Assembly: GCA_019637955.1 (NCBI GenBank)
Contig: JAHBUS010000001.1
Location: 248,001-312,000, forward strand
DNA length: 64,000 nucleotides
Source: Pseudobdellovibrionaceae bacterium
Lineage (GTDB): Bacteria; Bdellovibrionota; Bdellovibrionia; Bdellovibrionales; Bdellovibrionaceae
Direction of reading: 5' to 3'
In this document: positions 1 to 64,000 of the stretch, piece by piece
Numbering within the stretch: position 1 is the stretch's first letter
How the letters are laid out: the number at the start of each line of letters is the position of its first letter
Program-made: the position numbers and the translations under genes
The notes under the pieces: model-generated
The model's database searches: none
What the model was told of the DNA's origin: nothing
The model's input: only the letters and a program-made list of their open reading frames with translations

Positions 1-2310
1 CGGAACCTTGTCGCCGATGTACTGGTCAAAGACCTGCACCTGCACCAATTTCGCTCCGCCCGCCTTCTTGATCTCGGCGGTCACATCGGCCACGGCGAGT
101 GACTTGGGCATCAGCAGCGCCACATCACGCTCGATTTTCGGGAAGCGCGAGAAGTCCGAATACTTTTGTAAACGAGGTTGGCCTTTGAACAACGGCTCCA
201 ACTCGATCTCGGCCAACGCGACTTGCGTGCGCACCTTTTCGTCATTGACGAGAACCGGGTGCAAGCTGCCGAGGAAACCGATTTTCGCGTTTTCTTTTTC
301 GACCACGGCGAACTGTCCACGGTGCAAGAAGTCCGGCGTCTGACTGCGGTCCGTGAGCGGCGAAAACTTGAAGCTCGAAATTCCGAAGTGGGTCAGCACT
401 TCTTGCAGAGCCGCTTTGAGTTCGAGAACGACGGCGTGAGTCGGGTTCTGAGTCCACAGACTGGTTTGAAAGCCCCACGCGATCAGCCCCAGGCGCCAAT
501 GCTCGATGAAAGCGCCGTCTTTGAGTTCGAAGGTTTTGCCGATCTCGAAGAGGCGTCCCGTTTCGTTGCCTTGACGGTAATTGTCCAGGGCGTTTTTCCA
601 GAGGCTCATCGACAGCGTCGAACGCATGACGTTGATGTCGTCGCTCAGCGGATTCAAAAGCTTGATCGGCTTTTCGGAAACGAGCAGTCCCGCGCCCGAA
701 AGGTGGGTGAAGTTTTTAAGAAAATCTTTTTCGTTCTTCTCGCCGACGAACGCGTAGTTTTGCGCTTCGAAGTAACCTTCCGAACGCATCAATCGCGACA
801 GCTTTTGGCGCAGACGGTAGTTCAGGTCATGCGCGGCCGGACGCTCGCTCGACACCGGGAGACTCTCCGGAATTTTGTCGTAGCCATTCAGGCGCGCGTA
901 CTCTTCGACGAGATCCATTTCCATTTCAAGGTCGAAACGGAAGGTGGGCGGCAAGATTTGGTAAGCACCTTCGGCCTGCATCTTTTCGAGGCCGCAACCC
1001 AAACGGGTCATGTAGGTCTCGAACAGCTTGGCATCGGCCTGGTAGCCCAAACGCTGCGAAACGGTCGCGAGCTTGATCACGACCGGCGATTTCTTCACGG
1101 GTTTCGGGTAGAAATCGTGGGGCTGCGAGAACGCGGTCCCACCGGCCACCTTCAAAATGAGTTCGGCCGCACGGTCCATGGCGTTCAGGGTGCCATCGGG
1201 ATCCACGCCGCGGGTGAAGCGGTACGCCGAATCGGTTTGAATGCCGTGCAGGCGCGACGCTTTACGAACCGCCGAGGGTTCAAAGTACGCGGCTTCCAAG
1301 AAAATCTCAGTGGTCGATTCCGACACTCCCGAATTTTGTCCGCCCACCACGCCGGCCATCGCAACGTTGCGTTCCCCGTCTTGAATCATGAGCTCTTCGC
1401 CCGTGAGTTTCTTCTCGGTGCCGTCGAGGGTTTTAAAAATTTCGCCCGCTTTGCCTTTGGCCACAATGATTTGATTGCCGCGGACTTCGCGCGCGTCGAA
1501 CGCGTGCAAAGGCTGACCCAGCTCGAGCATCACGTAATTGGTGACGTCGACGACGTTGTTGATCGAATTCAGGCCCACGGCCTCAAGGCGCGAGGCGAGC
1601 CAAGCGGGACTGGGGCCGACTTTGACGCCCGAGATGAAGCGGCCGCAATACCGGGGACACGCCTCGGCATCTTGCACGCTGAGCTTCACCTGCTCTTTGG
1701 TGGAGCGCTCGCTTGTACCAAAATCGGGAATGTGTTTTTTCAAAGGACGGTCGAGCAAGCACGACACCTCGCGGGCAAGGCCGAAGTGGCTGAGGCAGTC
1801 CGCGCGGTTGGGGGTGACCTTGAGCTCAAACGTCACGTCGTCCAGGCCTTTGTACTCGGCGAAGGGTTTACCAATGGGAGCCTCGGCGGGAAGGATCTCG
1901 ATGCCGTCGGACTCTTTGGCCAAACCCAGTTCTTTGAGTGAGCAGAGCATGCCGCCCGACTCCACTCCTCGAACCACCGCCTTTTTTATCGCGAAGTTCC
2001 CGGGCAAAACCGCGCCCGGAAGCGCGACGATCACGCGGTCGTTGGCTTTGTGGTTCTGCGCGCCGCAAACGATCTGGTGCACGACGCCCTCGCCGGTCGT
2101 CACCTGGCAGAGCGAGAGTTTATCGGCGTTCGGGTGCTTGTCTTTGGTGAGAATCAAGCCGACGACGACATTGGCGAAATCTTTCGATTTGTTGTTGATC
2201 TCTTCAACTTCAAGTCCCGCACCGGTCAAGAGCGCGCCGAGCGCCTCGGGTTTATTCATGTAATCGGCGACGTCGACGAAATCTTGCAGCCATTTCAACG
2301 AGATCTTCAC
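1..2310 (-). CDS. pheT: Phenylalanyl-tRNA synthetase beta subunit (3' end outside window)
   Basis: This encodes the beta subunit of the alpha2-beta2 PheRS, which charges tRNA-Phe in the cytoplasm and edits mischarged Tyr-tRNA. Reading from the GTG at 2310 gives an uninterrupted frame to the window edge (770 codons of about 800). The N-terminus carries the EMAP/tRNA-binding-like domain ([12 protein letters not shown] region), the middle shows the B5-type stretch around GVDPDGT, and the last visible residues [13 protein letters not shown] match the start of the C-terminal FDX-ACB anticodon domain, so roughly 30-40 residues are missing. The GTG start overlaps the pheS stop by 4 nt (GTGA), the usual pheST coupling. 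Identity is certain; only the 3' end is unseen. Confidence 0.96.
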
Positions 2311-3359
2311 AGGGCACCTCCGGTCACGAATTGGCCGAGGAAGCGCAAATCATTTTCGGGAAACAAACGGATATCGGTGATGCCGTACTTGATGATCGCC
2401 ATGCGCTCGATGCCGAAGCCGAACGCGAACCCCTGCCATTTTGACGTGTCGATGTTCGACTGCTCGAACACTTTGGGATTCACAAGACCGCAGCCGCCGA
2501 TCTCGATCCAGCCTGACTGTTTGCACAGGCTGCAGCCATTGCCCTTACAGATGGGGCATTGGCAATCGACTTCGGCCGACGGCTCGGTGAACGGAAAGAA
2601 GCTCGGGCGGAAACGAACCGCGAGGCTCGCGCCGAAGAACTCTTTCACGAAAAAGCTGATCGTGCCTTTGAGATCGGCCATCGAGACTTTTTCGTCGACG
2701 CAGATGCCTTCGATTTGGTGAAAGTGCGGAAGGTGCGAGATGTCGCTGTCGCAGCGGAAGACCGCGCCCGTTCCGATCAAACGGAGCGGCGGCTTTTCGC
2801 TTTGGTACACGTGCACCTGAATCGGGCTCGTGTGCGTGCGCAAGACGTGGGTTTGATCCACGAAGAAGGTGTCTTGCATGTCGCGCGCGGGGTGATTTTT
2901 AGGGATGTTCAAGGCTTCGAAGTTGTAGAAGTCCGACTCGATGAGCGGGCCTTGCCGGAGCGAATACCCGAGGCGTCCCAGGATCGCGACGATCTCGTTG
3001 GTCACGCTCGAAACGGGGTGCTCCGAACCCACCGCGCGGGGCACGCCCGGTAGGGTGAGGTCGAGCTCTTCGCTCTGCATGCGTGCTTCAATCTCTTTCA
3101 CTTTGAGGCCGTCTTCGGCTTTGACGTAAGCCTCTTCGAGAGCTTGCTTCACCTCATTCACAAGTTTGCCGAAACCGGGCTTGTCCTCTTTGGGGAGAGC
3201 GGCCATCTCTTTCATGATTTCGGTGACGTGACCAGATTTTCCCCAGTACTCCACCTTCACTTGGTAAAGGGCTTGGCTGGAAGGCGCCGCTTGGATCTTC
3301 TCCAGGGCCTCTTTTTTCAAAGTCTCGAGTTTTGATTGCGCAACTTGGATTTGTGACAT
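2307..3359 (-). CDS. pheS: Phenylalanyl-tRNA synthetase alpha subunit
   Basis: Catalytic subunit of PheRS (class II aminoacyl-tRNA synthetase), forming phenylalanyl-adenylate and transferring Phe to tRNA. The 350-residue product starts [10 protein letters not shown] with an N-terminal coiled-coil tRNA-binding arm (about residues 1-85), then class II motifs: [11 protein letters not shown] (motif 1/2 region), [22 protein letters not shown] and the C-terminal motif 3 [17 protein letters not shown]. The frame is open for 35 codons upstream of 3359, but that extension (cysteine/tryptophan-rich, unlike PheS) is rejected and the ATG at 3359 fits the family's usual length. First gene of the pheST unit, divergent from rsmG, so its promoter should lie in 3360-3433. 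Confidence 0.97.
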
Positions 3360-3433
3360 AGGTTTCGGATTATTCAATGATTTCAAGGTGAAAGCCAAAT
3401 AAATTCTGGCAAAACCTGCACTGACAAAGAGCC

Positions 3434-4255
3434 ATGGCGCACAAGAATAGAACCAACATTTCACCGATGCGAGGAAAGCAGGGAAAGAGCCATCAAAAGC
3501 CCCTGCAGATTTTCAACGCCTACGAGGCTGAAGACCGCCTGAGAGACCTTTTCGGCAACCACGGGATGGGACACGTCACCCCGGCCGAGCGCCGCTTGTT
3601 GGCCGAATTTTACGTCCTGCTCATGGAGAACCAAAAGACCGAGAACTTCACCCGTCTTTTGAGCCTGAAAGACGTCGGCATCCGCCACTTTGTGGACTGC
3701 CTGATTGTCGCGCAGCTTACGAAACTTCAGTTCCCCTTGATTGACGTCGGAACCGGTCCCGGCTTTCCGGGCATCCCGCTTAAAATTTTGTATCCCGATC
3801 AAAAGATCATCTTGGCCGAAGGGGTTCAGCGCCGCGTGGAGTTCTTAAAAACCGTGCGCGAAAAGCTGGATCTGCCGAACCTCGACATCATCGGCCGCAA
3901 CGTGAACCCCTGGTTTATGTATCCGGTTCAGGGCGTGATCACCCGCGCGGTGGAAGACGTTCGCAACACGCTTTTGAACGTGCTCTCGTGCGTTCAACTG
4001 GGTGGCCGCGTGTACCTGATGAAAGGCCCCAACGTTGATCCCGAAATCGGCGTCGCGGCCAAAGAGGCTGGAGAGTTCTACAAACTCGTCGAAGACCATG
4101 CCTACACGCTTCCGCACACGTCGCACGACCGCCGCCTTCTGGTGTACGAAAAGATCAAGCACGCCCCTCTGCCGGACATCGACGATGAGCCCTGGCCGCA
4201 AGAGGAACTCTTCGACAACCAGAATTTGCGTTTCAAAAAGGGCTCCCAGGCATGA
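3434..4255 (+). CDS. rsmG: 16S rRNA (guanine-N7)-methyltransferase RsmG (GidB)
   Basis: RsmG methylates N7 of G527 in the 530 loop of 16S rRNA using S-adenosylmethionine. The Rossmann-like SAM-binding motif is visible as [17 protein letters not shown] (about residues 100-116), preceded by [20 protein letters not shown], which aligns with the family's N(L/F)T...RHxLDS signature. The 273-residue form is longer than usual (about 210) because of a basic N-terminal extension of about 40 residues; alternative in-frame ATGs at 3467 and 3566 have no better ribosome binding site, so the start is uncertain. Its stop overlaps the start of the next methyltransferase by 4 nt, pointing to a two-gene rRNA/tRNA modification operon. 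Confidence 0.88.
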
Positions 4256-5001
4256 TCAACATCTCAAGCCCCGTCAATCCGCAGGTGCGCCTGTGGAAAT
4301 CACTGTCGACCTCCAAAGGCATCCGCAAAGAAGGTCTCTTTATTCTTTCGGGTGAAAAACTCATCCGCGAAATGGCCCGAAGCCGCACGGTTGAAGTCGT
4401 CGCCGAACTGATCAACCCCGAGCTGGAGGCCATCACCCAAGCGCCCCAGTGCTTCATGCTCGCCAAAGATCTTTTTAACGATGTGGACGAACTCGGCACG
4501 CACTTCAATCTCTTGGTCTGCAAAACGCCCGAGATGGAGCCCTGGGATTCGCACGCACCGCCGGAAGGTCTTGAAGTCTTCTGCCCGCTCGGCGATCCCA
4601 AAAATGTCGGCGCGCTCGTGCGTTCGGCCGAAGCCTTTGGCGCGAGCCAGGTCGTGCTCCTCGAAGAGTGCGCGCATCCCTTTTTGCCGCCAGCGATCAA
4701 AGCCTCGGCGGGCTCGAGTTTAAAAATGACGCTCAAACGGGGGCCGTCGCTGCGCGCTCTCGAGGGCGAATTCCACGCGCTCGAACTGGATGGCGCCTCG
4801 CTAACGACTTTTAAATGGCCCCAAAACGCCCGTCTTCTCGTCGGCGAGGAAGGCCCGGGCCTGCAGGCTTTGGGTCCCAAAGCCAAAATCCAAAAAATCT
4901 CCATCCCCACTCAAGGGGTCGAGTCGCTCAACGCCACCGTCGCGGCCTCAATCACGCTCTTTCACTACCACCAGCAATTCGCAAAACCGCCGCTCGGATA
5001 A
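4252..5001 (+). CDS. SpoU/TrmH-family RNA 2'-O-methyltransferase
   Basis: SAM-dependent ribose methyltransferase with a SPOUT (trefoil-knot) fold; the family contains TrmH, RlmB and TsnR-type enzymes acting on tRNA or 23S rRNA. The N-terminal third (residues 10-90) resembles the RNA-binding SpoU_sub_bind domain (GLFILSGEKLIREM). The three SPOUT motifs are present: GDPKNVGALVRSAEAFGA (motif 1), LLVGEEGPGL (motif 2) and IPTQGVESLNATVAASI (motif 3). It is 249 residues, normal for RlmB-like proteins, and starts within the rsmG stop (ATGA). The substrate nucleotide cannot be assigned from sequence alone. It ends convergently with the mevalonate operon 82 bp downstream. Confidence 0.85.
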   Translation: MINISSPVNPQVRLWKSLSTSKGIRKEGLFILSGEKLIREMARSRTVEVVAELINPELEAITQAPQCFMLAKDLFNDVDELGTHFNLLVCKTPEMEPWDSHAPPEGLEVFCPLGDPKNVGALVRSAEAFGASQVVLLEECAHPFLPPAIKASAGSSLKMTLKRGPSLRALEGEFHALELDGASLTTFKWPQNARLLVGEEGPGLQALGPKAKIQKISIPTQGVESLNATVAASITLFHYHQQFAKPPLG

Positions 5002-5083
5002 CTTCGGGAGAACCCCTCTAAAATCCGCGGCGCCCAAGAAACATCGCGTCACGCTCACCACCGCGACGGATGTCGATTTCCAA

Positions 5084-5980
5084 TTAAGATTTAAAACAGG
5101 GAATCAGCTGCGATCGCAGCTCGGTTGGCGGCGGCGCCGTCCAGAGACTCAGAATGTAGCCGCCCTTGCCGGAGCCGGTGGGTTTCACCGCCAGCGCGCC
5201 GTGAGTGCGCAATTGATTCATATGATTTTGCACGGCCCCTTCGGTGAGACCCCAATCGCGAAAAGACTCGGCAGCCAAGTCCATCGCCTGGGCCAGGGCC
5301 TGAGGCCCATCGCCCGCCTCCAGCTGCAGGGCCTTTTCACAGAGTTCGGCGGCGGCACCCATTTGGGCATCGAGCTGTTGACCGCGCTCCGAGTTTTCGA
5401 CGAGCAGGCGCTTGACCTGGCTCACGCAGTCCAAGGTCATTCCACGCTGGCCGGAGTACGAAACGTAAAGCTCGGGGGTCCACCGGCGCTCGGGCAAAAC
5501 TTGCGGCTCTTGTCCGCGAAAATATTTGAGCGGCTTGCCTTTGATCGCAACCGCGATGTCCAACCCTGACGACTCACCATGAAAGAGGTTCTCCAGCGTG
5601 CGTGCGAAATCGGCGATCTCGGCGGGTTGAATGACATTCAAATGCGCAAACCAACGCGACATCGCCACGCAAAGCGCGGCGCTCGCGCCCAATCCCGCGC
5701 CGACCGGAATCTCGCTGGTCAAGCGGACCTCGCCGTGAAAACTTGAACGCGACACCTCTTTGAGTTCGCATGCCTTCTCGAGCACGCCCCAAAACAACAT
5801 TTGCAGCTCATCGCCATGCGATCCACCGCACATCAGACGCAGTGACTCTCCCGGAGCACCAGCCGTGTAATCTAAATTCAGCTTTCTCGACTCCAGCGGA
5901 AACACCAAGGCGGGAGCGCCACGCAAAACCGCGTGCTCGCCCGCTAGAATCCATTTGCCGGTGGTCTCCGTTCGGAACAA
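5084..5980 (-). CDS. mvk: Mevalonate kinase (GHMP family)
   Basis: Probably phosphorylates mevalonate to 5-phosphomevalonate with ATP. The 298-residue product has the three GHMP motifs: an N-terminal motif 1 (GKWILAGEHAVLRGAPAL, residues 8-25), the ATP-binding glycine loop PVGAGLGASAAL (92-103) and a C-terminal motif 3 (KPTGSGKGGY). AGEHAVLRG is typical of mevalonate kinase. It starts with TTG at 5980, 3 nt after the mvaD stop, with a GGGG stretch upstream as a weak Shine-Dalgarno. Last gene of the fni-HMGR-kinase-mvaD-mvk run. Assignment between mevalonate and phosphomevalonate kinase for the two kinases here rests on motif resemblance and could be swapped. Confidence 0.82.
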   Translation of the reverse strand: MFRTETTGKWILAGEHAVLRGAPALVFPLESRKLNLDYTAGAPGESLRLMCGGSHGDELQMLFWGVLEKACELKEVSRSSFHGEVRLTSEIPVGAGLGASAALCVAMSRWFAHLNVIQPAEIADFARTLENLFHGESSGLDIAVAIKGKPLKYFRGQEPQVLPERRWTPELYVSYSGQRGMTLDCVSQVKRLLVENSERGQQLDAQMGAAAELCEKALQLEAGDGPQALAQAMDLAAESFRDWGLTEGAVQNHMNQLRTHGALAVKPTGSGKGGYILSLWTAPPPTELRSQLIPCFKS

Positions 5981-5983
5981 GCG

Positions 5984-6964
5984 TTACCCCTGACCGCTCG
6001 TCGTCATCGCGCCGCTCGAGAAACACGAGTATTTGGGATGAAAGAACGAGTGGATTTTCTTCTGAAGCTCGGTTTGATTGTCGCGGAAGAGCAGGTGCAC
6101 GTTGGCGCCCGCATCCATCGTCACGATCGGGCCGTCTTTTTCGGACTGCCAAATTTCGCGGATCGTTTGCAGAACTTCGATGGTTCCGGGCTCGATATAA
6201 CCGAAGGCCGGCTTGGATGTTTCAAAAAGCGCGTGCATGTCCCAAAATTCCGACCAGCAAATCTGATACGCCTGCTCCCAATCTTTTTCGCGGAACGCCG
6301 CGAGCAGATCGGCCAAGCGCGCCTCGGCGCGCTCGGGCCGCCCCGTGAACAAGGGGCTTGTCACCACCCGTCGGTGCGCTTCGCTCGAAGACACTTTCTT
6401 TTTTGCCGAAGTCACCACCACCACACTGTGACGCAAGTTTTGAACCGGCAGATCCAAAGGACGGATTCCTGTCGGCGTCCAGAGCGCCCACGGAGCGAAG
6501 AACGAGCGGCAGCTCGACCCCGAACCTTTGCGCGACACCTCGGCCAATTCAAACCGCGACGGCGTTTCACGACCCGACTCTTGCGCGAGTTTCGACACGG
6601 CCAGCGTCAGCGCCGCGAAACTCGAAGCGCTACTGGCCAAGCCGCAGTCGCTCGGAAAATTATTGGCCGAGCGAACGACGTAGGAGCCGTTCAGACCGAG
6701 TTCTTTTTTTAGACTTTGAAAATGTCGAAGAAAACGGATCTTGCCGTTCTCGCTCATCTCGAAGGGTGCGAAGCCCGGTCCCGAGAGGGGCTGCCAGTCG
6801 TCCTGACCCTCTTTATCACCGGTCTTCTCGATCTCGACGAAGGTGCGCAGCTCATCCAAAGTGAACGAGAAGGAGCTGTTCGTCGGACGATTACCGGCGG
6901 TGTCGATCTTACCCATGTATTTGATCAAGGCGATGTTGCTGGGCGCGCTGACTTCGATTTTCAA
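5984..6964 (-). CDS. mvaD: Diphosphomevalonate decarboxylase
   Basis: ATP-dependent decarboxylation of 5-diphosphomevalonate to isopentenyl diphosphate, the last committed step of the classical mevalonate pathway. The 326-residue GHMP-fold protein begins KIEVSAPSNIALIKYMGK, the MvaD N-terminal signature (SAPxNIALIKYxGK), has the glycine/serine loop SDCGLASSASSFAAL and the C-terminal MDAGANVHLL containing the conserved catalytic Asp. The correct start is the TTG at 6964 overlapping the upstream kinase's stop (TTGA), with GGAGG about 8 nt upstream; longer readings into the kinase gene have no support. The presence of MvaD shows the classical rather than the archaeal (phosphomevalonate decarboxylase) route. 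Confidence 0.92.
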   Translation of the reverse strand: MKIEVSAPSNIALIKYMGKIDTAGNRPTNSSFSFTLDELRTFVEIEKTGDKEGQDDWQPLSGPGFAPFEMSENGKIRFLRHFQSLKKELGLNGSYVVRSANNFPSDCGLASSASSFAALTLAVSKLAQESGRETPSRFELAEVSRKGSGSSCRSFFAPWALWTPTGIRPLDLPVQNLRHSVVVVTSAKKKVSSSEAHRRVVTSPLFTGRPERAEARLADLLAAFREKDWEQAYQICWSEFWDMHALFETSKPAFGYIEPGTIEVLQTIREIWQSEKDGPIVTMDAGANVHLLFRDNQTELQKKIHSFFHPKYSCFSSGAMTTSGQG

Positions 6965-7860
6965 GGCTGAGCCTCCAGAACGTGGGTCGATTTGAAGAAC
7001 AGACCCTCGGACAAATGATGATGGTTCGCGATGATGGTGTACTTGCGGCTCAGGAGATCGCTGATGCGCGGAATGTCTTTGTCGTCCACGAGCGCGCAAA
7101 TCACGTCGGCGCCCAAAGCGCCGCAGCCTTTGATCGCGCGGATCGAGGGGGCTTTGCCCACCTCGTCGATGATCTTGGTGGTCGCGGGCGCTTCGAATCC
7201 CAAAAATTTCAGCGTCTCACGGACTTTGCGGACCGAGTCCACGAAGTTCTGTTCGTGCTTGATCCGGTGCGCTTGCAGCGCTTGACGGGTCAGATTTTCG
7301 AGCGCCGACGAATCCCACTCCCCGAGCGATTGAAGATGCTCGTGCGTGGGGGTTTTGTGTCCGGTCGAGAACAAGATAAATCCCAAATTCGGGAAGCCCC
7401 AGGAGGTGGACTCCAATCGGCCTTGGCTGCGCTCAAAGAGCGTCACGCCCCCGCGCGCCTGCGCCACCAGATCGGCGCCGCTCGGGCGCGCACCCTTTTG
7501 CGACGAGAGCTCCCAGTAGAGCTGAAGCATCTCGGAGTGGTCTTGCTCGAGCTGCGCCTCGACCGAAACGGCCTGGCTGGCTTTGATGGCCGAATACAAA
7601 AGCAAAAATTCGGCGCCGCTCGCACCCAATCCGCCCAAAGATGAAGGGTTCACGAACTCCGCCGACCATTGACCGGTGATATTCGCAAAACGCGCCCAGA
7701 GTTTGCCGGCGGGAGATTCGGGATGAAAAGGACTCACGCCCGTACCGCGCTGAACGCGCAGCTCAAAGCGGGGCTCCGTGCCGAGCAAAAGGCTCGGGCC
7801 GCCGTTTAAAACCAAATACTCACCAAGCAAGAATGTCTTCGAGGGACAGGAGAGAATCAT
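6961..7860 (-). CDS. mvaK2: GHMP kinase, probable phosphomevalonate kinase
   Basis: Third GHMP enzyme of the cluster, by elimination the phosphomevalonate kinase (5-phosphomevalonate + ATP to 5-diphosphomevalonate). The 299-residue product starts MILSCPSKTFLLGEYLVLNG, where SKxFLLGEYxVLxGG is a motif-1 variant seen in mevalonate/phosphomevalonate kinases; motif 2 is SLGGLGASGAEFLLLYSA and motif 3 IKGCGALGADVICAL. It sits between HMG-CoA reductase (9 nt upstream) and mvaD (4-nt overlap). Function as phosphomevalonate kinase is inferred from context; sequence alone supports GHMP kinase with isoprenoid-pathway type motifs. Confidence 0.75.
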   Translation of the reverse strand: MILSCPSKTFLLGEYLVLNGGPSLLLGTEPRFELRVQRGTGVSPFHPESPAGKLWARFANITGQWSAEFVNPSSLGGLGASGAEFLLLYSAIKASQAVSVEAQLEQDHSEMLQLYWELSSQKGARPSGADLVAQARGGVTLFERSQGRLESTSWGFPNLGFILFSTGHKTPTHEHLQSLGEWDSSALENLTRQALQAHRIKHEQNFVDSVRKVRETLKFLGFEAPATTKIIDEVGKAPSIRAIKGCGALGADVICALVDDKDIPRISDLLSRKYTIIANHHHLSEGLFFKSTHVLEAQP

Positions 7861-7869
7861 GAATAAATC

Positions 7870-9219
7870 CTAATTGTGCTGACGCGCGGTTTGAGCCCGC
7901 AAATCCTTGAGGACTTCGATCGCGTTGGTCAGCGAGATCCGTTTCTTGAGGGCCAAGATTTCTTCCAGTTTCTTGACCATGTAAGGCATTTCAACTTCCT
8001 CGGCACCGGCGCCGAGAGACAGGTTTTTAATATGAAGGCGCATGTGCCCTTCGATGATCCCGACGGTGGTGAGCGCGCGCAAGGCGCCCAAGTTCTGCAC
8101 CAAACCAACCGCGGCCATGATGCGGCCAAGCTTGGCGGCATTGGGATTTCCCATCATGCGCAACGACATGCTGGCCGTCGGGTGCAGCGCGGTCACGCCG
8201 CCCACGGTGCCGACAATCACGGGAGCCAAGAAGGTGCCGACCAAGAACTTGCCGTCACGCTTCCACTCGGTGATCGAGCGGTACTGCCCGTCACGGGCCG
8301 CGAACGCGTGCACCCCCGCCTCGACCGCACGCCAGTCATTGCCGGTCGCGATCAAAATCGGATCAATGCCGTTCAAGACACCTTTGTTGTTGGTGGAAGC
8401 CCGGTAAGGATCAAGTTTTGAAAAGAGCGAAGCCTCTTCGATTTTTTCAGCCAGTTCGGCGTCGATGTTTTCCATCGTGACCGTGGCTTTGGTGAGCTTG
8501 GTGTCGACGAGATTCGACAAAATGCACATCGTCACCTTTTCACCGGTGAGCTCTTCGATGGGCTGTTTCAAAAATTCGCAGACTTGGTTCATCACGTTCG
8601 CGCCCATGGCGTCGACCGCGTTCATGTGAACGTGGATCACGGCCATGACTTGGCCGTCGTCACGCACGAGCGCGCGCGTTTCGATTTTGGTCACCCCGCC
8701 TCCGCGGCGGACCATCCCGAACGCCACCTCACGGTTGGCCACATCGATGAACTCTTGTTTTTTTGATTGGATCTGGGCCGCGAACTTCGTGAAGTCGCGG
8801 ACCTTGTTGAGTTGGATCTGGCCCAGAATGTCTTGGCCGATCGACTCGGTGGTGATGTGGCCGTTTTCACGGACCCACTTCGCCGTTTTGCTGGCGGCCG
8901 CCACGATCGAGGTTTCTTCGACGGCCATCGGGATGATCAGGTCTTCGCCATCGATGCGGAAGTTGGTCGCAACTCCCATCGGCACTTGAAAATAGCCGAT
9001 CACGTTCTCGATGAACTTCTCGCCGAGGGCCGTGTCTTGCAATCCCCCCGCGCGCAGGTAATCAGCATCGGCGCGGTCCAAAACTTTCATTTGTTGGAGA
9101 CGCTTGAGACGTTCTTCGCGCGAGAGTTTGGAAAAACCTTGGAAGAATTCGGTCCAGTCTTTCGCCGACGCGGGAACAAAGGAGGCTCCGTGAATTTGCG
9201 AATCTTGATTCAATTCCAT
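7870..9219 (-). CDS. mvaA: Hydroxymethylglutaryl-CoA reductase, class II
   Basis: Reduces HMG-CoA to mevalonate. The 449-residue protein lacks the membrane domain of eukaryotic enzymes and has the bacterial class II layout: ENVIGYFQVPMGVATNF (catalytic Glu), EETSIVAAASKTAKW, DAMGANVMNQV (cofactor-binding DAMGxN), ATGNDWRAVEAG, VGTVGGVTALHPT and the C-terminal flap histidine in EGHMRLH. Start chosen at ATG 9219 because AAGGAGG lies 8 nt upstream; a longer frame to 9270 overlaps fni further and has no site. The true start lies inside the fni coding end (10-nt overlap), implying translational coupling. Context shows a biosynthetic role although many class II enzymes are used for mevalonate degradation. 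Confidence 0.95.
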   Translation of the reverse strand: MELNQDSQIHGASFVPASAKDWTEFFQGFSKLSREERLKRLQQMKVLDRADADYLRAGGLQDTALGEKFIENVIGYFQVPMGVATNFRIDGEDLIIPMAVEETSIVAAASKTAKWVRENGHITTESIGQDILGQIQLNKVRDFTKFAAQIQSKKQEFIDVANREVAFGMVRRGGGVTKIETRALVRDDGQVMAVIHVHMNAVDAMGANVMNQVCEFLKQPIEELTGEKVTMCILSNLVDTKLTKATVTMENIDAELAEKIEEASLFSKLDPYRASTNNKGVLNGIDPILIATGNDWRAVEAGVHAFAARDGQYRSITEWKRDGKFLVGTFLAPVIVGTVGGVTALHPTASMSLRMMGNPNAAKLGRIMAAVGLVQNLGALRALTTVGIIEGHMRLHIKNLSLGAGAEEVEMPYMVKKLEEILALKKRISLTNAIEVLKDLRAQTARQHN

Positions 9220-10256
9220 TTCCAAAGCCTCCTTTCCTTGAGTTCTTGCACGGTTCGAGAACCGGTGCAAAACAAAGCGATTTTGAGCTCGTACTCGAGC
9301 TGCTCCATCACTCGTAAAAGCTCGGCTTCGGAGTGTAGTGCAGCTTTCAAAAGAGGTTGAGCAAAACCCACTTTTTCAGCACCTATTGCAAAAAGTTTAG
9401 CCGCATCGAGTCCACTGCGAACGCCGCCCGAAGCCCAGAGCTGATAAGGAACAAGACTCATGCGCCCCTCGAGCAAAGACTCTACCGTCGAGAGCCCCCA
9501 ATTTGCGAAGGTCTTGGCCGCTTGCGCCTGCGGCGTGGAGTCTTCGGAACGACGGCCTTCGAGACGGCCCCAGTGAGTACCGCCCAAACCCGCGACATCA
9601 ACGGCCTTTACGCCCGTGTCCTGTAAACGTTTGAATGTTGAGGCCCCGATGCCGCAGCCGACCTCTTTGATGATGATCGGAACCGAAAGTTCGCGCGCGA
9701 GTTGCGTGATTTTTTGCACACCATTTTTAAATTGCGGCGTGCCCTCGGGCTGCAAACATTCTTGAAGAGGATTGAGGTGCACGAAAAGAGCGCGTGCTTG
9801 CAAGTTATCCACAAGAGTCTGGATATCTCTGACAGACGATGTAATAACTTGCGCGATGCCAAGATTGCCGAACAAGACGGCACGTGGTGCATTTTTACGA
9901 ATAAATTTCCACTCTTGAGCCGCTTCAGGGTCTGACAGTTCCCGTCTTTGCGATCCGACACCCATGGCCCAGCCGCGCGTTTGCGCAGCCACAGCGAATC
10001 TCGAGTTCAGATCGAGGGCGTTTGTGTGACCCGCTGTCATGGATGAAATAAAAAGGGGAACCGAAACCTCGGTTCCCCAATAAGAATCTGAAAGTGTGAT
10101 CTCGTTGAAATCGAGATCCGGCAGAGCCTCGTGCACCAAACGAATGCGCTCAAGTCCCGACTGACCTTGCGCTTGAATTTCTTCTTCAAGCGCAAGACGA
10201 ATGTGATCTTGTTTACGGTTTTCGAATTGGCTTAAGGACTCTTTGTCGTCTTTCAT
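9210..10256 (-). CDS. fni: Type 2 isopentenyl-diphosphate delta-isomerase
   Basis: FMN- and NADPH-dependent interconversion of IPP and DMAPP. The 348-residue TIM-barrel protein shows the family motifs in order: FENRKQDHIRLAL, SVPLFISSMTAGH, MGVGSQR, VLFGNLGIAQ, LFVHLNPLQE, VPIIIKEVGCGI, VDVAGLGGTHWGRLEGRR and LWASGGVRSGLDAAK (phosphate/FMN-binding). Start ATG at 10256, 26 nt after the rplT stop with no terminator between, so the mevalonate genes are probably expressed from the rpmI-rplT transcript. Its end overlaps the HMG-CoA reductase start by 10 nt. Confidence 0.94.
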   Translation of the reverse strand: MKDDKESLSQFENRKQDHIRLALEEEIQAQGQSGLERIRLVHEALPDLDFNEITLSDSYWGTEVSVPLFISSMTAGHTNALDLNSRFAVAAQTRGWAMGVGSQRRELSDPEAAQEWKFIRKNAPRAVLFGNLGIAQVITSSVRDIQTLVDNLQARALFVHLNPLQECLQPEGTPQFKNGVQKITQLARELSVPIIIKEVGCGIGASTFKRLQDTGVKAVDVAGLGGTHWGRLEGRRSEDSTPQAQAAKTFANWGLSTVESLLEGRMSLVPYQLWASGGVRSGLDAAKLFAIGAEKVGFAQPLLKAALHSEAELLRVMEQLEYELKIALFCTGSRTVQELKERRLWKWN

Positions 10257-10282
10257 TCCGGAAATCCGGGATCAAAGAACGA

Positions 10283-10627
10283 TTAAGTCAGAGCGTGCTT
10301 GCACAAAGCCGTGAAAGCAGCGGCATCCGAAATTGCCAAGTCAGCCAAAATCTTACGATTCACGTCAACACCCGCTTTTGCCAAACCACCGATCAAACGT
10401 GAGTAGGTCGTTCCGTTCAAACGAGCACCGGCGTTGATACGTTGATTCCACAGAGCGCGGATTTCACGTTTTTTGGTTTTGCGATCGCGATATTGATACT
10501 TCAATGCACGGTCATTTTTTTCGACCGCGTGAATGTACGCACGGCCATTGGCCGAACGGTAACCCTTCGCTCGCTTCAGAACTTTTTTGTGACGACGACG
10601 ATTTGTAAATCCACCTTTAACGCGCAT
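10283..10627 (-). CDS. rplT: 50S ribosomal protein L20
   Basis: L20 binds 23S rRNA early in 50S assembly; in several bacteria it also represses its own mRNA. The 114-residue basic protein begins [23 protein letters not shown] and contains [23 protein letters not shown], both L20 signatures; it is close to the standard 117-119 residues. A GGGAGTGA site precedes the ATG at 10627. It follows rpmI by 11 nt and is followed by fni. Confidence 0.98.
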
Positions 10628-10638
10628 GTCTCACTCCC

Positions 10639-10833
10639 TTAGAATACGAGCTGACGCTTCACTTGAAGCATGTTGGCATCATCAACGTAAGCCATGTCAC
10701 CCAAATGACGCTTTCTTTTGGATTTCATGTGAGAGTTCAAGTGGCGCATTCCGACTTGTTTGCGCTTCACTTTACCGCTCGCGGTTCTCTGGAAGCGTTT
10801 TTTAGCTCCCGAGTGCGTTTTCATTTTCGGCAT
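10639..10833 (-). CDS. rpmI: 50S ribosomal protein L35
   Basis: Small basic large-subunit protein. The 64-residue product [20 protein letters not shown]... is a full-length L35 ([10 protein letters not shown] signature, KRKRHL later). The frame stays open upstream to 11304, but the ATG at 10833, preceded by GGAAGGAT, gives the exact L35 length. In most bacteria rpmI directly follows infC; here a convergent-orientation protease gene intervenes, so rpmI-rplT must have its own promoter in the 10834-11106 region. Confidence 0.97.
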
Positions 10834-10858
10834 TGTGCCCATCCTTCCGATACGGCGT

Positions 10859-10875
10859 TCGTCGGCAATCGACGA
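10859..10875 (-). other. Stem-loop upstream of rpmI
   Basis: On the minus strand TCGTCG-ATTGC-CGACGA forms a perfect 6-bp stem with a 5-nt loop, ending 26 nt before the rpmI ATG. In other bacteria the infC-rpmI-rplT leader carries L20-binding structures; this could be a local equivalent, but no sequence match to a known L20 leader is claimed. Confidence 0.35.
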
Positions 10876-11106
10876 CTCTTGGTGTGCCGGTATCAGTGTT
10901 ATTCGATTTTGCCGTGAGGCGAATTCGAGACTGGCAAAGCTACTCTTGGCCCCCCGGCCTTGGCAACAAAAAAGATCAGTGGCGTCAGAGCTTCCTTTTC
11001 GAGGAATTTCAAGGGTTTGCGGCAAGCCTCGGCTGGTCCCCGACTTGCTCTTTTGCCCGCTGTGACCTTCAAAGTCAAAATAGGGCCTCTGGGCTCCCCA
11101 CTTCTG

Positions 11107-12291
11107 ATGATCCTTTTGGCAGTGTCGGCGCTTTTCGCCGCCGCGCCCCTCCCCTTGGGCGCGGCCCCGCTTTGCGCCGGTGTTTACCGCCCGTCGATCC
11201 CGTACGGCGAGCTGCGCCCGGACTTCGTGCACTCGAGCGGCTATAAAGTCACCCTGCCCGAGAAAATCGATATTAAGAATCAGTGCAATCTGGGCACCTG
11301 CCACCTCTATTCATGGACGGCCATGCTCGAACGCGATTACGTCCATGAGAATCGCAAATCGCTCAAGCTCTCGGCCGAATACCTGAGCGCCCGTCACTGG
11401 CTGCAAAAAAGTTTCGACGCTCTCGAGAGCAAAAAAGCGGATGTCGATATCAAACTCGGATCGACATCACTGAGCTCACGCAAAGCCATTCTCGCGTATG
11501 GCCTCATTCCCGAAAGCGCTTGGCCGGTGACGCGTGAATTCAACTTGGCGCCGCTCAGCGGCCGGATCAAAGAGTACGTTCAGAACATCGTGGCCGAAGC
11601 GCGCTGGCAAAAGGACCGCGAAATCGATCTCGAACGCCGCAAAGAGATCATCGCGATCGCCAAAAAGCGCATCACCGACGTCTTTGAGAACCTTCTCGGT
11701 CCCTTCCCAAAAGACTTTGTCTTTGAAGGCCGGCGCTACACGCCGCACAGTTTTGCGAGCGAAAAGTTTCCTCAGCTCACCGAACCCGTGGTGGTCATGC
11801 GCGTGAATGAGGACGCCGCCGATCCGACGCGAAATCACAAGTACAAGGGCTCCACCTCGGTGACCACAAGCATCGAGCACGTTGAGCGCACGGCGCGCGA
11901 GCTGCTCGACTTGGGCGAACCCGTGTACCTCTCGTATCACCACAATCACAGCTTCGTGGACCGCAAAACCGGGATCATGTCGATCGAGGCCTTTCATGTT
12001 CCGAGCGGAGCGGGCCCCTTAAGCCGCGAGCAGCGCGCGCACTTTTCGCTGGACGACGGCGGACATGCCGTTCAGCTCGTGGGTTACGACGTGAACCCTC
12101 AGACAGGGCGCGTGAGCAAGTGGAAAATTCAGAATAGCTGGGGCGAGAAGGCCGGCGAACAGGGCGTCTTCCATATGTACGCCGATTACTTCACGGCCTT
12201 TGCCACGGGCCTCACCTTTTACCGAGAGGCCGACGTGAAGCTCCCCAAGAACCAGGTTCAAGACCCCGTCCAGCTGGGGCTTCCGTTCTAA
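11107..12291 (+). CDS. Secreted C1-family (papain/bleomycin hydrolase-like) cysteine peptidase
   Basis: Predicted exported thiol protease. With the ATG at 11107 the product is 394 residues with a hydrophobic signal segment (ILLAVSALFAAAPLPLGAAP). Catalytic residues of clan CA family C1 are in place: oxyanion Gln59 and nucleophile Cys65 in NQCNLGTCHLYS, His320 in GGHAVQLVGYD and Asn343 in KIQNSWGE. The middle (about residues 110-260) is an unusual charged insert between the two lobes. The start is uncertain: no good Shine-Dalgarno is visible and the frame is open back to 10960 (TTG). The gene lies in the opposite direction inside the otherwise conserved infC-rpmI-rplT neighbourhood. Likely role: extracellular or periplasmic proteolysis; substrate unknown. 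Confidence 0.82.
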   Translation: MILLAVSALFAAAPLPLGAAPLCAGVYRPSIPYGELRPDFVHSSGYKVTLPEKIDIKNQCNLGTCHLYSWTAMLERDYVHENRKSLKLSAEYLSARHWLQKSFDALESKKADVDIKLGSTSLSSRKAILAYGLIPESAWPVTREFNLAPLSGRIKEYVQNIVAEARWQKDREIDLERRKEIIAIAKKRITDVFENLLGPFPKDFVFEGRRYTPHSFASEKFPQLTEPVVVMRVNEDAADPTRNHKYKGSTSVTTSIEHVERTARELLDLGEPVYLSYHHNHSFVDRKTGIMSIEAFHVPSGAGPLSREQRAHFSLDDGGHAVQLVGYDVNPQTGRVSKWKIQNSWGEKAGEQGVFHMYADYFTAFATGLTFYREADVKLPKNQVQDPVQLGLPF

Positions 12292-12311
12292 GCCCGGCGT
12301 CTCTCGGGCAT

Positions 12312-12340
12312 AAAAAAACCGGGTGTCGCCACCCGGTTTT
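12312..12340. terminator. Bidirectional rho-independent terminator between C1 peptidase and infC
   Basis: AAACCGGGTG-TCGC-CACCCGGTTT is a perfect stem-loop. On the minus strand it is followed by a run of T residues (the stronger direction, ending the thrS-infC transcript); on the plus strand by TTTT (ending the peptidase gene). Confidence 0.85.
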
Positions 12341-12366
12341 GAACTGTCATCTTTGAACCTTCGAAC

Positions 12367-13056
12367 TTATTCGTCCGAGTCGTCATCACCCGCATCGGCA
12401 TCGGCGTCGGCGTGGGCTTCAGCCTCTTCACGCGACGACACGTTGATCGGCTTGGGATGCGCCTTGAGGTACTCTTTCACTTTCATCGGGTCCGGCGCGA
12501 TGATGCAAAACAGCTGGCGGCCTTCCATTTTGGGGGCAACCTCGGTCATCCCGACGTCTTGCAAGCTTTCGGTCACGCGCTTGAGATTGTTGAAACCCAC
12601 CTCTTGGTGAGCCATCTCGCGGCCCGAGAAGCGAAGGTTGACCTTCACTTTGTCGCCATCGAGCAAGAAGCGGCGCGCGTGGCGCAGTTTCACGTCGATG
12701 TCGTGCTGATCGGTACGAGGACGCAGCTGGATCTCTTTGGTCTGAACGATGACCTGCTTTTTACGAGCGGCCGCCTGCTTCTTTTTGTTTTCGTACTTCC
12801 ACTTGCCGTAATCCATGATTTTGCAAGTCGGAGGGGTGGCGTTCGGCACGATCTCGATCAAATCGAGATTGCGCTCTTCCGCCATGCGCATGCCTTCCAT
12901 CGGAGTCATCACGCCCAGCATCTGCCCGGCTTCGTCGATCACGCGCACTTGCTGCGCACGGATCTCGCGGTTCACGCGAAGGCCGTCTTTGTCTTTCTTC
13001 CTGAAATCATCTCGTCCACGTCCGCCAAAAGGCTTTCGTTCAAAAGGGCCGCTAAT
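12367..13056 (-). CDS. infC: Translation initiation factor IF-3 with AUU start codon
   Basis: IF-3 binds the 30S subunit, checks initiator tRNA and start-codon fidelity. The core reads VNREIRAQQVRVIDEAGQMLGV, then DYGKWKYENKKK and KEIQLRPRTDQHDI, followed by the C-terminal domain; a low-complexity acidic Asp/Ala tail ends the protein. The first ordinary start (GTG 12975) lacks a ribosome binding site and clips the N-terminus. An ATT at 13056 preceded by GAGGAGG 6 nt upstream opens the same frame and adds 27 residues of the usual basic N-terminal tail, giving 229 residues. AUU initiation of infC is known in enterobacteria, where it makes IF-3 limit its own synthesis. The ATT overlaps the thrS stop (CATTAG). 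Confidence 0.93.
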   Translation of the reverse strand: MSGPFERKPFGGRGRDDFRKKDKDGLRVNREIRAQQVRVIDEAGQMLGVMTPMEGMRMAEERNLDLIEIVPNATPPTCKIMDYGKWKYENKKKQAAARKKQVIVQTKEIQLRPRTDQHDIDVKLRHARRFLLDGDKVKVNLRFSGREMAHQEVGFNNLKRVTESLQDVGMTEVAPKMEGRQLFCIIAPDPMKVKEYLKAHPKPINVSSREEAEAHADADADAGDDDSDE

Positions 13057-15031
13057 GGGAGACCTCCTCGGTCACAGGTTGCTGGCTTTTTTGGGGGCCT
13101 GGCTCCAAATGCCGGCCCTCAATGTCTTGTAAAATCATTTTCATCATTTCGTCCAGTCCAATATTGTTGATCATTTGCCCGCTTCGCAAACGAATTGAAA
13201 CCTGGCCGCTCTCCGCCTCTTTATCCCCCACAATGATCATATAGGGGACTTTCATGAGCTGAGCTTCACGGATTTTGAAGTTCAATTTCTCGTTGCGTCG
13301 GTCAAATTCGACCCGAACCTTGGACTCCTGCAGGTCCTTCATCAATTTTTCACAGAACGGATTGACCCGGTCGGTGACGTTCAAAATGGTGACCTGAGTG
13401 GGTGACAAGAAGGTCGGCAAGTGGCCGGCCGTGTGCTCCAGGTACACCCCGATAAAGCGCTCCAGGCTCCCGAGAATCGCGCGGTGAAGCATGATCGGCT
13501 TGTGCTCCTGATTGTCTTCGCCCGTGTACTTGAGGTCGAAAACATTCGGAAGATTGGGGTCAAACTGTAGGGTTCCGAGCTGCCAAGGACGGTTCAAGGC
13601 ATCAACGAACATGATATCGAGCTTAGGACCGTAGAAAGCGCCATCGCCAGCATTGATGGTGTACGGCAAATTCAGGGCCTTGAGCGCCTGCTCAAGGGCC
13701 GCTTCGGCCGTATCCCAAAGCTCCTCGGACCCCATGCGTTTCTCGGGACGAGTGCTCAAGAAGATTTTGTAGTTCTTCATGCCGAGGATCGAGTACACGC
13801 GGTCCAAAAGGCGCATGAAGCTCTCGATCTCGCTCTGCACCTGTTCGAGGGTACAGAAGATGTGCGCATCGTCCTGACAGAAGGTGCGAACACGAGTCAA
13901 ACCGTGCATGGCGCCCGCGCGCTCATAGCGGTGCAAGCGGCCGAAGTCAGCCATGCGCAGCGGAAGCTCGCGGTACGAGTGTTTCTCGGCGCCGAAAATC
14001 AAGCAGTGCGACGGGCAGTTCATCGGCTTCGCCGAGAAATCGCGCTCGTCGATGTGCATGAAGTACATGTTCTCTTTGTAGTTCTCGTAGTGACCCGAAG
14101 TCTTAAAGAGCTCCACATCGAAGATTTGCGGCGTGATGACCTCTTGGTACGAATTCTCAAAGTACATGTCGCGCATGAGGCGCTGCAGTTCATTGTAAAT
14201 GACCGCACCTTTGCCGGTGAAGAACGGCGAACCTGGTGCCCAGGGATGAAATTGGAACAGGCCCAATTCTTTACCGAGTTTGCGGTGATCGCGTTTTTTC
14301 GCCTCTTCGAGGTTTTTGAGGTACTGCTCGAGCTCTTTCGAATCGCGGAACGCGGTCGCGTACACGCGCTGAAGCATCGGGTTCTTTTCATCCCCACGCC
14401 AATAAGCGCCCGCCACCGACAGAAGCTTGAAGGCTTTGATCTGACCGGTGCGCTGCACGTGGGGGCCGCGGCACAAGTCGAACCAAGGACCTTGGTGGTA
14501 GATCGACACTTCTTTTTCGCCTTTGGTGCCGAGGTCTTTGATGATCTCGACCTTAAAGCGCTCGCCCATTTTTTCGAAGGTCGACACCGCCTTGTTTTGA
14601 GGCCAAACCTCGCGGTTCAGCGGGTGGTCGGCGTCGACGATCTTCTTCATCTCTTTTTCGATCTTCTCGAAATCCTCTTCGGTGAAATTCCGGGGAGAGT
14701 CGAAATCGTAATAAAAGCCGTTGTCGATCACGGGACCGATGGTGACTTTCACGTCGGGCCAAAGATTTTGCACGGCCTGCGCCATGACGTGCGCGGCGGA
14801 GTGACGGATCACCTCGTTGGCGTCGGGACTCTTGGTGGTCACGAGCTCAATCTTGGTGCCGTCTTTGAGCGGCAGGCGCAGATCTTGGATCTCTTTCGAG
14901 CCGTTGATCTTCACGCCCAAGGTGTCTTGCGCGAGGCGCGCGCCGATGCTTTGCGCGACTTCGAGCGCCGAGGGCTCGTGGTCAAAAACTTTGCTGGAGT
15001 TGTCAGGCAGAACGATACGAATTTCAGACAT
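13052..15031 (-). CDS. thrS: Threonyl-tRNA synthetase
   Basis: Class II synthetase charging tRNA-Thr with editing of Ser-tRNA. The 659-residue protein has the TGS domain (1-62), the editing/second additional domain with NEVIRHSAAHVMAQA and GFYYDFDSPRNF, the catalytic core with MNCPSHCLIF, RYERAGAMHGLTRVR and DDAHIFC (zinc ligands Cys and His), GDGAFYGPKLD, LHRAILGSLER, and a C-terminal anticodon-binding domain starting near FLSPTQVTILN. The ATG at 15031 has AAAGAG upstream. It leads the thrS-infC unit; the GAGGAGG used by infC lies in its last codons. Confidence 0.98.
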   Translation of the reverse strand: MSEIRIVLPDNSSKVFDHEPSALEVAQSIGARLAQDTLGVKINGSKEIQDLRLPLKDGTKIELVTTKSPDANEVIRHSAAHVMAQAVQNLWPDVKVTIGPVIDNGFYYDFDSPRNFTEEDFEKIEKEMKKIVDADHPLNREVWPQNKAVSTFEKMGERFKVEIIKDLGTKGEKEVSIYHQGPWFDLCRGPHVQRTGQIKAFKLLSVAGAYWRGDEKNPMLQRVYATAFRDSKELEQYLKNLEEAKKRDHRKLGKELGLFQFHPWAPGSPFFTGKGAVIYNELQRLMRDMYFENSYQEVITPQIFDVELFKTSGHYENYKENMYFMHIDERDFSAKPMNCPSHCLIFGAEKHSYRELPLRMADFGRLHRYERAGAMHGLTRVRTFCQDDAHIFCTLEQVQSEIESFMRLLDRVYSILGMKNYKIFLSTRPEKRMGSEELWDTAEAALEQALKALNLPYTINAGDGAFYGPKLDIMFVDALNRPWQLGTLQFDPNLPNVFDLKYTGEDNQEHKPIMLHRAILGSLERFIGVYLEHTAGHLPTFLSPTQVTILNVTDRVNPFCEKLMKDLQESKVRVEFDRRNEKLNFKIREAQLMKVPYMIIVGDKEAESGQVSIRLRSGQMINNIGLDEMMKMILQDIEGRHLEPGPQKSQQPVTEEVSH

Positions 15032-15452
15032 TGAATTTACTCTTTTTTAATTTCATACACGGGTTGATGCGAAGGCGGCAGTGGGCATTAGAAAACGAAC
15101 GTCTGTGAACCCTCACGGGTTCGACCGGTCGTTGCAACCAGCGTTTTGAATGTCAGACGGAACCCCAGAATCATCATGCAGGCAGTATCGACCCGCCCCC
15201 CGGGATTTTCAAGTCTTTCTCTTTTGGGCTGCCCATAAAAGAGGCTTATTTGGGGCGCCAAATCGAAGCTTCGAGCTCCCCTCCCCCCTGTTAGCTGGCA
15301 ATGGCCAGGTGTCAGAACCCTGGGCGATCGGCTTGAGACGGATTTCACCGTTTTTGTCTCAAGGAAAGGCGATTTGACGGTTTTTCGATCCGGTCCGAGA
15401 CAACCGGCCCGTGGCCCTGGCGTTGCAATGTCTGAGGGTGTCGGAGGACACA
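15032..15452. other. Intergenic region between thrS and the secreted-protein pair; three stem-loops, no gene
   Basis: A 421-bp divergent intergenic stretch with no convincing gene: short frames here lack ribosome binding sites and recognisable products. It holds stem-loops at 15107-15122 (GAACCC-TCAC-GGGTTC, 75 nt upstream of thrS and next to the palindrome CGACCGGTCG at 15122-15131), 15219-15243 (CTCTTTT...AAAAGAG enclosing GGG-CTG-CCC) and 15332-15363 (CTTGAGAC...GTCTCAAG). Both divergent promoters must lie here; a small RNA cannot be excluded. Confidence 0.5.
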
Positions 15453-16094
15453 ATGAAAACAGTTTTGATCTTTGGAGCTCTTTTGGTTTTGTCGGTTTCT
15501 GCCAACGCCTTTCCCTCGATCATGGGATCGACAAAGAAAGAGGCCGAAGTCGGGATGACCGAGCGTCAAGACGATATGTCCACCGGCCAGCTCAGCGAGC
15601 TTCAGGTCGATGATACCTTCATCTTCAACAAAGGGTTCACTTTCAATAAGAAGGACGTGAACGGTACCGTCTCTTATGAGGCTGAGGAAGCCGGCGCCTG
15701 CAAACTCTCGATCTTGGGTCAACCCAACAATGAGGCCCACGAGGTTCAACTCACTCGAGCCCTCAACTGGAAAGTCCGCTCGGTGCGCACTCTTGAAAAC
15801 GGCGACAAGCAAGTGAGCCTCAAATCCGCCGAAGCCGCGTCGCGCGAGATCGTGATCAACTGCACCCCGAGTGAAGAACACACCGATGCGTTGTCGGACC
15901 TGCAAAGTGCCGGAATCCAAATCCAGCGCAAACGCTTGGTCGAGCAAATCAGCTATGACGGTGCCGATGCCAGCCGCCACGTTCGCATCCGCCTCGATGG
16001 CGAAATGCCCATCGACTCTTACGACCGCCGCGGAACCGTCTATGATGGCCAAACCGGCGACCGCACTCCCCGCCCCCGTCCCGGTCAGCGCTAA
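15453..16094 (+). CDS. Secreted protein of unknown function, tandem paralogue 1
   Basis: Product of 213 residues with a clear Sec signal peptide (MKTVLIFGALLVLSVSANA, cleavage after ANA). No family recognised. The mature part has two cysteines (ACKLS, INCTP) likely forming a disulphide, and ends in a basic, proline/arginine-rich tail with MPIDSYDRRGT and RTPRPRPGQR. The ATG has GGAGG 7 nt upstream. The next gene encodes a paralogue with the same architecture, signal peptide and tail but a diverged centre; this copy carries about 15 extra residues (RHVRIRLDG region) before the tail. An envelope or periplasmic role is inferred only from the signal peptide. Confidence 0.8.
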   Translation: MKTVLIFGALLVLSVSANAFPSIMGSTKKEAEVGMTERQDDMSTGQLSELQVDDTFIFNKGFTFNKKDVNGTVSYEAEEAGACKLSILGQPNNEAHEVQLTRALNWKVRSVRTLENGDKQVSLKSAEAASREIVINCTPSEEHTDALSDLQSAGIQIQRKRLVEQISYDGADASRHVRIRLDGEMPIDSYDRRGTVYDGQTGDRTPRPRPGQR

Positions 16095-16139
16095 GTTCCA
16101 TTCAATAAAAAATCTCTCAGAATGGTGTCGGAGGGCACA

Positions 16140-16703
16140 ATGAAAACGGTTTTCACTCTTGGTGCTCTTTTGGTTTTGTCGCTTCAATCCCAAGCTCTGC
16201 CTGCAATGCGATTGGCCGCAGAAACCAACATCTCCGAACAAGAGGTGATGATGGAGGGCACGAATGACCTGATCCAGCGAGATGACATCTTCGTTTTCAC
16301 CGAAGGTTTCAAATTTCGCCGTCACTCGACAGGGACCTTTTTAGGACCGAGTGCGGGTGGGTGCCATTTTGCCATGACCGGTGCACCGGCCGACGTCGCG
16401 GAGGTTCAGCTCACCAAGGTTCTTCGCTGGAAGGTCACGTCCGTTCAGAAGCTCGAATACGGAACAACATCAATGACGCTCAATTCGCCAGAGGTTCCGG
16501 GACGGAAGATCGAGCTCAGCTGTCCGAATTCTCGCGGAAACGATTTGGCCGATCTGGCACGCGCGGGTGCCAAAGTCGTTCGTCCCTTGCGCATCGAAAA
16601 GGTGAGCTACGAAATGCCCATCGACTCTTACGACCGCCGCGGAACCATCTATGATGGCCAAACCGGCGACCGCACTCCCCGCCCCCGACCCGGTCAGCGC
16701 TAA
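16140..16703 (+). CDS. Secreted protein of unknown function, tandem paralogue 2
   Basis: A 187-residue paralogue of the preceding gene, 45 bp downstream, with signal peptide MKTVFTLGALLVLSLQSQA, the same GGAGG ribosome binding site context, two cysteines (GGCHFAM, ELSCPN) at matching positions and a tail nearly identical to that of paralogue 1 (MPIDSYDRRGT...RTPRPRPGQR). The core pattern shared by both is IFVFTEGFKF / FIFNKGFTF, then VQLTKVLRWKV / VQLTRALNWKV. No function is recognisable. A strong terminator follows. Confidence 0.8.
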   Translation: MKTVFTLGALLVLSLQSQALPAMRLAAETNISEQEVMMEGTNDLIQRDDIFVFTEGFKFRRHSTGTFLGPSAGGCHFAMTGAPADVAEVQLTKVLRWKVTSVQKLEYGTTSMTLNSPEVPGRKIELSCPNSRGNDLADLARAGAKVVRPLRIEKVSYEMPIDSYDRRGTIYDGQTGDRTPRPRPGQR

Positions 16704-16721
16704 TTTCAAAGCTTCAAAAAG

Positions 16722-16750
16722 AAAAAGCCCGGATCGCTCCGGGCTTTTTT
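16722..16750. terminator. Rho-independent terminator between paralogue 2 and ohr
   Basis: AAAAAGCCCGGA-TCGC-TCCGGGCTTTTTT: perfect GC stem with T-runs on both strands, serving the plus-strand secreted-protein pair and the minus-strand ohr gene. Confidence 0.9.
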
Positions 16751-16771
16751 ATTTTTTCTGAGTCGTGATCC

Positions 16772-17197
16772 TTACAGAATCGTGAACTTCACGTCCATGT
16801 TGCCGCGAGTGGCGTTCGAGTACGGGCACACTTTGTGAGCCTTTTCGACCAACGCTTGCGCCTGCGCCTTGTCCATCCCGGGGATCGAAACTTGAAGTTC
16901 GGTCTCAATGCCAAAACCGCCCGGGATCTGGCCGATGCCCACGATACCGGTGATCGACGTGTCGTCCGGAAGCTTGATCTTCTCTTGGCCCGCAACGAAT
17001 TTCATGGCGCCGATAAAGCACGCCGAGTAGCCCGCCGCGAACAACTGTTCGGGGTTGGCACCCGCGCCGCCGCCGCCACCCAGTTCTTTGGGCGTGGTCA
17101 GACGCATTTCGAATCCGCCGTCTTGCGACGACACGCGGCCATCACGGCCGCCGGTGGCTTGCGATTTTCCGCGGTACAAAACTTTTTCGATTTTCAT
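16772..17197 (-). CDS. ohr: Organic hydroperoxide resistance protein (Ohr/OsmC family)
   Basis: Thiol peroxidase reducing organic and fatty-acid hydroperoxides, cytoplasmic. The 141-residue protein has the Ohr signatures VLYRGKSQATGGRDGRV and the two redox cysteines in YSACFIGAM (peroxidatic) and KVCPYSNATRGN (resolving). Its length matches Ohr (about 140). Start at ATG 17197 is supported by AAAGGAGTG just upstream; the open frame to 17347 runs back across the icd terminator and is rejected. No adjacent OhrR regulator is seen. Confidence 0.93.
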   Translation of the reverse strand: MKIEKVLYRGKSQATGGRDGRVSSQDGGFEMRLTTPKELGGGGGAGANPEQLFAAGYSACFIGAMKFVAGQEKIKLPDDTSITGIVGIGQIPGGFGIETELQVSIPGMDKAQAQALVEKAHKVCPYSNATRGNMDVKFTIL

Positions 17198-17215
17198 CTT
17201 CACTCCTTTAAAAAA

Positions 17216-17240
17216 CAAAAGGGGCTTTGAAGCCCCTTTT
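17216..17240 (-). terminator. Rho-independent terminator downstream of icd
   Basis: On the minus strand AAAAGGGGC-TTCAAA-GCCCCTTTT followed by GTTTTTT ends the icd transcript just before the ohr ribosome binding site, separating the two genes. Confidence 0.88.
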
Positions 17241-17250
17241 GCCGTCTCGT

Positions 17251-18477
17251 TTAAGCGAGCGCCTTTTCGAGGTTTGTCGCAATCAAACCAAGGAAATCCT
17301 CGGTGTGCATGTAGTCTTTTTCTGACAATTTGTTGCCGTGGATGCAAACGGCCAAGTCTTTGGTCATTTTGCCCGACTCAACGGTCTGCACGCAGACCTT
17401 CTCGAGTGTTTGCGCGAAGCGGATCAACTCGGGGTTGTTGTCCAATTTGCCACGGAACTCCAGACCACGAGTCCACGCGAAGATCGACGCGATCGGGTTG
17501 GTCGAAGTCTTTTGACCTTTTTGGTGCATGCGGAAGTGACGGGTCACGGTGCCGTGAGCCGCTTCGGCTTCCATCACCTTGCCATCGGGCGTGATCAGAA
17601 CCGACGTCATGAGGCCCAGCGAACCGAAGCCTTGAGCCACGGTGTCCGACTGAACGTCGCCGTCGTAGTTCTTACAGGCCCACACGAATTCGCCGTGCAG
17701 TTTCAAGCAAGAGGCCACCATGTCGTCGATAAGGCGGTGTTCGTACGTGATTTTCGCCGCTTCGAATTTGGTTTTGTACTCTTTCTCGTAGAGCTCTTCG
17801 AAGATGTCTTTGAAGAAGCCATCGTACTGCTTAAGGATGGTGTTCTTCGACGAGAAGTACAGCGGCCAGCCCTTCATGAGCGCGTAGTTGAAACACGAAC
17901 GCGCAAAGCCTTCGATCGATTTCTTGGTGTTGTACATGCCCATCGCGATGCCATCACCCTCAAAGTCGTAAATGTCCCAGACCTCTTCTTTGCCGCCGCC
18001 TTCAGGCGTGAAGGTCATTTTGAGCTTTCCCTTGCCTTTGATTTTAACGTCGGTCGCGCGGTACTGATCGCCAAACGCGTGACGGCCGATGACGATTGGG
18101 TGCGTCCAGTTGGGAACCAAGCGGGGAACGTTTTTGCAGATGATCGGCTCACGGAAAACGGTGCCGTCCAAGATGTTGCGGATCGTGCCGTTGGGCGACT
18201 TCCACATTTTTTTGAGGTTGAACTCTTTCACGCGCGCTTCATCCGGCGTGATGGTCGCGCACTTGATGCCGACTTGGTATTTTTTGATCGCTTCGGCCGC
18301 TTCGACGGTGACTTTATCTTCGGTTTTGTCGCGGTTTTCGATGCCCAGGTCGTAGTACTTAATGTCGATATCGAGATAAGGCAGGATGAGTTTTTCTTTG
18401 ATGAACGCCCAGATAATACGCGTCATTTCATCGCCATCGAGATCGACGACAGGATTGGCCACTTTGATTTTCTTCAT
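17251..18477 (-). CDS. icd: NADP-dependent isocitrate dehydrogenase (homodimeric, eukaryote-like subfamily)
   Basis: TCA-cycle enzyme oxidising isocitrate to 2-oxoglutarate. The 408-residue product begins [21 protein letters not shown], which places it in the eukaryotic-type homodimeric NADP-IDH group rather than the E. coli Icd group. Supporting motifs: [19 protein letters not shown] (substrate), [40 protein letters not shown] (metal-binding aspartates) and [12 protein letters not shown] (cofactor). Start ATG at 18477. Followed by a terminator; flanked upstream by a separate secreted-protein gene. Confidence 0.95.
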
Positions 18478-18548
18478 GTTTTCTCCGTTGTTTCTAAGCC
18501 CGCATCATCGGCAGAAGAGGGCTCAGAAGCAAGCTTTGGGGCCAGGCG

Positions 18549-19061
18549 CTAGGGTCCGTCGTAATCGACGTTCATTCCCAGCGTGCACGAGTCCATCCCG
18601 TGACCGCGTGTGCACTCGAGCCAAGGCGTCGAAGCCCCGGGATCTCCTTGCGAAACGGGGTAGCGGAACAGCAGACTGCGCATCGTTTCAGCAGCCTCGC
18701 CCGATTTTTCAACCGCGCTCGCCGTGGTTTCGTCTTGGAACACGCACAGAATTTGGGGGTCCACACCCTCCGGCGCCGCTTCGGCGTCGTTGGCCGCGAA
18801 CGCACAGCTCAAATCGCGCACGCGCCACGTGTCTTGGCCTTCTTGCGACTTTTTCGTGGCGCCCAGCTTCTCCAGCGCGCCGATGAACTCGGTGCTCACT
18901 TTGGTTCCGCGCGGGTAACTTTGCACAGGATTGAGGACTTCGCTGGAAGGAGTTTGCGCGGCCGGCAGAGCTTCCGGCGTCGGCGTTAAGAACCGGCCAC
19001 CGGCAAAACCCGCCGTCAGGGCCGCGAAGGCCACGATCACGTGCGAAAGAAGTTTGTTCAT
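18549..19061 (-). CDS. Exported protein of unknown function
   Basis: A 170-residue product with an N-terminal hydrophobic segment (LLSHVIVAFAALTAGFAGG) acting as a signal peptide or anchor, then a region with four cysteines (LSCAF, ILCVF, LECTRG, DSCTLG). No family recognised. Start ATG at 19061 overlaps the stop of the upstream HD phosphohydrolase by 4 nt (ATGA), so the two are translated from one message. The longer open frame (to 19232) lies inside that gene and is rejected. Confidence 0.72.
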   Translation of the reverse strand: MNKLLSHVIVAFAALTAGFAGGRFLTPTPEALPAAQTPSSEVLNPVQSYPRGTKVSTEFIGALEKLGATKKSQEGQDTWRVRDLSCAFAANDAEAAPEGVDPQILCVFQDETTASAVEKSGEAAETMRSLLFRYPVSQGDPGASTPWLECTRGHGMDSCTLGMNVDYDGP

Positions 19062-19678
19062 GAAGTCTCCTCGTATTTCTCGGGCAGGTGCCCGTCTCGT
19101 TTGGCATTTTCTAAAAGAGTTTGGGCCACTTGCCACAGTTTCTTCGAGCCATTTTCGATGGGTTGGTTCTTGGCCCAAACTTGGCGAAAGGTCACTTTGT
19201 TCTGGCGCCAGGCGTGGCCTTCGGTCATGCAATTGGCCATCATCGGTAAAAACCGGTCAAGGGCGTAAACGAATTTGGACTCAGGGCACGCGCGCGTCTC
19301 GTAGGCCAACCACAGAGACCTCAGCTCCCCACCATTCACCGGGAGCATCCCGAAGATTCGATCGGCCGCCTTGGACTCGGTGGCGAATTTCGATTCACTG
19401 AGCTTTTCGTCGTAAAGAAACGTGTCCCCCGCATCGATCTCGACGATGTCGTGCACGAGCGCGATTTTCAGCGCGCGCTCGAGGTTCACGGGCTCGTCGG
19501 CCAAATGATGACAGGCCAAAACCGCGGTGGCCAAATGCCAGGAGTGCTCGGCCGTGTTCTCACGCCGGCTCTTGTCCAAGACCACCGTTTGGCGGAGCAC
19601 ACCCTTCAGGCGGTCAATCTCTTTGAGAAATTCGATTTCAGGCTCGGCCTTGGATTTGTCACGGAAAACTGAAGACAT
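19058..19678 (-). CDS. HD-domain phosphohydrolase (YfbR/HDDC2-like)
   Basis: Metal-dependent HD hydrolase, 206 residues. The HD metal ligands are in RRENTAEHSWHLA (His), ACHH and ALVHDIVEIDAGDTF (His-Asp pair), an arrangement like the YfbR/HDDC2 5'-deoxynucleotidases, which remove phosphate from deoxynucleoside monophosphates. The substrate is therefore inferred as a nucleotide; not proven. Coupled by a 4-nt overlap to the downstream exported protein gene. Confidence 0.85.
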   Translation of the reverse strand: MSSVFRDKSKAEPEIEFLKEIDRLKGVLRQTVVLDKSRRENTAEHSWHLATAVLACHHLADEPVNLERALKIALVHDIVEIDAGDTFLYDEKLSESKFATESKAADRIFGMLPVNGGELRSLWLAYETRACPESKFVYALDRFLPMMANCMTEGHAWRQNKVTFRQVWAKNQPIENGSKKLWQVAQTLLENAKRDGHLPEKYEETS

Positions 19679-19842
19679 GAAAAGGCGATCTCAAAAAGCG
19701 CCGGCAAAGGCAAGCCACGATCCGAGCTCTTTTCGTCTCGCCGAGTCAGGCGGCAGCCCGCGAACCTGGCCTCCGCAGAATTACGCAGCCAGCCACCGAT
19801 TCGGAAGTGACGGGCGAACTCGGCACCCGTCCTTAAAAAAGA

Positions 19843-19870
19843 AAGAGAGGGTTTCCCCTCTCTTCTTATG
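19843..19870 (-). terminator. Terminator of the actA-F operon
   Basis: Minus strand: AAGAGAGGG-GAAA-CCCTCTCTT followed by TCTTTTTT, 38 nt past the actF stop. No gene is seen in the rest of 19679-19907. Confidence 0.85.
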
Positions 19871-19907
19871 ACACGAAGCTAGACCAAATTGTAGCAGCTA
19901 CATGTGA

Positions 19908-21107
19908 TTAGTACGTGACGTGGTGATGGAGCGCTTCCTCGAGGCGGGGATCTTTGACCGCCACGAGCGAGTGCTTCTTGAAGAAGTGGATCATGGTCAG
20001 ACCCATGATGCCCAAGAATCCCACCAACATCGCGATCTCCCAGAGACCCAGAGTGAAGTGGTTGTCATTGAAGTTCGGGTACACCATCCAGTGGATGTCC
20101 AGGTACTGCATGACCAAGACCAGCACGCACACGATCGCCAGGTGCTTCTCGTTGCGCTTCCACGCTCGGGGCAAGAGAGCCAAGAACGGAACGACAAACT
20201 TGAAGATCAAGAGCGCCATCGAAATCGCCATCCAGCCGTTTTGCGCGCGCATGAGGTAGTACTCAGTTTCCTCAGGGATGTTCGCGTACCAGATCAACAT
20301 GAACTGCGAGAAGGCAATGTACGCCCAGAAAATCGTGAAGCCCTTGAGGTACTTCGCGATGTCGTGGAAGTGCTCAACGTTGTAGTAACCCTGAACGTAG
20401 CCCTTTTTCTTGATGTACATGAGAACCAAGATGAAGAACGCCAGCGACGACTGGAACATGCCCGCAAAACAGTAAACGCCGAAAATCGTCGAGTACCACG
20501 TCGGGAGCAGCGACATCAAAAGATCCACGCTGAACAGCGAGAAGCTGAGAGCGAAGAAAACGATGCCCGCGACCGAGAGGCCGACGTTTTTGTGCGTCAG
20601 CGAGTGGTCACCGCTCGAATCTTGCTTGAGCGAGTTGCCGACGATCACGCGGGCGAACAAGAACATCCCGATCGCGAAAATGAGCATGCGCACGATGAAG
20701 AAGCCGGTGTTGAGGTAGGGCGTCTTGCCCGAGAGCATCGCGCTTGACTGCATCACTTCGGCATCGGTCCACATATAAAGACGTCCGAGACCCAAAGCCA
20801 GGATCAACCCCCCGACCAAAATCACCGGGATAAAAGAGGTCATGCCTTCCGCGATCCGGCGCGTGGAGGTGCTCCACCCCGCTTTGGACACGTGGTTGAT
20901 GAAGACCCAGAACATTCCGCCAAGACCCAAGCAGCTGACGTAGAAGAAAGCCGTCAGGTAAGCGGGCCACATGCGGTCCGGAGCCACGAACAAACCGGCG
21001 CAGAACGCCAGGATGCCGATGCCGGCCATAACGAGCGCGCCCATTTGGAGCATCGCCGTGGGCTGGAATTTTTTAACGACCAATTCAGAGTGTGAATGTG
21101 CGGCCAT
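19908..21107 (-). CDS. actF: Alternative complex III subunit ActF (quinol-oxidising membrane protein)
   Basis: Integral membrane subunit of alternative complex III, which oxidises menaquinol/quinol and passes electrons to cytochrome c or directly to an oxidase. The 399-residue product has about ten hydrophobic helices (starting LQMGALVMAGIGILAFCAG), with a basic loop STRRIAEGM typical of the paralogous NrfD-like ActF. Last gene of actABCDEF, 8 nt after actE. No cytochrome oxidase genes follow in this window. Confidence 0.88.
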   Translation of the reverse strand: MAAHSHSELVVKKFQPTAMLQMGALVMAGIGILAFCAGLFVAPDRMWPAYLTAFFYVSCLGLGGMFWVFINHVSKAGWSTSTRRIAEGMTSFIPVILVGGLILALGLGRLYMWTDAEVMQSSAMLSGKTPYLNTGFFIVRMLIFAIGMFLFARVIVGNSLKQDSSGDHSLTHKNVGLSVAGIVFFALSFSLFSVDLLMSLLPTWYSTIFGVYCFAGMFQSSLAFFILVLMYIKKKGYVQGYYNVEHFHDIAKYLKGFTIFWAYIAFSQFMLIWYANIPEETEYYLMRAQNGWMAISMALLIFKFVVPFLALLPRAWKRNEKHLAIVCVLVLVMQYLDIHWMVYPNFNDNHFTLGLWEIAMLVGFLGIMGLTMIHFFKKHSLVAVKDPRLEEALHHHVTY

Positions 21108-21115
21108 GGTTCACC

Positions 21116-21667
21116 TTATTTCGATTCGTCTTTTTGAAGATAACGGATGTAATTCACGACCTGCCAACGGTAGGCCTGAGGAATGTGCGATGCGTACGGA
21201 CCCATGGTCCCCTGCCCCATCGTGATGACGTGGTAGATGTTCGCATCGTTCCAACCGCGAATTTTATCGCTCATGAGGCTCGGGATCGGGAGCGGGTACT
21301 TTTTGGCGATCGGCCCGTCGCCGCGGCCGTGCTGGCCGTGGCAGATCATGCAGTTCGTATTGAAGTACTTTTGACCGACCATCAAAGTCTCGGCTTCCAT
21401 GTTGCCCGCGAGAGGATTTTTGTTCTCGCGAATGGCCGCCTGGATGTCGGTGCCGTATTTATACGGAGTGAATCCGACCGGCTGGGTGTGCTCGGGGGGA
21501 ACCAAAGCGGAGATCCCGTTTTTAAACCAGGGATCGTAGCGTTGTCCTTTGACCGCGGGCTGCTCCATCATGTCTTGGATCAACTCGACGTTCGGGTTGT
21601 TGCCGCTGGGTCCGCAAGCGGTCAGCGCGAGTGACGAAAGGGCTGCAATGACAAGAAGTGCTTTCAT
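21116..21667 (-). CDS. actE: Alternative complex III monohaem cytochrome c subunit ActE
   Basis: A 183-residue lipoprotein cytochrome c: signal peptide with lipobox LALTACG, one CMICH haem-attachment motif followed by GQHGRGDGP, and a distal Met ligand candidate in TMGQGTMGPY. It is the periplasmic electron carrier of ACIII. Start ATG at 21667 chosen because it begins the signal peptide (MKALLVIAALSSLA); the upstream extension lies inside actD. Confidence 0.9.
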   Translation of the reverse strand: MKALLVIAALSSLALTACGPSGNNPNVELIQDMMEQPAVKGQRYDPWFKNGISALVPPEHTQPVGFTPYKYGTDIQAAIRENKNPLAGNMEAETLMVGQKYFNTNCMICHGQHGRGDGPIAKKYPLPIPSLMSDKIRGWNDANIYHVITMGQGTMGPYASHIPQAYRWQVVNYIRYLQKDESK

Positions 21668-21668
21668 T

Positions 21669-22182
21669 TTAGAACTCCGCCTTCTTGATTTCGGCCGCGC
21701 CCATCGAGCGGAACATCTCGGAGATGCGTCCTTCGTCGTAGCCAGCATCGTTAGAAGGAATAAACAGCGCGAAGCGGTTGCACGTCAGATCGGGGTCGAT
21801 CACGGGCGGGTTCACTTTCGGCAAACCGCACGCCACGAAGAGCGCGCCCACCGACGAGAGAGCCGCGAACAAGATCGTGAGCTCGAACATGATCGGAACA
21901 AAGGCCGGGAGCGAGAAGAACGGTTTACCACCGACGTTGATCGCCCAGCTCACCGCCGAGGTCCACCACGTGAAGAGCGTGCCGAGCGACAAACCGGTCA
22001 AACCCGCCACGAACGTCACGTAAGGAATCCACGAGCGCTTGATTCCGCAAGCCTCTTCCATCCCGTGGATCGGAAAGGGAGAGATCGCTTCGAATTTTTT
22101 GAAACCCATTTCACGCGATTTGCGAGCGGCGTCCACCAGCTGGTGTTCATCGTTGAAAATCGCGGCCATTCCCGTTTGGTAC

Positions 22183-22190
<8 letters not shown>
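21669..22190 (-). CDS. actD: Alternative complex III subunit ActD (DUF3341)
   Basis: A 173-residue inner-membrane subunit with two transmembrane helices (about 56-77 and 94-119) flanked by soluble ends; MAAIFNDEHQLVDAARKSREMGFKKFEAISPFPIHGM is the DUF3341 N-terminal signature split here by a short stretch. Start ATG at 22190 with GGAGGCC upstream, overlapping the actC stop by 8 nt. An ATG at 22202 is possible but lies deeper in actC and lacks a site. Confidence 0.9.
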
Positions 22191-23546
<1,356 letters not shown>

Positions 23547-23550
<4 letters not shown>

Positions 23551-26500
23551 GCGTGCCCACCTTTGTGGCCATGGTCGTTGCCCAAGGTCTCTTGGTCATT
23601 GTTGCGGATCTTGCTGAGGTAACGAACCGCGGGAGCTGCGTGGAACTCTTCAAGAAGCGCGTAAGCGCGCTTGTTGGTCTTGAAGGCCTTCGCCACTTCC
23701 GAATTCGGGTCGTTCAAATCGCCGAAGACGATACCGCCCGTGGGGCAGGCCTGCTGGCAGGCCGTTTTGATATCGCCGTCTTTGAGTTCGCGCTTCTCGA
23801 GAGACGCCTGCGCTTTGCCCGCTTTGATACGGTGAACGCAGAACGTGCATTTTTCCATCACCCCGCGCGAGCGGACGGTGACGTCGGGATTGAGCGCCAA
23901 GTGCAGCGGCTTCTCGATGTTCTTGGTGAAGTTGAACCAGTTGAAACGGCGCACTTTGTAGGGACAGTTGTTCGAGCAGTACCGCGTGCCCACGCAGCGG
24001 TTGTAAACCATGTCGTTGAGACCTTCGCTCGTGTGAACGGTCGCCAAAACCGGGCAGACCGTTTCGCAAGGAGCGTTGTCGCACTGTTGGCACATGACCG
24101 GCTGGAACACGACTTGCGCGTTGACGGGATCGCCCGTGTAGTAACGGTCGATGCGCAGCCAGTGCATTTCGCGGCCTTGCAAAACGTATTTTTTGCCGAC
24201 CACCGGGATGTTGTTCTCGGATTGGCAGGCCACTTGGCAGGCCGCGCAGCCCGTACACGTGTTGAGGTCGACGGCCATGCCCCACTTGTGTCCGTTGTAG
24301 GCGTGACCGCTCCAGAGCGAGAACACCGCGTGCTTGTGAATGCCGGCGCTTTCGTTCTTGAGATATTGCTTCAACGTCGCTTCGGCGACGATTTGACGGC
24401 CTTCCATCGAGTGGTGAGCCTGAGTGGCCGCCAAGCGATAGTTCGAGCCGGTTTTGGTGATCGTCGCCGGCTGACCTGAGAAGACCACGCCGTTTTTCAC
24501 CGGGGTCGCGAGCGTGTAAGCATTGAGACCGATGCCGTTACCGACTTTACCCGCGTGGGTGCGTCCGTAACCAACGGCCACCGCCACGACACCGTCATGC
24601 AGACCCGGCTGGATGTGCGTGGGGAGTTTCGCGGTTTTTTCGCCGACTTTGATCTCGATCATGTCGCCTTGTTTAAGCTTGAGCTTCTCGGCGGTCCCGA
24701 TCGACACCGACGCGTAGTTGTCCCACACGATTTTGGTGATCGGATCCGGAGTTTCGTGCAGCCACGAAACGTTCGCGAGTGTCGTGCCGTCACCGAACAA
24801 AACGGTGGGGTACAGAACGAGTTCGTACTCACCGCCCGCAGGGCGTTTGATGCCCGAAAGAGCGTCCACTTTAAATGAACGGGCCGAGCCGCCATTGGCG
24901 GGATTGGTGTCGCCGACGACGCCGTTTTGCAAGGCTTCGTCCCAGAAAGCATCGAACGACTTGCCTTTGCCCGCTTTGGCGAGGACATCACCGCGCCAAA
25001 CGGAGCGGACGTAGTCGTAATAAGTCTCGAGCGATTTGAAATCTTTGGGACCTTGATCCGCGATGTAACCCCAGGTCATCAGCGTGAGGCCGAACGAGCG
25101 GGTGTCGTACATCGGACGGATGGTGGGCTGCTGGATCGCGAAGACGCCCGCGGCGAACTCCCCGTCTCCCCAACCTTCCATCGGGTGGTGATCCGGCATG
25201 ATGTAGTCCGCATACCGGCTGGTTTCGTCCACGCGGTCCGCGGTCGAAATCACGAGTTCCACTTTACGAAGCGCTTTCACGAAACGGTCGGCATAAACCG
25301 ACGCGTACACGGGGTTCGCGCGGTGGATGATGAGCGTGGTGACCTTGCCGGCCTCCATCGCCTCAATCAAATTTTCGAGAGCGGCCTGCGAACCGGTGAG
25401 CGAGCGCATTCCCGCGCCGCCAACAACCGTCGAGCCGTCATTTTCAAGAGCCGAGTTCAAGAAGTTCACGGCCACTTGCAGATCGCGCGCGTGCGCGGTT
25501 TGCGCGACCATACCGCCGGCCACGATCAGCGACGAACCGCGGTTCGCCGCCAAGTCCGAAGCCAAACGCTCGAACAGAGCCGCATCGATCCCGAGTTTGC
25601 CGGCGGCGCCCGCGAAGGGCTCCAGAGCCGATTTCACCGAAGCGTTGCCCGCGAAGCGGGTTTGCGATTTTTTAACGATGATTTCGTGCGCGAGGCCCAA
25701 AACCACGTCGAGTTGTTGCGAGGGTTTGATGCGAACGCGGACGTCGGCGTTGGCGCCGGCGAGCGAGTAGTTCGAATCGAACGCGACGTACTTGCTCATC
25801 GTCTTGGGATCTTTGCGCATCGACGTGAACTGGTGAGAGAACGTCGTGGGCGCCATCCAAGTGCCGATGAAGTCGCAATCGACCGAAACGATCACTTTGG
25901 CTTTGTCAAAACGGTAGTACGGAACCGAAGCATCGCCGTAAGCGGCTTTGCCGCCTTCGATGATGTCGTCGTAGCTCAAAGGCTCCCACACGTAGTGAGT
26001 CGCCCCGAAAGCCTGCGCGAAATCCGCGACGACTTGGCGGTTGGAGGGGCCGGGCAAGTGGCCGGTCAGAACCGCGACGTTGCCTTTTTTAAGAACTTTC
26101 ACGATCGCTTCATCGGCCTCTTGATAAACCGTGTTCACCGAGTCGTAAGACATGCGGCGTTCGCGGGTGATCTCACCTTTGACGTTTTTTTGAGGCGCAT
26201 TTTGCAAAAGGCGCTTGGGGCCTTGCAGACGTTCGGGATCGTAAAGCGAAAGGATCGACGCTTGAGCGCGCGCCGAGGTGCCGCCTTTATTGAGCGGGTG
26301 CGAGGGATTGCCCTCGATTTTGAGCGGGCGTCCCTCGCGCGTGCGCACGAGGATACCGAGGCCTTCGGCGCCGTCAAAGTACGTCGACGTGTAGTAGTTC
26401 GAGACGCCGATGGTCACTTCTTCGGGTTGTTTGTTGTAGGGAACGATTTTTTGAACCGGGCGGCGCATGCAACCCGCGGCCGAAGTCATGGCCAAGGAAG

Positions 26501-26711
26501 CGCCCATCAATTTCAAGAACTCGCGGCGGGCCCAGCCCTCTTCCGACGAAGACTCTTCGCGCAGAGGCGAAGATTGAAATTCGGTTTCAACCATCTTTTG
26601 GAATTCGGGATCGCCGGCCCACTGCTCGAGGCTCTTCCAATAGCGGTTATCAGTCTCTTTGGGAACTTTCGGTGTTTCTTGATCGTGATTCGATTCAGAC
26701 ATCTTTTTCAT
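23547..26711 (-). CDS. actB: Alternative complex III iron-sulphur/molybdopterin-like subunit ActB
   Basis: Large extracytoplasmic subunit, 1054 residues: a molybdopterin-oxidoreductase-like domain (which in characterised ACIII holds no Mo cofactor) fused to a ferredoxin-type domain. A Tat-like motif ARREFLKLMGASLAM lies near residue 62 and a Cys follows (AAGCMRRP). The C-terminal part (about 815-985) has the Fe-S ligands CTGCAACQVAC, CQQCDNAPCETVC, CVGTRYCSNNC, CTFCVHR and CQQACP, enough for the four clusters of ActB. It begins 8 nt after actA; ATG at 26702 is an alternative start. Confidence 0.94.
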
Positions 26712-26718
26712 CCCGCTC

Positions 26719-27261
26719 TTAGTGGTGGCAAGTCGAACAGTTGATCGGAGCTTTGTTCTCGGGTTGACGGTGACAGTTCACGCACCAGCCCATCGAAAGA
26801 TCCGAGTGTTGAGCCACTTTTTCCATTTTTTCGATTTCGCCGTGGCACGTTTGACAGTTCACGCCCTTGGCAATGTGAGCCGCGTGGTTGAACTTCACGT
26901 GATCGGGAAGCATGTGAACCTTGGTCCACTCGATCGACTTCCCAGCATCGTAGGCATCGCGCAGTTTTTGAATGTGAGGGCTGTCGGTTTTCACAACCAA
27001 GTGACAGTTCATGCAAGTCGACAGCGCGGGAATGTTCGAAGCCGTGCTGCGCTCGACTTGATTGTGGCAGTACTGACATTGCAGACCGTTTTGTCCCACG
27101 TGCAGTTCGTGCGAGAAAGGCAAAGGCTGCTCAGGCGCATACCCTTTGTTATATCCCCATCCCGTTTCGAGTAAGTTACAGCCCGACAAAGTGATCATGG
27201 CTGCACACAAAAGAGCGCTCCCGATGAGAGCAGCGAGGTGTTGCGGCTTCCGCAGTTGCAT
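26719..27261 (-). CDS. actA: Alternative complex III pentahaem cytochrome c ActA
   Basis: A 180-residue lipoprotein cytochrome with lipobox ITLSGCN and five CxxCH motifs (CQYCH, CMNCH, CQTCH, CVNCH, CSTCH), exactly the pentahaem ActA pattern; the histidine-rich segment FSHELHVG supplies axial ligands. It is the first act gene, with the promoter expected in the 167-bp gap after ccsA. Confidence 0.95.
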   Translation of the reverse strand: MQLRKPQHLAALIGSALLCAAMITLSGCNLLETGWGYNKGYAPEQPLPFSHELHVGQNGLQCQYCHNQVERSTASNIPALSTCMNCHLVVKTDSPHIQKLRDAYDAGKSIEWTKVHMLPDHVKFNHAAHIAKGVNCQTCHGEIEKMEKVAQHSDLSMGWCVNCHRQPENKAPINCSTCHH

Positions 27262-27411
27262 AGGTGTTCCTTCAAGTCGCGATCAACCCTCCCCATAAGA
27301 AGGATTGATATGTGTATTAAGCTTCAGCTAATTCTTGAATCAGGAGAACAAGAAGATCAACCAACTTTTTGCAAACGCAATGAAAACGACTCTCAATTGC
27401 TGAGTCTTTGC

Positions 27412-27428
27412 GCACCCTTGGCGGGTGC
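27412..27428 (-). other. Stem-loop between ccsA and actA
   Basis: GCACCC-GCCAA-GGGTGC (minus strand) starts right after the ccsA stop. It lacks a T-run, so it is more likely an mRNA-end or processing structure than a strong terminator; read-through from resB-ccsA into act remains possible. The rest of 27262-27411 has no gene. Confidence 0.5.
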
Positions 27429-29048
27429 TCATTTCGCTTGCTTCAGTCGCCCTTGGCGAACAACGGCAACAAAAATCACCGCCAAGATGTGAAGAGCAAC
27501 GAAGCCCGAGACGTACTCAACACCACCGGCGCCGAATCCATACGAATGAAGCCCTGCGCCAAGCACGAAATTCACTCCGTACCAAGCCATGATGACCAAA
27601 CTGAAGGTCAAAATTGCGGTGCAGATCATTCCGAAGTTCTTCAAGAGCCCCGCGAGGCGCGCGTGCAACACTGCCAAATAACCGAGCAGTGCGATCAACG
27701 CCCACGTCTCTTTGGGGTCCCAACCCCAAAAGCGCCCCCAAGAATAATCCGCCCACACACCACCCAAAATGATGCCCGGCGCAAGAAAGGCGACCCCAAT
27801 TTGCATGGCCCGGTAGAGCGCCATCACGAGCGCACGGATCCGCTCTTCGTATTTTTTCTCGTCGCGAAGATAGAAATAAAGACCGATGTCTCCCAGCGCG
27901 AAGGCCAGGAAGAAGGCGGCGTAACTGATGGTGATCGTCAGAACGTGGACGGTCAGCCAGAAGTTCGAACGCAAAACCGGCTCGAGCGGCTGAATGCTGT
28001 CATCGAGCACGGTCGGTGCAAAATCGGTCAAGATCAAGCAGAAGGCGCCCACGGCCGCGCCAGCGGTCAAGACCAAACGCCATTTATAGATGGCCTCGAT
28101 GATCATCGCGAACAGCACGGTCCCGAAGCTGACCCAAATCACCGTCTCGTACATGTTCGACACCGGGGCGCGGTCCGAGAGGTAAACGCGAAGACCGAAA
28201 CCGTAGAGATGGAACAAGATCCCGAGCGACGTCAACACCCAGCCAGCCGTCACCAAACTGTGCTTTTTCAAAATCCAGAAGAGCGTCAAACTCACGACGG
28301 CCAAAAGATAGAGCACCCAAGCCCATTTAAAAGGATGAAAGCCGTTGTAATGAACCTCGGTCGAGATCTTTGCGTCCGAGATGTAACGGTCTGGCGCCGA
28401 GGCGCGCGCGAGCGTCTTGAAAGATTCGATGCTCTTGGCGAGTTCGTCACGAACGCCGGCATCGGCACTGGGGTCCAGCCCGCGCACGAAAGATTTCGTG
28501 ATGTTCACGAACGCCTCTTGCTCCTCGGGTGAGAGTTCGGTCAGGTTCTTCCAAGTCTCGCTGTCGGCAACCGGGACCACGCGGATCATGCGTCCCGTGG
28601 CGATCTCGCGAAAGGTGAACAGCTGATTCTCGAGACGCTGAATCGCCTGCCCGTAAGGATCGAGTTTTTCTTTGGCCTCGCGTTTGGACGCGAGTTCTTG
28701 CAAAACCATCGAGAGCTTTTCATTTTTCAAAAGGTCCGCGGCCGAGACATACTTGGTGTCGTTCGGAATCGAGAGCGCGCGCTTGATCAAGTGGTGTTTG
28801 ATTTCGAAGATCGGCTTGTCTTGCCAAACTTGCGGCTGCAAGAGCCAGGTCATCACGATTTCGTAAGCGGGCTTCTTCTCAAAGGAGGTTTTGCCGTAGA
28901 CGACTTCGAGCGATTCGCGCGCGAAGGTGTCAAAGGGCTTCACCCGTCCCGAATCCTGAACCGGCAGGCTTTTCAGCGGCTCGGTGGGAGCCGCGGCCCC
29001 CGCTTGCAGCGAAACGAAGAGCGCTGAGATCAGCAGTAGAAACTTCAT
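27429..29048 (-). CDS. ccsA: System II cytochrome c maturation protein CcsA/ResC
   Basis: Haem-handling membrane protein of cytochrome c maturation system II. The 539-residue product has a signal-like first segment, an extracytoplasmic domain (about 20-250) that begins LKSLPVQDSGRVKPFDTFARES, and a C-terminal CcsA domain with about eight helices containing the tryptophan-rich WWD motif (WGRFWGWDPKETWALI) and conserved haem-ligand histidines. Start ATG 29048 has GGGAGGAA upstream and overlaps the resB stop. Needed to mature the c-type cytochromes ActA and ActE encoded directly downstream. Confidence 0.92.
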   Translation of the reverse strand: MKFLLLISALFVSLQAGAAAPTEPLKSLPVQDSGRVKPFDTFARESLEVVYGKTSFEKKPAYEIVMTWLLQPQVWQDKPIFEIKHHLIKRALSIPNDTKYVSAADLLKNEKLSMVLQELASKREAKEKLDPYGQAIQRLENQLFTFREIATGRMIRVVPVADSETWKNLTELSPEEQEAFVNITKSFVRGLDPSADAGVRDELAKSIESFKTLARASAPDRYISDAKISTEVHYNGFHPFKWAWVLYLLAVVSLTLFWILKKHSLVTAGWVLTSLGILFHLYGFGLRVYLSDRAPVSNMYETVIWVSFGTVLFAMIIEAIYKWRLVLTAGAAVGAFCLILTDFAPTVLDDSIQPLEPVLRSNFWLTVHVLTITISYAAFFLAFALGDIGLYFYLRDEKKYEERIRALVMALYRAMQIGVAFLAPGIILGGVWADYSWGRFWGWDPKETWALIALLGYLAVLHARLAGLLKNFGMICTAILTFSLVIMAWYGVNFVLGAGLHSYGFGAGGVEYVSGFVALHILAVIFVAVVRQGRLKQAK

Positions 29049-30418
29049 GATTCCTCCCATTTTCTCGGAGCCATTTGCGCCTTGGCGGACCGGCGACGGT
29101 CGTAAAACAAAACGACCACACCCAACGAGATCACCAAACTGCCGAGATATTTGAGCCAACGGCCCGGATCGTAATTGACAGAAAAGACGGACGCCGTCGG
29201 CGTTCCGTCGGGCGCTTCTTGGAACGAGGCCTGATAAATCGTCAAACCATTATGTTTCAAGGGCTCGTTCATCGAGATGAGATGCTCGCCGATGGGCGGA
29301 ACTTCAACGATACTTTGGTAGCTCGCCGCCCGCGTGGTGCCGGGGTAGCGGCCAATCTCGAACTCTTTCAAGCGGATGTCGAAACCAATATCGATGCGGC
29401 GGTGGGCGTAACTCAAGATATAGACGGCCTTCTCGGTGAACAGCTTGAGAACATCGTCTTGCTGCAACCAGTATTCTTTGCCGTTGAACGCCACACGGAT
29501 CGCGGCGTTTGTCATCTGGGTTGGGTGATCGACCTCACGGAAGTCCCACTGCAGTTCGGCCTGAGGGAGGTATTGAAGAATCTTGAGCTTCAGACCCATC
29601 CAACCGGTTTCGATCTCTTCCATCTCTTTGGCCACACCCGACTTGGTGCGCTCACCACGCACGTAGATGGCGTATTTAAAGGTGCCATTGGCTTGCGGTT
29701 CAACGAAAGCCTCGTTGCCGCCAGTGCCCTTCTCGGGCAAAGGGCCGAGATAGATCTGCGCGGGACCGAAGTTGTGGTTGGCCATGTCGCCTTTTTTGGA
29801 TTGCACCAGCCACTCGGTCACGTTCACGCGCGGATTCTGCATTTGAAACTGAACGGCCGCGCCCGCGCGGCTGCTCTCGCTTGGTCCCACCCGCCGCGAG
29901 GCCAGCATGTACGGTTTGTACTCCAAAATTTTGAGCTCGCCCGAATCCGTCGGAAACGAGACCGGCGTTTTTTGCGGAGGATCCAAAAAGAAATCCACGC
30001 GGCGTTCGACCAACTTCGTAAAGCGGTCGCCATCGAAAGACGTCCAAACGGTCAAATCGGTCTCAGGGCCTTGAACGAAGCGGTTGCTCTCGCCGATGCC
30101 CACGCGCATGCTGCCGTCCAACCCGCCTTGGTAGGTGATGATCGAACCCAAGAGCAAAAGCAAAATCCCGATGTGCGCCAATATAAAGGAGAGGTGACGG
30201 CGTTGCCACGGCCAACGGTCGACCATCACGGCGGTGAGATTGACGGCCAAAAGACCGAGAGCAAAAAACATCCAAGGCGTGCGGTACACGAGCTTGCTCG
30301 CGGCGAACGCGTCATAGCGGGCCTCGACGAAAGTGCCGATCGACGTGAGCACCGCCAACAGCAGAATGGTGAAGACAGCGAGCTTTAACGACGCCAGAAA
30401 TTTCAACACACGTTGCAT
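29045..30418 (-). CDS. resB: System II cytochrome c maturation protein ResB/Ccs1
   Basis: Membrane partner of CcsA, 457 residues: helices near residues 10-30, 50-70, 78-98 and at the C-terminus (LGSLVISLGVVVLFYD), enclosing a large periplasmic domain. FLASLKLAVFTILLLAVLTS and TSIGTFVE match the ResB N-terminal helix. Start ATG 30418 chosen as the first codon before this helix; the open frame upstream is short and lacks a site. Divergent from the acyltransferase gene. Confidence 0.9.
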   Translation of the reverse strand: MQRVLKFLASLKLAVFTILLLAVLTSIGTFVEARYDAFAASKLVYRTPWMFFALGLLAVNLTAVMVDRWPWQRRHLSFILAHIGILLLLLGSIITYQGGLDGSMRVGIGESNRFVQGPETDLTVWTSFDGDRFTKLVERRVDFFLDPPQKTPVSFPTDSGELKILEYKPYMLASRRVGPSESSRAGAAVQFQMQNPRVNVTEWLVQSKKGDMANHNFGPAQIYLGPLPEKGTGGNEAFVEPQANGTFKYAIYVRGERTKSGVAKEMEEIETGWMGLKLKILQYLPQAELQWDFREVDHPTQMTNAAIRVAFNGKEYWLQQDDVLKLFTEKAVYILSYAHRRIDIGFDIRLKEFEIGRYPGTTRAASYQSIVEVPPIGEHLISMNEPLKHNGLTIYQASFQEAPDGTPTASVFSVNYDPGRWLKYLGSLVISLGVVVLFYDRRRSAKAQMAPRKWEES

Positions 30419-30589
30419 GCCGTGACCATACCCAATGCCCCCCGCGCCCACCAACGTTTTCGGTCGGGATTTCGTCAAGAGTCGCAAAGCGTTAACCCAC
30501 GAGACGCTGACCCAACCCTGACGGCAGCGCGCGTGAAGCTTCTTCTACACTGTTCATAAGCGCACACAACCCATCGCAACGGAGGTCCC

Positions 30590-31477
30590 ATGCTCGAGTT
30601 CTACCGATTGAGATCCCACCGCATCCACAAGTTCAAACCCAAAATCCATCTCGTCTCGGACAAAGGGCCCTTCCTGCTCAAAACGATCACGTCCAGCGAA
30701 GAGCTGATCGAAGCGCTGCGCCTGCGGTATCAAGTGTTTCACCGCGAAATGCTCGGCAAGACCCGAGAGAACGGCGTGGACGTCGACGAGTTCGACTTCA
30801 TCTGCGATCACCTGGCCATCATCGAGAAAAAAACAGGGCGCATGGTGGGCACGTACCGCCTGAACTGTTCGCTTTTCTCGAACCGTTTCTACTCTTCAAG
30901 CGAATTTAATTTGCGCCGGATTCTGGAGGCGCCCGGGATCAAGTTGGAGCTGGGGCGCGCCTGCATCCACAAAGATTTCCGCAAAGGCCTCGTGATCGCC
31001 CTGCTCTGGCGGGGTATCGCCGAGTACATGGCGGCGACCAACTCGGACGTGCTGTTTGGCTGCGCGAGCATCAAGACCGAAAGCGCGCGCCAGGCGGCTC
31101 TCTTGTACAACCACTTCCAACGCGAAGGCCGCATCCAAACGGATCTGCTCTGCCCGCCGACCAAAGCGTTCTCGATGAACAATCTCGATCTGTGGATCGA
31201 CAAGATGAACCGCCCCTTCTCGGCCGAAGAAATCGTCGAGGTCGACGAGATGATCCCTCCTCTCTGCCGCGCGTACTTGAAAGCCGGCGCGTTTTTGGGC
31301 GGCGAACCCGCGTACGATGCCGACTTTAAGTGCATCGACTTCTTGACCATTCTTCCGCGCGCCAACCTGAACAAGGTTCTCTGGAAGAAGTACGGCAAAG
31401 AGAGCGAAGCCGACGTCCAGGCCTTGGCGCCCGCGGCGGCGCACTTTGCGCCCGCGGCACAAGCCGAGATCGCGTGA
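30590..31477 (+). CDS. GNAT-fold acyltransferase of the OlsB/hemolysin-like family
   Basis: A 295-residue cytoplasmic protein resembling OlsB-type N-acyltransferases that use acyl-ACP (first step of ornithine-lipid synthesis). Matching segments: LRLRYQVFHREMLG, DVDEFDFICDHLAIIEKKTGRMVGTYRLN, and LELGRACIHKDFRKGLVIALLWRG (acyl-donor loop). The C-terminus is an Ala-rich tail. No olsA homologue is adjacent (the downstream genes are a peptidase and a hydrolase), so the acceptor remains unknown. GGAGG precedes the ATG. Confidence 0.78.
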   Translation: MLEFYRLRSHRIHKFKPKIHLVSDKGPFLLKTITSSEELIEALRLRYQVFHREMLGKTRENGVDVDEFDFICDHLAIIEKKTGRMVGTYRLNCSLFSNRFYSSSEFNLRRILEAPGIKLELGRACIHKDFRKGLVIALLWRGIAEYMAATNSDVLFGCASIKTESARQAALLYNHFQREGRIQTDLLCPPTKAFSMNNLDLWIDKMNRPFSAEEIVEVDEMIPPLCRAYLKAGAFLGGEPAYDADFKCIDFLTILPRANLNKVLWKKYGKESEADVQALAPAAAHFAPAAQAEIA

Positions 31478-31484
31478 CAAAAGG

Positions 31485-31516
31485 CTCCCCGGGATTTTCT
31501 AATGGATTCCGGGGAG
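31485..31516 (+). promoter_or_regulatory. Stem-loop sequestering the ribosome binding site of the M14 peptidase gene
   Basis: CTCCCCGG (31485-31492) pairs perfectly with CCGGGGAG (31509-31516), extendable by G-U pairs, with a 16-nt loop. The right arm contains the only Shine-Dalgarno (GGGGAG) of the gene starting at 31521, so translation could be structure-controlled. Confidence 0.55.
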
Positions 31517-31520
31517 ATTC

Positions 31521-32639
31521 ATGAGCTTACCAACCGCTATCCATTCGTATTTACAGAGCGAAGACGACGTTCTCGATCTGTTTAAATCCGTCCCCGTCTC
31601 AAGCGACAAGCTCGAACGCAAATTTCCCGAATGGATTCAGCTGCGAAAGCTCAGCATCGAGCTTGTTCGCAGCGGCCATGCGCAGGTCCTCGGCCGCTCG
31701 CTGCGCCACGAGAAATCGATGCCCCTCATCGGGTTTCGTTTTGGGAGCACCGACCCGGCAGCTCCCACGCTCGGCCTGTTTGGCGGCGTGCACGGACTTG
31801 AGCGCATCGGCAGCCAAGTGGTCTTAAGCTTGATGAGTTCGTTCTCCGAGCTTTTGCTTTGGGACCACCTGTTGCAAGACGCGCTTAAAAAAATCCGCAT
31901 CGTGTTTTTTCCGATCGTGAATCCGTGGGGAATCTACGCCAAGACCCGCGCCAATCCTCGCGGGGTGGATTTGATGCGCAACGCGCCCGTCGAGGCCCTC
32001 GAAAACCCCACGTGGATGGTCAGCGGCCAACGTTTTTCGCCGCGTCTTCCGTGGTACCGCGGTCAAGAGGGCCAGCTCGAAGCCGAATCGCAGGCCCTGA
32101 TCGACTTCGTCAAAGCGCAGTCGTTCGGCTCTTCGCGCGTGGTGCATCTCGATTTTCACTCGGGCTTTGGCACCTCGGATCAGATTTGGTTTCCGTACGC
32201 CAAAAGCACCAAGCCGTTTCCGAATTTACCGGAGTTTCATGCTTTAAAAGAGGCCTTCGAACGCACCCATCCTCACCACTTCTATAAAATCGAGCCTCAA
32301 GCCAAGAACTACACCACCCACGGCGATCTCTGGGACCATCTCTTCGACGAGTACAACGCGCAAAAACGCCGGGGCGTCTTTTTGCCGCTCGCGGTGGAGA
32401 TGGGTTCATGGATGTGGGTGAAGAAAAATCCGATGCAGCTCTTCTCGACGCTCGGGCCCTACAACCCCATCGTTCCGCACCGCCACAAGCGCATCCTGCG
32501 CCGGCACAACACGCTCTTTGATTTTATGATCCGGGCGCTCGTTTCGAGCGACATGTGGGTTCCCAAATTTGAGGAGCAGCGGCAAAAGCACCTGACCCAG
32601 GCCCTCGAGCTTTGGTACGACAAAAAGGATCAGCCGTGA
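31521..32639 (+). CDS. M14-family zinc carboxypeptidase-like protein
   Basis: A 372-residue predicted metallopeptidase. The M14 zinc ligands are visible: His91 and Glu94 in GGVHGLERIG (HxxE) and His213 in VVHLDFHSGFG; RANPRGVDLMRNAP matches the Arg/Asn substrate-binding motif and Glu293 in LAVEMGSW is a candidate catalytic base. No signal peptide is evident, suggesting a cytoplasmic enzyme, perhaps acting on peptidoglycan peptides or small peptides as some bacterial M14 proteins do. The gene overlaps the downstream hydrolase (GTGA). Confidence 0.85.
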   Translation: MSLPTAIHSYLQSEDDVLDLFKSVPVSSDKLERKFPEWIQLRKLSIELVRSGHAQVLGRSLRHEKSMPLIGFRFGSTDPAAPTLGLFGGVHGLERIGSQVVLSLMSSFSELLLWDHLLQDALKKIRIVFFPIVNPWGIYAKTRANPRGVDLMRNAPVEALENPTWMVSGQRFSPRLPWYRGQEGQLEAESQALIDFVKAQSFGSSRVVHLDFHSGFGTSDQIWFPYAKSTKPFPNLPEFHALKEAFERTHPHHFYKIEPQAKNYTTHGDLWDHLFDEYNAQKRRGVFLPLAVEMGSWMWVKKNPMQLFSTLGPYNPIVPHRHKRILRRHNTLFDFMIRALVSSDMWVPKFEEQRQKHLTQALELWYDKKDQP

Positions 32640-33382
32640 GCGCGCAGCAACCTTGGATCTTCATTCGGGGCTTGGCGCGCAACTCGCAGCACTGGGGCGA
32701 CTTCACCGGGATGTTTCAGGCGCGCTTTCCCTTGGCGGAAGTCGAGAAGCTCGATCTCGCGGGCAATGGGCACGAAGCTCACCGCCCCAGCTTTTTGTCG
32801 ATTCTCGAAAATGTGGAAGACCTGCGCCGCCGCACGCGCGTGGGCCAAGGGCGCAAGGTGTCCTTGTGCACGATTTCGATGGGTTCGATGGTTGGCATTC
32901 TTTGGGCTCATCTTTATCCCGATGAGGTCGAACGCCTCGTCATCATGAACACGAGCAGCCGCGACCACAGCCGCTTCTTCGAACGCCTGCGCCCCGGAAA
33001 CTACGTGCGTTTTTTGCGAATGGCCGCGGACGGCCGCAATCTGTTCCGCCGCGAAAAAGAAGTCATCGAAATGACCACCCAACGCATTGAAAACATCGAT
33101 GAACTGGCCCACACGTTTGCGAAAATCCCGCCGACCAGCGTGACCAATTTTTTTCGCCAGCTCTGGGCGGCCTCGACGTTTCACCTTCCCGAAAAGCCAT
33201 CGGTGCCTTTGATTTTCTTGGTGGGCGATGACGACGAACTCGTGAAAAGCGTTTGTTCCAAGCGCATCGCCCAGCTGTGGAAGAGCGAGCTGCGGGTGCA
33301 TCCCACCGCGGGCCACGACTTGCCGCTGGATGCGCCCAAATGGATCTGCGACCAGATCGAGTCGTGGATCCAATCGCCTTGA
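32636..33382 (+). CDS. Alpha/beta-hydrolase fold protein
   Basis: A 248-residue serine hydrolase. The nucleophile elbow is TISMGSM (Ser81, with Thr in place of the first Gly), the oxyanion loop is FIRGLARNSQHW near the N-terminus, the acid lies in LVGDDDELV and the catalytic His in TAGHDLPLDAP. The substrate is not predictable. Start GTG at 32636 is favoured: it overlaps the upstream stop and has AAGGA upstream; a TTG at 32612 would only extend into the peptidase gene. Confidence 0.82.
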   Translation: MSAQQPWIFIRGLARNSQHWGDFTGMFQARFPLAEVEKLDLAGNGHEAHRPSFLSILENVEDLRRRTRVGQGRKVSLCTISMGSMVGILWAHLYPDEVERLVIMNTSSRDHSRFFERLRPGNYVRFLRMAADGRNLFRREKEVIEMTTQRIENIDELAHTFAKIPPTSVTNFFRQLWAASTFHLPEKPSVPLIFLVGDDDELVKSVCSKRIAQLWKSELRVHPTAGHDLPLDAPKWICDQIESWIQSP

Positions 33383-33547
33383 AAGCCTTTCGGGGCTGAC
33401 TAAAAACTCGACACGCCCGCCCGTTTCAAAACAACTTTAAATTGAGCCCGCCTTGGCCCCGCCTTCGCAGAGTGCACCGCGAACTGACGCGCTTGAAGAC
33501 CCGGCCATGAGGCCGCGGCCCGCCGTCCAACCCTCAAGGATGAAAAC

Positions 33548-34024
33548 ATGAAAACATCTGTCTTTCTTTTGATTTCGATGATGACCCAGCTCGCTTCGGC
33601 GGGCGTTGTGAACGTCGGCCTCGGCCAAAACGTTCAACTGAATGCCGGCGACGTGGCGATCGTTTCGAGCCGCGGCGGTGGAACCTCGGCGATCACGTGC
33701 GCGGGTCAGCCCGCGGAGCCCGTTTTGCCTTCGCGCCAGGCTTTCGAAATCCGTCAGCGCGCCCGTTTCGCCGACTACCTCCAGGAGGCCGGCCGCAACA
33801 ACGACGCTCTCTTGCAATTGCAATGTTCGGAGTACTCAGCCGACGGCGCCGTTCGCCAAGCGATCGAGACCGCCAACTTCCGCGTTCGCGAGACTTGCTT
33901 CGCGGCCGGTTACACCAACTGTTCGCCCCCGATGAACACGAAAGAAAAATACGGCTTCCGCGTTTCGCGCGAGAACGGTCCCGCCGAGTGCATCGTGACC
34001 TCACGGATCATCGGCACGCTCTAA
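33548..34024 (+). CDS. Small secreted protein of unknown function
   Basis: A 158-residue product with signal peptide KTSVFLLISMMTQLASA and a mature part with four cysteines (ITCAG, LQCSE, ETCFA, TNCSP), pointing to disulphides in the periplasm or outside. No family recognised. AAGGATG precedes the ATG. Its stop codon overlaps the stop of the convergent HTTM-like gene by 4 nt. The 165 bp upstream (33383-33547) hold no other gene. Confidence 0.75.
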   Translation: MKTSVFLLISMMTQLASAGVVNVGLGQNVQLNAGDVAIVSSRGGGTSAITCAGQPAEPVLPSRQAFEIRQRARFADYLQEAGRNNDALLQLQCSEYSADGAVRQAIETANFRVRETCFAAGYTNCSPPMNTKEKYGFRVSRENGPAECIVTSRIIGTL

Positions 34025-35478
34025 AGGTTTTTTTGCGCGAAGGCGCGATGTCGCCAGGCACGCACGGCAAAGAATCCGAGCGTGATCCACCAAAGGGCCC
34101 AGTAAAGAATCCGAAGGGGCCCTTGAATTTTCTCGAACGGCTCCTGCCAGGCACTCCGCTGGTGGGGGTCGGGCTCGGGCTTCACGATCTTCCACCCCAT
34201 CGCGGGGCCATCCATGAGGACAAAGTTCTTTTCCGGGTAACCGCGAATCTGAGCTCCCGTTTCGGGAAACTTCATCCACTCGTTCAAACCAAACTCCGAG
34301 TAGTTCAAAGCGCAGGCGTCGGGCACATTTACGATTTCGTAAAAGGGATGGCCGTTGACCGAACTCAGAAAGAGCCATTCGATTCGCGTGCCGGGCTGGC
34401 GCCGACAGGTTTGTTGCAAGCCGAACAGGCGCGTGTAAGGACCACACCGGCGCATGGCCCCATTGCTGGCCACGATGCGCCGGTCTTCTTTGCCATCGGG
34501 CGTGACCGTCGTTTCTTGCGACAAGCATTGATGGTTGGCATCGAACATCTGAACGCCGAAACGGCGCCCCTGAAGCGAGTACTCTTTGTTTCCGGGCACC
34601 CACCAAGGCAGCATCGAGACGATCGCGATGAGCACCATGATCACCCCGCCCGCAAGTTCTTCGCGCTGAAAGCGCGTGCGGAGCTCACCCGGCGAAGGAT
34701 CCGGAATGAAGAGCGCGAGCAAAAGCGGGATGCAGTAGGCGGGGTAATTGAATCCCACCAACGTGAGTGAATAAAAATGAAAACCGATCCAGAGCGCGAG
34801 AGCCGTCCAACGCCAACGGCGGTCGGCCGACAACAGCGCCCACGGCGCGAAGATCTCAAAGATCACCACGGCGTTCGTCAGAAAAGGAATCGAAGCGTCC
34901 GGAAACCAGGGCAGGCCCCGTTGAAGCACCGAAAAGTAACTGCCGACGATCCACGCCTCGCTAAACTTCATGGTGGCCGCGAAAAGATAGGTCAGAACCA
35001 AGACCCGTCTCAGGAAAAATTCTTTGCGGGCCGCGAACAAAAAGACCAACACCTCCGGAAGGTGGAAGTACTCGTACTCCACCACGGACCGGTAATTCAA
35101 AACGTAGAGATAGAACAACTTGAAGACCACCAGCGGAAACAGCAATGCCAGCGCCCAATCCCACCGGCGCTGCCACGCCAAAAGCGCGGACGCGGTTAAA
35201 ATTCCAAAAAGAACGGCGAACAGCGTCTCGATCCCAGAACCTCGCGGCAAAGACTCGAGCACGTAGAACAGTCCGCAATCCCGAAAATAAGACGGACAGA
35301 TCAGCTCGCCCGACAGAAAGGCCTGCCGGTCGATCTGGACGTTCGTCATCCACTCGCGGAACGCGAGCACGAACCCGATCAGCAAAATCCAGTACATCGC
35401 CTGCAAGAACTTGGAGTTTTCAATCTCCTCGATCTTCAAGACGCGCCGGAGAAAGGTGTCGGAAGCCACCGTCGTCAT
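34021..35478 (-). CDS. HTTM-like polytopic membrane protein
   Basis: A 485-residue protein with about eight hydrophobic helices in the first 290 residues, then a hydrophilic C-terminal domain (about 310-440) and a final helix (ILYWALWWITLGFFAV). The N-terminal layout with FHLPEVLVFLFA, KFSEAWIVGSYFS and GFHFYSLTLVGF resembles HTTM/vitamin K-dependent gamma-carboxylase-like proteins; the resemblance is moderate and no carboxylase activity is claimed. Starts inside the stop of the upstream amidohydrolase gene (4-nt overlap). Confidence 0.65.
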   Translation of the reverse strand: MTTVASDTFLRRVLKIEEIENSKFLQAMYWILLIGFVLAFREWMTNVQIDRQAFLSGELICPSYFRDCGLFYVLESLPRGSGIETLFAVLFGILTASALLAWQRRWDWALALLFPLVVFKLFYLYVLNYRSVVEYEYFHLPEVLVFLFAARKEFFLRRVLVLTYLFAATMKFSEAWIVGSYFSVLQRGLPWFPDASIPFLTNAVVIFEIFAPWALLSADRRWRWTALALWIGFHFYSLTLVGFNYPAYCIPLLLALFIPDPSPGELRTRFQREELAGGVIMVLIAIVSMLPWWVPGNKEYSLQGRRFGVQMFDANHQCLSQETTVTPDGKEDRRIVASNGAMRRCGPYTRLFGLQQTCRRQPGTRIEWLFLSSVNGHPFYEIVNVPDACALNYSEFGLNEWMKFPETGAQIRGYPEKNFVLMDGPAMGWKIVKPEPDPHQRSAWQEPFEKIQGPLRILYWALWWITLGFFAVRAWRHRAFAQKNL

Positions 35479-36293
35479 GCGGAGGGTGCCGCTCCACTCA
35501 AGATGGCGACTCCCGCCCGGATGCTCTCGATCGCCTTTTGCAACTTGGGTTGAATCTTGGCGGCCAGCTCGGGCTTAAAGGCTTTGGTCTTTTCGTCCAT
35601 ATAAAGACCGCGATTGAGTTCGGCCTGAACGCAGTGATGGCCCTTGCCCGGTTCGCCGTACTGTTCGGTCACGCGGCCGCCCATGTACGGCCAGTTGTAA
35701 CCCACCTTGAAGCCGGCGCGGACGTAACTATTGATGATGAGATCCACGTAGTCGCGCCGTGAAGACTTGCCGAGGCTGTCGCTAATCACGATGTCGGCGC
35801 GCGATTCACCCGGATCGCGGTGCTCACTCGTGCCCAATGAGGGCATTGAATGCAGATCCAAATGAAAGATGTCGCGGGCGCCTTCTTTTTCGAATTTTTC
35901 GTAGTGGTTCCGGATGCTTTGATGAAAGGGCTCGTAAATCAGTTGAACCAATTTTTGATGCATCTCGGACGGGATCGGCGCGGGCATCAGGGTCTCACGG
36001 GTGGTGGTGATCACCCAGTGAAAGCCGCGGTTAAACTTGCCGGCCGGGTTCGTCGAACCGATCACCGAAGAGGCGTCCACATCGGCGGGAACGCGGTTGA
36101 GATCGGCGGCATAGCGGTGCCACTCGGTTTTGATGAACGGGATCATTTCTTTGTGCAAGACGGGCTCGTACAAACGGTCGACGTAACGGTCCACGTCGCA
36201 CATGAGAATGGGCTCGGGCAGGTTCGTCAGCCAGGTACAGAAATCAGGCACCTTTTCGCCCGAATGCGGAATGCTCACGAAAAACGGCAGCAT
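35475..36293 (-). CDS. N-formylglutamate amidohydrolase family protein
   Basis: A 272-residue hydrolase of the FGase fold (related to HutG2-type N-formylglutamate deformylases). Family segments: FFVSIPHSGEKVP, DVDRYVDRLYEP, TEWHRYAADLNR, IFHLDLHSMPSLG and GHHCVQAELNRGLYM, with His and Glu residues suited to metal binding. No other histidine-degradation genes are near, so the real substrate may be a different acyl-amino acid. Start ATG at 36293 with GGAA upstream; the frame extends to 36332 without a site. Coupled to the HTTM-like gene. Confidence 0.82.
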   Translation of the reverse strand: MLPFFVSIPHSGEKVPDFCTWLTNLPEPILMCDVDRYVDRLYEPVLHKEMIPFIKTEWHRYAADLNRVPADVDASSVIGSTNPAGKFNRGFHWVITTTRETLMPAPIPSEMHQKLVQLIYEPFHQSIRNHYEKFEKEGARDIFHLDLHSMPSLGTSEHRDPGESRADIVISDSLGKSSRRDYVDLIINSYVRAGFKVGYNWPYMGGRVTEQYGEPGKGHHCVQAELNRGLYMDEKTKAFKPELAAKIQPKLQKAIESIRAGVAILSGAAPSA

Positions 36294-36380
36294 GCGGAGT
36301 TCCCTTTCCGGCCACCAAAGGTGGCTAGCCAATTGACTTTGTCTCTCACCGTCCTAACATAAAACTGGAGGACGGGCATC

Positions 36381-36938
36381 ATGAAGATCTACACCAAAAA
36401 AGGAGACCAGGGCAAAACGCGCCTCGTGGGCGGCTGCTTGGTTTCAAAATCAGATCTTCGCATCGAGTCGTACGGCTCGGTTGATGAACTGAACAGCGCC
36501 ATCGGCGTCACCATCGAAGAGCTGCGCGCGACCAACCTTTTCGCCGACATGATGAAAGAGCTTTCGCAAATTCAGAACGAACTCTTTTGCTTGGGAAGCC
36601 TGCTGGCCTGCGAAGACCCCGAACTCTTTAAAAAGCTACCACAAATTCCTGAAGACTCGATCTCACGCCTGGAGACCTCCATCGATCATATGACCGCCAA
36701 ACTCCCTGCCCTTAAAGAGTTTATTCTTCCCGGGGGGACGCGCGCGGCGGCTTGGATGCATATCTGCCGCACGGTCTGCCGGCGGGCGGAGCGCAACACC
36801 GTGAAACTTTACGAGACGCACCCCGAAGTCGAGGCCGCGCTGATTTACCTCAACCGCTTGAGCGACTACCTCTTTACCGCCGCCCGCGCCTGCAACTTTG
36901 AGCTGGGCCACCGTGAGCAGACCTGGGTGAAACCGTGA
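36381..36938 (+). CDS. Cob(I)alamin adenosyltransferase, PduO type
   Basis: Transfers the adenosyl group of ATP to cob(I)alamin to make coenzyme B12. The 185-residue protein has the PduO/MMAB signatures IYTKKGDQGKTRLVGG (ATP-binding), ESYGSVDELNSAIG and FILPGGTRAAAWMHICRTVCRRAERNT divided over one helix. GGAGG-like sequence (CTGGAGGA) precedes the ATG. Overlaps the next gene by 4 nt (GTGA). Confidence 0.93.
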   Translation: MKIYTKKGDQGKTRLVGGCLVSKSDLRIESYGSVDELNSAIGVTIEELRATNLFADMMKELSQIQNELFCLGSLLACEDPELFKKLPQIPEDSISRLETSIDHMTAKLPALKEFILPGGTRAAAWMHICRTVCRRAERNTVKLYETHPEVEAALIYLNRLSDYLFTAARACNFELGHREQTWVKP

Positions 36939-38065
36939 GGCTTGAACGCGCGGGACAAGAGAACGAAGCCGAGCTTCGCCAATTTTTCGAACAATTCGCC
37001 CTCTCAAGCGTGGTGGACCTCAAAGTCCGCCGCCCGCATGACTTTTTTGCGCCCTACCGTCTGCAATCCGACGACTTTGAAACTCTGGTTTTGCGCGAAA
37101 ACGATGGCTCTCTGCACGGGGTCGCCAGCTTCATCTACCGCGATGTGTTCTTCGAGGACCGCGTGCAAAAAATCGCGATCGCGACCGATCTGCGCGTGCA
37201 ACCTTCGCGCAAGGCGATCTTGCAGTGGTCGCAGCACTTTTTGCCGGTTCTTCGCGAAGCGATGACCAGCCGAGGCGTCAATTCGGTTCAAAGCGTGATC
37301 AACACGGCCGATCCGATCGCGTTCAACGCCTTCGTGCGCCCCCGTCAAATCAAGCGCGCCTTTCCACGTTACCACTTGTACCGAAAATTCAGCTTGGTCA
37401 CCCTGCACGGTCGTCTCCCCTGGGCGCCCACGCCGGTGAGGGGACTTCGCATCCGTCAGGGCGAAAGCCGCTGGCTCGGACCGATCATCGAGTACATCTC
37501 GCGGCGCGCGCCCTACCGCGCGTTCTGCTCGGCGTGGGACGAAGAGAGTTTCTTCAAAAAAATTGGCCGCCTCCCCGGCTTCCGTCTCGAAGACATGTGG
37601 ATCGCGTTCGATGCGAACGAAAAGGTCGTTGGCATGATGGCTCCGTGGTCCCCGCTTCAGACGCAAGAGTACTGTCCGCTCAGCTACTCGCTGCGCGCGC
37701 ACAACTTCCGACAGTTTCTAAAGTTTGGCAGCGTTTTGGGATGGACGCGTTCACTGACCAAACCGCGCAGCCGCACGGGCGAAGAAGCGCCGCTGAAATT
37801 CCGCTTTCTCACCTTCGCGCAAGCCGACAACGAAGACATCTTTGAAAGCCTTTTGTGGACCACGTACGAATCGATCCCGAATGACGAGTTCTTGTGCTAC
37901 GCCCACTGCAAAACGGACTTCCGCATGAACCCACCCAAATCATGGATCTCGGCCGAACTCCCCTTCGCGCTGTACTCGGTGATTCCGCCGGAGGACACAC
38001 CCCCGGCCTACCTGCACCCCACGCACTCCCTCAACCCCGAAATCGAAGCCGCCTACTTCTTTTAG
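36935..38065 (+). CDS. GNAT-like N-acyltransferase domain protein
   Basis: A 376-residue cytoplasmic protein, start GTG overlapping the adenosyltransferase stop. Residues 20-170 look like a GNAT domain (LRENDGSLHGVASFIYRDVF, then IAIATDLRVQPSRKAILQW); a second, weaker GNAT-like half follows around residues 170-260 with FDANEKVVGMMAPWS. Substrate unknown. Its stop codon is immediately followed by the left inverted repeat of the RAYT element. Confidence 0.6.
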   Translation: MRLERAGQENEAELRQFFEQFALSSVVDLKVRRPHDFFAPYRLQSDDFETLVLRENDGSLHGVASFIYRDVFFEDRVQKIAIATDLRVQPSRKAILQWSQHFLPVLREAMTSRGVNSVQSVINTADPIAFNAFVRPRQIKRAFPRYHLYRKFSLVTLHGRLPWAPTPVRGLRIRQGESRWLGPIIEYISRRAPYRAFCSAWDEESFFKKIGRLPGFRLEDMWIAFDANEKVVGMMAPWSPLQTQEYCPLSYSLRAHNFRQFLKFGSVLGWTRSLTKPRSRTGEEAPLKFRFLTFAQADNEDIFESLLWTTYESIPNDEFLCYAHCKTDFRMNPPKSWISAELPFALYSVIPPEDTPPAYLHPTHSLNPEIEAAYFF

Positions 38066-38078
38066 GGTGCCTGGCACC
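38066..38078. repeat. REP-like palindrome, copy 1 (left end)
   Basis: GGTGCCTGGCACC, a perfect palindrome around a central T, starts at the base after the TAG stop (38063-38065) of the GNAT-like gene. Confidence 0.85.
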
Positions 38079-38172
38079 TTCAAAGCAGTTGCATCAATTT
38101 CGGACGAGCCTGGCTGCCGATCGCATTCTAAATTTAATGGAGACTGAAGCGGGTTTTGCTTTGAGGACTTTT

Positions 38173-38807
38173 ATGCCGAGAGCCCTCTTCGTCTGTCACA
38201 ATGAGTTCCCGTATCACATCACCGCACGCGTGAACAACCGTGATGCCTTTCCCTGCCTTGATGCCGCTTGGACAATCATGGAGGACCATCTTTTTGGTCT
38301 TCATCACTTTTACCATGTCAAAATTCTCGCCTTTGTATTAATGAACAACCACTTTCATCTTCTCGCTTGCTTCCCTCACGCAAACGCATCGACCGCACTG
38401 CGCTTTTTCATACGAGAAACTAGCCGATCCTTATCTTTGTTGGAAAACAGCGAGAATCATCTCTGGGGGCGAGATTTTACCGCACCGAAATTGCGACCCA
38501 CCACTACTATCTCAATGCTTACAAATACGTGTACCAGAACCCGGTTCGCGCCGGTGTTTGCGAAAAGGCCGAGGACTATCGATTTTCAACACTGAGGGGG
38601 CTCCTCGGCCTCCAACCACTGTTCATTCCCATAGAGGAAGATCGAACTCTTTTTTCGTCAACACAACAAACTCTCAGCTGGCTTCACGAACGTCCGCTAA
38701 GCGCCGACAACTACGTCATCCAACAGGCCCTGAAAAAATCAAAGTTCAAAATACCCATCAATCCAGCGACAAGAACGGCCCATCATTTGGACCATCGACT
38801 TTTATGA
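38173..38807 (+). pseudogene. REP-associated tyrosine transposase (RAYT, TnpA_REP), frameshifted
   Basis: The first part (38173 to about 38469) reads MPRALFVCHNEFPYHITARVNNRD and holds the HUH metal motif in LMNNHFHLL; the second part, in the -1 frame from 38469, reads ARFYRTEI...HHYYLNAYKYVYQNPVRAG, the tyrosine-bearing C-terminal region, and ends at 38807. The break is at a run of five G (38465-38469): one more G, or a -1 slip on the GGG codon, restores the family's continuous WGGRF-type sequence. Without it the HUH motif and catalytic Tyr are on different polypeptides. GAGGA precedes the ATG. It is either a decayed gene, a recoded gene or a sequencing error in a homopolymer. Confidence 0.82.
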
Positions 38808-38822
38808 CTCATGCGCTTCGAA

Positions 38823-38835
38823 GGTGCCAGGCACC
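38823..38835. repeat. REP-like palindrome, copy 2 (right end)
   Basis: GGTGCCAGGCACC; its last base is the third base of the TAG stop codon (38837-38835) of the minus-strand SRPBCC gene. Confidence 0.85.
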
Positions 38836-39290
38836 TAGAACATGCCGGTGCGCAGGTTGATTCCGTGTTCGACGTAAGCCTTCATGCAGGTGAGCATGTG
38901 CATCCATCCGCCCAAGTTTCCGCGTGAGTCTTTGTAACCGTTTTCGGAGTCTTCCCAATTAAATTCCGAGATCGTGACGAGCGTATTTTGAGGCTCCAAG
39001 GCTTCGAATTTGATTTCCACCGTCGTTTTGTAGGGCTTTCCGTCCTTCGCGGGCGAAGCGGCGTCCCAGAGAAAAACAAGGCGTTCGTTCTTCACCATCT
39101 GTTGGACGACGACGGGAAACGGCCCCGGAAAATCCGCGAACTCCCACATCACCGTTTGGCCTTCATCCAACGGAGCGCTGGCGCCGGCGGTGGTAAAGTA
39201 GCCGGCAAGTTTTTTGGGGTTGTAAACGGCATCGAAGACTTCGGCCAAAGGTTTTTGAATGCGTGCTTTCACTTCAAACTTAAGATCCAT
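38835..39290 (-). CDS. SRPBCC (AHSA1-like) domain protein
   Basis: A 151-residue START/Bet v1-like protein of the activator-of-Hsp90 homologue type: KARIQKPLAEVFDAVYNPKKLAGYFT at the N-terminus, VMWEFADFPGPFPV in the middle and LGGWMHMLTCMKAYVEHG in the C-terminal helix. Such proteins bind small hydrophobic ligands and are commonly paired with ArsR regulators, as here (divergent partner at 39339). AAAGGAG precedes the ATG at 39290. Its stop codon touches a REP palindrome. Confidence 0.85.
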   Translation of the reverse strand: MDLKFEVKARIQKPLAEVFDAVYNPKKLAGYFTTAGASAPLDEGQTVMWEFADFPGPFPVVVQQMVKNERLVFLWDAASPAKDGKPYKTTVEIKFEALEPQNTLVTISEFNWEDSENGYKDSRGNLGGWMHMLTCMKAYVEHGINLRTGMF

Positions 39291-39320
39291 AAAAACTCCT
39301 TTGTTTTCCAAAGTCATTAT

Positions 39321-39340
39321 ATGTTATATTTATATAACAT
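39321..39340. promoter_or_regulatory. Palindromic operator between the SRPBCC and arsR-family genes
   Basis: ATGTTATA-TTTA-TATAACAT, a perfect 8-bp inverted repeat with a 4-bp spacer. It overlaps the ATG (39339) of the ArsR-type regulator and lies 31-50 bp upstream of the SRPBCC start, a position suited to autorepression of both genes. ArsR-family operators are typically short AT-rich dyads like this. Confidence 0.72.
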
Positions 39341-39665
39341 GTCAACCACGGACCGATTTGACATTATTTTCAAGGCCTTAGCGGATGGACGTCGACGCGA
39401 GATCCTGGATCTGCTGCGAGACGCGCCCAAAACAACGGGAGAACTCTGCGCGCACTTCGCGCGCGAGCTGGACCGTTGCACGGTGATGCAACATCTCAGT
39501 GTGCTGGAAAACGCAGATTTGCTGATCGTTCAGCGCAAAGGGAAGTTTCGCTGGAACCACTTAAATCCCCTTCCGCTAAAGGAGATCTCGGACCGATGGA
39601 TTCAGCCCCGCGCTCGCGGAGCCGTTCAACTGTTGGCGAAATTAAAAAAAGACCTTGAAGACTGA
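39339..39665 (+). CDS. ArsR-family transcriptional regulator
   Basis: A 108-residue winged-helix repressor: FDIIFKALADGRRREILDLLRDAPKTTGELCAHF is the ArsR helix-turn-helix entry, followed by TVMQHLSVLENADLLIVQRKGKFRWNHLNP (recognition helix and wing). No metal-binding ELCVCDL motif is present, so this belongs to the non-metal branch that is often paired with SRPBCC proteins. Start ATG at 39339 lies within the palindromic operator; the frame is open upstream to 38988 but that is antisense to the SRPBCC gene. Confidence 0.88.
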   Translation: MSTTDRFDIIFKALADGRRREILDLLRDAPKTTGELCAHFARELDRCTVMQHLSVLENADLLIVQRKGKFRWNHLNPLPLKEISDRWIQPRARGAVQLLAKLKKDLED

Positions 39666-39671
39666 AGGCGC

Positions 39672-39800
39672 CTAGCGGGCGCCGCTGCCGGAACGGGTGT
39701 GGTTTTCGGCGCAGCTCATGGGTTTGTAGCTGGCGCCTTGTCCGAAACTCTCGAATGGCTTCACCAGCGGCATTTGGTGCGGACGCCAGACTTTGTCCAT
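39672..39800 (-). pseudogene. 3' remnant of a secreted-protein gene
   Basis: The frame reads MDKVWRPHQMPLVKPFESFG, then ASYKPMSCAENHTRSGSGAR and a stop: 42 residues with protein-like composition but no ribosome binding site, whose first codon falls in the RAYT-derived repeat. Its ending (SYKPMSC...SGSGAR) resembles the ending of the next gene's product (SYSKDLNC...SGGSR), so it is probably what remains of a tandem paralogue cut by the repeat. A very small functional protein cannot be excluded. Confidence 0.5.
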
Positions 39801-39853
39801 CACTTGGACCACTGACTTTTATGACTCATGTGCTTTGAAGGTGCCAGGCACCT
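39798..39853 (+). repeat. Solitary copy of the RAYT 3' end with REP palindrome (copy 3)
   Basis: These 56 bp match 38781-38836 with five differences. They comprise the last codons of the RAYT gene, its inverted repeat and the palindrome GGTGCCAGGCACC (39840-39852), which ends one base before the TAA stop (39856-39854) of the neighbouring minus-strand gene. Confidence 0.85.
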
Positions 39854-40345
39854 TTAGCGGGAGCCGCCGCTTGAAGGGCCTGAGCTTGAGGGGCGTGAGC
39901 AGTTGAGATCTTTTGAATAGCTGCCGTAGCTGGAACTTCCTGTATTGCAAGCTGCCGTCATATTCTCGTCCAACCACTGGTTCGTGCCGCCTTCAGGCTG
40001 AGTGCCACGAGGAGGGCACAAGACCGCCTTACGAGCCTTTGGATCTTCAAAAATTCGCTTGGCCGTCCTGCAAAGTTTATCGACATCAACACTGGTCGTG
40101 CTGGGGTTGTAATCCAGAATCACGTCGTAGTGTGCCGGCACCTGTTTCGGGGCAAAACAACCGAGGCGAAGCTTGCCGTTGACGACCCCGCAGCCAAGCA
40201 AAATATTCGAGTCGCACTGACCGAGAGAAATCCCCTCGGGGCAAGATTTTCCTCGAGGAGCGACCGCGCTCGGTGTCCCGACGGGCTTCGGAATCGTCTG
40301 CGCCTGTGCGCCTTGGCAGAGAATGAAGATCAAGCCCAGAATCAT
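39854..40345 (-). CDS. Secreted protein of unknown function
   Basis: A 163-residue product with signal peptide MILGLIFILCQGAQA, about eight cysteines in the mature part and a Ser/Gly-rich end. No family recognised. The segment DVDKLCRTAKRIFEDPKAR is the most structured part. GGGGAT precedes the ATG. Its 3' end abuts the solitary REP copy, so the original C-terminus may have been altered by the insertion. Confidence 0.7.
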   Translation of the reverse strand: MILGLIFILCQGAQAQTIPKPVGTPSAVAPRGKSCPEGISLGQCDSNILLGCGVVNGKLRLGCFAPKQVPAHYDVILDYNPSTTSVDVDKLCRTAKRIFEDPKARKAVLCPPRGTQPEGGTNQWLDENMTAACNTGSSSYGSYSKDLNCSRPSSSGPSSGGSR

Positions 40346-40521
40346 GGAAATCCCCTTTTCTGTAACGACCGCTGCCTTGATTTTATACCTTTCTGTTTGA
40401 TTTCAGCAATGGCTGAAAAAGCGTGCCATCTGGCCAATGATCGAGGTCTGGGTGGTTTTTTTGAATGGTCATGGCGCTTTAGGCCAGCTAGACTAAAATT
40501 CTACTAAAGTTGATCTGCGGC

Positions 40522-40570
40522 GATCTCCCGGACGAGATCGTTGAACGTGAAAACGCGCACTTAAGGTGCG
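40522..40570 (+). other. Two stem-loops in the gspC leader
   Basis: CGATCTC-CCGGAC-GAGATCG (40521-40540) and CGCAC-TTAAG-GTGCG (40556-40570) stand in the 248-bp gap before gspC. They may be part of the mRNA leader of the secretion operon. No gene is seen in 40346-40593. Confidence 0.45.
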
Positions 40571-40593
40571 ACAAATTAGGATGATGGCAGCAC

Positions 40594-41532
40594 GTGGATA
40601 AAACGAACCCCAAGAAAACCGCCAAACGCCCTCCTCTCGAGGGATTGTATCCTTATATTGTCTTTTTGTTTCTCGGCTACTGCATTGCGGACCTCGTGGT
40701 GCTGGAGCTGCGCGGATCCATGATTCCGAACTCGGTGCCCCCGTCGCGCCAAATGCAAAATCGACCCGTGGACATGCCCCAGCGCGGAACCTTCACGCCC
40801 ATCACCAGCCGCAACATCTTCACCGAAGACGGCTCGATTCCCGACGCCCTCGCGGTGAAACAGGCCAAGACCGAACAAAAAGAAGAGCCCAAAGACGCGG
40901 CCCCCGTTCTCTCGAGCCTGCCGTTGGGACTCGTCGGCACGATCGTGCACTCGAATCCCGCCAAATCCATCGCCAACATCGAAGTGCGCCCCAAATCGAC
41001 CGTGATCGCGGTCCGCCCGAATCAAGAGATCGACACGCTCGCCGTCTTGGTGAGCGTCGAGCGCGGCAAGATCATCATCCGCAACAGCAACAACAGCCGT
41101 CTGGAGTACATCGAGCTCAAAAATTTGAGCAAACTCAGCTTCAACGCCCCCAAAGCGGCGGCTCCCGGGGCGCCCGCCACCGGCTCGCAAGACGTGCAGA
41201 TGGTCGGCCAAAACAAATTCGAAGTGAAACGCTCGGACATCTTGAAGTACACCTCGAACATGTCGCAAATTCTGCAGGACGCGGCCATGCAGCCCAGCCG
41301 CAAAGCCAGCGGCGAGATCGACGGCTTCAAGTTCATGAGCATCAAACCGGGCAGCATCTACAGCCAGTTGGGCTTTCAAATCGGCGATAAAATTACGTGC
41401 GTGAACGACGAGCCGGTCGACAGCCCCGCCAAAGCGATGGAGATGTACAACACGCTCAAAGGCTCGAGCAGCATCAAGATTTGCATTGAGCGCGACGGAC
41501 GCAAACAAGACTTCGATTACACAGTGAAATAA
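40594..41532 (+). CDS. gspC: Type II secretion system protein GspC (PDZ-containing)
   Basis: Inner-membrane protein linking the T2SS platform to the secretin. The 312-residue product has one N-terminal helix (YIVFLFLGYCIADLVVLEL), a linker and homology region (FTPITSRNIF, then LPLGLVGTIVHSNPAKSIANIE) and a C-terminal PDZ domain (GFKFMSIKPGSIYSQLGFQIGDKI). The start is a GTG with AGGATG upstream. First gene of a co-directional gspC-gspN run. Confidence 0.9.
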   Translation: MDKTNPKKTAKRPPLEGLYPYIVFLFLGYCIADLVVLELRGSMIPNSVPPSRQMQNRPVDMPQRGTFTPITSRNIFTEDGSIPDALAVKQAKTEQKEEPKDAAPVLSSLPLGLVGTIVHSNPAKSIANIEVRPKSTVIAVRPNQEIDTLAVLVSVERGKIIIRNSNNSRLEYIELKNLSKLSFNAPKAAAPGAPATGSQDVQMVGQNKFEVKRSDILKYTSNMSQILQDAAMQPSRKASGEIDGFKFMSIKPGSIYSQLGFQIGDKITCVNDEPVDSPAKAMEMYNTLKGSSSIKICIERDGRKQDFDYTVK

Positions 41533-41545
41533 AGGAGATCCACGG

Positions 41546-43909
41546 ATGGGATCAAACACCTCGCCTTTCAAAAGAATGATTCTTGCGGCCATGGTCTTTT
41601 TGCTGACCGCACAGTCGAGCTACGCCCAATTCGACGATCTCGGCGACACTTACAATGCGCCTCCGCCGCCGGTATCGGATGACTTCGTCGCGCCCCCGCC
41701 GCCGAGCGATTTCGGACCTCCGTCTTCGAGCGGCGGTTTCAACCCCGGCCTCCCCTCTTCGGGCGGCGGCGGCCAAGCCACGGGCTCCGGCCGCGCGGGC
41801 GGCACGAATGACGCCGGCACCGGCCTCATGAACAACCGTCAAAAAGAAAAGTTCGCCAAAGCCCAGATCGAAGACATCACCAACGCGAATTTCCCCGAAA
41901 TGATCGACAGCTTCGATTACCCGAACGCGGACATCACCGACGTGGTCAAAGCGATCTCGGAACTCACGGGCAAGAACTTTATCATCGATCCCGGCGTTCG
42001 CGGCAAAATCACGATCATCGCGCCGTCGAAAATCACCGTCGCCGAAGCCTACAAAGCTTTCTTGTCGGCGCTGGCGATCAACGGCTACGCCGTCGTTCCC
42101 AGCGGCAGCTTCTTGAAAATCCGCTCGGCGCGAAACGCCCAGCGCGACGGGATCGACACTTACGCGGGCAGCTACTACCCGAACTCGGATCAAATGATCA
42201 CGCGAATCATCAACCTCAAGCACATCAATGCCGAGGCCGTGAACCGTGATCTGCGCATTCTGACCTCGAAAGATGGCGAGATGTCGATCTACCCGCCCAC
42301 GAACTCGATCATCCTCTCGGATTACGGTTCGAACATCGAGCGCATCATGAAAATCATCTCGCAGCTCGACGTTCCCGGCTTTGAAGATCAGCTCGAAGTG
42401 ATCCCGATCCGCTACGCGAAAGCCAAAGACATCGCCGAACTCGTGAATAAGATCGTGAACAAAGGCGAAACCGGACAAAACAACCGCGGCGGTACGTTCT
42501 CGGCCGGCGTTCCCCGCTTCACCCGCGCGGCGACGACCACCTCGACTCAAGGTTCGGCTTACTTCATGGTCATCCCCGATGAGCGTTCGAACGCGCTGGT
42601 CGTGACCGGCAACAAAGCCGGCATCGCCCGCATCAAAAAGCTTCTGACCCAGCTCGACTTCCGCATCCGTCCCGAGGACGCGGGCGGCGTGTACGTGTAC
42701 TACGTGAAAAACGGCGACGCCGAGAAAATCGCGCAGACCTTGAGCGGCATCGCCAAAGATGCGGCCCCCAAACCCTCGTCGGGCTCCTCCGGCGGCAACC
42801 CGATCATCTCGCCCGTCAGCGGCGTGCAAGCGGCCCAGCAGGAGATCTTTGGCGGCGACGTGAAGATCACGGCCGACAAAGGCACCAACGCGATCGTGAT
42901 CGTGGCCAGCAAGCAGGACTACGAAGTGGTTCTGAACCTCTTGAACAAAATCGACATCCCCCGCGATCAGGTTTTCGTCGAGGCGATCTTGATGGAAATG
43001 AAAATGGTCGACGCGCTCGATTGGCAAGTGGGCTACTTCAAGTTTGACGAGGGCGGTTCAGGCGCGAAGGTCGGTTTCAACGGGTTCCGCGATCAATCGA
43101 CGCTGCAAAATATCCTGACCAACCCGGCGGGCGGGACCGGCGCCATCTTGGGCTTCGGTTCGAACGACAAAATCACGCTCAAACCTCCGGGAGCGACCAC
43201 GGCCACCGAAATCAGCTCGCTCATCGGCTTCGTCAACTTCCTGAAAACAAACGGGAACGCGAACATCCTGTCGAATCCCCAAGTTTTGGCGATGGACAAC
43301 CAAGAAGCCGAACTCGAAGTGGGTGACAAGGTCATCACGGGCGTGCGAACGACCGGCGGCACCACGGCCGGCACCACGGCGGTTTCGGAGCCCATTTTCG
43401 AGGACGCGACGATCAAACTCAAAATCAAGCCCTTCATTTCGCCCGCGAGCAGCACCGTGCGCATGGAGATGTCGGCCAGCGTGAAGCAGCTTTCGACGGC
43501 GAAAACGCCCGCCGGGTTGCAAGCCACGTCGCAGCCCATCGCCACCCGCAGCGTAAAAACGATGATCGTCGTTCCCAACAAGGACACGGCGGTTCTGGGC
43601 GGCTTGATGAAAGAGGATGACAACGAGACGCTCTCGAAGGTCCCGATGCTGGGTGACATTCCGATTCTGGGCTGGCTCTTCAAATCGCGCTCCACGAGCC
43701 GCGAGAAAACGAATCTGCTGATGTTCCTCACCCCCACGATCGTGCGCAATTCCGATGACTCGCGCCGCGTGCTTGGCAAGAAGCTCGATCAGCGTTTAAA
43801 CTACATCAAGTCCATGGGTGGACGCGATCCTTACGGTGAAACCGTGGATCAGCTTCAGCGTCCCACCGCGACCTCGCAAGACGGTTTCGGTAACGGAGGA
43901 GTTCAGTAA
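41546..43909 (+). CDS. gspD: Type II secretion outer-membrane secretin GspD
   Basis: Forms the multimeric outer-membrane channel. The 787-residue product has a signal peptide (ending SSYAQ), a Pro/Ser/Gly-rich linker (about 35-90), the N0 domain (SFDYPNADITDVVKAISELTGKNFIIDP), N1-N3 domains with RIINLKHINAEAV and LEVIPIRYAKAKDIAELV, and the secretin core ending VPMLGDIPILGWLFKSR, the secretin signature. The Pro-rich linker after the signal peptide is unusual for GspD. GGAG precedes the ATG, 13 nt after gspC. Confidence 0.95.
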   Translation: MGSNTSPFKRMILAAMVFLLTAQSSYAQFDDLGDTYNAPPPPVSDDFVAPPPPSDFGPPSSSGGFNPGLPSSGGGGQATGSGRAGGTNDAGTGLMNNRQKEKFAKAQIEDITNANFPEMIDSFDYPNADITDVVKAISELTGKNFIIDPGVRGKITIIAPSKITVAEAYKAFLSALAINGYAVVPSGSFLKIRSARNAQRDGIDTYAGSYYPNSDQMITRIINLKHINAEAVNRDLRILTSKDGEMSIYPPTNSIILSDYGSNIERIMKIISQLDVPGFEDQLEVIPIRYAKAKDIAELVNKIVNKGETGQNNRGGTFSAGVPRFTRAATTTSTQGSAYFMVIPDERSNALVVTGNKAGIARIKKLLTQLDFRIRPEDAGGVYVYYVKNGDAEKIAQTLSGIAKDAAPKPSSGSSGGNPIISPVSGVQAAQQEIFGGDVKITADKGTNAIVIVASKQDYEVVLNLLNKIDIPRDQVFVEAILMEMKMVDALDWQVGYFKFDEGGSGAKVGFNGFRDQSTLQNILTNPAGGTGAILGFGSNDKITLKPPGATTATEISSLIGFVNFLKTNGNANILSNPQVLAMDNQEAELEVGDKVITGVRTTGGTTAGTTAVSEPIFEDATIKLKIKPFISPASSTVRMEMSASVKQLSTAKTPAGLQATSQPIATRSVKTMIVVPNKDTAVLGGLMKEDDNETLSKVPMLGDIPILGWLFKSRSTSREKTNLLMFLTPTIVRNSDDSRRVLGKKLDQRLNYIKSMGGRDPYGETVDQLQRPTATSQDGFGNGGVQ

Positions 43910-43911
43910 GA

Positions 43912-45603
43912 ATGGCTCAAGTCGACGTCACGAATATTCTCGCGAAAGCCACCACGCTCACCGGCGAACAGGTGAAGCTCGTTCTGAGCTCACCCGCCTC
44001 CAATGGCCTGCAGAGTCTCTCGGACGTCTTCTCCTCTCGCGAATACACCACCGCCGACGAGCTCGTGGCCGATCTGTGCCGCGAAATGGGCGTGGACTTT
44101 ATCAAAGACATCCCGGTCAACGACATCCCGGTCGACCTGATCCGCGATCTGCCGATCAACTATGCCAAACAGCACGGCGTGCTCCCCTTCCGCGAGGAGC
44201 AGGACCTGATCATCGCCTTGACCAGCAATCCGCTGAACATGAAATCGCTCGACGATTTGCGCGTTCTTTTCGGTAAGCGCGTGAAGCCTTTGGTGTCGAC
44301 GTCGCAGCGGATTCAGGATGCGATCAACCGCGTTTACGAAAAAAGCACCGCCAATCTCGCCGGCATGGACGAGATCGACGAAGAGGATTACGATCTCGAT
44401 GATCCGATCGTCGACTTGCTCGAAGCGGGCGAAGACGATGCCCCGGTGATCAAGCTGGTGAACTCGCTTTTGTTCCGCGCGGTCAAAGAGAAAGCCTCCG
44501 ATATCCACATCGAGCCCTACGAAAAAGACATGGCCGTGCGCTACCGCATCGACGGCGTTCTGTTCAGCGTCTTTAAACCGCCCAAAAAACTTCAGAACTC
44601 GATCACCTCGCGTCTGAAGGTCATGGCCAATCTGAACATCGCCGAGAAGCGCCTGCCTCAGGATGGACGCATTCCGCTGAAAGTCGGCGGCAAAGACATC
44701 GACATCCGTTTGAACACCGTGCCCACCGCCTACGGCGAGCGCATCGTGATGCGTCTGCAAGATCGTTCGAACGTGGTTCTCGAGCTCGAGCAATTGGGCT
44801 TTTCGGAAGAGAACATGCAGCGCATGGACGACATGATCCGGCGCTCTTACGGCATTTTGCTCGTGACCGGCCCGACCGGTTCCGGAAAATCAACGACGCT
44901 CTACGCCTGCCTTCAGCGCCTGAACTCCCCCGACGTGAACATTCTCACCGTCGAAGACCCCGTGGAGCAGCGAATCCAAGGGATCGGGCAAGTTCAGGTC
45001 AACGCCAAGATCGGGTTGACCTTCGGCGCGGGTCTGCGCGCGTTTCTGCGTCAAGATCCCGAGATCATCATGGTCGGTGAGATTCGCGACACCGAGACCG
45101 CCGAACTCTCGATCCAGGCCTCGCTCACGGGTCACATCGTTCTGTCGACTCTTCACACCAATGACTCGGCCGGCGCCTTCCCACGCTTGATCGACATTGG
45201 AGCGGAGCCCTTTTTGATCGCCACCTCGATCATGGGAGCGGTGGCGCAGCGTCTGGTGCGCATCCTCTGCCCTCACTGCAAAGCCAAACACGACCCCAGC
45301 CCCTTTGAGATGAGCCTTTTGGGCATCACGCCCGATCAGGTGGCCAATTCGAACATCTGCCGTGCCATGGGCTGCGACAAGTGCAATCAAAAGGGTTACC
45401 TGGGCCGAACCATCATCGCCGAGCTTCTGACGGTGGACGACGAGATCCGCTCGCTCATCATGCAGCGCAAAGACGGAAACTCGATCCGAAAACTGGCGAT
45501 CAGCAAAGGGATGAAAACCTTCCGCGATCACGGCATCCAAAAGGTGCTGAGCGGCATCACCTCCATCGACGAACTGGTTTCGAACACCCAACTCGACCTT
45601 TAG
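43912..45603 (+). CDS. gspE: Type II secretion ATPase GspE
   Basis: Cytoplasmic hexameric ATPase powering pseudopilus assembly. The 563-residue protein has the N-terminal GspL-interacting (N1E/N2E) part, Walker A GPTGSGKSTTLY, Asp box VEDPVEQ, Walker B LRQDPEIIMVGEIRD, His box LTGHIVLSTLHTNDS, and the tetracysteine zinc loop CPHC...CRAMGCDKC, diagnostic for GspE-type enzymes. Begins 2 nt after gspD, with GGAGG inside the last gspD codons. Confidence 0.96.
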   Translation: MAQVDVTNILAKATTLTGEQVKLVLSSPASNGLQSLSDVFSSREYTTADELVADLCREMGVDFIKDIPVNDIPVDLIRDLPINYAKQHGVLPFREEQDLIIALTSNPLNMKSLDDLRVLFGKRVKPLVSTSQRIQDAINRVYEKSTANLAGMDEIDEEDYDLDDPIVDLLEAGEDDAPVIKLVNSLLFRAVKEKASDIHIEPYEKDMAVRYRIDGVLFSVFKPPKKLQNSITSRLKVMANLNIAEKRLPQDGRIPLKVGGKDIDIRLNTVPTAYGERIVMRLQDRSNVVLELEQLGFSEENMQRMDDMIRRSYGILLVTGPTGSGKSTTLYACLQRLNSPDVNILTVEDPVEQRIQGIGQVQVNAKIGLTFGAGLRAFLRQDPEIIMVGEIRDTETAELSIQASLTGHIVLSTLHTNDSAGAFPRLIDIGAEPFLIATSIMGAVAQRLVRILCPHCKAKHDPSPFEMSLLGITPDQVANSNICRAMGCDKCNQKGYLGRTIIAELLTVDDEIRSLIMQRKDGNSIRKLAISKGMKTFRDHGIQKVLSGITSIDELVSNTQLDL

Positions 45604-45672
45604 GGATGACCGTCCCAAACGATGTCCCCAGCGCGCTTGCTTTCAAGCAAGGGGCCTCGGTAGAATCACGTT

Positions 45673-46893
45673 ATGCCTATTTTTGAGTATCGCGGTCTTA
45701 CGAAAGCCGGCAAAAATACCAGCGGCGTCGTCGACGCCGAAAACTTGCGCGCGGCGCGGGCCAAACTCAAAAAAGACGGCATCTTCGTCGTCGACATGAA
45801 AGACAAGAAGAAGGCCAGCGCGGGTTCCGGCAAGAAAAAGCCCGCCATGGGCAAAAAAGTCGGCGTCAAAGACATCTCGCTGATGACCCGCCAGCTCGCG
45901 ACGCTGATCAAAGCCAACATCCCGCTCGTCGACGCACTCACCGCCGTTGCCGAGCAGGTGGAGAATCCTGTTCTCTCCGAGGCGATCTCGGATTGCAAAA
46001 ACATGGTCAACGAGGGCGCGCCGCTGCACAAGTCTTTGGCGAAGTACCCGAACATCTTCAACAACATCTACGTTTCGATGTGCGAGGCCGGCGAGATGTC
46101 GGGCACGCTCGACACCATCTTGATGCGCCTCGCGGAATTCACCGAGGCGCAGAACGAACTGCGCTCCAAAGTGAAAGGCGCGCTCACCTACCCGGTGGTC
46201 ATGCTCGTGGTGACTTTGGGACTTTTGGTGTTCTTGTTCGTTTTCGTGATCCCGAAGATCGTGACCGTTTTCGAAAGCGCGCCCAATTTGAAGCTGCCGT
46301 GGCTCACCGAGGTGATCATCATGGTGAGCGGCGTGCTCGTGAATTACTGGTACGTCTTGATCATCTTGAGCGTTCTGGTGTGGCTGATCTTCACCAACTG
46401 GAAAAAAACCCCGGCCGGCAAAACGCAGTGGGACGCCATCTCGCTCAAGCTTCCCGTCTTCGGCGAGATGAACCGCATGGTCTCGGTGTCGCGCTTCACG
46501 CGCACGCTCGCGACCCTCTTGACGGGCGGCGTGCCCATGCTCACGGCCCTTCAAATCGTGCGCAACGTTGTCGACAACGACATCATCGCCAAAGCCGTGG
46601 ATGAAGCGCGCAGCAACATCTCCGAAGGGGAAGGCATCGCCGGCCCGCTCAAACGTTCGGGCCAGTTCCCCCCCATCGTGATTCACATGGTCACGATTGG
46701 CGAAAAAACGGGCGAACTGGAAAATATGCTCCTGCAGGTCTCGGACGCTTTCGAATTTCAGGTGAAAGCCAAGGTGGAGACCATGACGAGCATGATGGGC
46801 CCCGTTGTGTTGGTCGTCATGGGTCTGGCCGTCGGGATCATTGTTTTCGCGGTCATGGTTCCCATGTTCGAAATCACCAATATTGCGGGCTAA
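45673..46893 (+). CDS. gspF: Type II secretion inner-membrane platform protein GspF
   Basis: Polytopic platform protein, 406 residues, with two GspF repeats: first MTRQLATLIKANIPLVDALTAV...YVSMCEAGEMSGTLD, second SRFTRTLATLLTGGVPMLTALQIV...HMVTIGEKTGELENML. Three helices: about 168-195, 215-235 and 375-400. The N-terminus FEYRGLTKAGKNTSGVVDAEN is the classical GspF start. Confidence 0.95.
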   Translation: MPIFEYRGLTKAGKNTSGVVDAENLRAARAKLKKDGIFVVDMKDKKKASAGSGKKKPAMGKKVGVKDISLMTRQLATLIKANIPLVDALTAVAEQVENPVLSEAISDCKNMVNEGAPLHKSLAKYPNIFNNIYVSMCEAGEMSGTLDTILMRLAEFTEAQNELRSKVKGALTYPVVMLVVTLGLLVFLFVFVIPKIVTVFESAPNLKLPWLTEVIIMVSGVLVNYWYVLIILSVLVWLIFTNWKKTPAGKTQWDAISLKLPVFGEMNRMVSVSRFTRTLATLLTGGVPMLTALQIVRNVVDNDIIAKAVDEARSNISEGEGIAGPLKRSGQFPPIVIHMVTIGEKTGELENMLLQVSDAFEFQVKAKVETMTSMMGPVVLVVMGLAVGIIVFAVMVPMFEITNIAG

Positions 46894-46914
46894 AAACCCG
46901 ACTTTCGATGCGGT

Positions 46915-46935
46915 GCCCGGATGACAAAGCCGGGC
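46915..46935 (+). other. Stem-loop in the gspF-gspG gap
   Basis: GCCCGG-ATGACAAAG-CCGGGC without a T-run, in the 108-bp gap before the major pseudopilin gene. Candidate mRNA processing or stabilising structure. Confidence 0.4.
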
Positions 46936-47001
46936 GGACCCAGTAAATTTTGAGAACTTGATTTTAAAGTCGCTCCCTCGAGCGCTCTCGGAAGGATTTC
47001 A

Positions 47002-47409
47002 ATGACACCTCTTCGCAACTCTCGCGGTATGACCCTGGTCGAAATTTTGATCGTTCTGGCGATCATCGGCGCTTTGATGGCGGTTCTCTTGCCTCAAGTC
47101 ACCAGCCGTTTGGACCGCGCCCGTCAGCAAGAAACCAAGATCTCGATCGGCCAGATCGTGAATGCCCTGAATCTGTACTACACCGATTGCGGCAAATACC
47201 CCACCAGCCTCGAAGGTCTCATCAAAGCCGACCCCGAGTGTTCGAACTGGGCCGAGCCCTATTTGAAAAACATGCCGAAAGACGCCTGGAAACGTGAGTT
47301 CTCCTACGAAATCGAAGGCAACAACTACATCATCAAGAGCTTAGGCTCGGATGGCCGCGAAGGTGGCGACGGTTACGCCAAAGACATCACGAATGAGGAC
47401 ATCAATTAA
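47002..47409 (+). CDS. gspG: Major pseudopilin GspG
   Basis: Main subunit of the T2SS pseudopilus. The 135-residue prepilin has a short leader cut before MTLVEILIVLAIIGALMAVLLP (Glu5 present), then the GspG core with YYTDCGKYPTSLEGL and a C-terminal calcium-loop-like SLGSDGREGGDGYAKDI. GGAAGGAT precedes the ATG. No prepilin peptidase (gspO) gene is in the window. Confidence 0.95.
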   Translation: MTPLRNSRGMTLVEILIVLAIIGALMAVLLPQVTSRLDRARQQETKISIGQIVNALNLYYTDCGKYPTSLEGLIKADPECSNWAEPYLKNMPKDAWKREFSYEIEGNNYIIKSLGSDGREGGDGYAKDITNEDIN

Positions 47410-47998
47410 TTCATTGAAGACCCAAAGGGGTTTCACCCTGATTGAGGTCATGGTGGTCCTCGGCATTTTGGCCGCGCTTCTGGCGATCGGCCTGCCGAGG
47501 ATGAATATCAATAACACCAACATCAAAAACGTGGTCCGCCAGATGAGCGTGGTCACCCGCGAAATCCGCAACCAGGCCCGCCTCAAAAATCGCACCTACC
47601 GACTGGCGTTGAACATGGACCCCAAAGGTTCGTCGTATTGGATCGAGTCCGCCGATGGCCCCGTTTACGCGCCTTCGGAAGAGACGCTCAAACGCATCGC
47701 CGAGGGCCCGCCCGAACAGGCGCCTCCCAGCAAGTTTCAGAAAGACCAAAAGATCTTAAAAAAAGACCGCGAACTCCCGCAGCCGCTGCATTTCGGTCTC
47801 TTGGATCTGGGACGCACTGCCGAACCGCAAAAAACCGGCACGGCCTACATCTACTTTTCACCGGAAGGCCTTGTCGAGAAGGCCGCCATTCAGATCACCA
47901 ACGGACAAGCTCTGACATGGACCTTGATTATCAACCCGCTCACGGGCCATGCTGATATTGTCGAGAAGGCCACTCTTCTCAAGGATGTCACACGGTAA
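47393..47998 (+). CDS. gspH: Minor pseudopilin GspH
   Basis: A 201-residue prepilin with cleavage site and helix RGFTLIEVMVVLGILAALLAIGLPR. The C-terminal domain is larger and more polar than usual. The chosen ATG at 47393 overlaps the gspG end by 17 nt; a TTG at 47415 is an alternative with a GAGG upstream. Ends sharing one base with gspI. Confidence 0.86.
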   Translation: MRTSINSLKTQRGFTLIEVMVVLGILAALLAIGLPRMNINNTNIKNVVRQMSVVTREIRNQARLKNRTYRLALNMDPKGSSYWIESADGPVYAPSEETLKRIAEGPPEQAPPSKFQKDQKILKKDRELPQPLHFGLLDLGRTAEPQKTGTAYIYFSPEGLVEKAAIQITNGQALTWTLIINPLTGHADIVEKATLLKDVTR

Positions 47999-48501
47999 TG
48001 AAATCGAACAAAGGGTTCACCCTTTTAGAAACCGTGATCGCCATGGTGATCATGGCCGGCGCGTTGGTGCTGCTCTCGAACTCCTGGGGCGGCTCCTTTA
48101 TGCGCATCCGAAAGACCCAGCAATCGTTCGAAGTGGCCGCCATGCTCGAGCGCAAAATGAATGACGTCGAACTCGAGTACCGCGGCAAATCCCTGGACGA
48201 AATCCCCGACGAAAAAGACGGCGATTTCGGCTCGGAGTACCCGCAGTACACGTGGAAGCTTAAATCACGCAAACTCGAGTTTCCCGATATCAGCTCGGCC
48301 CTCACCGCCCAAGAGGGCGGCGCCGGCGCGATGTTGATGTCGATGGTGAAACAGCTCTCGGAATACATCGGCCAGTCGGTCAAAGAGGTCACGGTCACCG
48401 TGGTTCTCACGAACAACAAAAAACCGCTCGAGTTCTCGGTCACCACGTACTTCGTGGATTATGACAAGGAGATGAATTTCGGGATGCCGGGAGGGATATG
48501 A
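47998..48501 (+). CDS. gspI: Minor pseudopilin GspI
   Basis: A 167-residue prepilin: KGFTLLETVIAMVIMAGALVLLSNSW gives the cleavage site with Glu5 and the hydrophobic helix. In the family it forms the pseudopilus tip with GspJ and GspK. Position between gspH and gspJ and the length support the assignment. Overlaps gspJ by 4 nt. Confidence 0.88.
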   Translation: MKSNKGFTLLETVIAMVIMAGALVLLSNSWGGSFMRIRKTQQSFEVAAMLERKMNDVELEYRGKSLDEIPDEKDGDFGSEYPQYTWKLKSRKLEFPDISSALTAQEGGAGAMLMSMVKQLSEYIGQSVKEVTVTVVLTNNKKPLEFSVTTYFVDYDKEMNFGMPGGI

Positions 48502-49433
48502 AAGTCTCCTCCTCGCGCGGCTTCACTCTTTTGGAACTTTTGATCGCGATGATGATTCTCGCGACTCTCACCGCCCTTTCGGCGCGCGCGATCCAACAGG
48601 CGATCTACTCCAAGCAAAAAATCCAAACGCAGGTCGACGAGATGAGCCAGGTGCGTGACGCTCTTAAAATCATGGAGCGCGACGTGAATCTCGCGTTCCA
48701 TTACCGCGATCTTGAAGAGGAGTTCCGCGATGCGGTTCGCAAAGCGGGCCTGGGAACCGGAGCGGCCGGGGCGGCGGGAGCCGCGGGCGGCGGCGTTCGC
48801 CCCGGGTTCGGTCAGCCGGGCTTTGGCGCGCCCGGGTTCGGTGCGCCCGCGGGCGGCGCGTATCAACCGCCCGACCCCAAAGAGACCGAACGCAAAGCCA
48901 ACCGTGTCGATCCGCGCACCGACTTTATCGGCAATGGCGAAGAGATGGCGTTCGCGACCATGAACTCGGGACGCATCACCGAAACCGACGCGCAAGCGGA
49001 CTTCGTTAAAGTCGGTTACAAGTTGGGCGACTGCAAACGCGTCTCGGGCAAACAAGAGTCGACAAAATGCTTGATGCGCCGGATGTCTCCGTTTGTCGAA
49101 GGCGATATCAAAGAAGGCGGAGAAGAAACCGTGCTTCTCGAAAACGTTTCGGAATTCAAACTGCGCTACTTCGGTAAAGGCAAACAAGACTGGGTCGACG
49201 CGTGGTCGAGCAAAGATGGCGATGCCAGCGTCAAGGGCAACTATCCCGGCGCGGTGGAGATCAGCCTGACGGTCGAAAACGGCGGATCGAGCAATGGGGG
49301 CAAACCCCGAAAAATTTCGATGCAAATCGTGGCGCCGATCCGCTTTCCGAACAATCCCGAAAAAAATTCGGCCAACTCCGCGGCCGGCGCCGCCGGCGTG
49401 GGTGGCTCACCCACGGGGGGATTCGGACCATGA
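48498..49433 (+). CDS. gspJ: Minor pseudopilin GspJ with Gly/Pro-rich insertion
   Basis: A 311-residue prepilin with RGFTLLELLIAMMILATLTALSAR and the GspJ region VRDALKIMERDVNLAFHYRD. Residues about 84-128 are a low-complexity Ala/Gly/Pro insertion with three PGFG-type repeats, making it roughly 100 residues longer than typical GspJ. The C-terminus is Ala/Gly-rich. Overlaps gspK by 4 nt. Confidence 0.88.
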   Translation: MKVSSSRGFTLLELLIAMMILATLTALSARAIQQAIYSKQKIQTQVDEMSQVRDALKIMERDVNLAFHYRDLEEEFRDAVRKAGLGTGAAGAAGAAGGGVRPGFGQPGFGAPGFGAPAGGAYQPPDPKETERKANRVDPRTDFIGNGEEMAFATMNSGRITETDAQADFVKVGYKLGDCKRVSGKQESTKCLMRRMSPFVEGDIKEGGEETVLLENVSEFKLRYFGKGKQDWVDAWSSKDGDASVKGNYPGAVEISLTVENGGSSNGGKPRKISMQIVAPIRFPNNPEKNSANSAAGAAGVGGSPTGGFGP

Positions 49434-50680
49434 AGTTCACGCGCGATCTTCTTTCGAACCGAAATCAAAAAGGCATCGCCATCTTGATGGCGGTGTTCTG
49501 CACGGTGCTCATCATGTACATCGTGAACGAGGTCACTTACGAAACAAATGTCGAATACCTGATCCACGCGCAATCGGTGAACCGGCTCAAGGCGTACTAC
49601 GCCGCCCGCTCGGGCGTGGAATTGAGCCTGCTGCGGATCAAAGTTTATAAAAAAGCTCAGAAACAATTTGGCTCGCAGCTCGGAGCCCAGGCCGGGATGC
49701 TGAACTTGATTTGGAGCTTCCCGCTGGGCTGGCCGCCGGTGCTTCCGACCGAAGCCTCCGGCGTCGAGAAAGAAAACGTCGCCGACAAAGTCAAAGAAGC
49801 GCAAATGGATGCGACGTTCAACGCCACGATCTTCGACGAAGGATCGAAGATCGACATCAACGATCTGGCCTCGCCTTCCAAGGAGATCGCCGAGATCACG
49901 AAAAAACAGCTCCTCAAAATTTTCGAGCAAAAAATCGAGCTCGAACCCGAGTGGCAGCGCGCGCATCCCGATTTTCGCGCCGAAGAGCTGATCAACAACA
50001 TCATCGATTGGGTCGATGCCGACAAGCAGTCGCTCAACAACGGCGACGAACGCCAATTCTATAAAAATGTTCCTGACGAGGCGAGCACGTTTCCGCCGAA
50101 CCGCGCGTTCCGCACGCTGCCGGAGCTGCGCATGGTGGCCGGCATGAAGGACGAGTACTACGATCTGCTCGAGCCTCGCGTGACCGTGTTCGGCGCCAAG
50201 GCGATCAATCCCAACTCGGCTTCGAAAGACGTTCTCAAGTCTCTGGACTCCTCGATCACCGATGAAATCGTCGCCGAGGTCATCAAACGCCGCGACGATA
50301 TGCAAGCGGGCGGGTTTTTCTCGAATGCGAACGAGTTCTGGGAGTTCGTGAACTCCAAAGGCGGCCGCGTGGCGGCCGACGTGCAGAAAGACACGCCTTT
50401 GATCTTCGATGCCGTGACCAACTTTAGCATCCGCAGCGTCGGCGAGTACCATGGCGCCATCCGCGAGATCAACGCCGTGGTGTTTGACATCTCAAGCGCC
50501 GCCGCCGTCGTCGGCAAAAAGGTCAAAGCCGCGGCCGCCGCCTCCAATCCCGGCGGCTCGGCAACTCCGACACCCACGCCGCAACCCGGAGTGGGCGCGG
50601 GCCCCTCCACCGGCACCGCAAATAGCAATCAAACTCCTTCCAAAGGCCCCCCTCGCATCGTATACTGGTACGAGAAGTAA
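49430..50680 (+). CDS. gspK: Minor pseudopilin GspK
   Basis: A 416-residue large pseudopilin that caps the tip complex. The N-terminal segment KGIAILMAVFCTVLIMYIV lacks Glu5, a known GspK trait. AYYAARSGVELSLLRIK, FDEGSKIDINDLA, NIIDWVDADK and FGAKAINPNSASKDVLKSL (SAM/helix-hairpin-like) are characteristic. A Thr/Pro/Gly-rich tail closes the protein. Start ATG in the gspJ stop (ATGA); the frame is open further upstream but inside gspJ. Confidence 0.92.
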   Translation: MKFTRDLLSNRNQKGIAILMAVFCTVLIMYIVNEVTYETNVEYLIHAQSVNRLKAYYAARSGVELSLLRIKVYKKAQKQFGSQLGAQAGMLNLIWSFPLGWPPVLPTEASGVEKENVADKVKEAQMDATFNATIFDEGSKIDINDLASPSKEIAEITKKQLLKIFEQKIELEPEWQRAHPDFRAEELINNIIDWVDADKQSLNNGDERQFYKNVPDEASTFPPNRAFRTLPELRMVAGMKDEYYDLLEPRVTVFGAKAINPNSASKDVLKSLDSSITDEIVAEVIKRRDDMQAGGFFSNANEFWEFVNSKGGRVAADVQKDTPLIFDAVTNFSIRSVGEYHGAIREINAVVFDISSAAAVVGKKVKAAAAASNPGGSATPTPTPQPGVGAGPSTGTANSNQTPSKGPPRIVYWYEK

Positions 50681-50713
50681 ATTTCTCGATTTTTTCCTCA
50701 AGGACGAGGCATC

Positions 50714-52384
50714 ATGAGAGCCGTTGGAATCGACATCGGAACCTCCAGCATTAAGGTTTGCGAGGTTCAAAGCACCTCTAAAGGCGTGCACATTCTGTCT
50801 TTCACCGAGCACCCGCTGGGCGTTAATCCAGCTCACGACACCGAGCTCGAAGTTCTCGAATTTCTGCAAGGCCTCGCCCTCCAGTACGGTCAGAGCCAGA
50901 CCAAAGTCGTCATGTCGCTCAAGCAAGACCGCGTCAGTATTCGCAACAAGACCTTTCCGTTCGCGGACCGTCTCAAAATTCTGAGAAGCCTGCCGTTCGA
51001 ACTCGAAGAGGACCTCCCCTTCTCCTCCGAGACGGCCGTCTACGAAGCGCGCACGATCCGGATGCGCGGCAACCAAGCCGAAGTCCTTGCGGCCGCGGCG
51101 CCCAAGCACCGCGTGGCCGAGTTCCTCGAAAAATTCCAGGGTTCGGGTTTGAACATCGACATTCTCACCGCCGAGGGCCTGGCCTTTGCCAACTGCTTCT
51201 CGAACTGGGATGGGCCGATTCAGCAATTGCCGGCGGCACCCCTCGAACTCGGTCCCGACGACGGCGACGTGCAGGCTCCGACGCGCTCCTTGCGCATGAT
51301 GATCCAGATCGGCCACACGCACTCGCTCGTGTGCGCCGTGGAAGACGGCAACCTCGTTGCCATCCGTTCGGTCCTTTGGGGCATGAAGAACGTGGCCGAT
51401 GCGATCTCGCGCAAATACGAGATTCCTTACGTCGAAGCCCTGCGCGAGATGCGCAGCAAGGCCTTCATTCTTCCTGGCAAAGAAGGCGCGTCTTACGATC
51501 AAATCGTGTTCTCGGACACCATCGCGGCCCCCTTTAAGGAGTTTGGCCGCGAACTCAAACTCTCGCTGCTCGAAATCGAAACCGAACTCGGCGGCCGAAT
51601 TCTCGACGCCCAGGTCACGGGCGGCGGCGCGGGCGTCATGCACGTCAGCGCGTTTCTCACGCAGATGCTTGAGGTCCCCGTCAATCCGGCCAATCTTCTG
51701 GGCGGCTTTCAAACCGGTTTCGAAAAATCGCCTGCTGTCGATCACGCCATCGGCACCTCCCTGGGCCTCGCGCTCGAGGGCCTGCGCAAACCGCGCAATC
51801 CCGCCCTGCAGTTTCTGCGCGGCGAGTTCGCTTCGCGCAACGAGGGCCTGCAAGTTTTCTGGCAAACCTGGTCGCGCACCGTCGCCTGCGTGGCGAGCGC
51901 GATCGTGATCTTCTTCGTCTTCGCCTCGTTGCGCGAGTCCGCGGCCGACGGCCTTTTGACCAAGGCGAACGAAGAGATTAAAAATCAAGCGAAGATCGTC
52001 GCCCGCCTCGGTCCCAAACAGGCCAACGAAGCCGGCGTCAAAAAGTACATCCGCGATAAGCGCAAACGCGCGCAAGAAATGCGCAGCCTCGAAGGCCTCT
52101 CGCGCATGAACTCGGCGCTCGAAATCCTGAAGAAAATTTCCGATAGCGCCCCCGCGCGCGGCCAAGTGAATCTGAACATCCGCTTTTTAAGGATCGAAGA
52201 TGGCAACGTGTTCCTCGAGGGAACCGTTGGCAACGCCGCCCAGCGCACGGCCCTGCAACGCGCTCTTGGATCGGTTTCAAAAAATGGGCAGTTGAACGCG
52301 CGTGAAGGCACCCCCGCTCCCGGCGTTCTGGGAATTCCGTTCGCGTTCGGCTTTAGCGTCGACCGCGGCACAGAAAAACAGTAA
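50714..52384 (+). CDS. gspL: Type II secretion protein GspL (PilM/actin-like)
   Basis: A 556-residue protein: cytoplasmic actin-like part beginning VGIDIGTSSIKVCEV (PilM-type phosphate-1 motif), a single helix near 395-415 (VACVASAIVIFFVFAS) and a periplasmic ferredoxin-like domain. GspL recruits GspE to the membrane and pairs with GspM. It is longer than enterobacterial GspL (about 400), closer to the PilM-PilN fusion form seen in delta-proteobacteria. Confidence 0.85.
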   Translation: MRAVGIDIGTSSIKVCEVQSTSKGVHILSFTEHPLGVNPAHDTELEVLEFLQGLALQYGQSQTKVVMSLKQDRVSIRNKTFPFADRLKILRSLPFELEEDLPFSSETAVYEARTIRMRGNQAEVLAAAAPKHRVAEFLEKFQGSGLNIDILTAEGLAFANCFSNWDGPIQQLPAAPLELGPDDGDVQAPTRSLRMMIQIGHTHSLVCAVEDGNLVAIRSVLWGMKNVADAISRKYEIPYVEALREMRSKAFILPGKEGASYDQIVFSDTIAAPFKEFGRELKLSLLEIETELGGRILDAQVTGGGAGVMHVSAFLTQMLEVPVNPANLLGGFQTGFEKSPAVDHAIGTSLGLALEGLRKPRNPALQFLRGEFASRNEGLQVFWQTWSRTVACVASAIVIFFVFASLRESAADGLLTKANEEIKNQAKIVARLGPKQANEAGVKKYIRDKRKRAQEMRSLEGLSRMNSALEILKKISDSAPARGQVNLNIRFLRIEDGNVFLEGTVGNAAQRTALQRALGSVSKNGQLNAREGTPAPGVLGIPFAFGFSVDRGTEKQ

Positions 52385-52423
52385 TGAATCAATCGGCGCT
52401 TGGCGGCGCCCATAGGACTCGGC

Positions 52424-53092
52424 ATGAACTTGGACGATTTGAAAGACCGGATCAAAGCAGACCTGCAGCGCACGCTGGAACGCCTCGAAGAGAATTCGAC
52501 GTTCGTATCTCTGCGCGACCGCTACGAATCGCTGACGCCGGTCATGCAAAAAGTGGTCGTGGGCGGCGCTTGCGGCCTTTTGGTGCTTGTGCTTCTGATG
52601 ATTCCCTACGGCACGTACGACAGCTCCAACGTGCTCATCGCCGAATTCGAAAGCAAACGTTCGCTCATCCGCGATCTGTTCAAAGTGCAAAAAGAAGTGA
52701 ACGAGACGCCCGAGATCGCGATGCCGCCGGCGGCGTCGGCGGTCAAGTCGCGCATCGAGTCCGACCTGATGAATGCCCAGCTGCTGCCCGAGCAGATGAA
52801 AGGCGTTTCGGTTCTTCCCCCGGCGAATAGCGAACTCGTCCAGGCCACTCAAAACGAAGCGGTGGTCGAAGTGAATCTGGGTCAACTCAATCTCAAACAG
52901 GTCGTCGATCTCGGTTACCAGTTTCAAAACATCAGCCCGAGCGTGAAGATGAAAGATCTCGTGATCCAAGCGACCCAGGCCGATCCCCGCTACTTCGATG
53001 TCGTGTACCGCCTGCTCGTTCTCAAGGTGACGCCTGATGAAGCGCCGGCCGCGGAAGAACCGGCGAAAAACAACCGGCGAGGACGCCGCTAA
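52424..53092 (+). CDS. gspM: Type II secretion protein GspM
   Basis: A 222-residue bitopic protein with one helix (VVVGGACGLLVLVLLMIPY, about residues 43-62), a periplasmic coiled-coil and a ferredoxin-like domain (VVEVNLGQLNLKQVVDLGYQFQ), ending in a basic tail. Position after GspL plus this topology support GspM/PilO-like function. Start ATG 52424 with AGGA upstream; the stop TAA shares its last A with the gspN ATG. Confidence 0.82.
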   Translation: MNLDDLKDRIKADLQRTLERLEENSTFVSLRDRYESLTPVMQKVVVGGACGLLVLVLLMIPYGTYDSSNVLIAEFESKRSLIRDLFKVQKEVNETPEIAMPPAASAVKSRIESDLMNAQLLPEQMKGVSVLPPANSELVQATQNEAVVEVNLGQLNLKQVVDLGYQFQNISPSVKMKDLVIQATQADPRYFDVVYRLLVLKVTPDEAPAAEEPAKNNRRGRR

Positions 53093-54051
53093 TGGCTCAG
53101 CTCAAAGAGATCCTGAAATTTATTTTCTCCCACAAGCTCAAATACCTCGTCACCTTGATCGCGGTGTTGGTCTTCGTGGTGTTGATGTTCCCGTTTCAGG
53201 ATGTCGGCGACTCGGTGTCTTCGTTCGTGGCGAAGCAAACCGGCAATCAGGTTTTCGTGAGTTTCGAACGTTTGCGCGCCAGCTTCTTACCGCTCTCGGT
53301 GGGCGCCGACGAATTCTCGCTCGAAACGCCGATGTTCCCCGCCATCAACGCGCAAGAGGTCCAAGTGACGCCCTCGATGGGCGCGCTCATCAGCCAAAAA
53401 CCCGAAGGCACCCTCATCGCCAAAGGTCTTTTCAAGGGCGATGTCGAAGTGACCGTGCGTCCGGGCAAAAAAACGGAAGCCGGTGTCAGTACGCACAACT
53501 TGTCGCTCAGCGCGCAGCGCTTGAGCTTGGCCGAGATTCACAAGGTCGCGCAGCTGCCGATGCTGCTCAAGGGCCGCGTGAACTTGAACGCGAGCGGCAC
53601 GGCCGATCCGACGTTTGGCGACCAACCCGATTTCGATATCGACCTCAAAGTTGATCAGTTCGAACTCCCCGCCGGTTCGGTCGAAACGCAAATGGGTCCG
53701 CTGAATCTTCCCGAATTGAAGTTGAGCCAAGTTGAAATCAAAGGCCGCCTCTCCGCCGGGCGCTTCAACATCGAGCGCGCCATCGTCGGCAAAGAGGGCG
53801 ACGAACTCGTGGGCAACATCAAGGGCGGCATCAATCTCCAAATCCAAAATCGCGGCCGCATTCAACCCGTGATTGGAGCCTACCAGTTCGATATCGATCT
53901 CAGCGTGAAGCGCTCGCTGCAAGACAAAGCAAGCCTGTTCTTGAGCTTCCTCGAGAACTTTAAAACGCCCACGGCCGATGGCGCCCGCTATCAGTTCAAG
54001 CTTCAAGCCACGAGCCCCCAAATGCCTCCCAACATGAGTGCATTGCGTTAA
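53092..54051 (+). CDS. gspN: Type II secretion protein GspN (delta-proteobacterial type)
   Basis: A 319-residue protein with one N-terminal helix (YLVTLIAVLVFVVLMFPF) and a beta-rich periplasmic domain similar to the AsmA-like GspN of spirochaete/delta-proteobacterial systems (FERLRASFLPLSVGADEFSL, then LPELKLSQVEIKGRLSAGRFNIE). Function in secretion is not well defined. Last gene of the operon. Confidence 0.8.
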   Translation: MAQLKEILKFIFSHKLKYLVTLIAVLVFVVLMFPFQDVGDSVSSFVAKQTGNQVFVSFERLRASFLPLSVGADEFSLETPMFPAINAQEVQVTPSMGALISQKPEGTLIAKGLFKGDVEVTVRPGKKTEAGVSTHNLSLSAQRLSLAEIHKVAQLPMLLKGRVNLNASGTADPTFGDQPDFDIDLKVDQFELPAGSVETQMGPLNLPELKLSQVEIKGRLSAGRFNIERAIVGKEGDELVGNIKGGINLQIQNRGRIQPVIGAYQFDIDLSVKRSLQDKASLFLSFLENFKTPTADGARYQFKLQATSPQMPPNMSALR

Positions 54052-54060
54052 TTCGCTCTC

Positions 54061-54100
54061 CGGCTGCTGATGCCCAGCGGCCTGTCTCCCTTTTTGTTTT
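54061..54100 (+). terminator. Possible terminator of the gsp operon
   Basis: GGCTGCTG-ATGCC-CAGCGGCC (one G-U pair) followed after 8 nt by TTTTTGTTTT. The distance between stem and T-run makes it a weaker candidate. The rest of 54101-54281 has no gene. Confidence 0.45.
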
Positions 54101-54281
54101 CAATTGAACCTTGGCTTGCAACACTTTCGAGCACTGGCTTTGGGGCGGTCCCAAAGCTTTTTGCCGGTCGCGATTTGTCTTGAAACCCCGTTCTGGGGAT
54201 GAAACAACATTTGGACGATCATAACGATCATTATGTAACTCGTCTCACCGACAAACGTAGGGGACGGGTGGAGGAGGATGT

Positions 54282-54719
54282 ATGTCTGGAGTGAATAAAG
54301 TTATTTTGGTGGGCCGTTTGGGTGCTGATCCCGAAGTAAAATCGGTTGGCAACTCGCAGTCCGTTGCGCGCTTGAGCGTGGCGACCAGCGAAGTTTGGAC
54401 CGGTAAAGACGGGCAACGCCAAGAGCGCACCGAATGGCACCGCGTGACCGTTTGGGGACGCCAAGCCGAAAACTGCGCGAAGCACTTGTCAAAAGGCCGC
54501 CAAGTTTACGTTGAAGGCCGCTTGCAAACACGCTCGTGGGAAGATCAACAAGGGCAAAAACGCTACACCACCGAGATCGTCGCCACGACGGTTCAGTTCT
54601 TGGGCGGTGCGGGTGCCGGAGCCGAGCGCGGAATGTCGCAATCGAACTCGGGTCCCGATCAGTTCCAGGATTTCAGTCCTGAACCTTCGTTCGATCCCGC
54701 CGACGAGATCCCGTTCTAA
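54282..54719 (+). CDS. ssb: Single-stranded DNA-binding protein
   Basis: Binds ssDNA in replication, recombination and repair. The 145-residue protein has the OB fold ([20 protein letters not shown], then [19 protein letters not shown] and [17 protein letters not shown]), a Gly/Ser/Gln linker and the acidic protein-interaction tip DEIPF. GGAGGAGG precedes the ATG. Confidence 0.97.
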
Positions 54720-54723
54720 ATGC

Positions 54724-54840
54724 TGAGCCGCTAGGGCGGCTCAGGACTCAATCAGCTTTGCTGATTGAGATTCAACAGACACAAATCGTGTCTTGATTAG
54801 ACCAAAGAAGAGGGGCGAGGATCTCGCCCCTTCTTTATTT
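54724..54840 (+). terminator. Four consecutive stem-loops after ssb, the last a terminator
   Basis: TGAGCCGC-TAGG-GCGGCTCA (54724-54743), CTCAATCAGC-TTT-GCTGATTGAG (54747-54769), AGACAC-AAATC-GTGTCT (54777-54793) and GGGGCGAG-GAT-CTCGCCCC plus TTCTTTATTT (54812-54840). All are perfect stems; only the last has a T-run. Confidence 0.85.
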
Positions 54841-54874
54841 GCCTCATTGCGCAAGACCTCTTTACACTAAGAGC

Positions 54875-55216
54875 ATGAGTTTATTGAAAAAATTGGTGCA
54901 GACTTGCGCCGTGACTCTTGGCGTGGCGATCTTGATTGCCCTGATCTCGGGCTGCTCCGTTTACAAATCCAATGGGCGCCGCACCTTTGAAGACAAGGCG
55001 GGCGACAACATCGTTGACCGCGAAGTCGGTCAAGGATCGCGCGAGACGCCCAAAACCGTTTCGGATTTGGGCGAAGGCGACGTCGCTTGCTGGACGCAGC
55101 CTTTGGGCGAACCTCTGTGGTCTCTTCCTCCTAAATTTCAAGCGCACGTGCGTGTCATCAACAGCGAAGTCATCGAGGTTTGCCTTGAATCTGAAACCGT
55201 CACTGCGAACGATTAG
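54875..55216 (+). CDS. Small lipoprotein of unknown function
   Basis: A 113-residue lipoprotein: signal helix VTLGVAILIALISGC with the lipobox ISGC, followed by SVYKSNGRRTFEDKA. Two further cysteines (VACWT, EVCLE). No family recognised. Start ATG 54875 begins the signal peptide. The downstream barrel-protein gene starts 32 nt before its end, so the two are translationally linked. Confidence 0.72.
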   Translation: MSLLKKLVQTCAVTLGVAILIALISGCSVYKSNGRRTFEDKAGDNIVDREVGQGSRETPKTVSDLGEGDVACWTQPLGEPLWSLPPKFQAHVRVINSEVIEVCLESETVTAND

Positions 55217-56111
55217 TCTCGTCCTCTTGATGTCACCCGCTTCCGTGTGGGCGCAGGAGATCATTCAGGTCAAAGGCACCAAGGCTCTGATCAACCTCTC
55301 GGGCACCGAAGCCAGCGTCGGCAGCGATGTCTTTGCCGTCGACAGCGCCGGCAAGCGCCGCGCGATCCTGCGCATCCGCCAGGTCAAAGGCGACCGCGCC
55401 GTCGCCGACGTGGTCAAAGGCACCGCGCAGACCGGCCAATCCATTCAAGCTCGTGGCGCCGGCTCCTCGGCCCCCGCTCCCACCCAGGCCCGCTCGCAAG
55501 AGTCTTCCGAAGACAGTGACGATGGACGCGCGAAACGCCCGCGCGGTTTTTTAGGTCAGTTCTTGAAACGCGGCACGGCCGCCGGCGTCCTGGCGGGGCT
55601 GTCGCAAAATTCGATGTCCCTCACCGCCAAGCGCGGAACCGCCTCTGAAGACCTCACCCTCTCGGGCAACAGCTTCAATCTTGTAGGCTTCTACGACTAC
55701 GATCTTTCAAAGAGCTTCACGATCCGAACCAAAGCCGGGATCGAGAACTTCGACGTGAAAGGCACCGCCACCAACGCGGCCGTGTGCAATGACTCGACGG
55801 CGTGTGATGTGGGCTTCATGTACCTCGCGGGTGAAGCGAGCGCGCACTTCAACTTTATGACCGGCAAAACGCGCGCCTACGTCGGTGCGGGCTTGGCCTT
55901 CTTATTTGCCATGGGCAAGAAATCGTCGGTTTCAAATCTCGACACGTCGAACGCCACCAACCAGATGATTCTGTTGGGCGGCGGCGCAGACATCAACATG
56001 GGCGGCGGCGCGTTTGTCCCCGTCTCTTTTGAATACGGCATGTTCCCTGGCAGCGCGACGGTCAAAGCGACATCGATGCTTTTGCGTGCGGGCTACGGCT
56101 GGAGATTCTAA
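55185..56111 (+). CDS. Outer-membrane beta-barrel protein with N-terminal SH3-like domain
   Basis: With the TTG at 55185 (GAGG upstream) the 308-residue product has a signal peptide (LRTISLVLLMSPASVWA), a small beta domain (EIIQVKGTKALINLSGTEASV, then VFAVDSAGKRRAILRIRQVKGD) reminiscent of the FlgT C-terminal/SH3-like fold, a Ser/Pro/charged linker, and a C-terminal barrel (SFNLVGFYDYDLSKSFTIRTKAG ... LLRAGYGWRF) ending in aromatic F, as in outer-membrane barrels. Function unknown. Shares one base with the next gene. Confidence 0.7.
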   Translation: MNLKPSLRTISLVLLMSPASVWAQEIIQVKGTKALINLSGTEASVGSDVFAVDSAGKRRAILRIRQVKGDRAVADVVKGTAQTGQSIQARGAGSSAPAPTQARSQESSEDSDDGRAKRPRGFLGQFLKRGTAAGVLAGLSQNSMSLTAKRGTASEDLTLSGNSFNLVGFYDYDLSKSFTIRTKAGIENFDVKGTATNAAVCNDSTACDVGFMYLAGEASAHFNFMTGKTRAYVGAGLAFLFAMGKKSSVSNLDTSNATNQMILLGGGADINMGGGAFVPVSFEYGMFPGSATVKATSMLLRAGYGWRF

Positions 56112-56581
56112 TGCTCCGGCCCGCTCTCCTGCTTCTTTTTTTTCTCTCCGCCTGCGCCACGAACAATCAAAAACGGCTGACTCTGGCCGCGGCTTCTTTT
56201 GCCGGCGGCACCGCCATTGGGGCGGCCTCGGCGCCCGCGGATGAGCGCAAAGAATTGCACGCCGTCTACTGGGGCGCGCTGCTCGGCCTGGGCGCGGCCG
56301 TCGCGGGCAATTACCTCTTTAACGATGAAACCGAATTGGCGATGCTGAACAAAGAGAACCAGAGGCTCAAAGCCGAACTGGATTTGATCCAAACGGGCAA
56401 CAAAATTTTGGTCGATCAAGGCAAGGGCAAATTCAAAAATCCCGTGGGCGAAACCGAACTTCAAGGTAAGAAGGCTCATTGGAAGATCTACCAGCTTGAC
56501 CGTTGGACCAAAGAAGGCCCGAACCGCCTTTACCACCAAGATAAAATGATCGAGATCACCCCGCTGGGCGAAGCGCCATGA
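56111..56581 (+). CDS. Lipoprotein with glycine-rich segment and coiled coil
   Basis: A 156-residue lipoprotein (LLLFFLSAC lipobox) with a glycine-zipper-like stretch (FAGGTAIGAASAP and WGALLGLGAAVAGNYLF) and a short coiled coil (ELAMLNKENQRLKAELDLI). Glycine zippers often insert in or lie against membranes. No family recognised. Starts at the shared TAATG of the barrel gene and overlaps the next gene by 4 nt. Confidence 0.7.
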   Translation: MLRPALLLLFFLSACATNNQKRLTLAAASFAGGTAIGAASAPADERKELHAVYWGALLGLGAAVAGNYLFNDETELAMLNKENQRLKAELDLIQTGNKILVDQGKGKFKNPVGETELQGKKAHWKIYQLDRWTKEGPNRLYHQDKMIEITPLGEAP

Positions 56582-57492
56582 AGCGGCCTTCGCTGCTGGC
56601 GATTTTTCTGGTGATCTCGCTTCTGGTCAATGCGGGCGCCATCATCGCTTGGCAAGCATCAAGGCACCAACTTTTTGAAGACCGCGCGCGCTTGGACCCC
56701 GAAGGATTTCCGACCAACCCGCCCGCGAGCAACGCGACGGACGAACTTTTGTTTTTGCGCGACCTGCTGGCGCGTTGGTACGCCTTTCAATCGAACAACT
56801 ACCTCTCTTCGCAGGCGGCCCTGATCCCGTGGCTCTCGAAAGATCTGGCCGAGAGCAAGCAGGCCGAGATCGCCCGATTGGCCCCCAAAATGCGCGACCG
56901 ACAGGTTGAGCAAAACGGCGAAGTCCTCTCGATTAAACAGCAAGTGGATCCGAGCACGTTTGAAACCGTCGTTCGCGTCACGCTGACGGAGGACTCGCAA
57001 ACCACGGTTTTTCTGGTGCAGAGCAAAGTGCAAATCCAAAAGGTGCCGCGCAGCCTCGAAAATGTTTGGGGTTACCAGGTGGTGCAATTTCAACCGCGGA
57101 TCATAAAAACCCGCATTCCGCTGCGCCAGCTCTCGATCGCGGCCGGCGTTCTGAGCGTCCTCACCTTGCCGTGCACGGTGCAAGAGGCAAAGGTGTCGGA
57201 CCCCGAGTCCGTGCAACTGAAGATTGTCACCACCCGCCATTCTGAATTGATGATCCTGGCGGCCAAAACGCTGTCACAACCGGTCTCGCTACTGGCCAAT
57301 TGCGAAAATCGTGAATTTCAATTTGGAATGATCACGGGTCCCGAACTGACCCGTCTGCTCGCGGTTCAAAGCGAAGAAGGACTTCCGGCACGCCGGCGGC
57401 TGGCGGAGCCCCGCAAAGACCGCCGCGAAATCAAGCAGTCCCTTGCGAAAGAACTTGGCTTCGAGATCGAAGACACGGACAAATCAGAGTAA
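56578..57492 (+). CDS. TraE/VirB8-like plus TraK-like bitopic membrane protein
   Basis: A 304-residue protein with one N-terminal helix (LLAIFLVISLLVNAGAIIAW). Residues 60-170 have the pattern of the TraE/VirB8 NTF2-like domain (a helical start FLRDLLARWYAFQSNNYLSS, then beta strands VVRVTLTEDSQTTVFLVQSKVQIQ in two pieces). Residues 175-260 (GVLSVLTLPCTVQEAKV ... LKIVTTRHSELMILAAK) look like the N-terminal domain of TraK/VirB9. Both are components of type IV secretion envelope complexes. The similarity is judged by eye and is the main uncertainty. Its 3' end overlaps the convergent kinase gene by 62 nt. Confidence 0.55.
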   Translation: MKRPSLLAIFLVISLLVNAGAIIAWQASRHQLFEDRARLDPEGFPTNPPASNATDELLFLRDLLARWYAFQSNNYLSSQAALIPWLSKDLAESKQAEIARLAPKMRDRQVEQNGEVLSIKQQVDPSTFETVVRVTLTEDSQTTVFLVQSKVQIQKVPRSLENVWGYQVVQFQPRIIKTRIPLRQLSIAAGVLSVLTLPCTVQEAKVSDPESVQLKIVTTRHSELMILAAKTLSQPVSLLANCENREFQFGMITGPELTRLLAVQSEEGLPARRRLAEPRKDRREIKQSLAKELGFEIEDTDKSE

Positions 57493-58576
57493 CCTCGGCG
57501 CCCTGATCCCGGTTGCGAATTTCAAGCGCGCCGCCCACGGACGCGAGCGTGCGTTGCACGAAGGCCAAGCCCAAACCGGTGCCGTTCTTTTTATGAGCGG
57601 TCACACCCTCAGCTCCCAAACGCGGCAGCAAAGAACGATCAATTCCGAGACCCCGGTCCCGCAGCGAGATTCTCACCGAAGCGCCCTGAACCTGAATCGA
57701 CAGTTCCAGCGGGTCGAAGCGACCGGCTTGCACCTGAGACTCGAACGCGTTTTTCAAAAGATTTTGCAGCAGCCGCTGCCACACCTCGGGACGCAGCGGA
57801 AGAGACCGGGCCGCCACCGAGTCCGAGAGCACCGGAATGTTCAAACTCTGACCCGGCATCAGCAGCGCGAGCTCCCGAGCGAGATCGGCGGCCATTTGTG
57901 GCAACTGGTTGAGAGCGGTTTCGCCCGCGAGCGAGGTCTTTCCGCGTTCATGCAAATCGTCCGCGATGGCCTGAATGCGGCCCACGGCGGCGCTCAAGAG
58001 GCGGGCCCGGTCCGAATCCTCGTCGGGGCCGTGCGACAGCTGCGCGAGCATCGTGAGCGCCGACAACGGGCTTCGAATGTCGTGCGCCACTTGGCGCGAC
58101 ACGCGCGACAGCTCTTCGTGCAAAGCGAGTTTCTGCGCGAGACGTTCTCTTTGCCGTTCAATCCCACTGGCCACGCGTGAGAACACCGAAAACAACCCCA
58201 GGGCCAAGATGAGAAGCCCCATGAACACCGGGCTCACGGCCGCTTGCCGCGCCAGTCCCCACACGGGCTGACAGAACTCAAGACTCGTGGCCGGCAGACC
58301 GTACAAGGTCAAAGGCACTTCAAACGCGCCCAGGCAGGTCTGCGCCGAAGCCTCACGGACCAAGCGCACGTTCGCGCGACCGACATGAGCGAGCAGCTTC
58401 TTCAACAACTGATCGTCTTTTTGAAGCAAAAGCGCCTTGGCGATCTCCTCCTCCCAGTTCGAGAGGTAGGTCGCGGTTTCCTGCTGGGTCTTGGACGCCT
58501 CCAAGAGCATCGAGCCCGCGAAGGCGAGCGCGCCGAGAAGAACGCAGAAAATCAAGGTTTTGAGATGCTTTTTCAC
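57431..58576 (-). CDS. Sensor histidine kinase
   Basis: A 381-residue membrane kinase: two helices (about 7-25 and 115-138) enclosing a small periplasmic sensor, then the DHp domain with VAHDIRSPLSALTML (phospho-His) and the ATPase domain with N box NLLKNAFES, G1 DRGLGI and G2 GTGLGLAFVQ. No response regulator gene lies adjacent, so the partner is unknown. It follows rel by 109 bp on the same strand. Confidence 0.92.
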   Translation of the reverse strand: MKKHLKTLIFCVLLGALAFAGSMLLEASKTQQETATYLSNWEEEIAKALLLQKDDQLLKKLLAHVGRANVRLVREASAQTCLGAFEVPLTLYGLPATSLEFCQPVWGLARQAAVSPVFMGLLILALGLFSVFSRVASGIERQRERLAQKLALHEELSRVSRQVAHDIRSPLSALTMLAQLSHGPDEDSDRARLLSAAVGRIQAIADDLHERGKTSLAGETALNQLPQMAADLARELALLMPGQSLNIPVLSDSVAARSLPLRPEVWQRLLQNLLKNAFESQVQAGRFDPLELSIQVQGASVRISLRDRGLGIDRSLLPRLGAEGVTAHKKNGTGLGLAFVQRTLASVGGALEIRNRDQGAEVTLICPCLRSRSQVLSQGTA

Positions 58577-58685
58577 TCAGAGAAACGCAAAGCGATTGGC
58601 GTGCCAGAACGCGAGTTCCACCCGCGAGGTGAGCCTCTCGCTCCTGTCGAAAGTTTGGACAAACCTGTAAATGTTTGTAAAAAGC

Positions 58686-60923
58686 CTAAGACGTTCCCAA
58701 ACGCGAAACGCCGATCACGCCTTTGATCTTTTGCAGATCGAGAATGACCTGATTGAGCTGCGTCGTGTTTTTGAGCGAGACGTCGAAGGTCGCAATCGCC
58801 TTGTGATCGCGCGTGGTGCGCACCTGAGCGGTCTGGATATTGATTCCCTGAACCGAGAACACCTCGGACATGGATTTCAGCAAACCCGGGATGTCCTGCG
58901 AGATGACCTGAATTTTTACCGTGCGTTCGTGGCCTTCGGCCGACGTGCCTTGGTTCCATTCGATCTCCACGCGGCGGTCTTGATCGAACTCAAAGGCCTT
59001 GCGGCAATCCGAGCGGTGCACGGTGATCCCACGCCCGCGCGTGATGAACCCGATGATCGAATCCCCGGGAATCGGGTTGCAGCACTTCGCGTAGTAGACC
59101 AAGACGTCGTCCATCCCGCTGACTTTGACCAGCGAGCCGGACTTTTTGATTTTTTGCGCGGCGGATTTAAAAACTTTCTGAATGAAGGTGGGTTCGTCTT
59201 TGGATTTTCCCACCACCGCATCGGGCAGTTTGAACAGTTCGGGTGCCAGGCGTTCGCGCACGGTTTTGGGTTCGAGCTTGCCGTAACCCACGCGCACGAG
59301 CAGCTCTTCTTCGCTATGCAGGCCGAAGTCAGTCAGGAACTGCTCGTACTTCTCGCCCTTACCCAAATAGCGGGCGGTGGCCGCGCCAAATTTGCGGAAC
59401 TCGCGGTCCAAAAGCTCTTTGCCGGCCGAGAGGGCGTGCTTGCGCTGCTCCTCTTTGACGAAAGCACGGATCTTCGACTGTGCCTTGGTGGTGACGCACA
59501 TCTTGAGCCAGTCTTTGGACGGCACCTGCGTCTGCGAGGTCATGATCTCGACCGTGTCCCCGTTCTGCATTTGGTACTTGAGCGGAACCATGCGGCCGTT
59601 CACGCGCGCGCCGACGCATTTGTTGCCGACATCGGTGTGCACCGCGTACGCAAAATCCAAAGGCGTCGCGCCCTCGGGAAACTCGCGCACTTCGCCCTTG
59701 GGCGTGAACACGTAGATCTCGGCCTCGAACAAATCGGTTTTCACCGTGTCCAGAAACTCATCGGGACTTTTCACCTGCTGGTGCCAGTTTAAAAGTTCTT
59801 TGAGCCAATCGAATTTTTTGGTGGTCGCATCCTCGACCTGACGGCCGCGCTCTTTGTACTTCCAGTGCGCGGCGATCCCGCGCTCGGCGATCAGGTGCAT
59901 CTCTTTGGTGCGGATCTGGATCTCGATGCGCTCAGCCCGGGGGCCGATCACCGTGGTGTGCAGCGACTGGTAGTGGTTGGTTTTGGGCATGGCGATGAAA
60001 TCTTTAAACCGGCCCGGGATCGGCTTCCAGAGCGCGTGCACATGACCCAAGACTTCGTAGCACTGCGGAATCGTGTCGACCACCACGCGGAACGCGAGGA
60101 CGTCGTACACCTGCTCGTAATCGATATTGCGCGCCTGCATCTTGCGGTAAATGGACCACAAGTGTTTGGTGCGGCCATGGATCTCGAAATCACGGAAGTT
60201 CGACTTGTGAAGTTCGTTCGTGATCATCGAGATGACCTCGTTGATGAACTTCTCGAGGTCTTTTTCTTGGGCGTTGGCCTTTTGACTTAAGGAGTAGTAC
60301 ATGTCCGGACGCAAAAACCGGAACGAGAGGTCTTCAAGTTCGATTTTGAGCGACGAGATACCAAGACGGCTCGCCAGCGGACAGTAGATCTCGAGCGTCT
60401 CTTGGGCGATGCGCGCCTGCTTCTCGTAGGGCATGTGATTGAGCGTGCGCATATTGTGAAGACGGTCGCAGAGCTTGATCAAAATCACGCGCACGTCTTT
60501 GCCCATGGCGACGATCATCTTGCGGATGTTCTCGCCCTGGCGCTCGTTCGACGTTTTGAAATTCATCTTCGAGATTTTGGTGACGCCATCCACGAGCAGC
60601 GCGATGGTTTCGCCGAACTCGCGTTTGATATCGGCGATCGTGGCGTGCGTGTCTTCGACCGTGTCGTGCAAAAGGCCCGTCGCGATCGAATCCAAATCCA
60701 AGCGCAAATCCGCGAGAATGCCCGCGACCGAGAGCGGATGCGAGATGTAGGGCTCACCGCTGCGACGGATTTGACCTTCGTGCGCGGCCTCCGAAAAATG
60801 ATAGGCCTTTTCGATCACCGAAAGATCGGCATTCGGGTGATAAGCCCGAATTTTGGTGAGAAGCTCTTCGAGCGTGCGAAGATGCCGATCTGAAAGATGT
60901 CCGGTGGTTACAGCTTGCGCCAT
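58686..60923 (-). CDS. rel: Bifunctional (p)ppGpp synthetase/hydrolase Rel
   Basis: The 745-residue long RSH protein makes and degrades (p)ppGpp. N-terminal HD hydrolase domain (HFSEAAHEGQIRRSGEPYISHPL and LLHDTVEDTHA, intact HD), synthetase domain (RVVVDTIPQCYEVLGHVH, then GRFKDFIAMPKTNHYQSLHT), TGS (VFTPKGEVREFPEGATPLDFAY), zinc-finger/helical region with CCNPIPGD and a C-terminal ACT domain. All catalytic motifs appear intact, so a single bifunctional enzyme rather than a RelA/SpoT pair. Downstream of rpoZ. Confidence 0.96.
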   Translation of the reverse strand: MAQAVTTGHLSDRHLRTLEELLTKIRAYHPNADLSVIEKAYHFSEAAHEGQIRRSGEPYISHPLSVAGILADLRLDLDSIATGLLHDTVEDTHATIADIKREFGETIALLVDGVTKISKMNFKTSNERQGENIRKMIVAMGKDVRVILIKLCDRLHNMRTLNHMPYEKQARIAQETLEIYCPLASRLGISSLKIELEDLSFRFLRPDMYYSLSQKANAQEKDLEKFINEVISMITNELHKSNFRDFEIHGRTKHLWSIYRKMQARNIDYEQVYDVLAFRVVVDTIPQCYEVLGHVHALWKPIPGRFKDFIAMPKTNHYQSLHTTVIGPRAERIEIQIRTKEMHLIAERGIAAHWKYKERGRQVEDATTKKFDWLKELLNWHQQVKSPDEFLDTVKTDLFEAEIYVFTPKGEVREFPEGATPLDFAYAVHTDVGNKCVGARVNGRMVPLKYQMQNGDTVEIMTSQTQVPSKDWLKMCVTTKAQSKIRAFVKEEQRKHALSAGKELLDREFRKFGAATARYLGKGEKYEQFLTDFGLHSEEELLVRVGYGKLEPKTVRERLAPELFKLPDAVVGKSKDEPTFIQKVFKSAAQKIKKSGSLVKVSGMDDVLVYYAKCCNPIPGDSIIGFITRGRGITVHRSDCRKAFEFDQDRRVEIEWNQGTSAEGHERTVKIQVISQDIPGLLKSMSEVFSVQGINIQTAQVRTTRDHKAIATFDVSLKNTTQLNQVILDLQKIKGVIGVSRLGTS

Positions 60924-60994
60924 TCCCCGAATCTATCGGAAATTTCTGAATTTTTTTAAGTGTTTACGCGCAGGAATATCGAATTATGTCGGGC

Positions 60995-61234
60995 TTACTT
61001 GTTCAGATCTTTTTCGATCTGCTCTTCGGGAGTGCCTTTTGAGGGGTCGTGCTCAAAGCCGACGTTCCCGGCAGCCACTTCACGAAGCGACGCGACGATG
61101 GTCTTGTTGCCTTTGGTTGCCACGGTCATTTCGGAACCTTTCATGACTTGTTTCGCACGTTTAGCAACGAGCAGAACCAAGGCAAATCGGTTCGGAACTT
61201 TATCCAGGCAATCTTCAACGGTCACACGAGCCAT
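60995..61234 (-). CDS. rpoZ: RNA polymerase omega subunit
   Basis: A 79-residue omega subunit: [30 protein letters not shown] is the family signature, followed by the ALREVAAG-like segment [12 protein letters not shown]. Located between gmk and rel, the order conserved in many proteobacteria; omega is also part of the ppGpp-binding site in proteobacterial RNA polymerase, matching the Rel neighbour. Confidence 0.96.
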
Positions 61235-61288
61235 GAATCCTCCGGCAAATCAAGAGGCGCTAGCGGCGCCAAGGGCAGACAGTTAGGT

Positions 61289-61855
61289 TTAAACGTCACT
61301 CAGGAGTTGATCAATGATTTTCTTGAACTGGGCAAAGGACGCCTCAAACTGGTCATTCACGAGCTGAAAATCGAAGTTTTTCGCGTGCGCCATCTCTTTT
61401 TCGGCATTGGCCATCCGGACATCAAAGTCAGCCGGAACGTTCGCATCGCGCTTTGTGAGCCTGCGACGCAGCTCGTCAATACTCGGGGGCAAAATGAAGA
61501 TGGTCTTGGCGGTCTGCGGGAACTTGGCTTTGAAGGTTTCGGCGCCCTGGACGTCGACATCCATGATCACGCACTTGCCGGCGGCCCAGGCGTCTTCGAG
61601 CTGGTGCAGGGGGGTCCCGTAGAAGTTGGTGTGCACTTTGGCCCACTCGACGAAGAAGTTCTCGCGCACGCGCTTCTCGAACTCCTCTTTGCTGACAAAA
61701 TGGTAGGGATGCCCCTGAGACTCCCCCGCCCGCATGCTGCGGGTGGTGTAGGTCACGGTATCAAAGAGCCGGGAGTCTTCCCGGCAGATCCGTTCTACAA
61801 AGCTGCTTTTGCCCGCGCCCGAAGGGGCGGCCACAATGATGAGCTGAGTCTTCAT
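61289..61855 (-). CDS. gmk: Guanylate kinase
   Basis: Phosphorylates GMP to GDP. The 188-residue P-loop kinase has IIVAAPSGAGKSSFVERI (Walker A), the GMP-binding TYTTRSMRAGESQGHPYHFVS, and VIMDVDVQGAE. Starts within the yicC stop (4-nt overlap). Confidence 0.97.
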   Translation of the reverse strand: MKTQLIIVAAPSGAGKSSFVERICREDSRLFDTVTYTTRSMRAGESQGHPYHFVSKEEFEKRVRENFFVEWAKVHTNFYGTPLHQLEDAWAAGKCVIMDVDVQGAETFKAKFPQTAKTIFILPPSIDELRRRLTKRDANVPADFDVRMANAEKEMAHAKNFDFQLVNDQFEASFAQFKKIIDQLLSDV

Positions 61856-62730
61856 TCGACGTTTTGAACCTGCTCTCTGAGTCTTTCGATGTTGGTCTTA
61901 GCGTCTACCACGATTTGCGTGAGCTTGGAAAGGCTCGACTTCGAACCCATGGTGTTCACCTCGCGCAAAAGCTCCTGCGTGTAGAAATCGAGTTTTTTGC
62001 CCTGCGGCCCGTCGCCGGCAAGCAGGTGACGGTAGTTTTTAATATGTTCACGAAGGCGGGTGATCTCTTCGTTGATGTCGGTCTTGTCGATTTGCAACAC
62101 GACTTCTTGCGAAAGACGAGCCGAGTCAAGTTCAAGGCCCTGCAGACGGCTTTTGATTTTTTGCTCAAAGCGCGACAGCAAATTTTGATTGGCCTCTTCG
62201 CGAACGCCTTCCGCGAGGGCGATTTCTTTTTCGAGAAGGTTCAGATTTTTCTCAAGATCAGCCCGCACGCTCTTGCCTTCGCGCCGACGTTCGGCTTCGC
62301 AGGCCTTGCAGGCCTTTTCAAAAGCCTGCAGCAGCGCTTTTTTTTCGGACGGCGTCACTTCGGCTTCGGTTTCGACTTTCAAAACATCCGGAAGACGCGC
62401 GATGGATTCGACATGGGCCTCGCCGCGCAGCTTGAGATCTTTCGAAATTTGCTTGTAGGCGCTGAGGTACTGTTTGGCGAGATCGCGGTTGAGAACAACT
62501 TTGTGTTGGGCTTGATCGACTTTGACTTTGCGGCTGACAAAAATATCGAGCGTGCCGCGCTCAAAATGCGCATCGATCATTTTTTTAAGATCCGATTCAA
62601 ACGGATGAAATTCCCGGGGCAGGTGGAAACGGGTTTCCAAAAAACGACCGTTCACCGCTCTCAAACTCACGTCAATTTGGCTCTTGGGAGATTCGGCTCG
62701 TCCCGCGCCAAAACCAGTCATGCTCTTCAT
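61852..62730 (-). CDS. yicC: YicC/YloC-family endoribonuclease
   Basis: A 292-residue protein beginning MKSMTGFGAGRAE, the YicC signature, with SLRAVNGRFLETRFHLP next, a long charged coiled-coil middle and the C-terminal DUF1732 part (DINEEITRLREHIKNYRHLL, then KLDFYTQELLREVNTMGSK). Members act as endoribonucleases on RNA. Between miaA and gmk. Confidence 0.93.
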   Translation of the reverse strand: MKSMTGFGAGRAESPKSQIDVSLRAVNGRFLETRFHLPREFHPFESDLKKMIDAHFERGTLDIFVSRKVKVDQAQHKVVLNRDLAKQYLSAYKQISKDLKLRGEAHVESIARLPDVLKVETEAEVTPSEKKALLQAFEKACKACEAERRREGKSVRADLEKNLNLLEKEIALAEGVREEANQNLLSRFEQKIKSRLQGLELDSARLSQEVVLQIDKTDINEEITRLREHIKNYRHLLAGDGPQGKKLDFYTQELLREVNTMGSKSSLSKLTQIVVDAKTNIERLREQVQNVE

Positions 62731-62734
62731 CGGC

Positions 62735-63661
62735 CTATCCTCCTAGAAAATCGCGAACTCGGGAAGCGAAAAACGACACCTCACCCGTCTCGCCCCAATG
62801 GATCTGTTGATCACGTTGGAACCACGTGCGTTGGCGTTTGGCGAGGCGCATGGTGTTCTGCACGATGCGCGCCTCGAGCGCCTTGCGGTCGGGCAGCTCC
62901 TGATCGCCGCGCAAATACTGCCCCGCCTCTTTGTAACCCACGCTCTGCAAAGGGTCCCAGTCGCCAAACCCCTCGTCGATCAGGTCTTGAGTCTCTTGCA
63001 AAAGGCCCGTCTCAACCATGCGCCTTGTGCGCTTTTCGATCCGCCCACGCAGCTCCTCGCGGTCCACGCTCACTCCCAGCTTGAGAAGCGGATACGGAAA
63101 GTCGGGCTTCGAGGCTTTGTACTCGGCCTCGATCTCCGAAAGACGGCGGCCCGTGCGGCGCAAAGTTTCGAGCGCACGCACCAAACGATAGTGATCGTTG
63201 ACCGAGATGCGGGCCCCGACGATCGGGTCCTTTTCGGCGAGTTCCGCGTGCAGGCGCGCGGCGCCCCCGCCTTGGGCCAGTTCGCCTTCAATCGAGGCTT
63301 GAATCTTTTCGTCGGCCTTTTCGATCGGCAGCATCCCGTTCTCGAGCGCGAGCAGGTAAAATCCGGTGCCGCCAACCACGAAGACCACGGGGTAACGCTC
63401 ACGGCACTCCGCCAGCGCTTCACGCGCCAAGCGCGAGTAATCTCCCGCCGTCAGACGCTCGGGCGGCGGCACGGTTTGAAAGAGCAGATGCGGAACGCGG
63501 GCTTTGTCTTCTTTTGAGGGCGCCGCCGAACCGATGACCAAGCGTTGATAAATTTGCACGCTGTCGGCGTTGAGAATCGCCCCGCCGAACTGTTCCGCGA
63601 GGTTCAAGCCCAGATCCGACTTCCCGCTGGCCGTGGGACCGACCAAGAACACAACTTTCAC
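62735..63661 (-). CDS. miaA: tRNA dimethylallyltransferase
   Basis: Transfers dimethylallyl from DMAPP to N6 of A37 in tRNAs reading UNN codons. The 308-residue enzyme has the P-loop VGPTASGKSDLGLNLA, NADSVQIYQ, the VVGGTGFYLLAL motif and a C-terminal RTWFQRD signature. Its DMAPP substrate comes from the mevalonate operon in the same window. Overlaps the mutL stop by 4 nt. Confidence 0.96.
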   Translation of the reverse strand: MKVVFLVGPTASGKSDLGLNLAEQFGGAILNADSVQIYQRLVIGSAAPSKEDKARVPHLLFQTVPPPERLTAGDYSRLAREALAECRERYPVVFVVGGTGFYLLALENGMLPIEKADEKIQASIEGELAQGGGAARLHAELAEKDPIVGARISVNDHYRLVRALETLRRTGRRLSEIEAEYKASKPDFPYPLLKLGVSVDREELRGRIEKRTRRMVETGLLQETQDLIDEGFGDWDPLQSVGYKEAGQYLRGDQELPDRKALEARIVQNTMRLAKRQRTWFQRDQQIHWGETGEVSFFASRVRDFLGG

Positions 63662-64000
63662 GAAAGCGTCCGGCCGAAATCTTTTTCAAGTTTGGCGAAG
63701 CCATACTCCACCGAGACGGGGCGTCCGTGCGGACAAAAGCTCGACATCGTGAATTCATCCATCGACGCCAGCAGCGCGTGCATCTCATCGGGTGAGAGCG
63801 ACTGCCCCGCGCGGATCGCCGAATGGCAAGCCATCGTCGCGGCCAAATCACCGACGTAAGTTTCAAACACGAAGCTGCCGCCCTGATCCACCATCTGCGT
63901 GGCGGCCTGATCCAGAACTTTGGGCAGCGACGCCTCTTTGATCCACAAAGGGGCCGCACGCACGCCGATCGTCTGCGGTCCCATCTCTTCCAGATGAACG
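63658..64000 (-). CDS. mutL: DNA mismatch repair protein MutL (C-terminal fragment, start outside window)
   Basis: The last 113 residues of MutL: the C-terminal dimerisation domain with MACHSAIRAGQSLSPDEMHALL and the conserved CPHGRPVSVEYGFAKLEKDFGR. The frame is open to the window end, so the ATPase domain lies beyond it. First visible gene of the mutL-miaA-yicC-gmk-rpoZ-rel run. Confidence 0.94.
   Translation of the reverse strand, partial: VHLEEMGPQTIGVRAAPLWIKEASLPKVLDQAATQMVDQGGSFVFETYVGDLAATMACHSAIRAGQSLSPDEMHALLASMDEFTMSSFCPHGRPVSVEYGFAKLEKDFGRTLS

Follow-up and report, generated by a model that had tools for sequence, protein, structure and literature searches.

REPs are short palindromes repeated many times in intergenic DNA, and their placement near gene ends has been described before. 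The termini of GTAG REPs often provide the TAG stop codon of flanking open reading frames (ORFs), and where REPs lie between convergent genes, the distance to either ORF end is mostly <20 bp (Di Nocera et al. 2013, PMC3733652). REPs of Escherichia coli within 15 nt of a stop codon lower translation (ref. 17, as cited in PMC12306157), and E. coli TnpAREP cuts at CT adjoining the REPs (PMC8266576). Non-GTAG structures are known for some TnpA classes (PMC6006769). Little is understood of how REPs come by their sites. Both for E. coli and for the GTAG type, REPs that lie close to stop codons or form them are already in the literature; here, we report a sharper, non-GTAG variant, first seen in a 64,000-nucleotide stretch of DNA (the window) of a Pseudobdellovibrionaceae genome (3.77 Mb, 14 contigs).

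Like the GTAG- and CGTC-tagged REPs (PMC3733652), the repeats are short dispersed palindromes close to ORF ends. Unlike them, they carry no GTAG or GT[AG]G at the 5′ foot of the hairpin in any of the listed sites; the distal end of the tail often reads YGYRT, with CGTC or CGTT solely at that end in some copies and a RAYT associated, and TAA or TAG is abutted exactly, at stops that mostly appear to have been there already. With the E. coli REPs near stops, as PMC12306157 presents them, they share a hairpin within ribosome range of the stop codon, whereas the E. coli distances in that source are spread over 1 to 20 nt with about half of the REPs involved, against −1 to +4 in two thirds of the copies here. 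The RAYT/TnpAREP REPtrons (PMC2817692, PMC8266576, PMC6006769) likewise have a Y1 HUH transposase gene between inverted REPs, although the REP here is without the GT[AG]G guide, as in classes 2.6 and 3 (PMC6006769). IS200/IS605 elements have a related Y1 transposase, and their mode of insertion, 3′ of a short fixed target, serves here as the working model; in contrast to them, the RAYT unit gives no evidence of IS-like movement, and its target motif is a candidate. A literature search for REPs with RAYTs in Bdellovibrio found nothing.

Two RAYT elements in the window

The palindrome GGTGCCWGGCACC occurs exactly at positions 38066-38078, 38823-38835, and 39840-39852 of the window. Copy 1 (plus strand; hairpin core, GGTGCCTGGCACC) stands directly 3′ of the TAG (38063-38065) of a 376-amino-acid (aa) gene without a Pfam family (36935-38065, plus strand), and its gamma-type tail (TTCAAAGCAGTTGCATCA; 38079-38096, plus strand) is directed into a RAYT element. 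Copy 2 (minus strand) is inverted relative to copy 1 and shares base 38835 with the TAG (38837-38835) of a 160-aa AHSA1-family gene (38835-39317, minus strand); its gamma-type tail (38804-38822, minus strand, reading TTCGAAGCGCATGAGTCAT) is directed into the same element. Copy 3 (minus strand) lies one base from the TAA (39856-39854) of a 163-aa ORF (39854-40345, minus strand) for a putative secreted protein, which has a signal-peptide-like N terminus and scored low in our home-made gene caller. The sequence-only reading had given these distances and called the three flanking genes unrelated, and both statements stand.

Between copies 1 and 2 lies a decayed RAYT (Y1/HUH transposase) gene (38173-38807, plus strand; 57 to 59% identity to an intact 211-aa RAYT at L048:3035-3670 of the same genome). 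It is frameshifted near 38466-38478, and five consecutive G beside this position make an error of sequencing or assembly possible. This one element has copies 1 and 2 as its inverted ends, and both ends abut stops of convergent genes; the intact RAYT has the same layout, lying between two palindrome copies that both abut stops of convergent genes, and at both elements the tails point inward. The ends are of the gamma type in the window element and of the alpha type at L048. Copy 3 is joined to a remnant of about 43 bp (39797-39839, minus strand) from the 3′ end of a RAYT element and is the right end of a second, deleted one. Since copies 1 and 2 flank one RAYT remnant and copy 3 goes with the 3′ end of a second, the window holds two insertions, not three; the earlier remark that three of three copies sit at stops is correct as a count, but the copies are not independent.

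The 211-aa RAYT matches PF01797 with 31.9 bits (cut-off, 23), and the HUH motif (NHFH) and the catalytic tyrosine (in YVYRNPVRAG) of a Y1_Tnp protein are visible. Relatives with 39 to 40% identity lie beside the same palindrome in two other genomes, G051 (L060) and G081 (L268), and a scan of genome contigs with the intact RAYT as query returned no relatives. A third Y1_Tnp-like ORF (242 aa; L051, G000:C1:835673-835855) has no flanking pair of GGTGCCWGGCACC palindromes.

Architecture and placement across the genome

All palindrome sites of the source genome were read as stretches, genes were called with a simple codon-usage script of our own, and distances were then measured. There are 45 exact copies of GGTGCCWGGCACC, nearly all of them intergenic (backwards control, 1), and very few with one mismatch. 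Each unit consists of a bare hairpin and a 15- to 19-nt tail, which is of the gamma (TTCRAAGC...; 18 copies), beta (TTTTTGAAA...; 13 copies), or alpha type (TTTTAGGG...; 13 copies, including one two-sided copy). In alpha copies, the stop codon lies inside the palindrome CTAAAAGG..CCTTTTAG. A run of 4 to 5 T follows the stem in the alpha and beta types, and 2 T in the gamma type; a terminator scan made no call on the copies in the window. The central A/T base is a near-reliable marker of orientation in this genome and fails in G051, where the tail is needed. An Rfam search gave no credible match, and inspection by eye of the cleanest convergent sites found no constant target-site duplication. 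At L038 (~3001; G000:C9:64717), an 18-bp direct duplication, CTGCAACTAACCGCATTA, brackets the repeat. At L027 (~3001; G000:C4:34141), three successive TCTAAGGTG units (TCTAAGGTGTCT, TCTAAGGTGCCTGCCGT, TCTAAGGTGCCTGGCACC) lie behind one gene, possibly a record of repeated insertion or of tandem duplication at the stop.

For 30 of the 45 copies, the distance to a predicted stop codon is −1 to +4 nt (12 at +2, 10 at 0, and two each at −1, +1, +3, and +4), well inside the 15 nt of the E. coli type; copy 3 and a 61-codon ORF at L018 would each add one. With random non-coding boundaries and random orientation, 1.59% of copies would be at stops (P[≥30/45] = 2.8e-43, with neighbouring sites not fully independent and gene calls home-made). 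Orientation is fixed, the bare hairpin facing the stop and the tail lying beyond it in 30/30. The expectation that copies would be closer to stops than random sites is thus borne out genome-wide, and the contrary case, random scatter through intergenic DNA, was not seen. Occupied intergenic regions (n = 39) are convergent in 28 cases, tandem in 10, and divergent in 1 (unoccupied, 23, 155, and 46, respectively), and nine convergent pairs are separated by only 28 to 38 nt, about the length of the repeat unit. Copies away from stops are mostly dimers (L042, L044), nested (L027, L028), or have tail-like sequence toward the gene (L020, L037).

The registration is looser elsewhere. G051, which belongs to another genus of the same family, carries 38 copies, whose hairpin is longer and whose tail differs; 6 of them are at a stop (5 exactly and 1 with a shared base), and about 15 are no more than 12 nt away. 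In G081 (a Bdellovibrionales metagenome-assembled genome), 3/41 have exact placement at a stop, and 11/41 are found within 15 nt of one. Since both have weaker linkage but also the palindrome and RAYT relatives, the hairpin core and the RAYT are common to all three, and what sets the source genome, the one representative of its genus, apart among those examined is the exact registration. A collection scan found the palindrome in many phyla, mostly away from stops, so linkage to stops does not come with the palindrome itself. Several G051 loci (e.g., L056, L066, L068, and L078) have a second dispersed palindrome, GGTACGGCGTACC, with A/T-rich arms, near the REPs.

Stop type, target motif, and age of the stops

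Stops adjoining the repeat (n = 31) are TAA in 26 cases and TAG in 5 (background: TAA, 142; TAG, 33; TGA, 66), and TGA is absent (0/31 versus 66/241, p = 1.9e-4). The base before the stop is C in 20/31 (background, 76/241; p = 5e-4), and CTAR occurs at the stop in 20/31 (background, 61/241; p = 3e-5); with 31 sites, a home-made gene caller, and several positions and motifs examined, these p-values are somewhat optimistic. The lack of TGA and the excess of C before the stop argue for a DNA target such as (C)TA(A/G). CT alone was rejected as the target, its share at stops being too low in a rough count.

Were TAR or CTAR used evenly behind background genes, the share at the stop itself would be 86 to 88% in a stretch reaching +15 nt, 82 to 83% to +20 nt, and 64 to 66% to +50 nt. 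The observed share is 31/33, with both exceptions (L026 and L027), judged by hand, being nested or non-stop TAR sites, and it fits a narrow zone of tolerance better than a wide one. Taken over all non-coding DNA, only 17 to 27% of TAR or CTAR sites would be at stops, and limited tolerance must therefore be part of the explanation. Recognition of the stop codon as such is not required: the observed share is predicted by a (C)TA(A/G) target with tolerance confined to the first 15 to 20 nt after the stop. About nine copies, mostly dimers and nested copies, have no preceding TAR, and the tail-side junctions have no single target sequence. In G051, CC precedes the bare end about as often as TAA does, so different RAYTs would need different target rules.

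The stops themselves are ancestral or nearly so at the four loci tested. At a G051 site, the same 664-aa gene is present in 19 relatives with the same stop codon, mostly followed by a terminator, and the G051 repeat lies between the two. In the source genome, citrate synthase ends 0 to 1 residues before most relatives, superoxide dismutase (SOD) 0 to 2 residues before closer relatives, and TpiA 0 to 2 residues after most relatives; most other proteins with a family match extend to the end of their profile. The genes of relatives that lack the repeat end at this codon or close to it, so the repeat inserted behind stops that already existed, in most cases upstream of the terminator. The intergenic parts of relatives are too diverged to give the exact base before insertion; for this reason no junction was seen directly, and the target rule stands as a candidate. 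Behind the stop of the 664-aa gene in three relatives (L102, G058; L103, G057; L112, G056), other imperfect AGGTACCAGGTCCT-like palindromes follow directly where the GGTGCC repeat is absent, which suggests that the same place has been used repeatedly by different REP families.

Explanations of the placement

We give a probability of roughly one half to the reading that the REP was moved by a RAYT into a (C)TA(A/G) target and retained only between stop and terminator. Under it, RAYT (Y1 HUH) transposases would move the REP elements by inserting one strand of the unit (hairpin plus tail), with the bare hairpin end joined 3′ of a (C)TA(A/G)-like target; a cut inside CTAA would agree with the CT cut that E. 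coli TnpAREP makes. Any unit landing in coding sequence or in a terminator would be lost, and survivors would be found in the short stretch from stop codon to terminator, mostly between convergent genes, where the usual (C)TA(A/G) would be the stop codon itself. The repeat's outer arm starts with A or G, which would keep the frame closed. Two thirds of the copies are at stops, then, probably because the transposase favours a short sequence that stops contain and because other landing places are not tolerated. The sequence-only reading had proposed that the system targets, or is tolerated only at, a sequence formed around stops and that the palindrome may supply termination or mRNA protection; abutment, orientation, the lack of TGA, and the C excess agree with the first half, whereas the second is weakened by the many separate terminators that remain.

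Selection on the RNA is the strongest rival, though an unlikely one: a hairpin 0 to 4 nt past the stop would lie in the footprint of the terminating ribosome and would lower or tune upstream expression or shield the 3′ end from exonucleases. The hairpin is predicted at about −9 to −12.5 kcal/mol, with the stop codon within the stem in the alpha type, and the core is nearly invariant (45 perfect copies, few with one mismatch). However, a uniform core also fits recent spread, the energies of units in the source genome are not clearly better than those of shuffles (z, −0.4 to −1.6), and the genes have no functional theme. Nor does RNA selection readily explain the C before the stop, and exact registration is absent in related genomes with the same hairpin.

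We consider it improbable that the repeats are bidirectional terminators of convergent genes, kept where they replaced or added a terminator. The nine convergent pairs just 28 to 38 nt apart, little more than a repeat, and the A- and T-runs beside the hairpin in the alpha and beta types speak for such a role, but many sites keep a separate hairpin and T-run past the tail, the gamma type has just two T, tandem genes flank ten occupied regions, and the scan did not call the window copies. Creation of the stop by the repeat is similarly improbable as a general account. Insertion near a gene end, with the outer A-run supplying TAA and truncating the old frame, would parallel the TAG given to flanking ORFs by GTAG REPs (PMC3733652); the alpha palindrome includes the stop, and citrate synthase and SOD end one residue before many relatives, so that creation one codon early is possible at single sites. 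Against this account, the stops differ from those of comparable orthologues by 0 to 2 codons, TpiA equals or exceeds most relatives in length, most matched proteins extend to the end of their profile, and at the G051 locus the stop is the ancestral one. Chance, by which intergenic repeats would end up near gene ends simply through the shortness of bacterial intergenic DNA (and most intergenic regions here are short), is refuted by the genome-wide count (null share, 1.6%; P of about 3e-43), the fixed orientation, and the bias in stop type.

This genome, in which a single hairpin core, three types of tail, and a pair of RAYT genes go with a site preference sharp enough to suggest a testable target, is a clean case for the question of how REPs choose their sites. 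It is a tentative further reading that the RAYT lineage acquired the (C)TA(A/G) target and that stop codons served as a safe harbour, letting the element colonise gene 3′ ends harmlessly. A real target of this kind would show how stop codons can offer a mobile repeat sites where insertion does no harm; if selection on the RNA is responsible instead, the E. coli finding on REPs and translation would be extended to another lineage.
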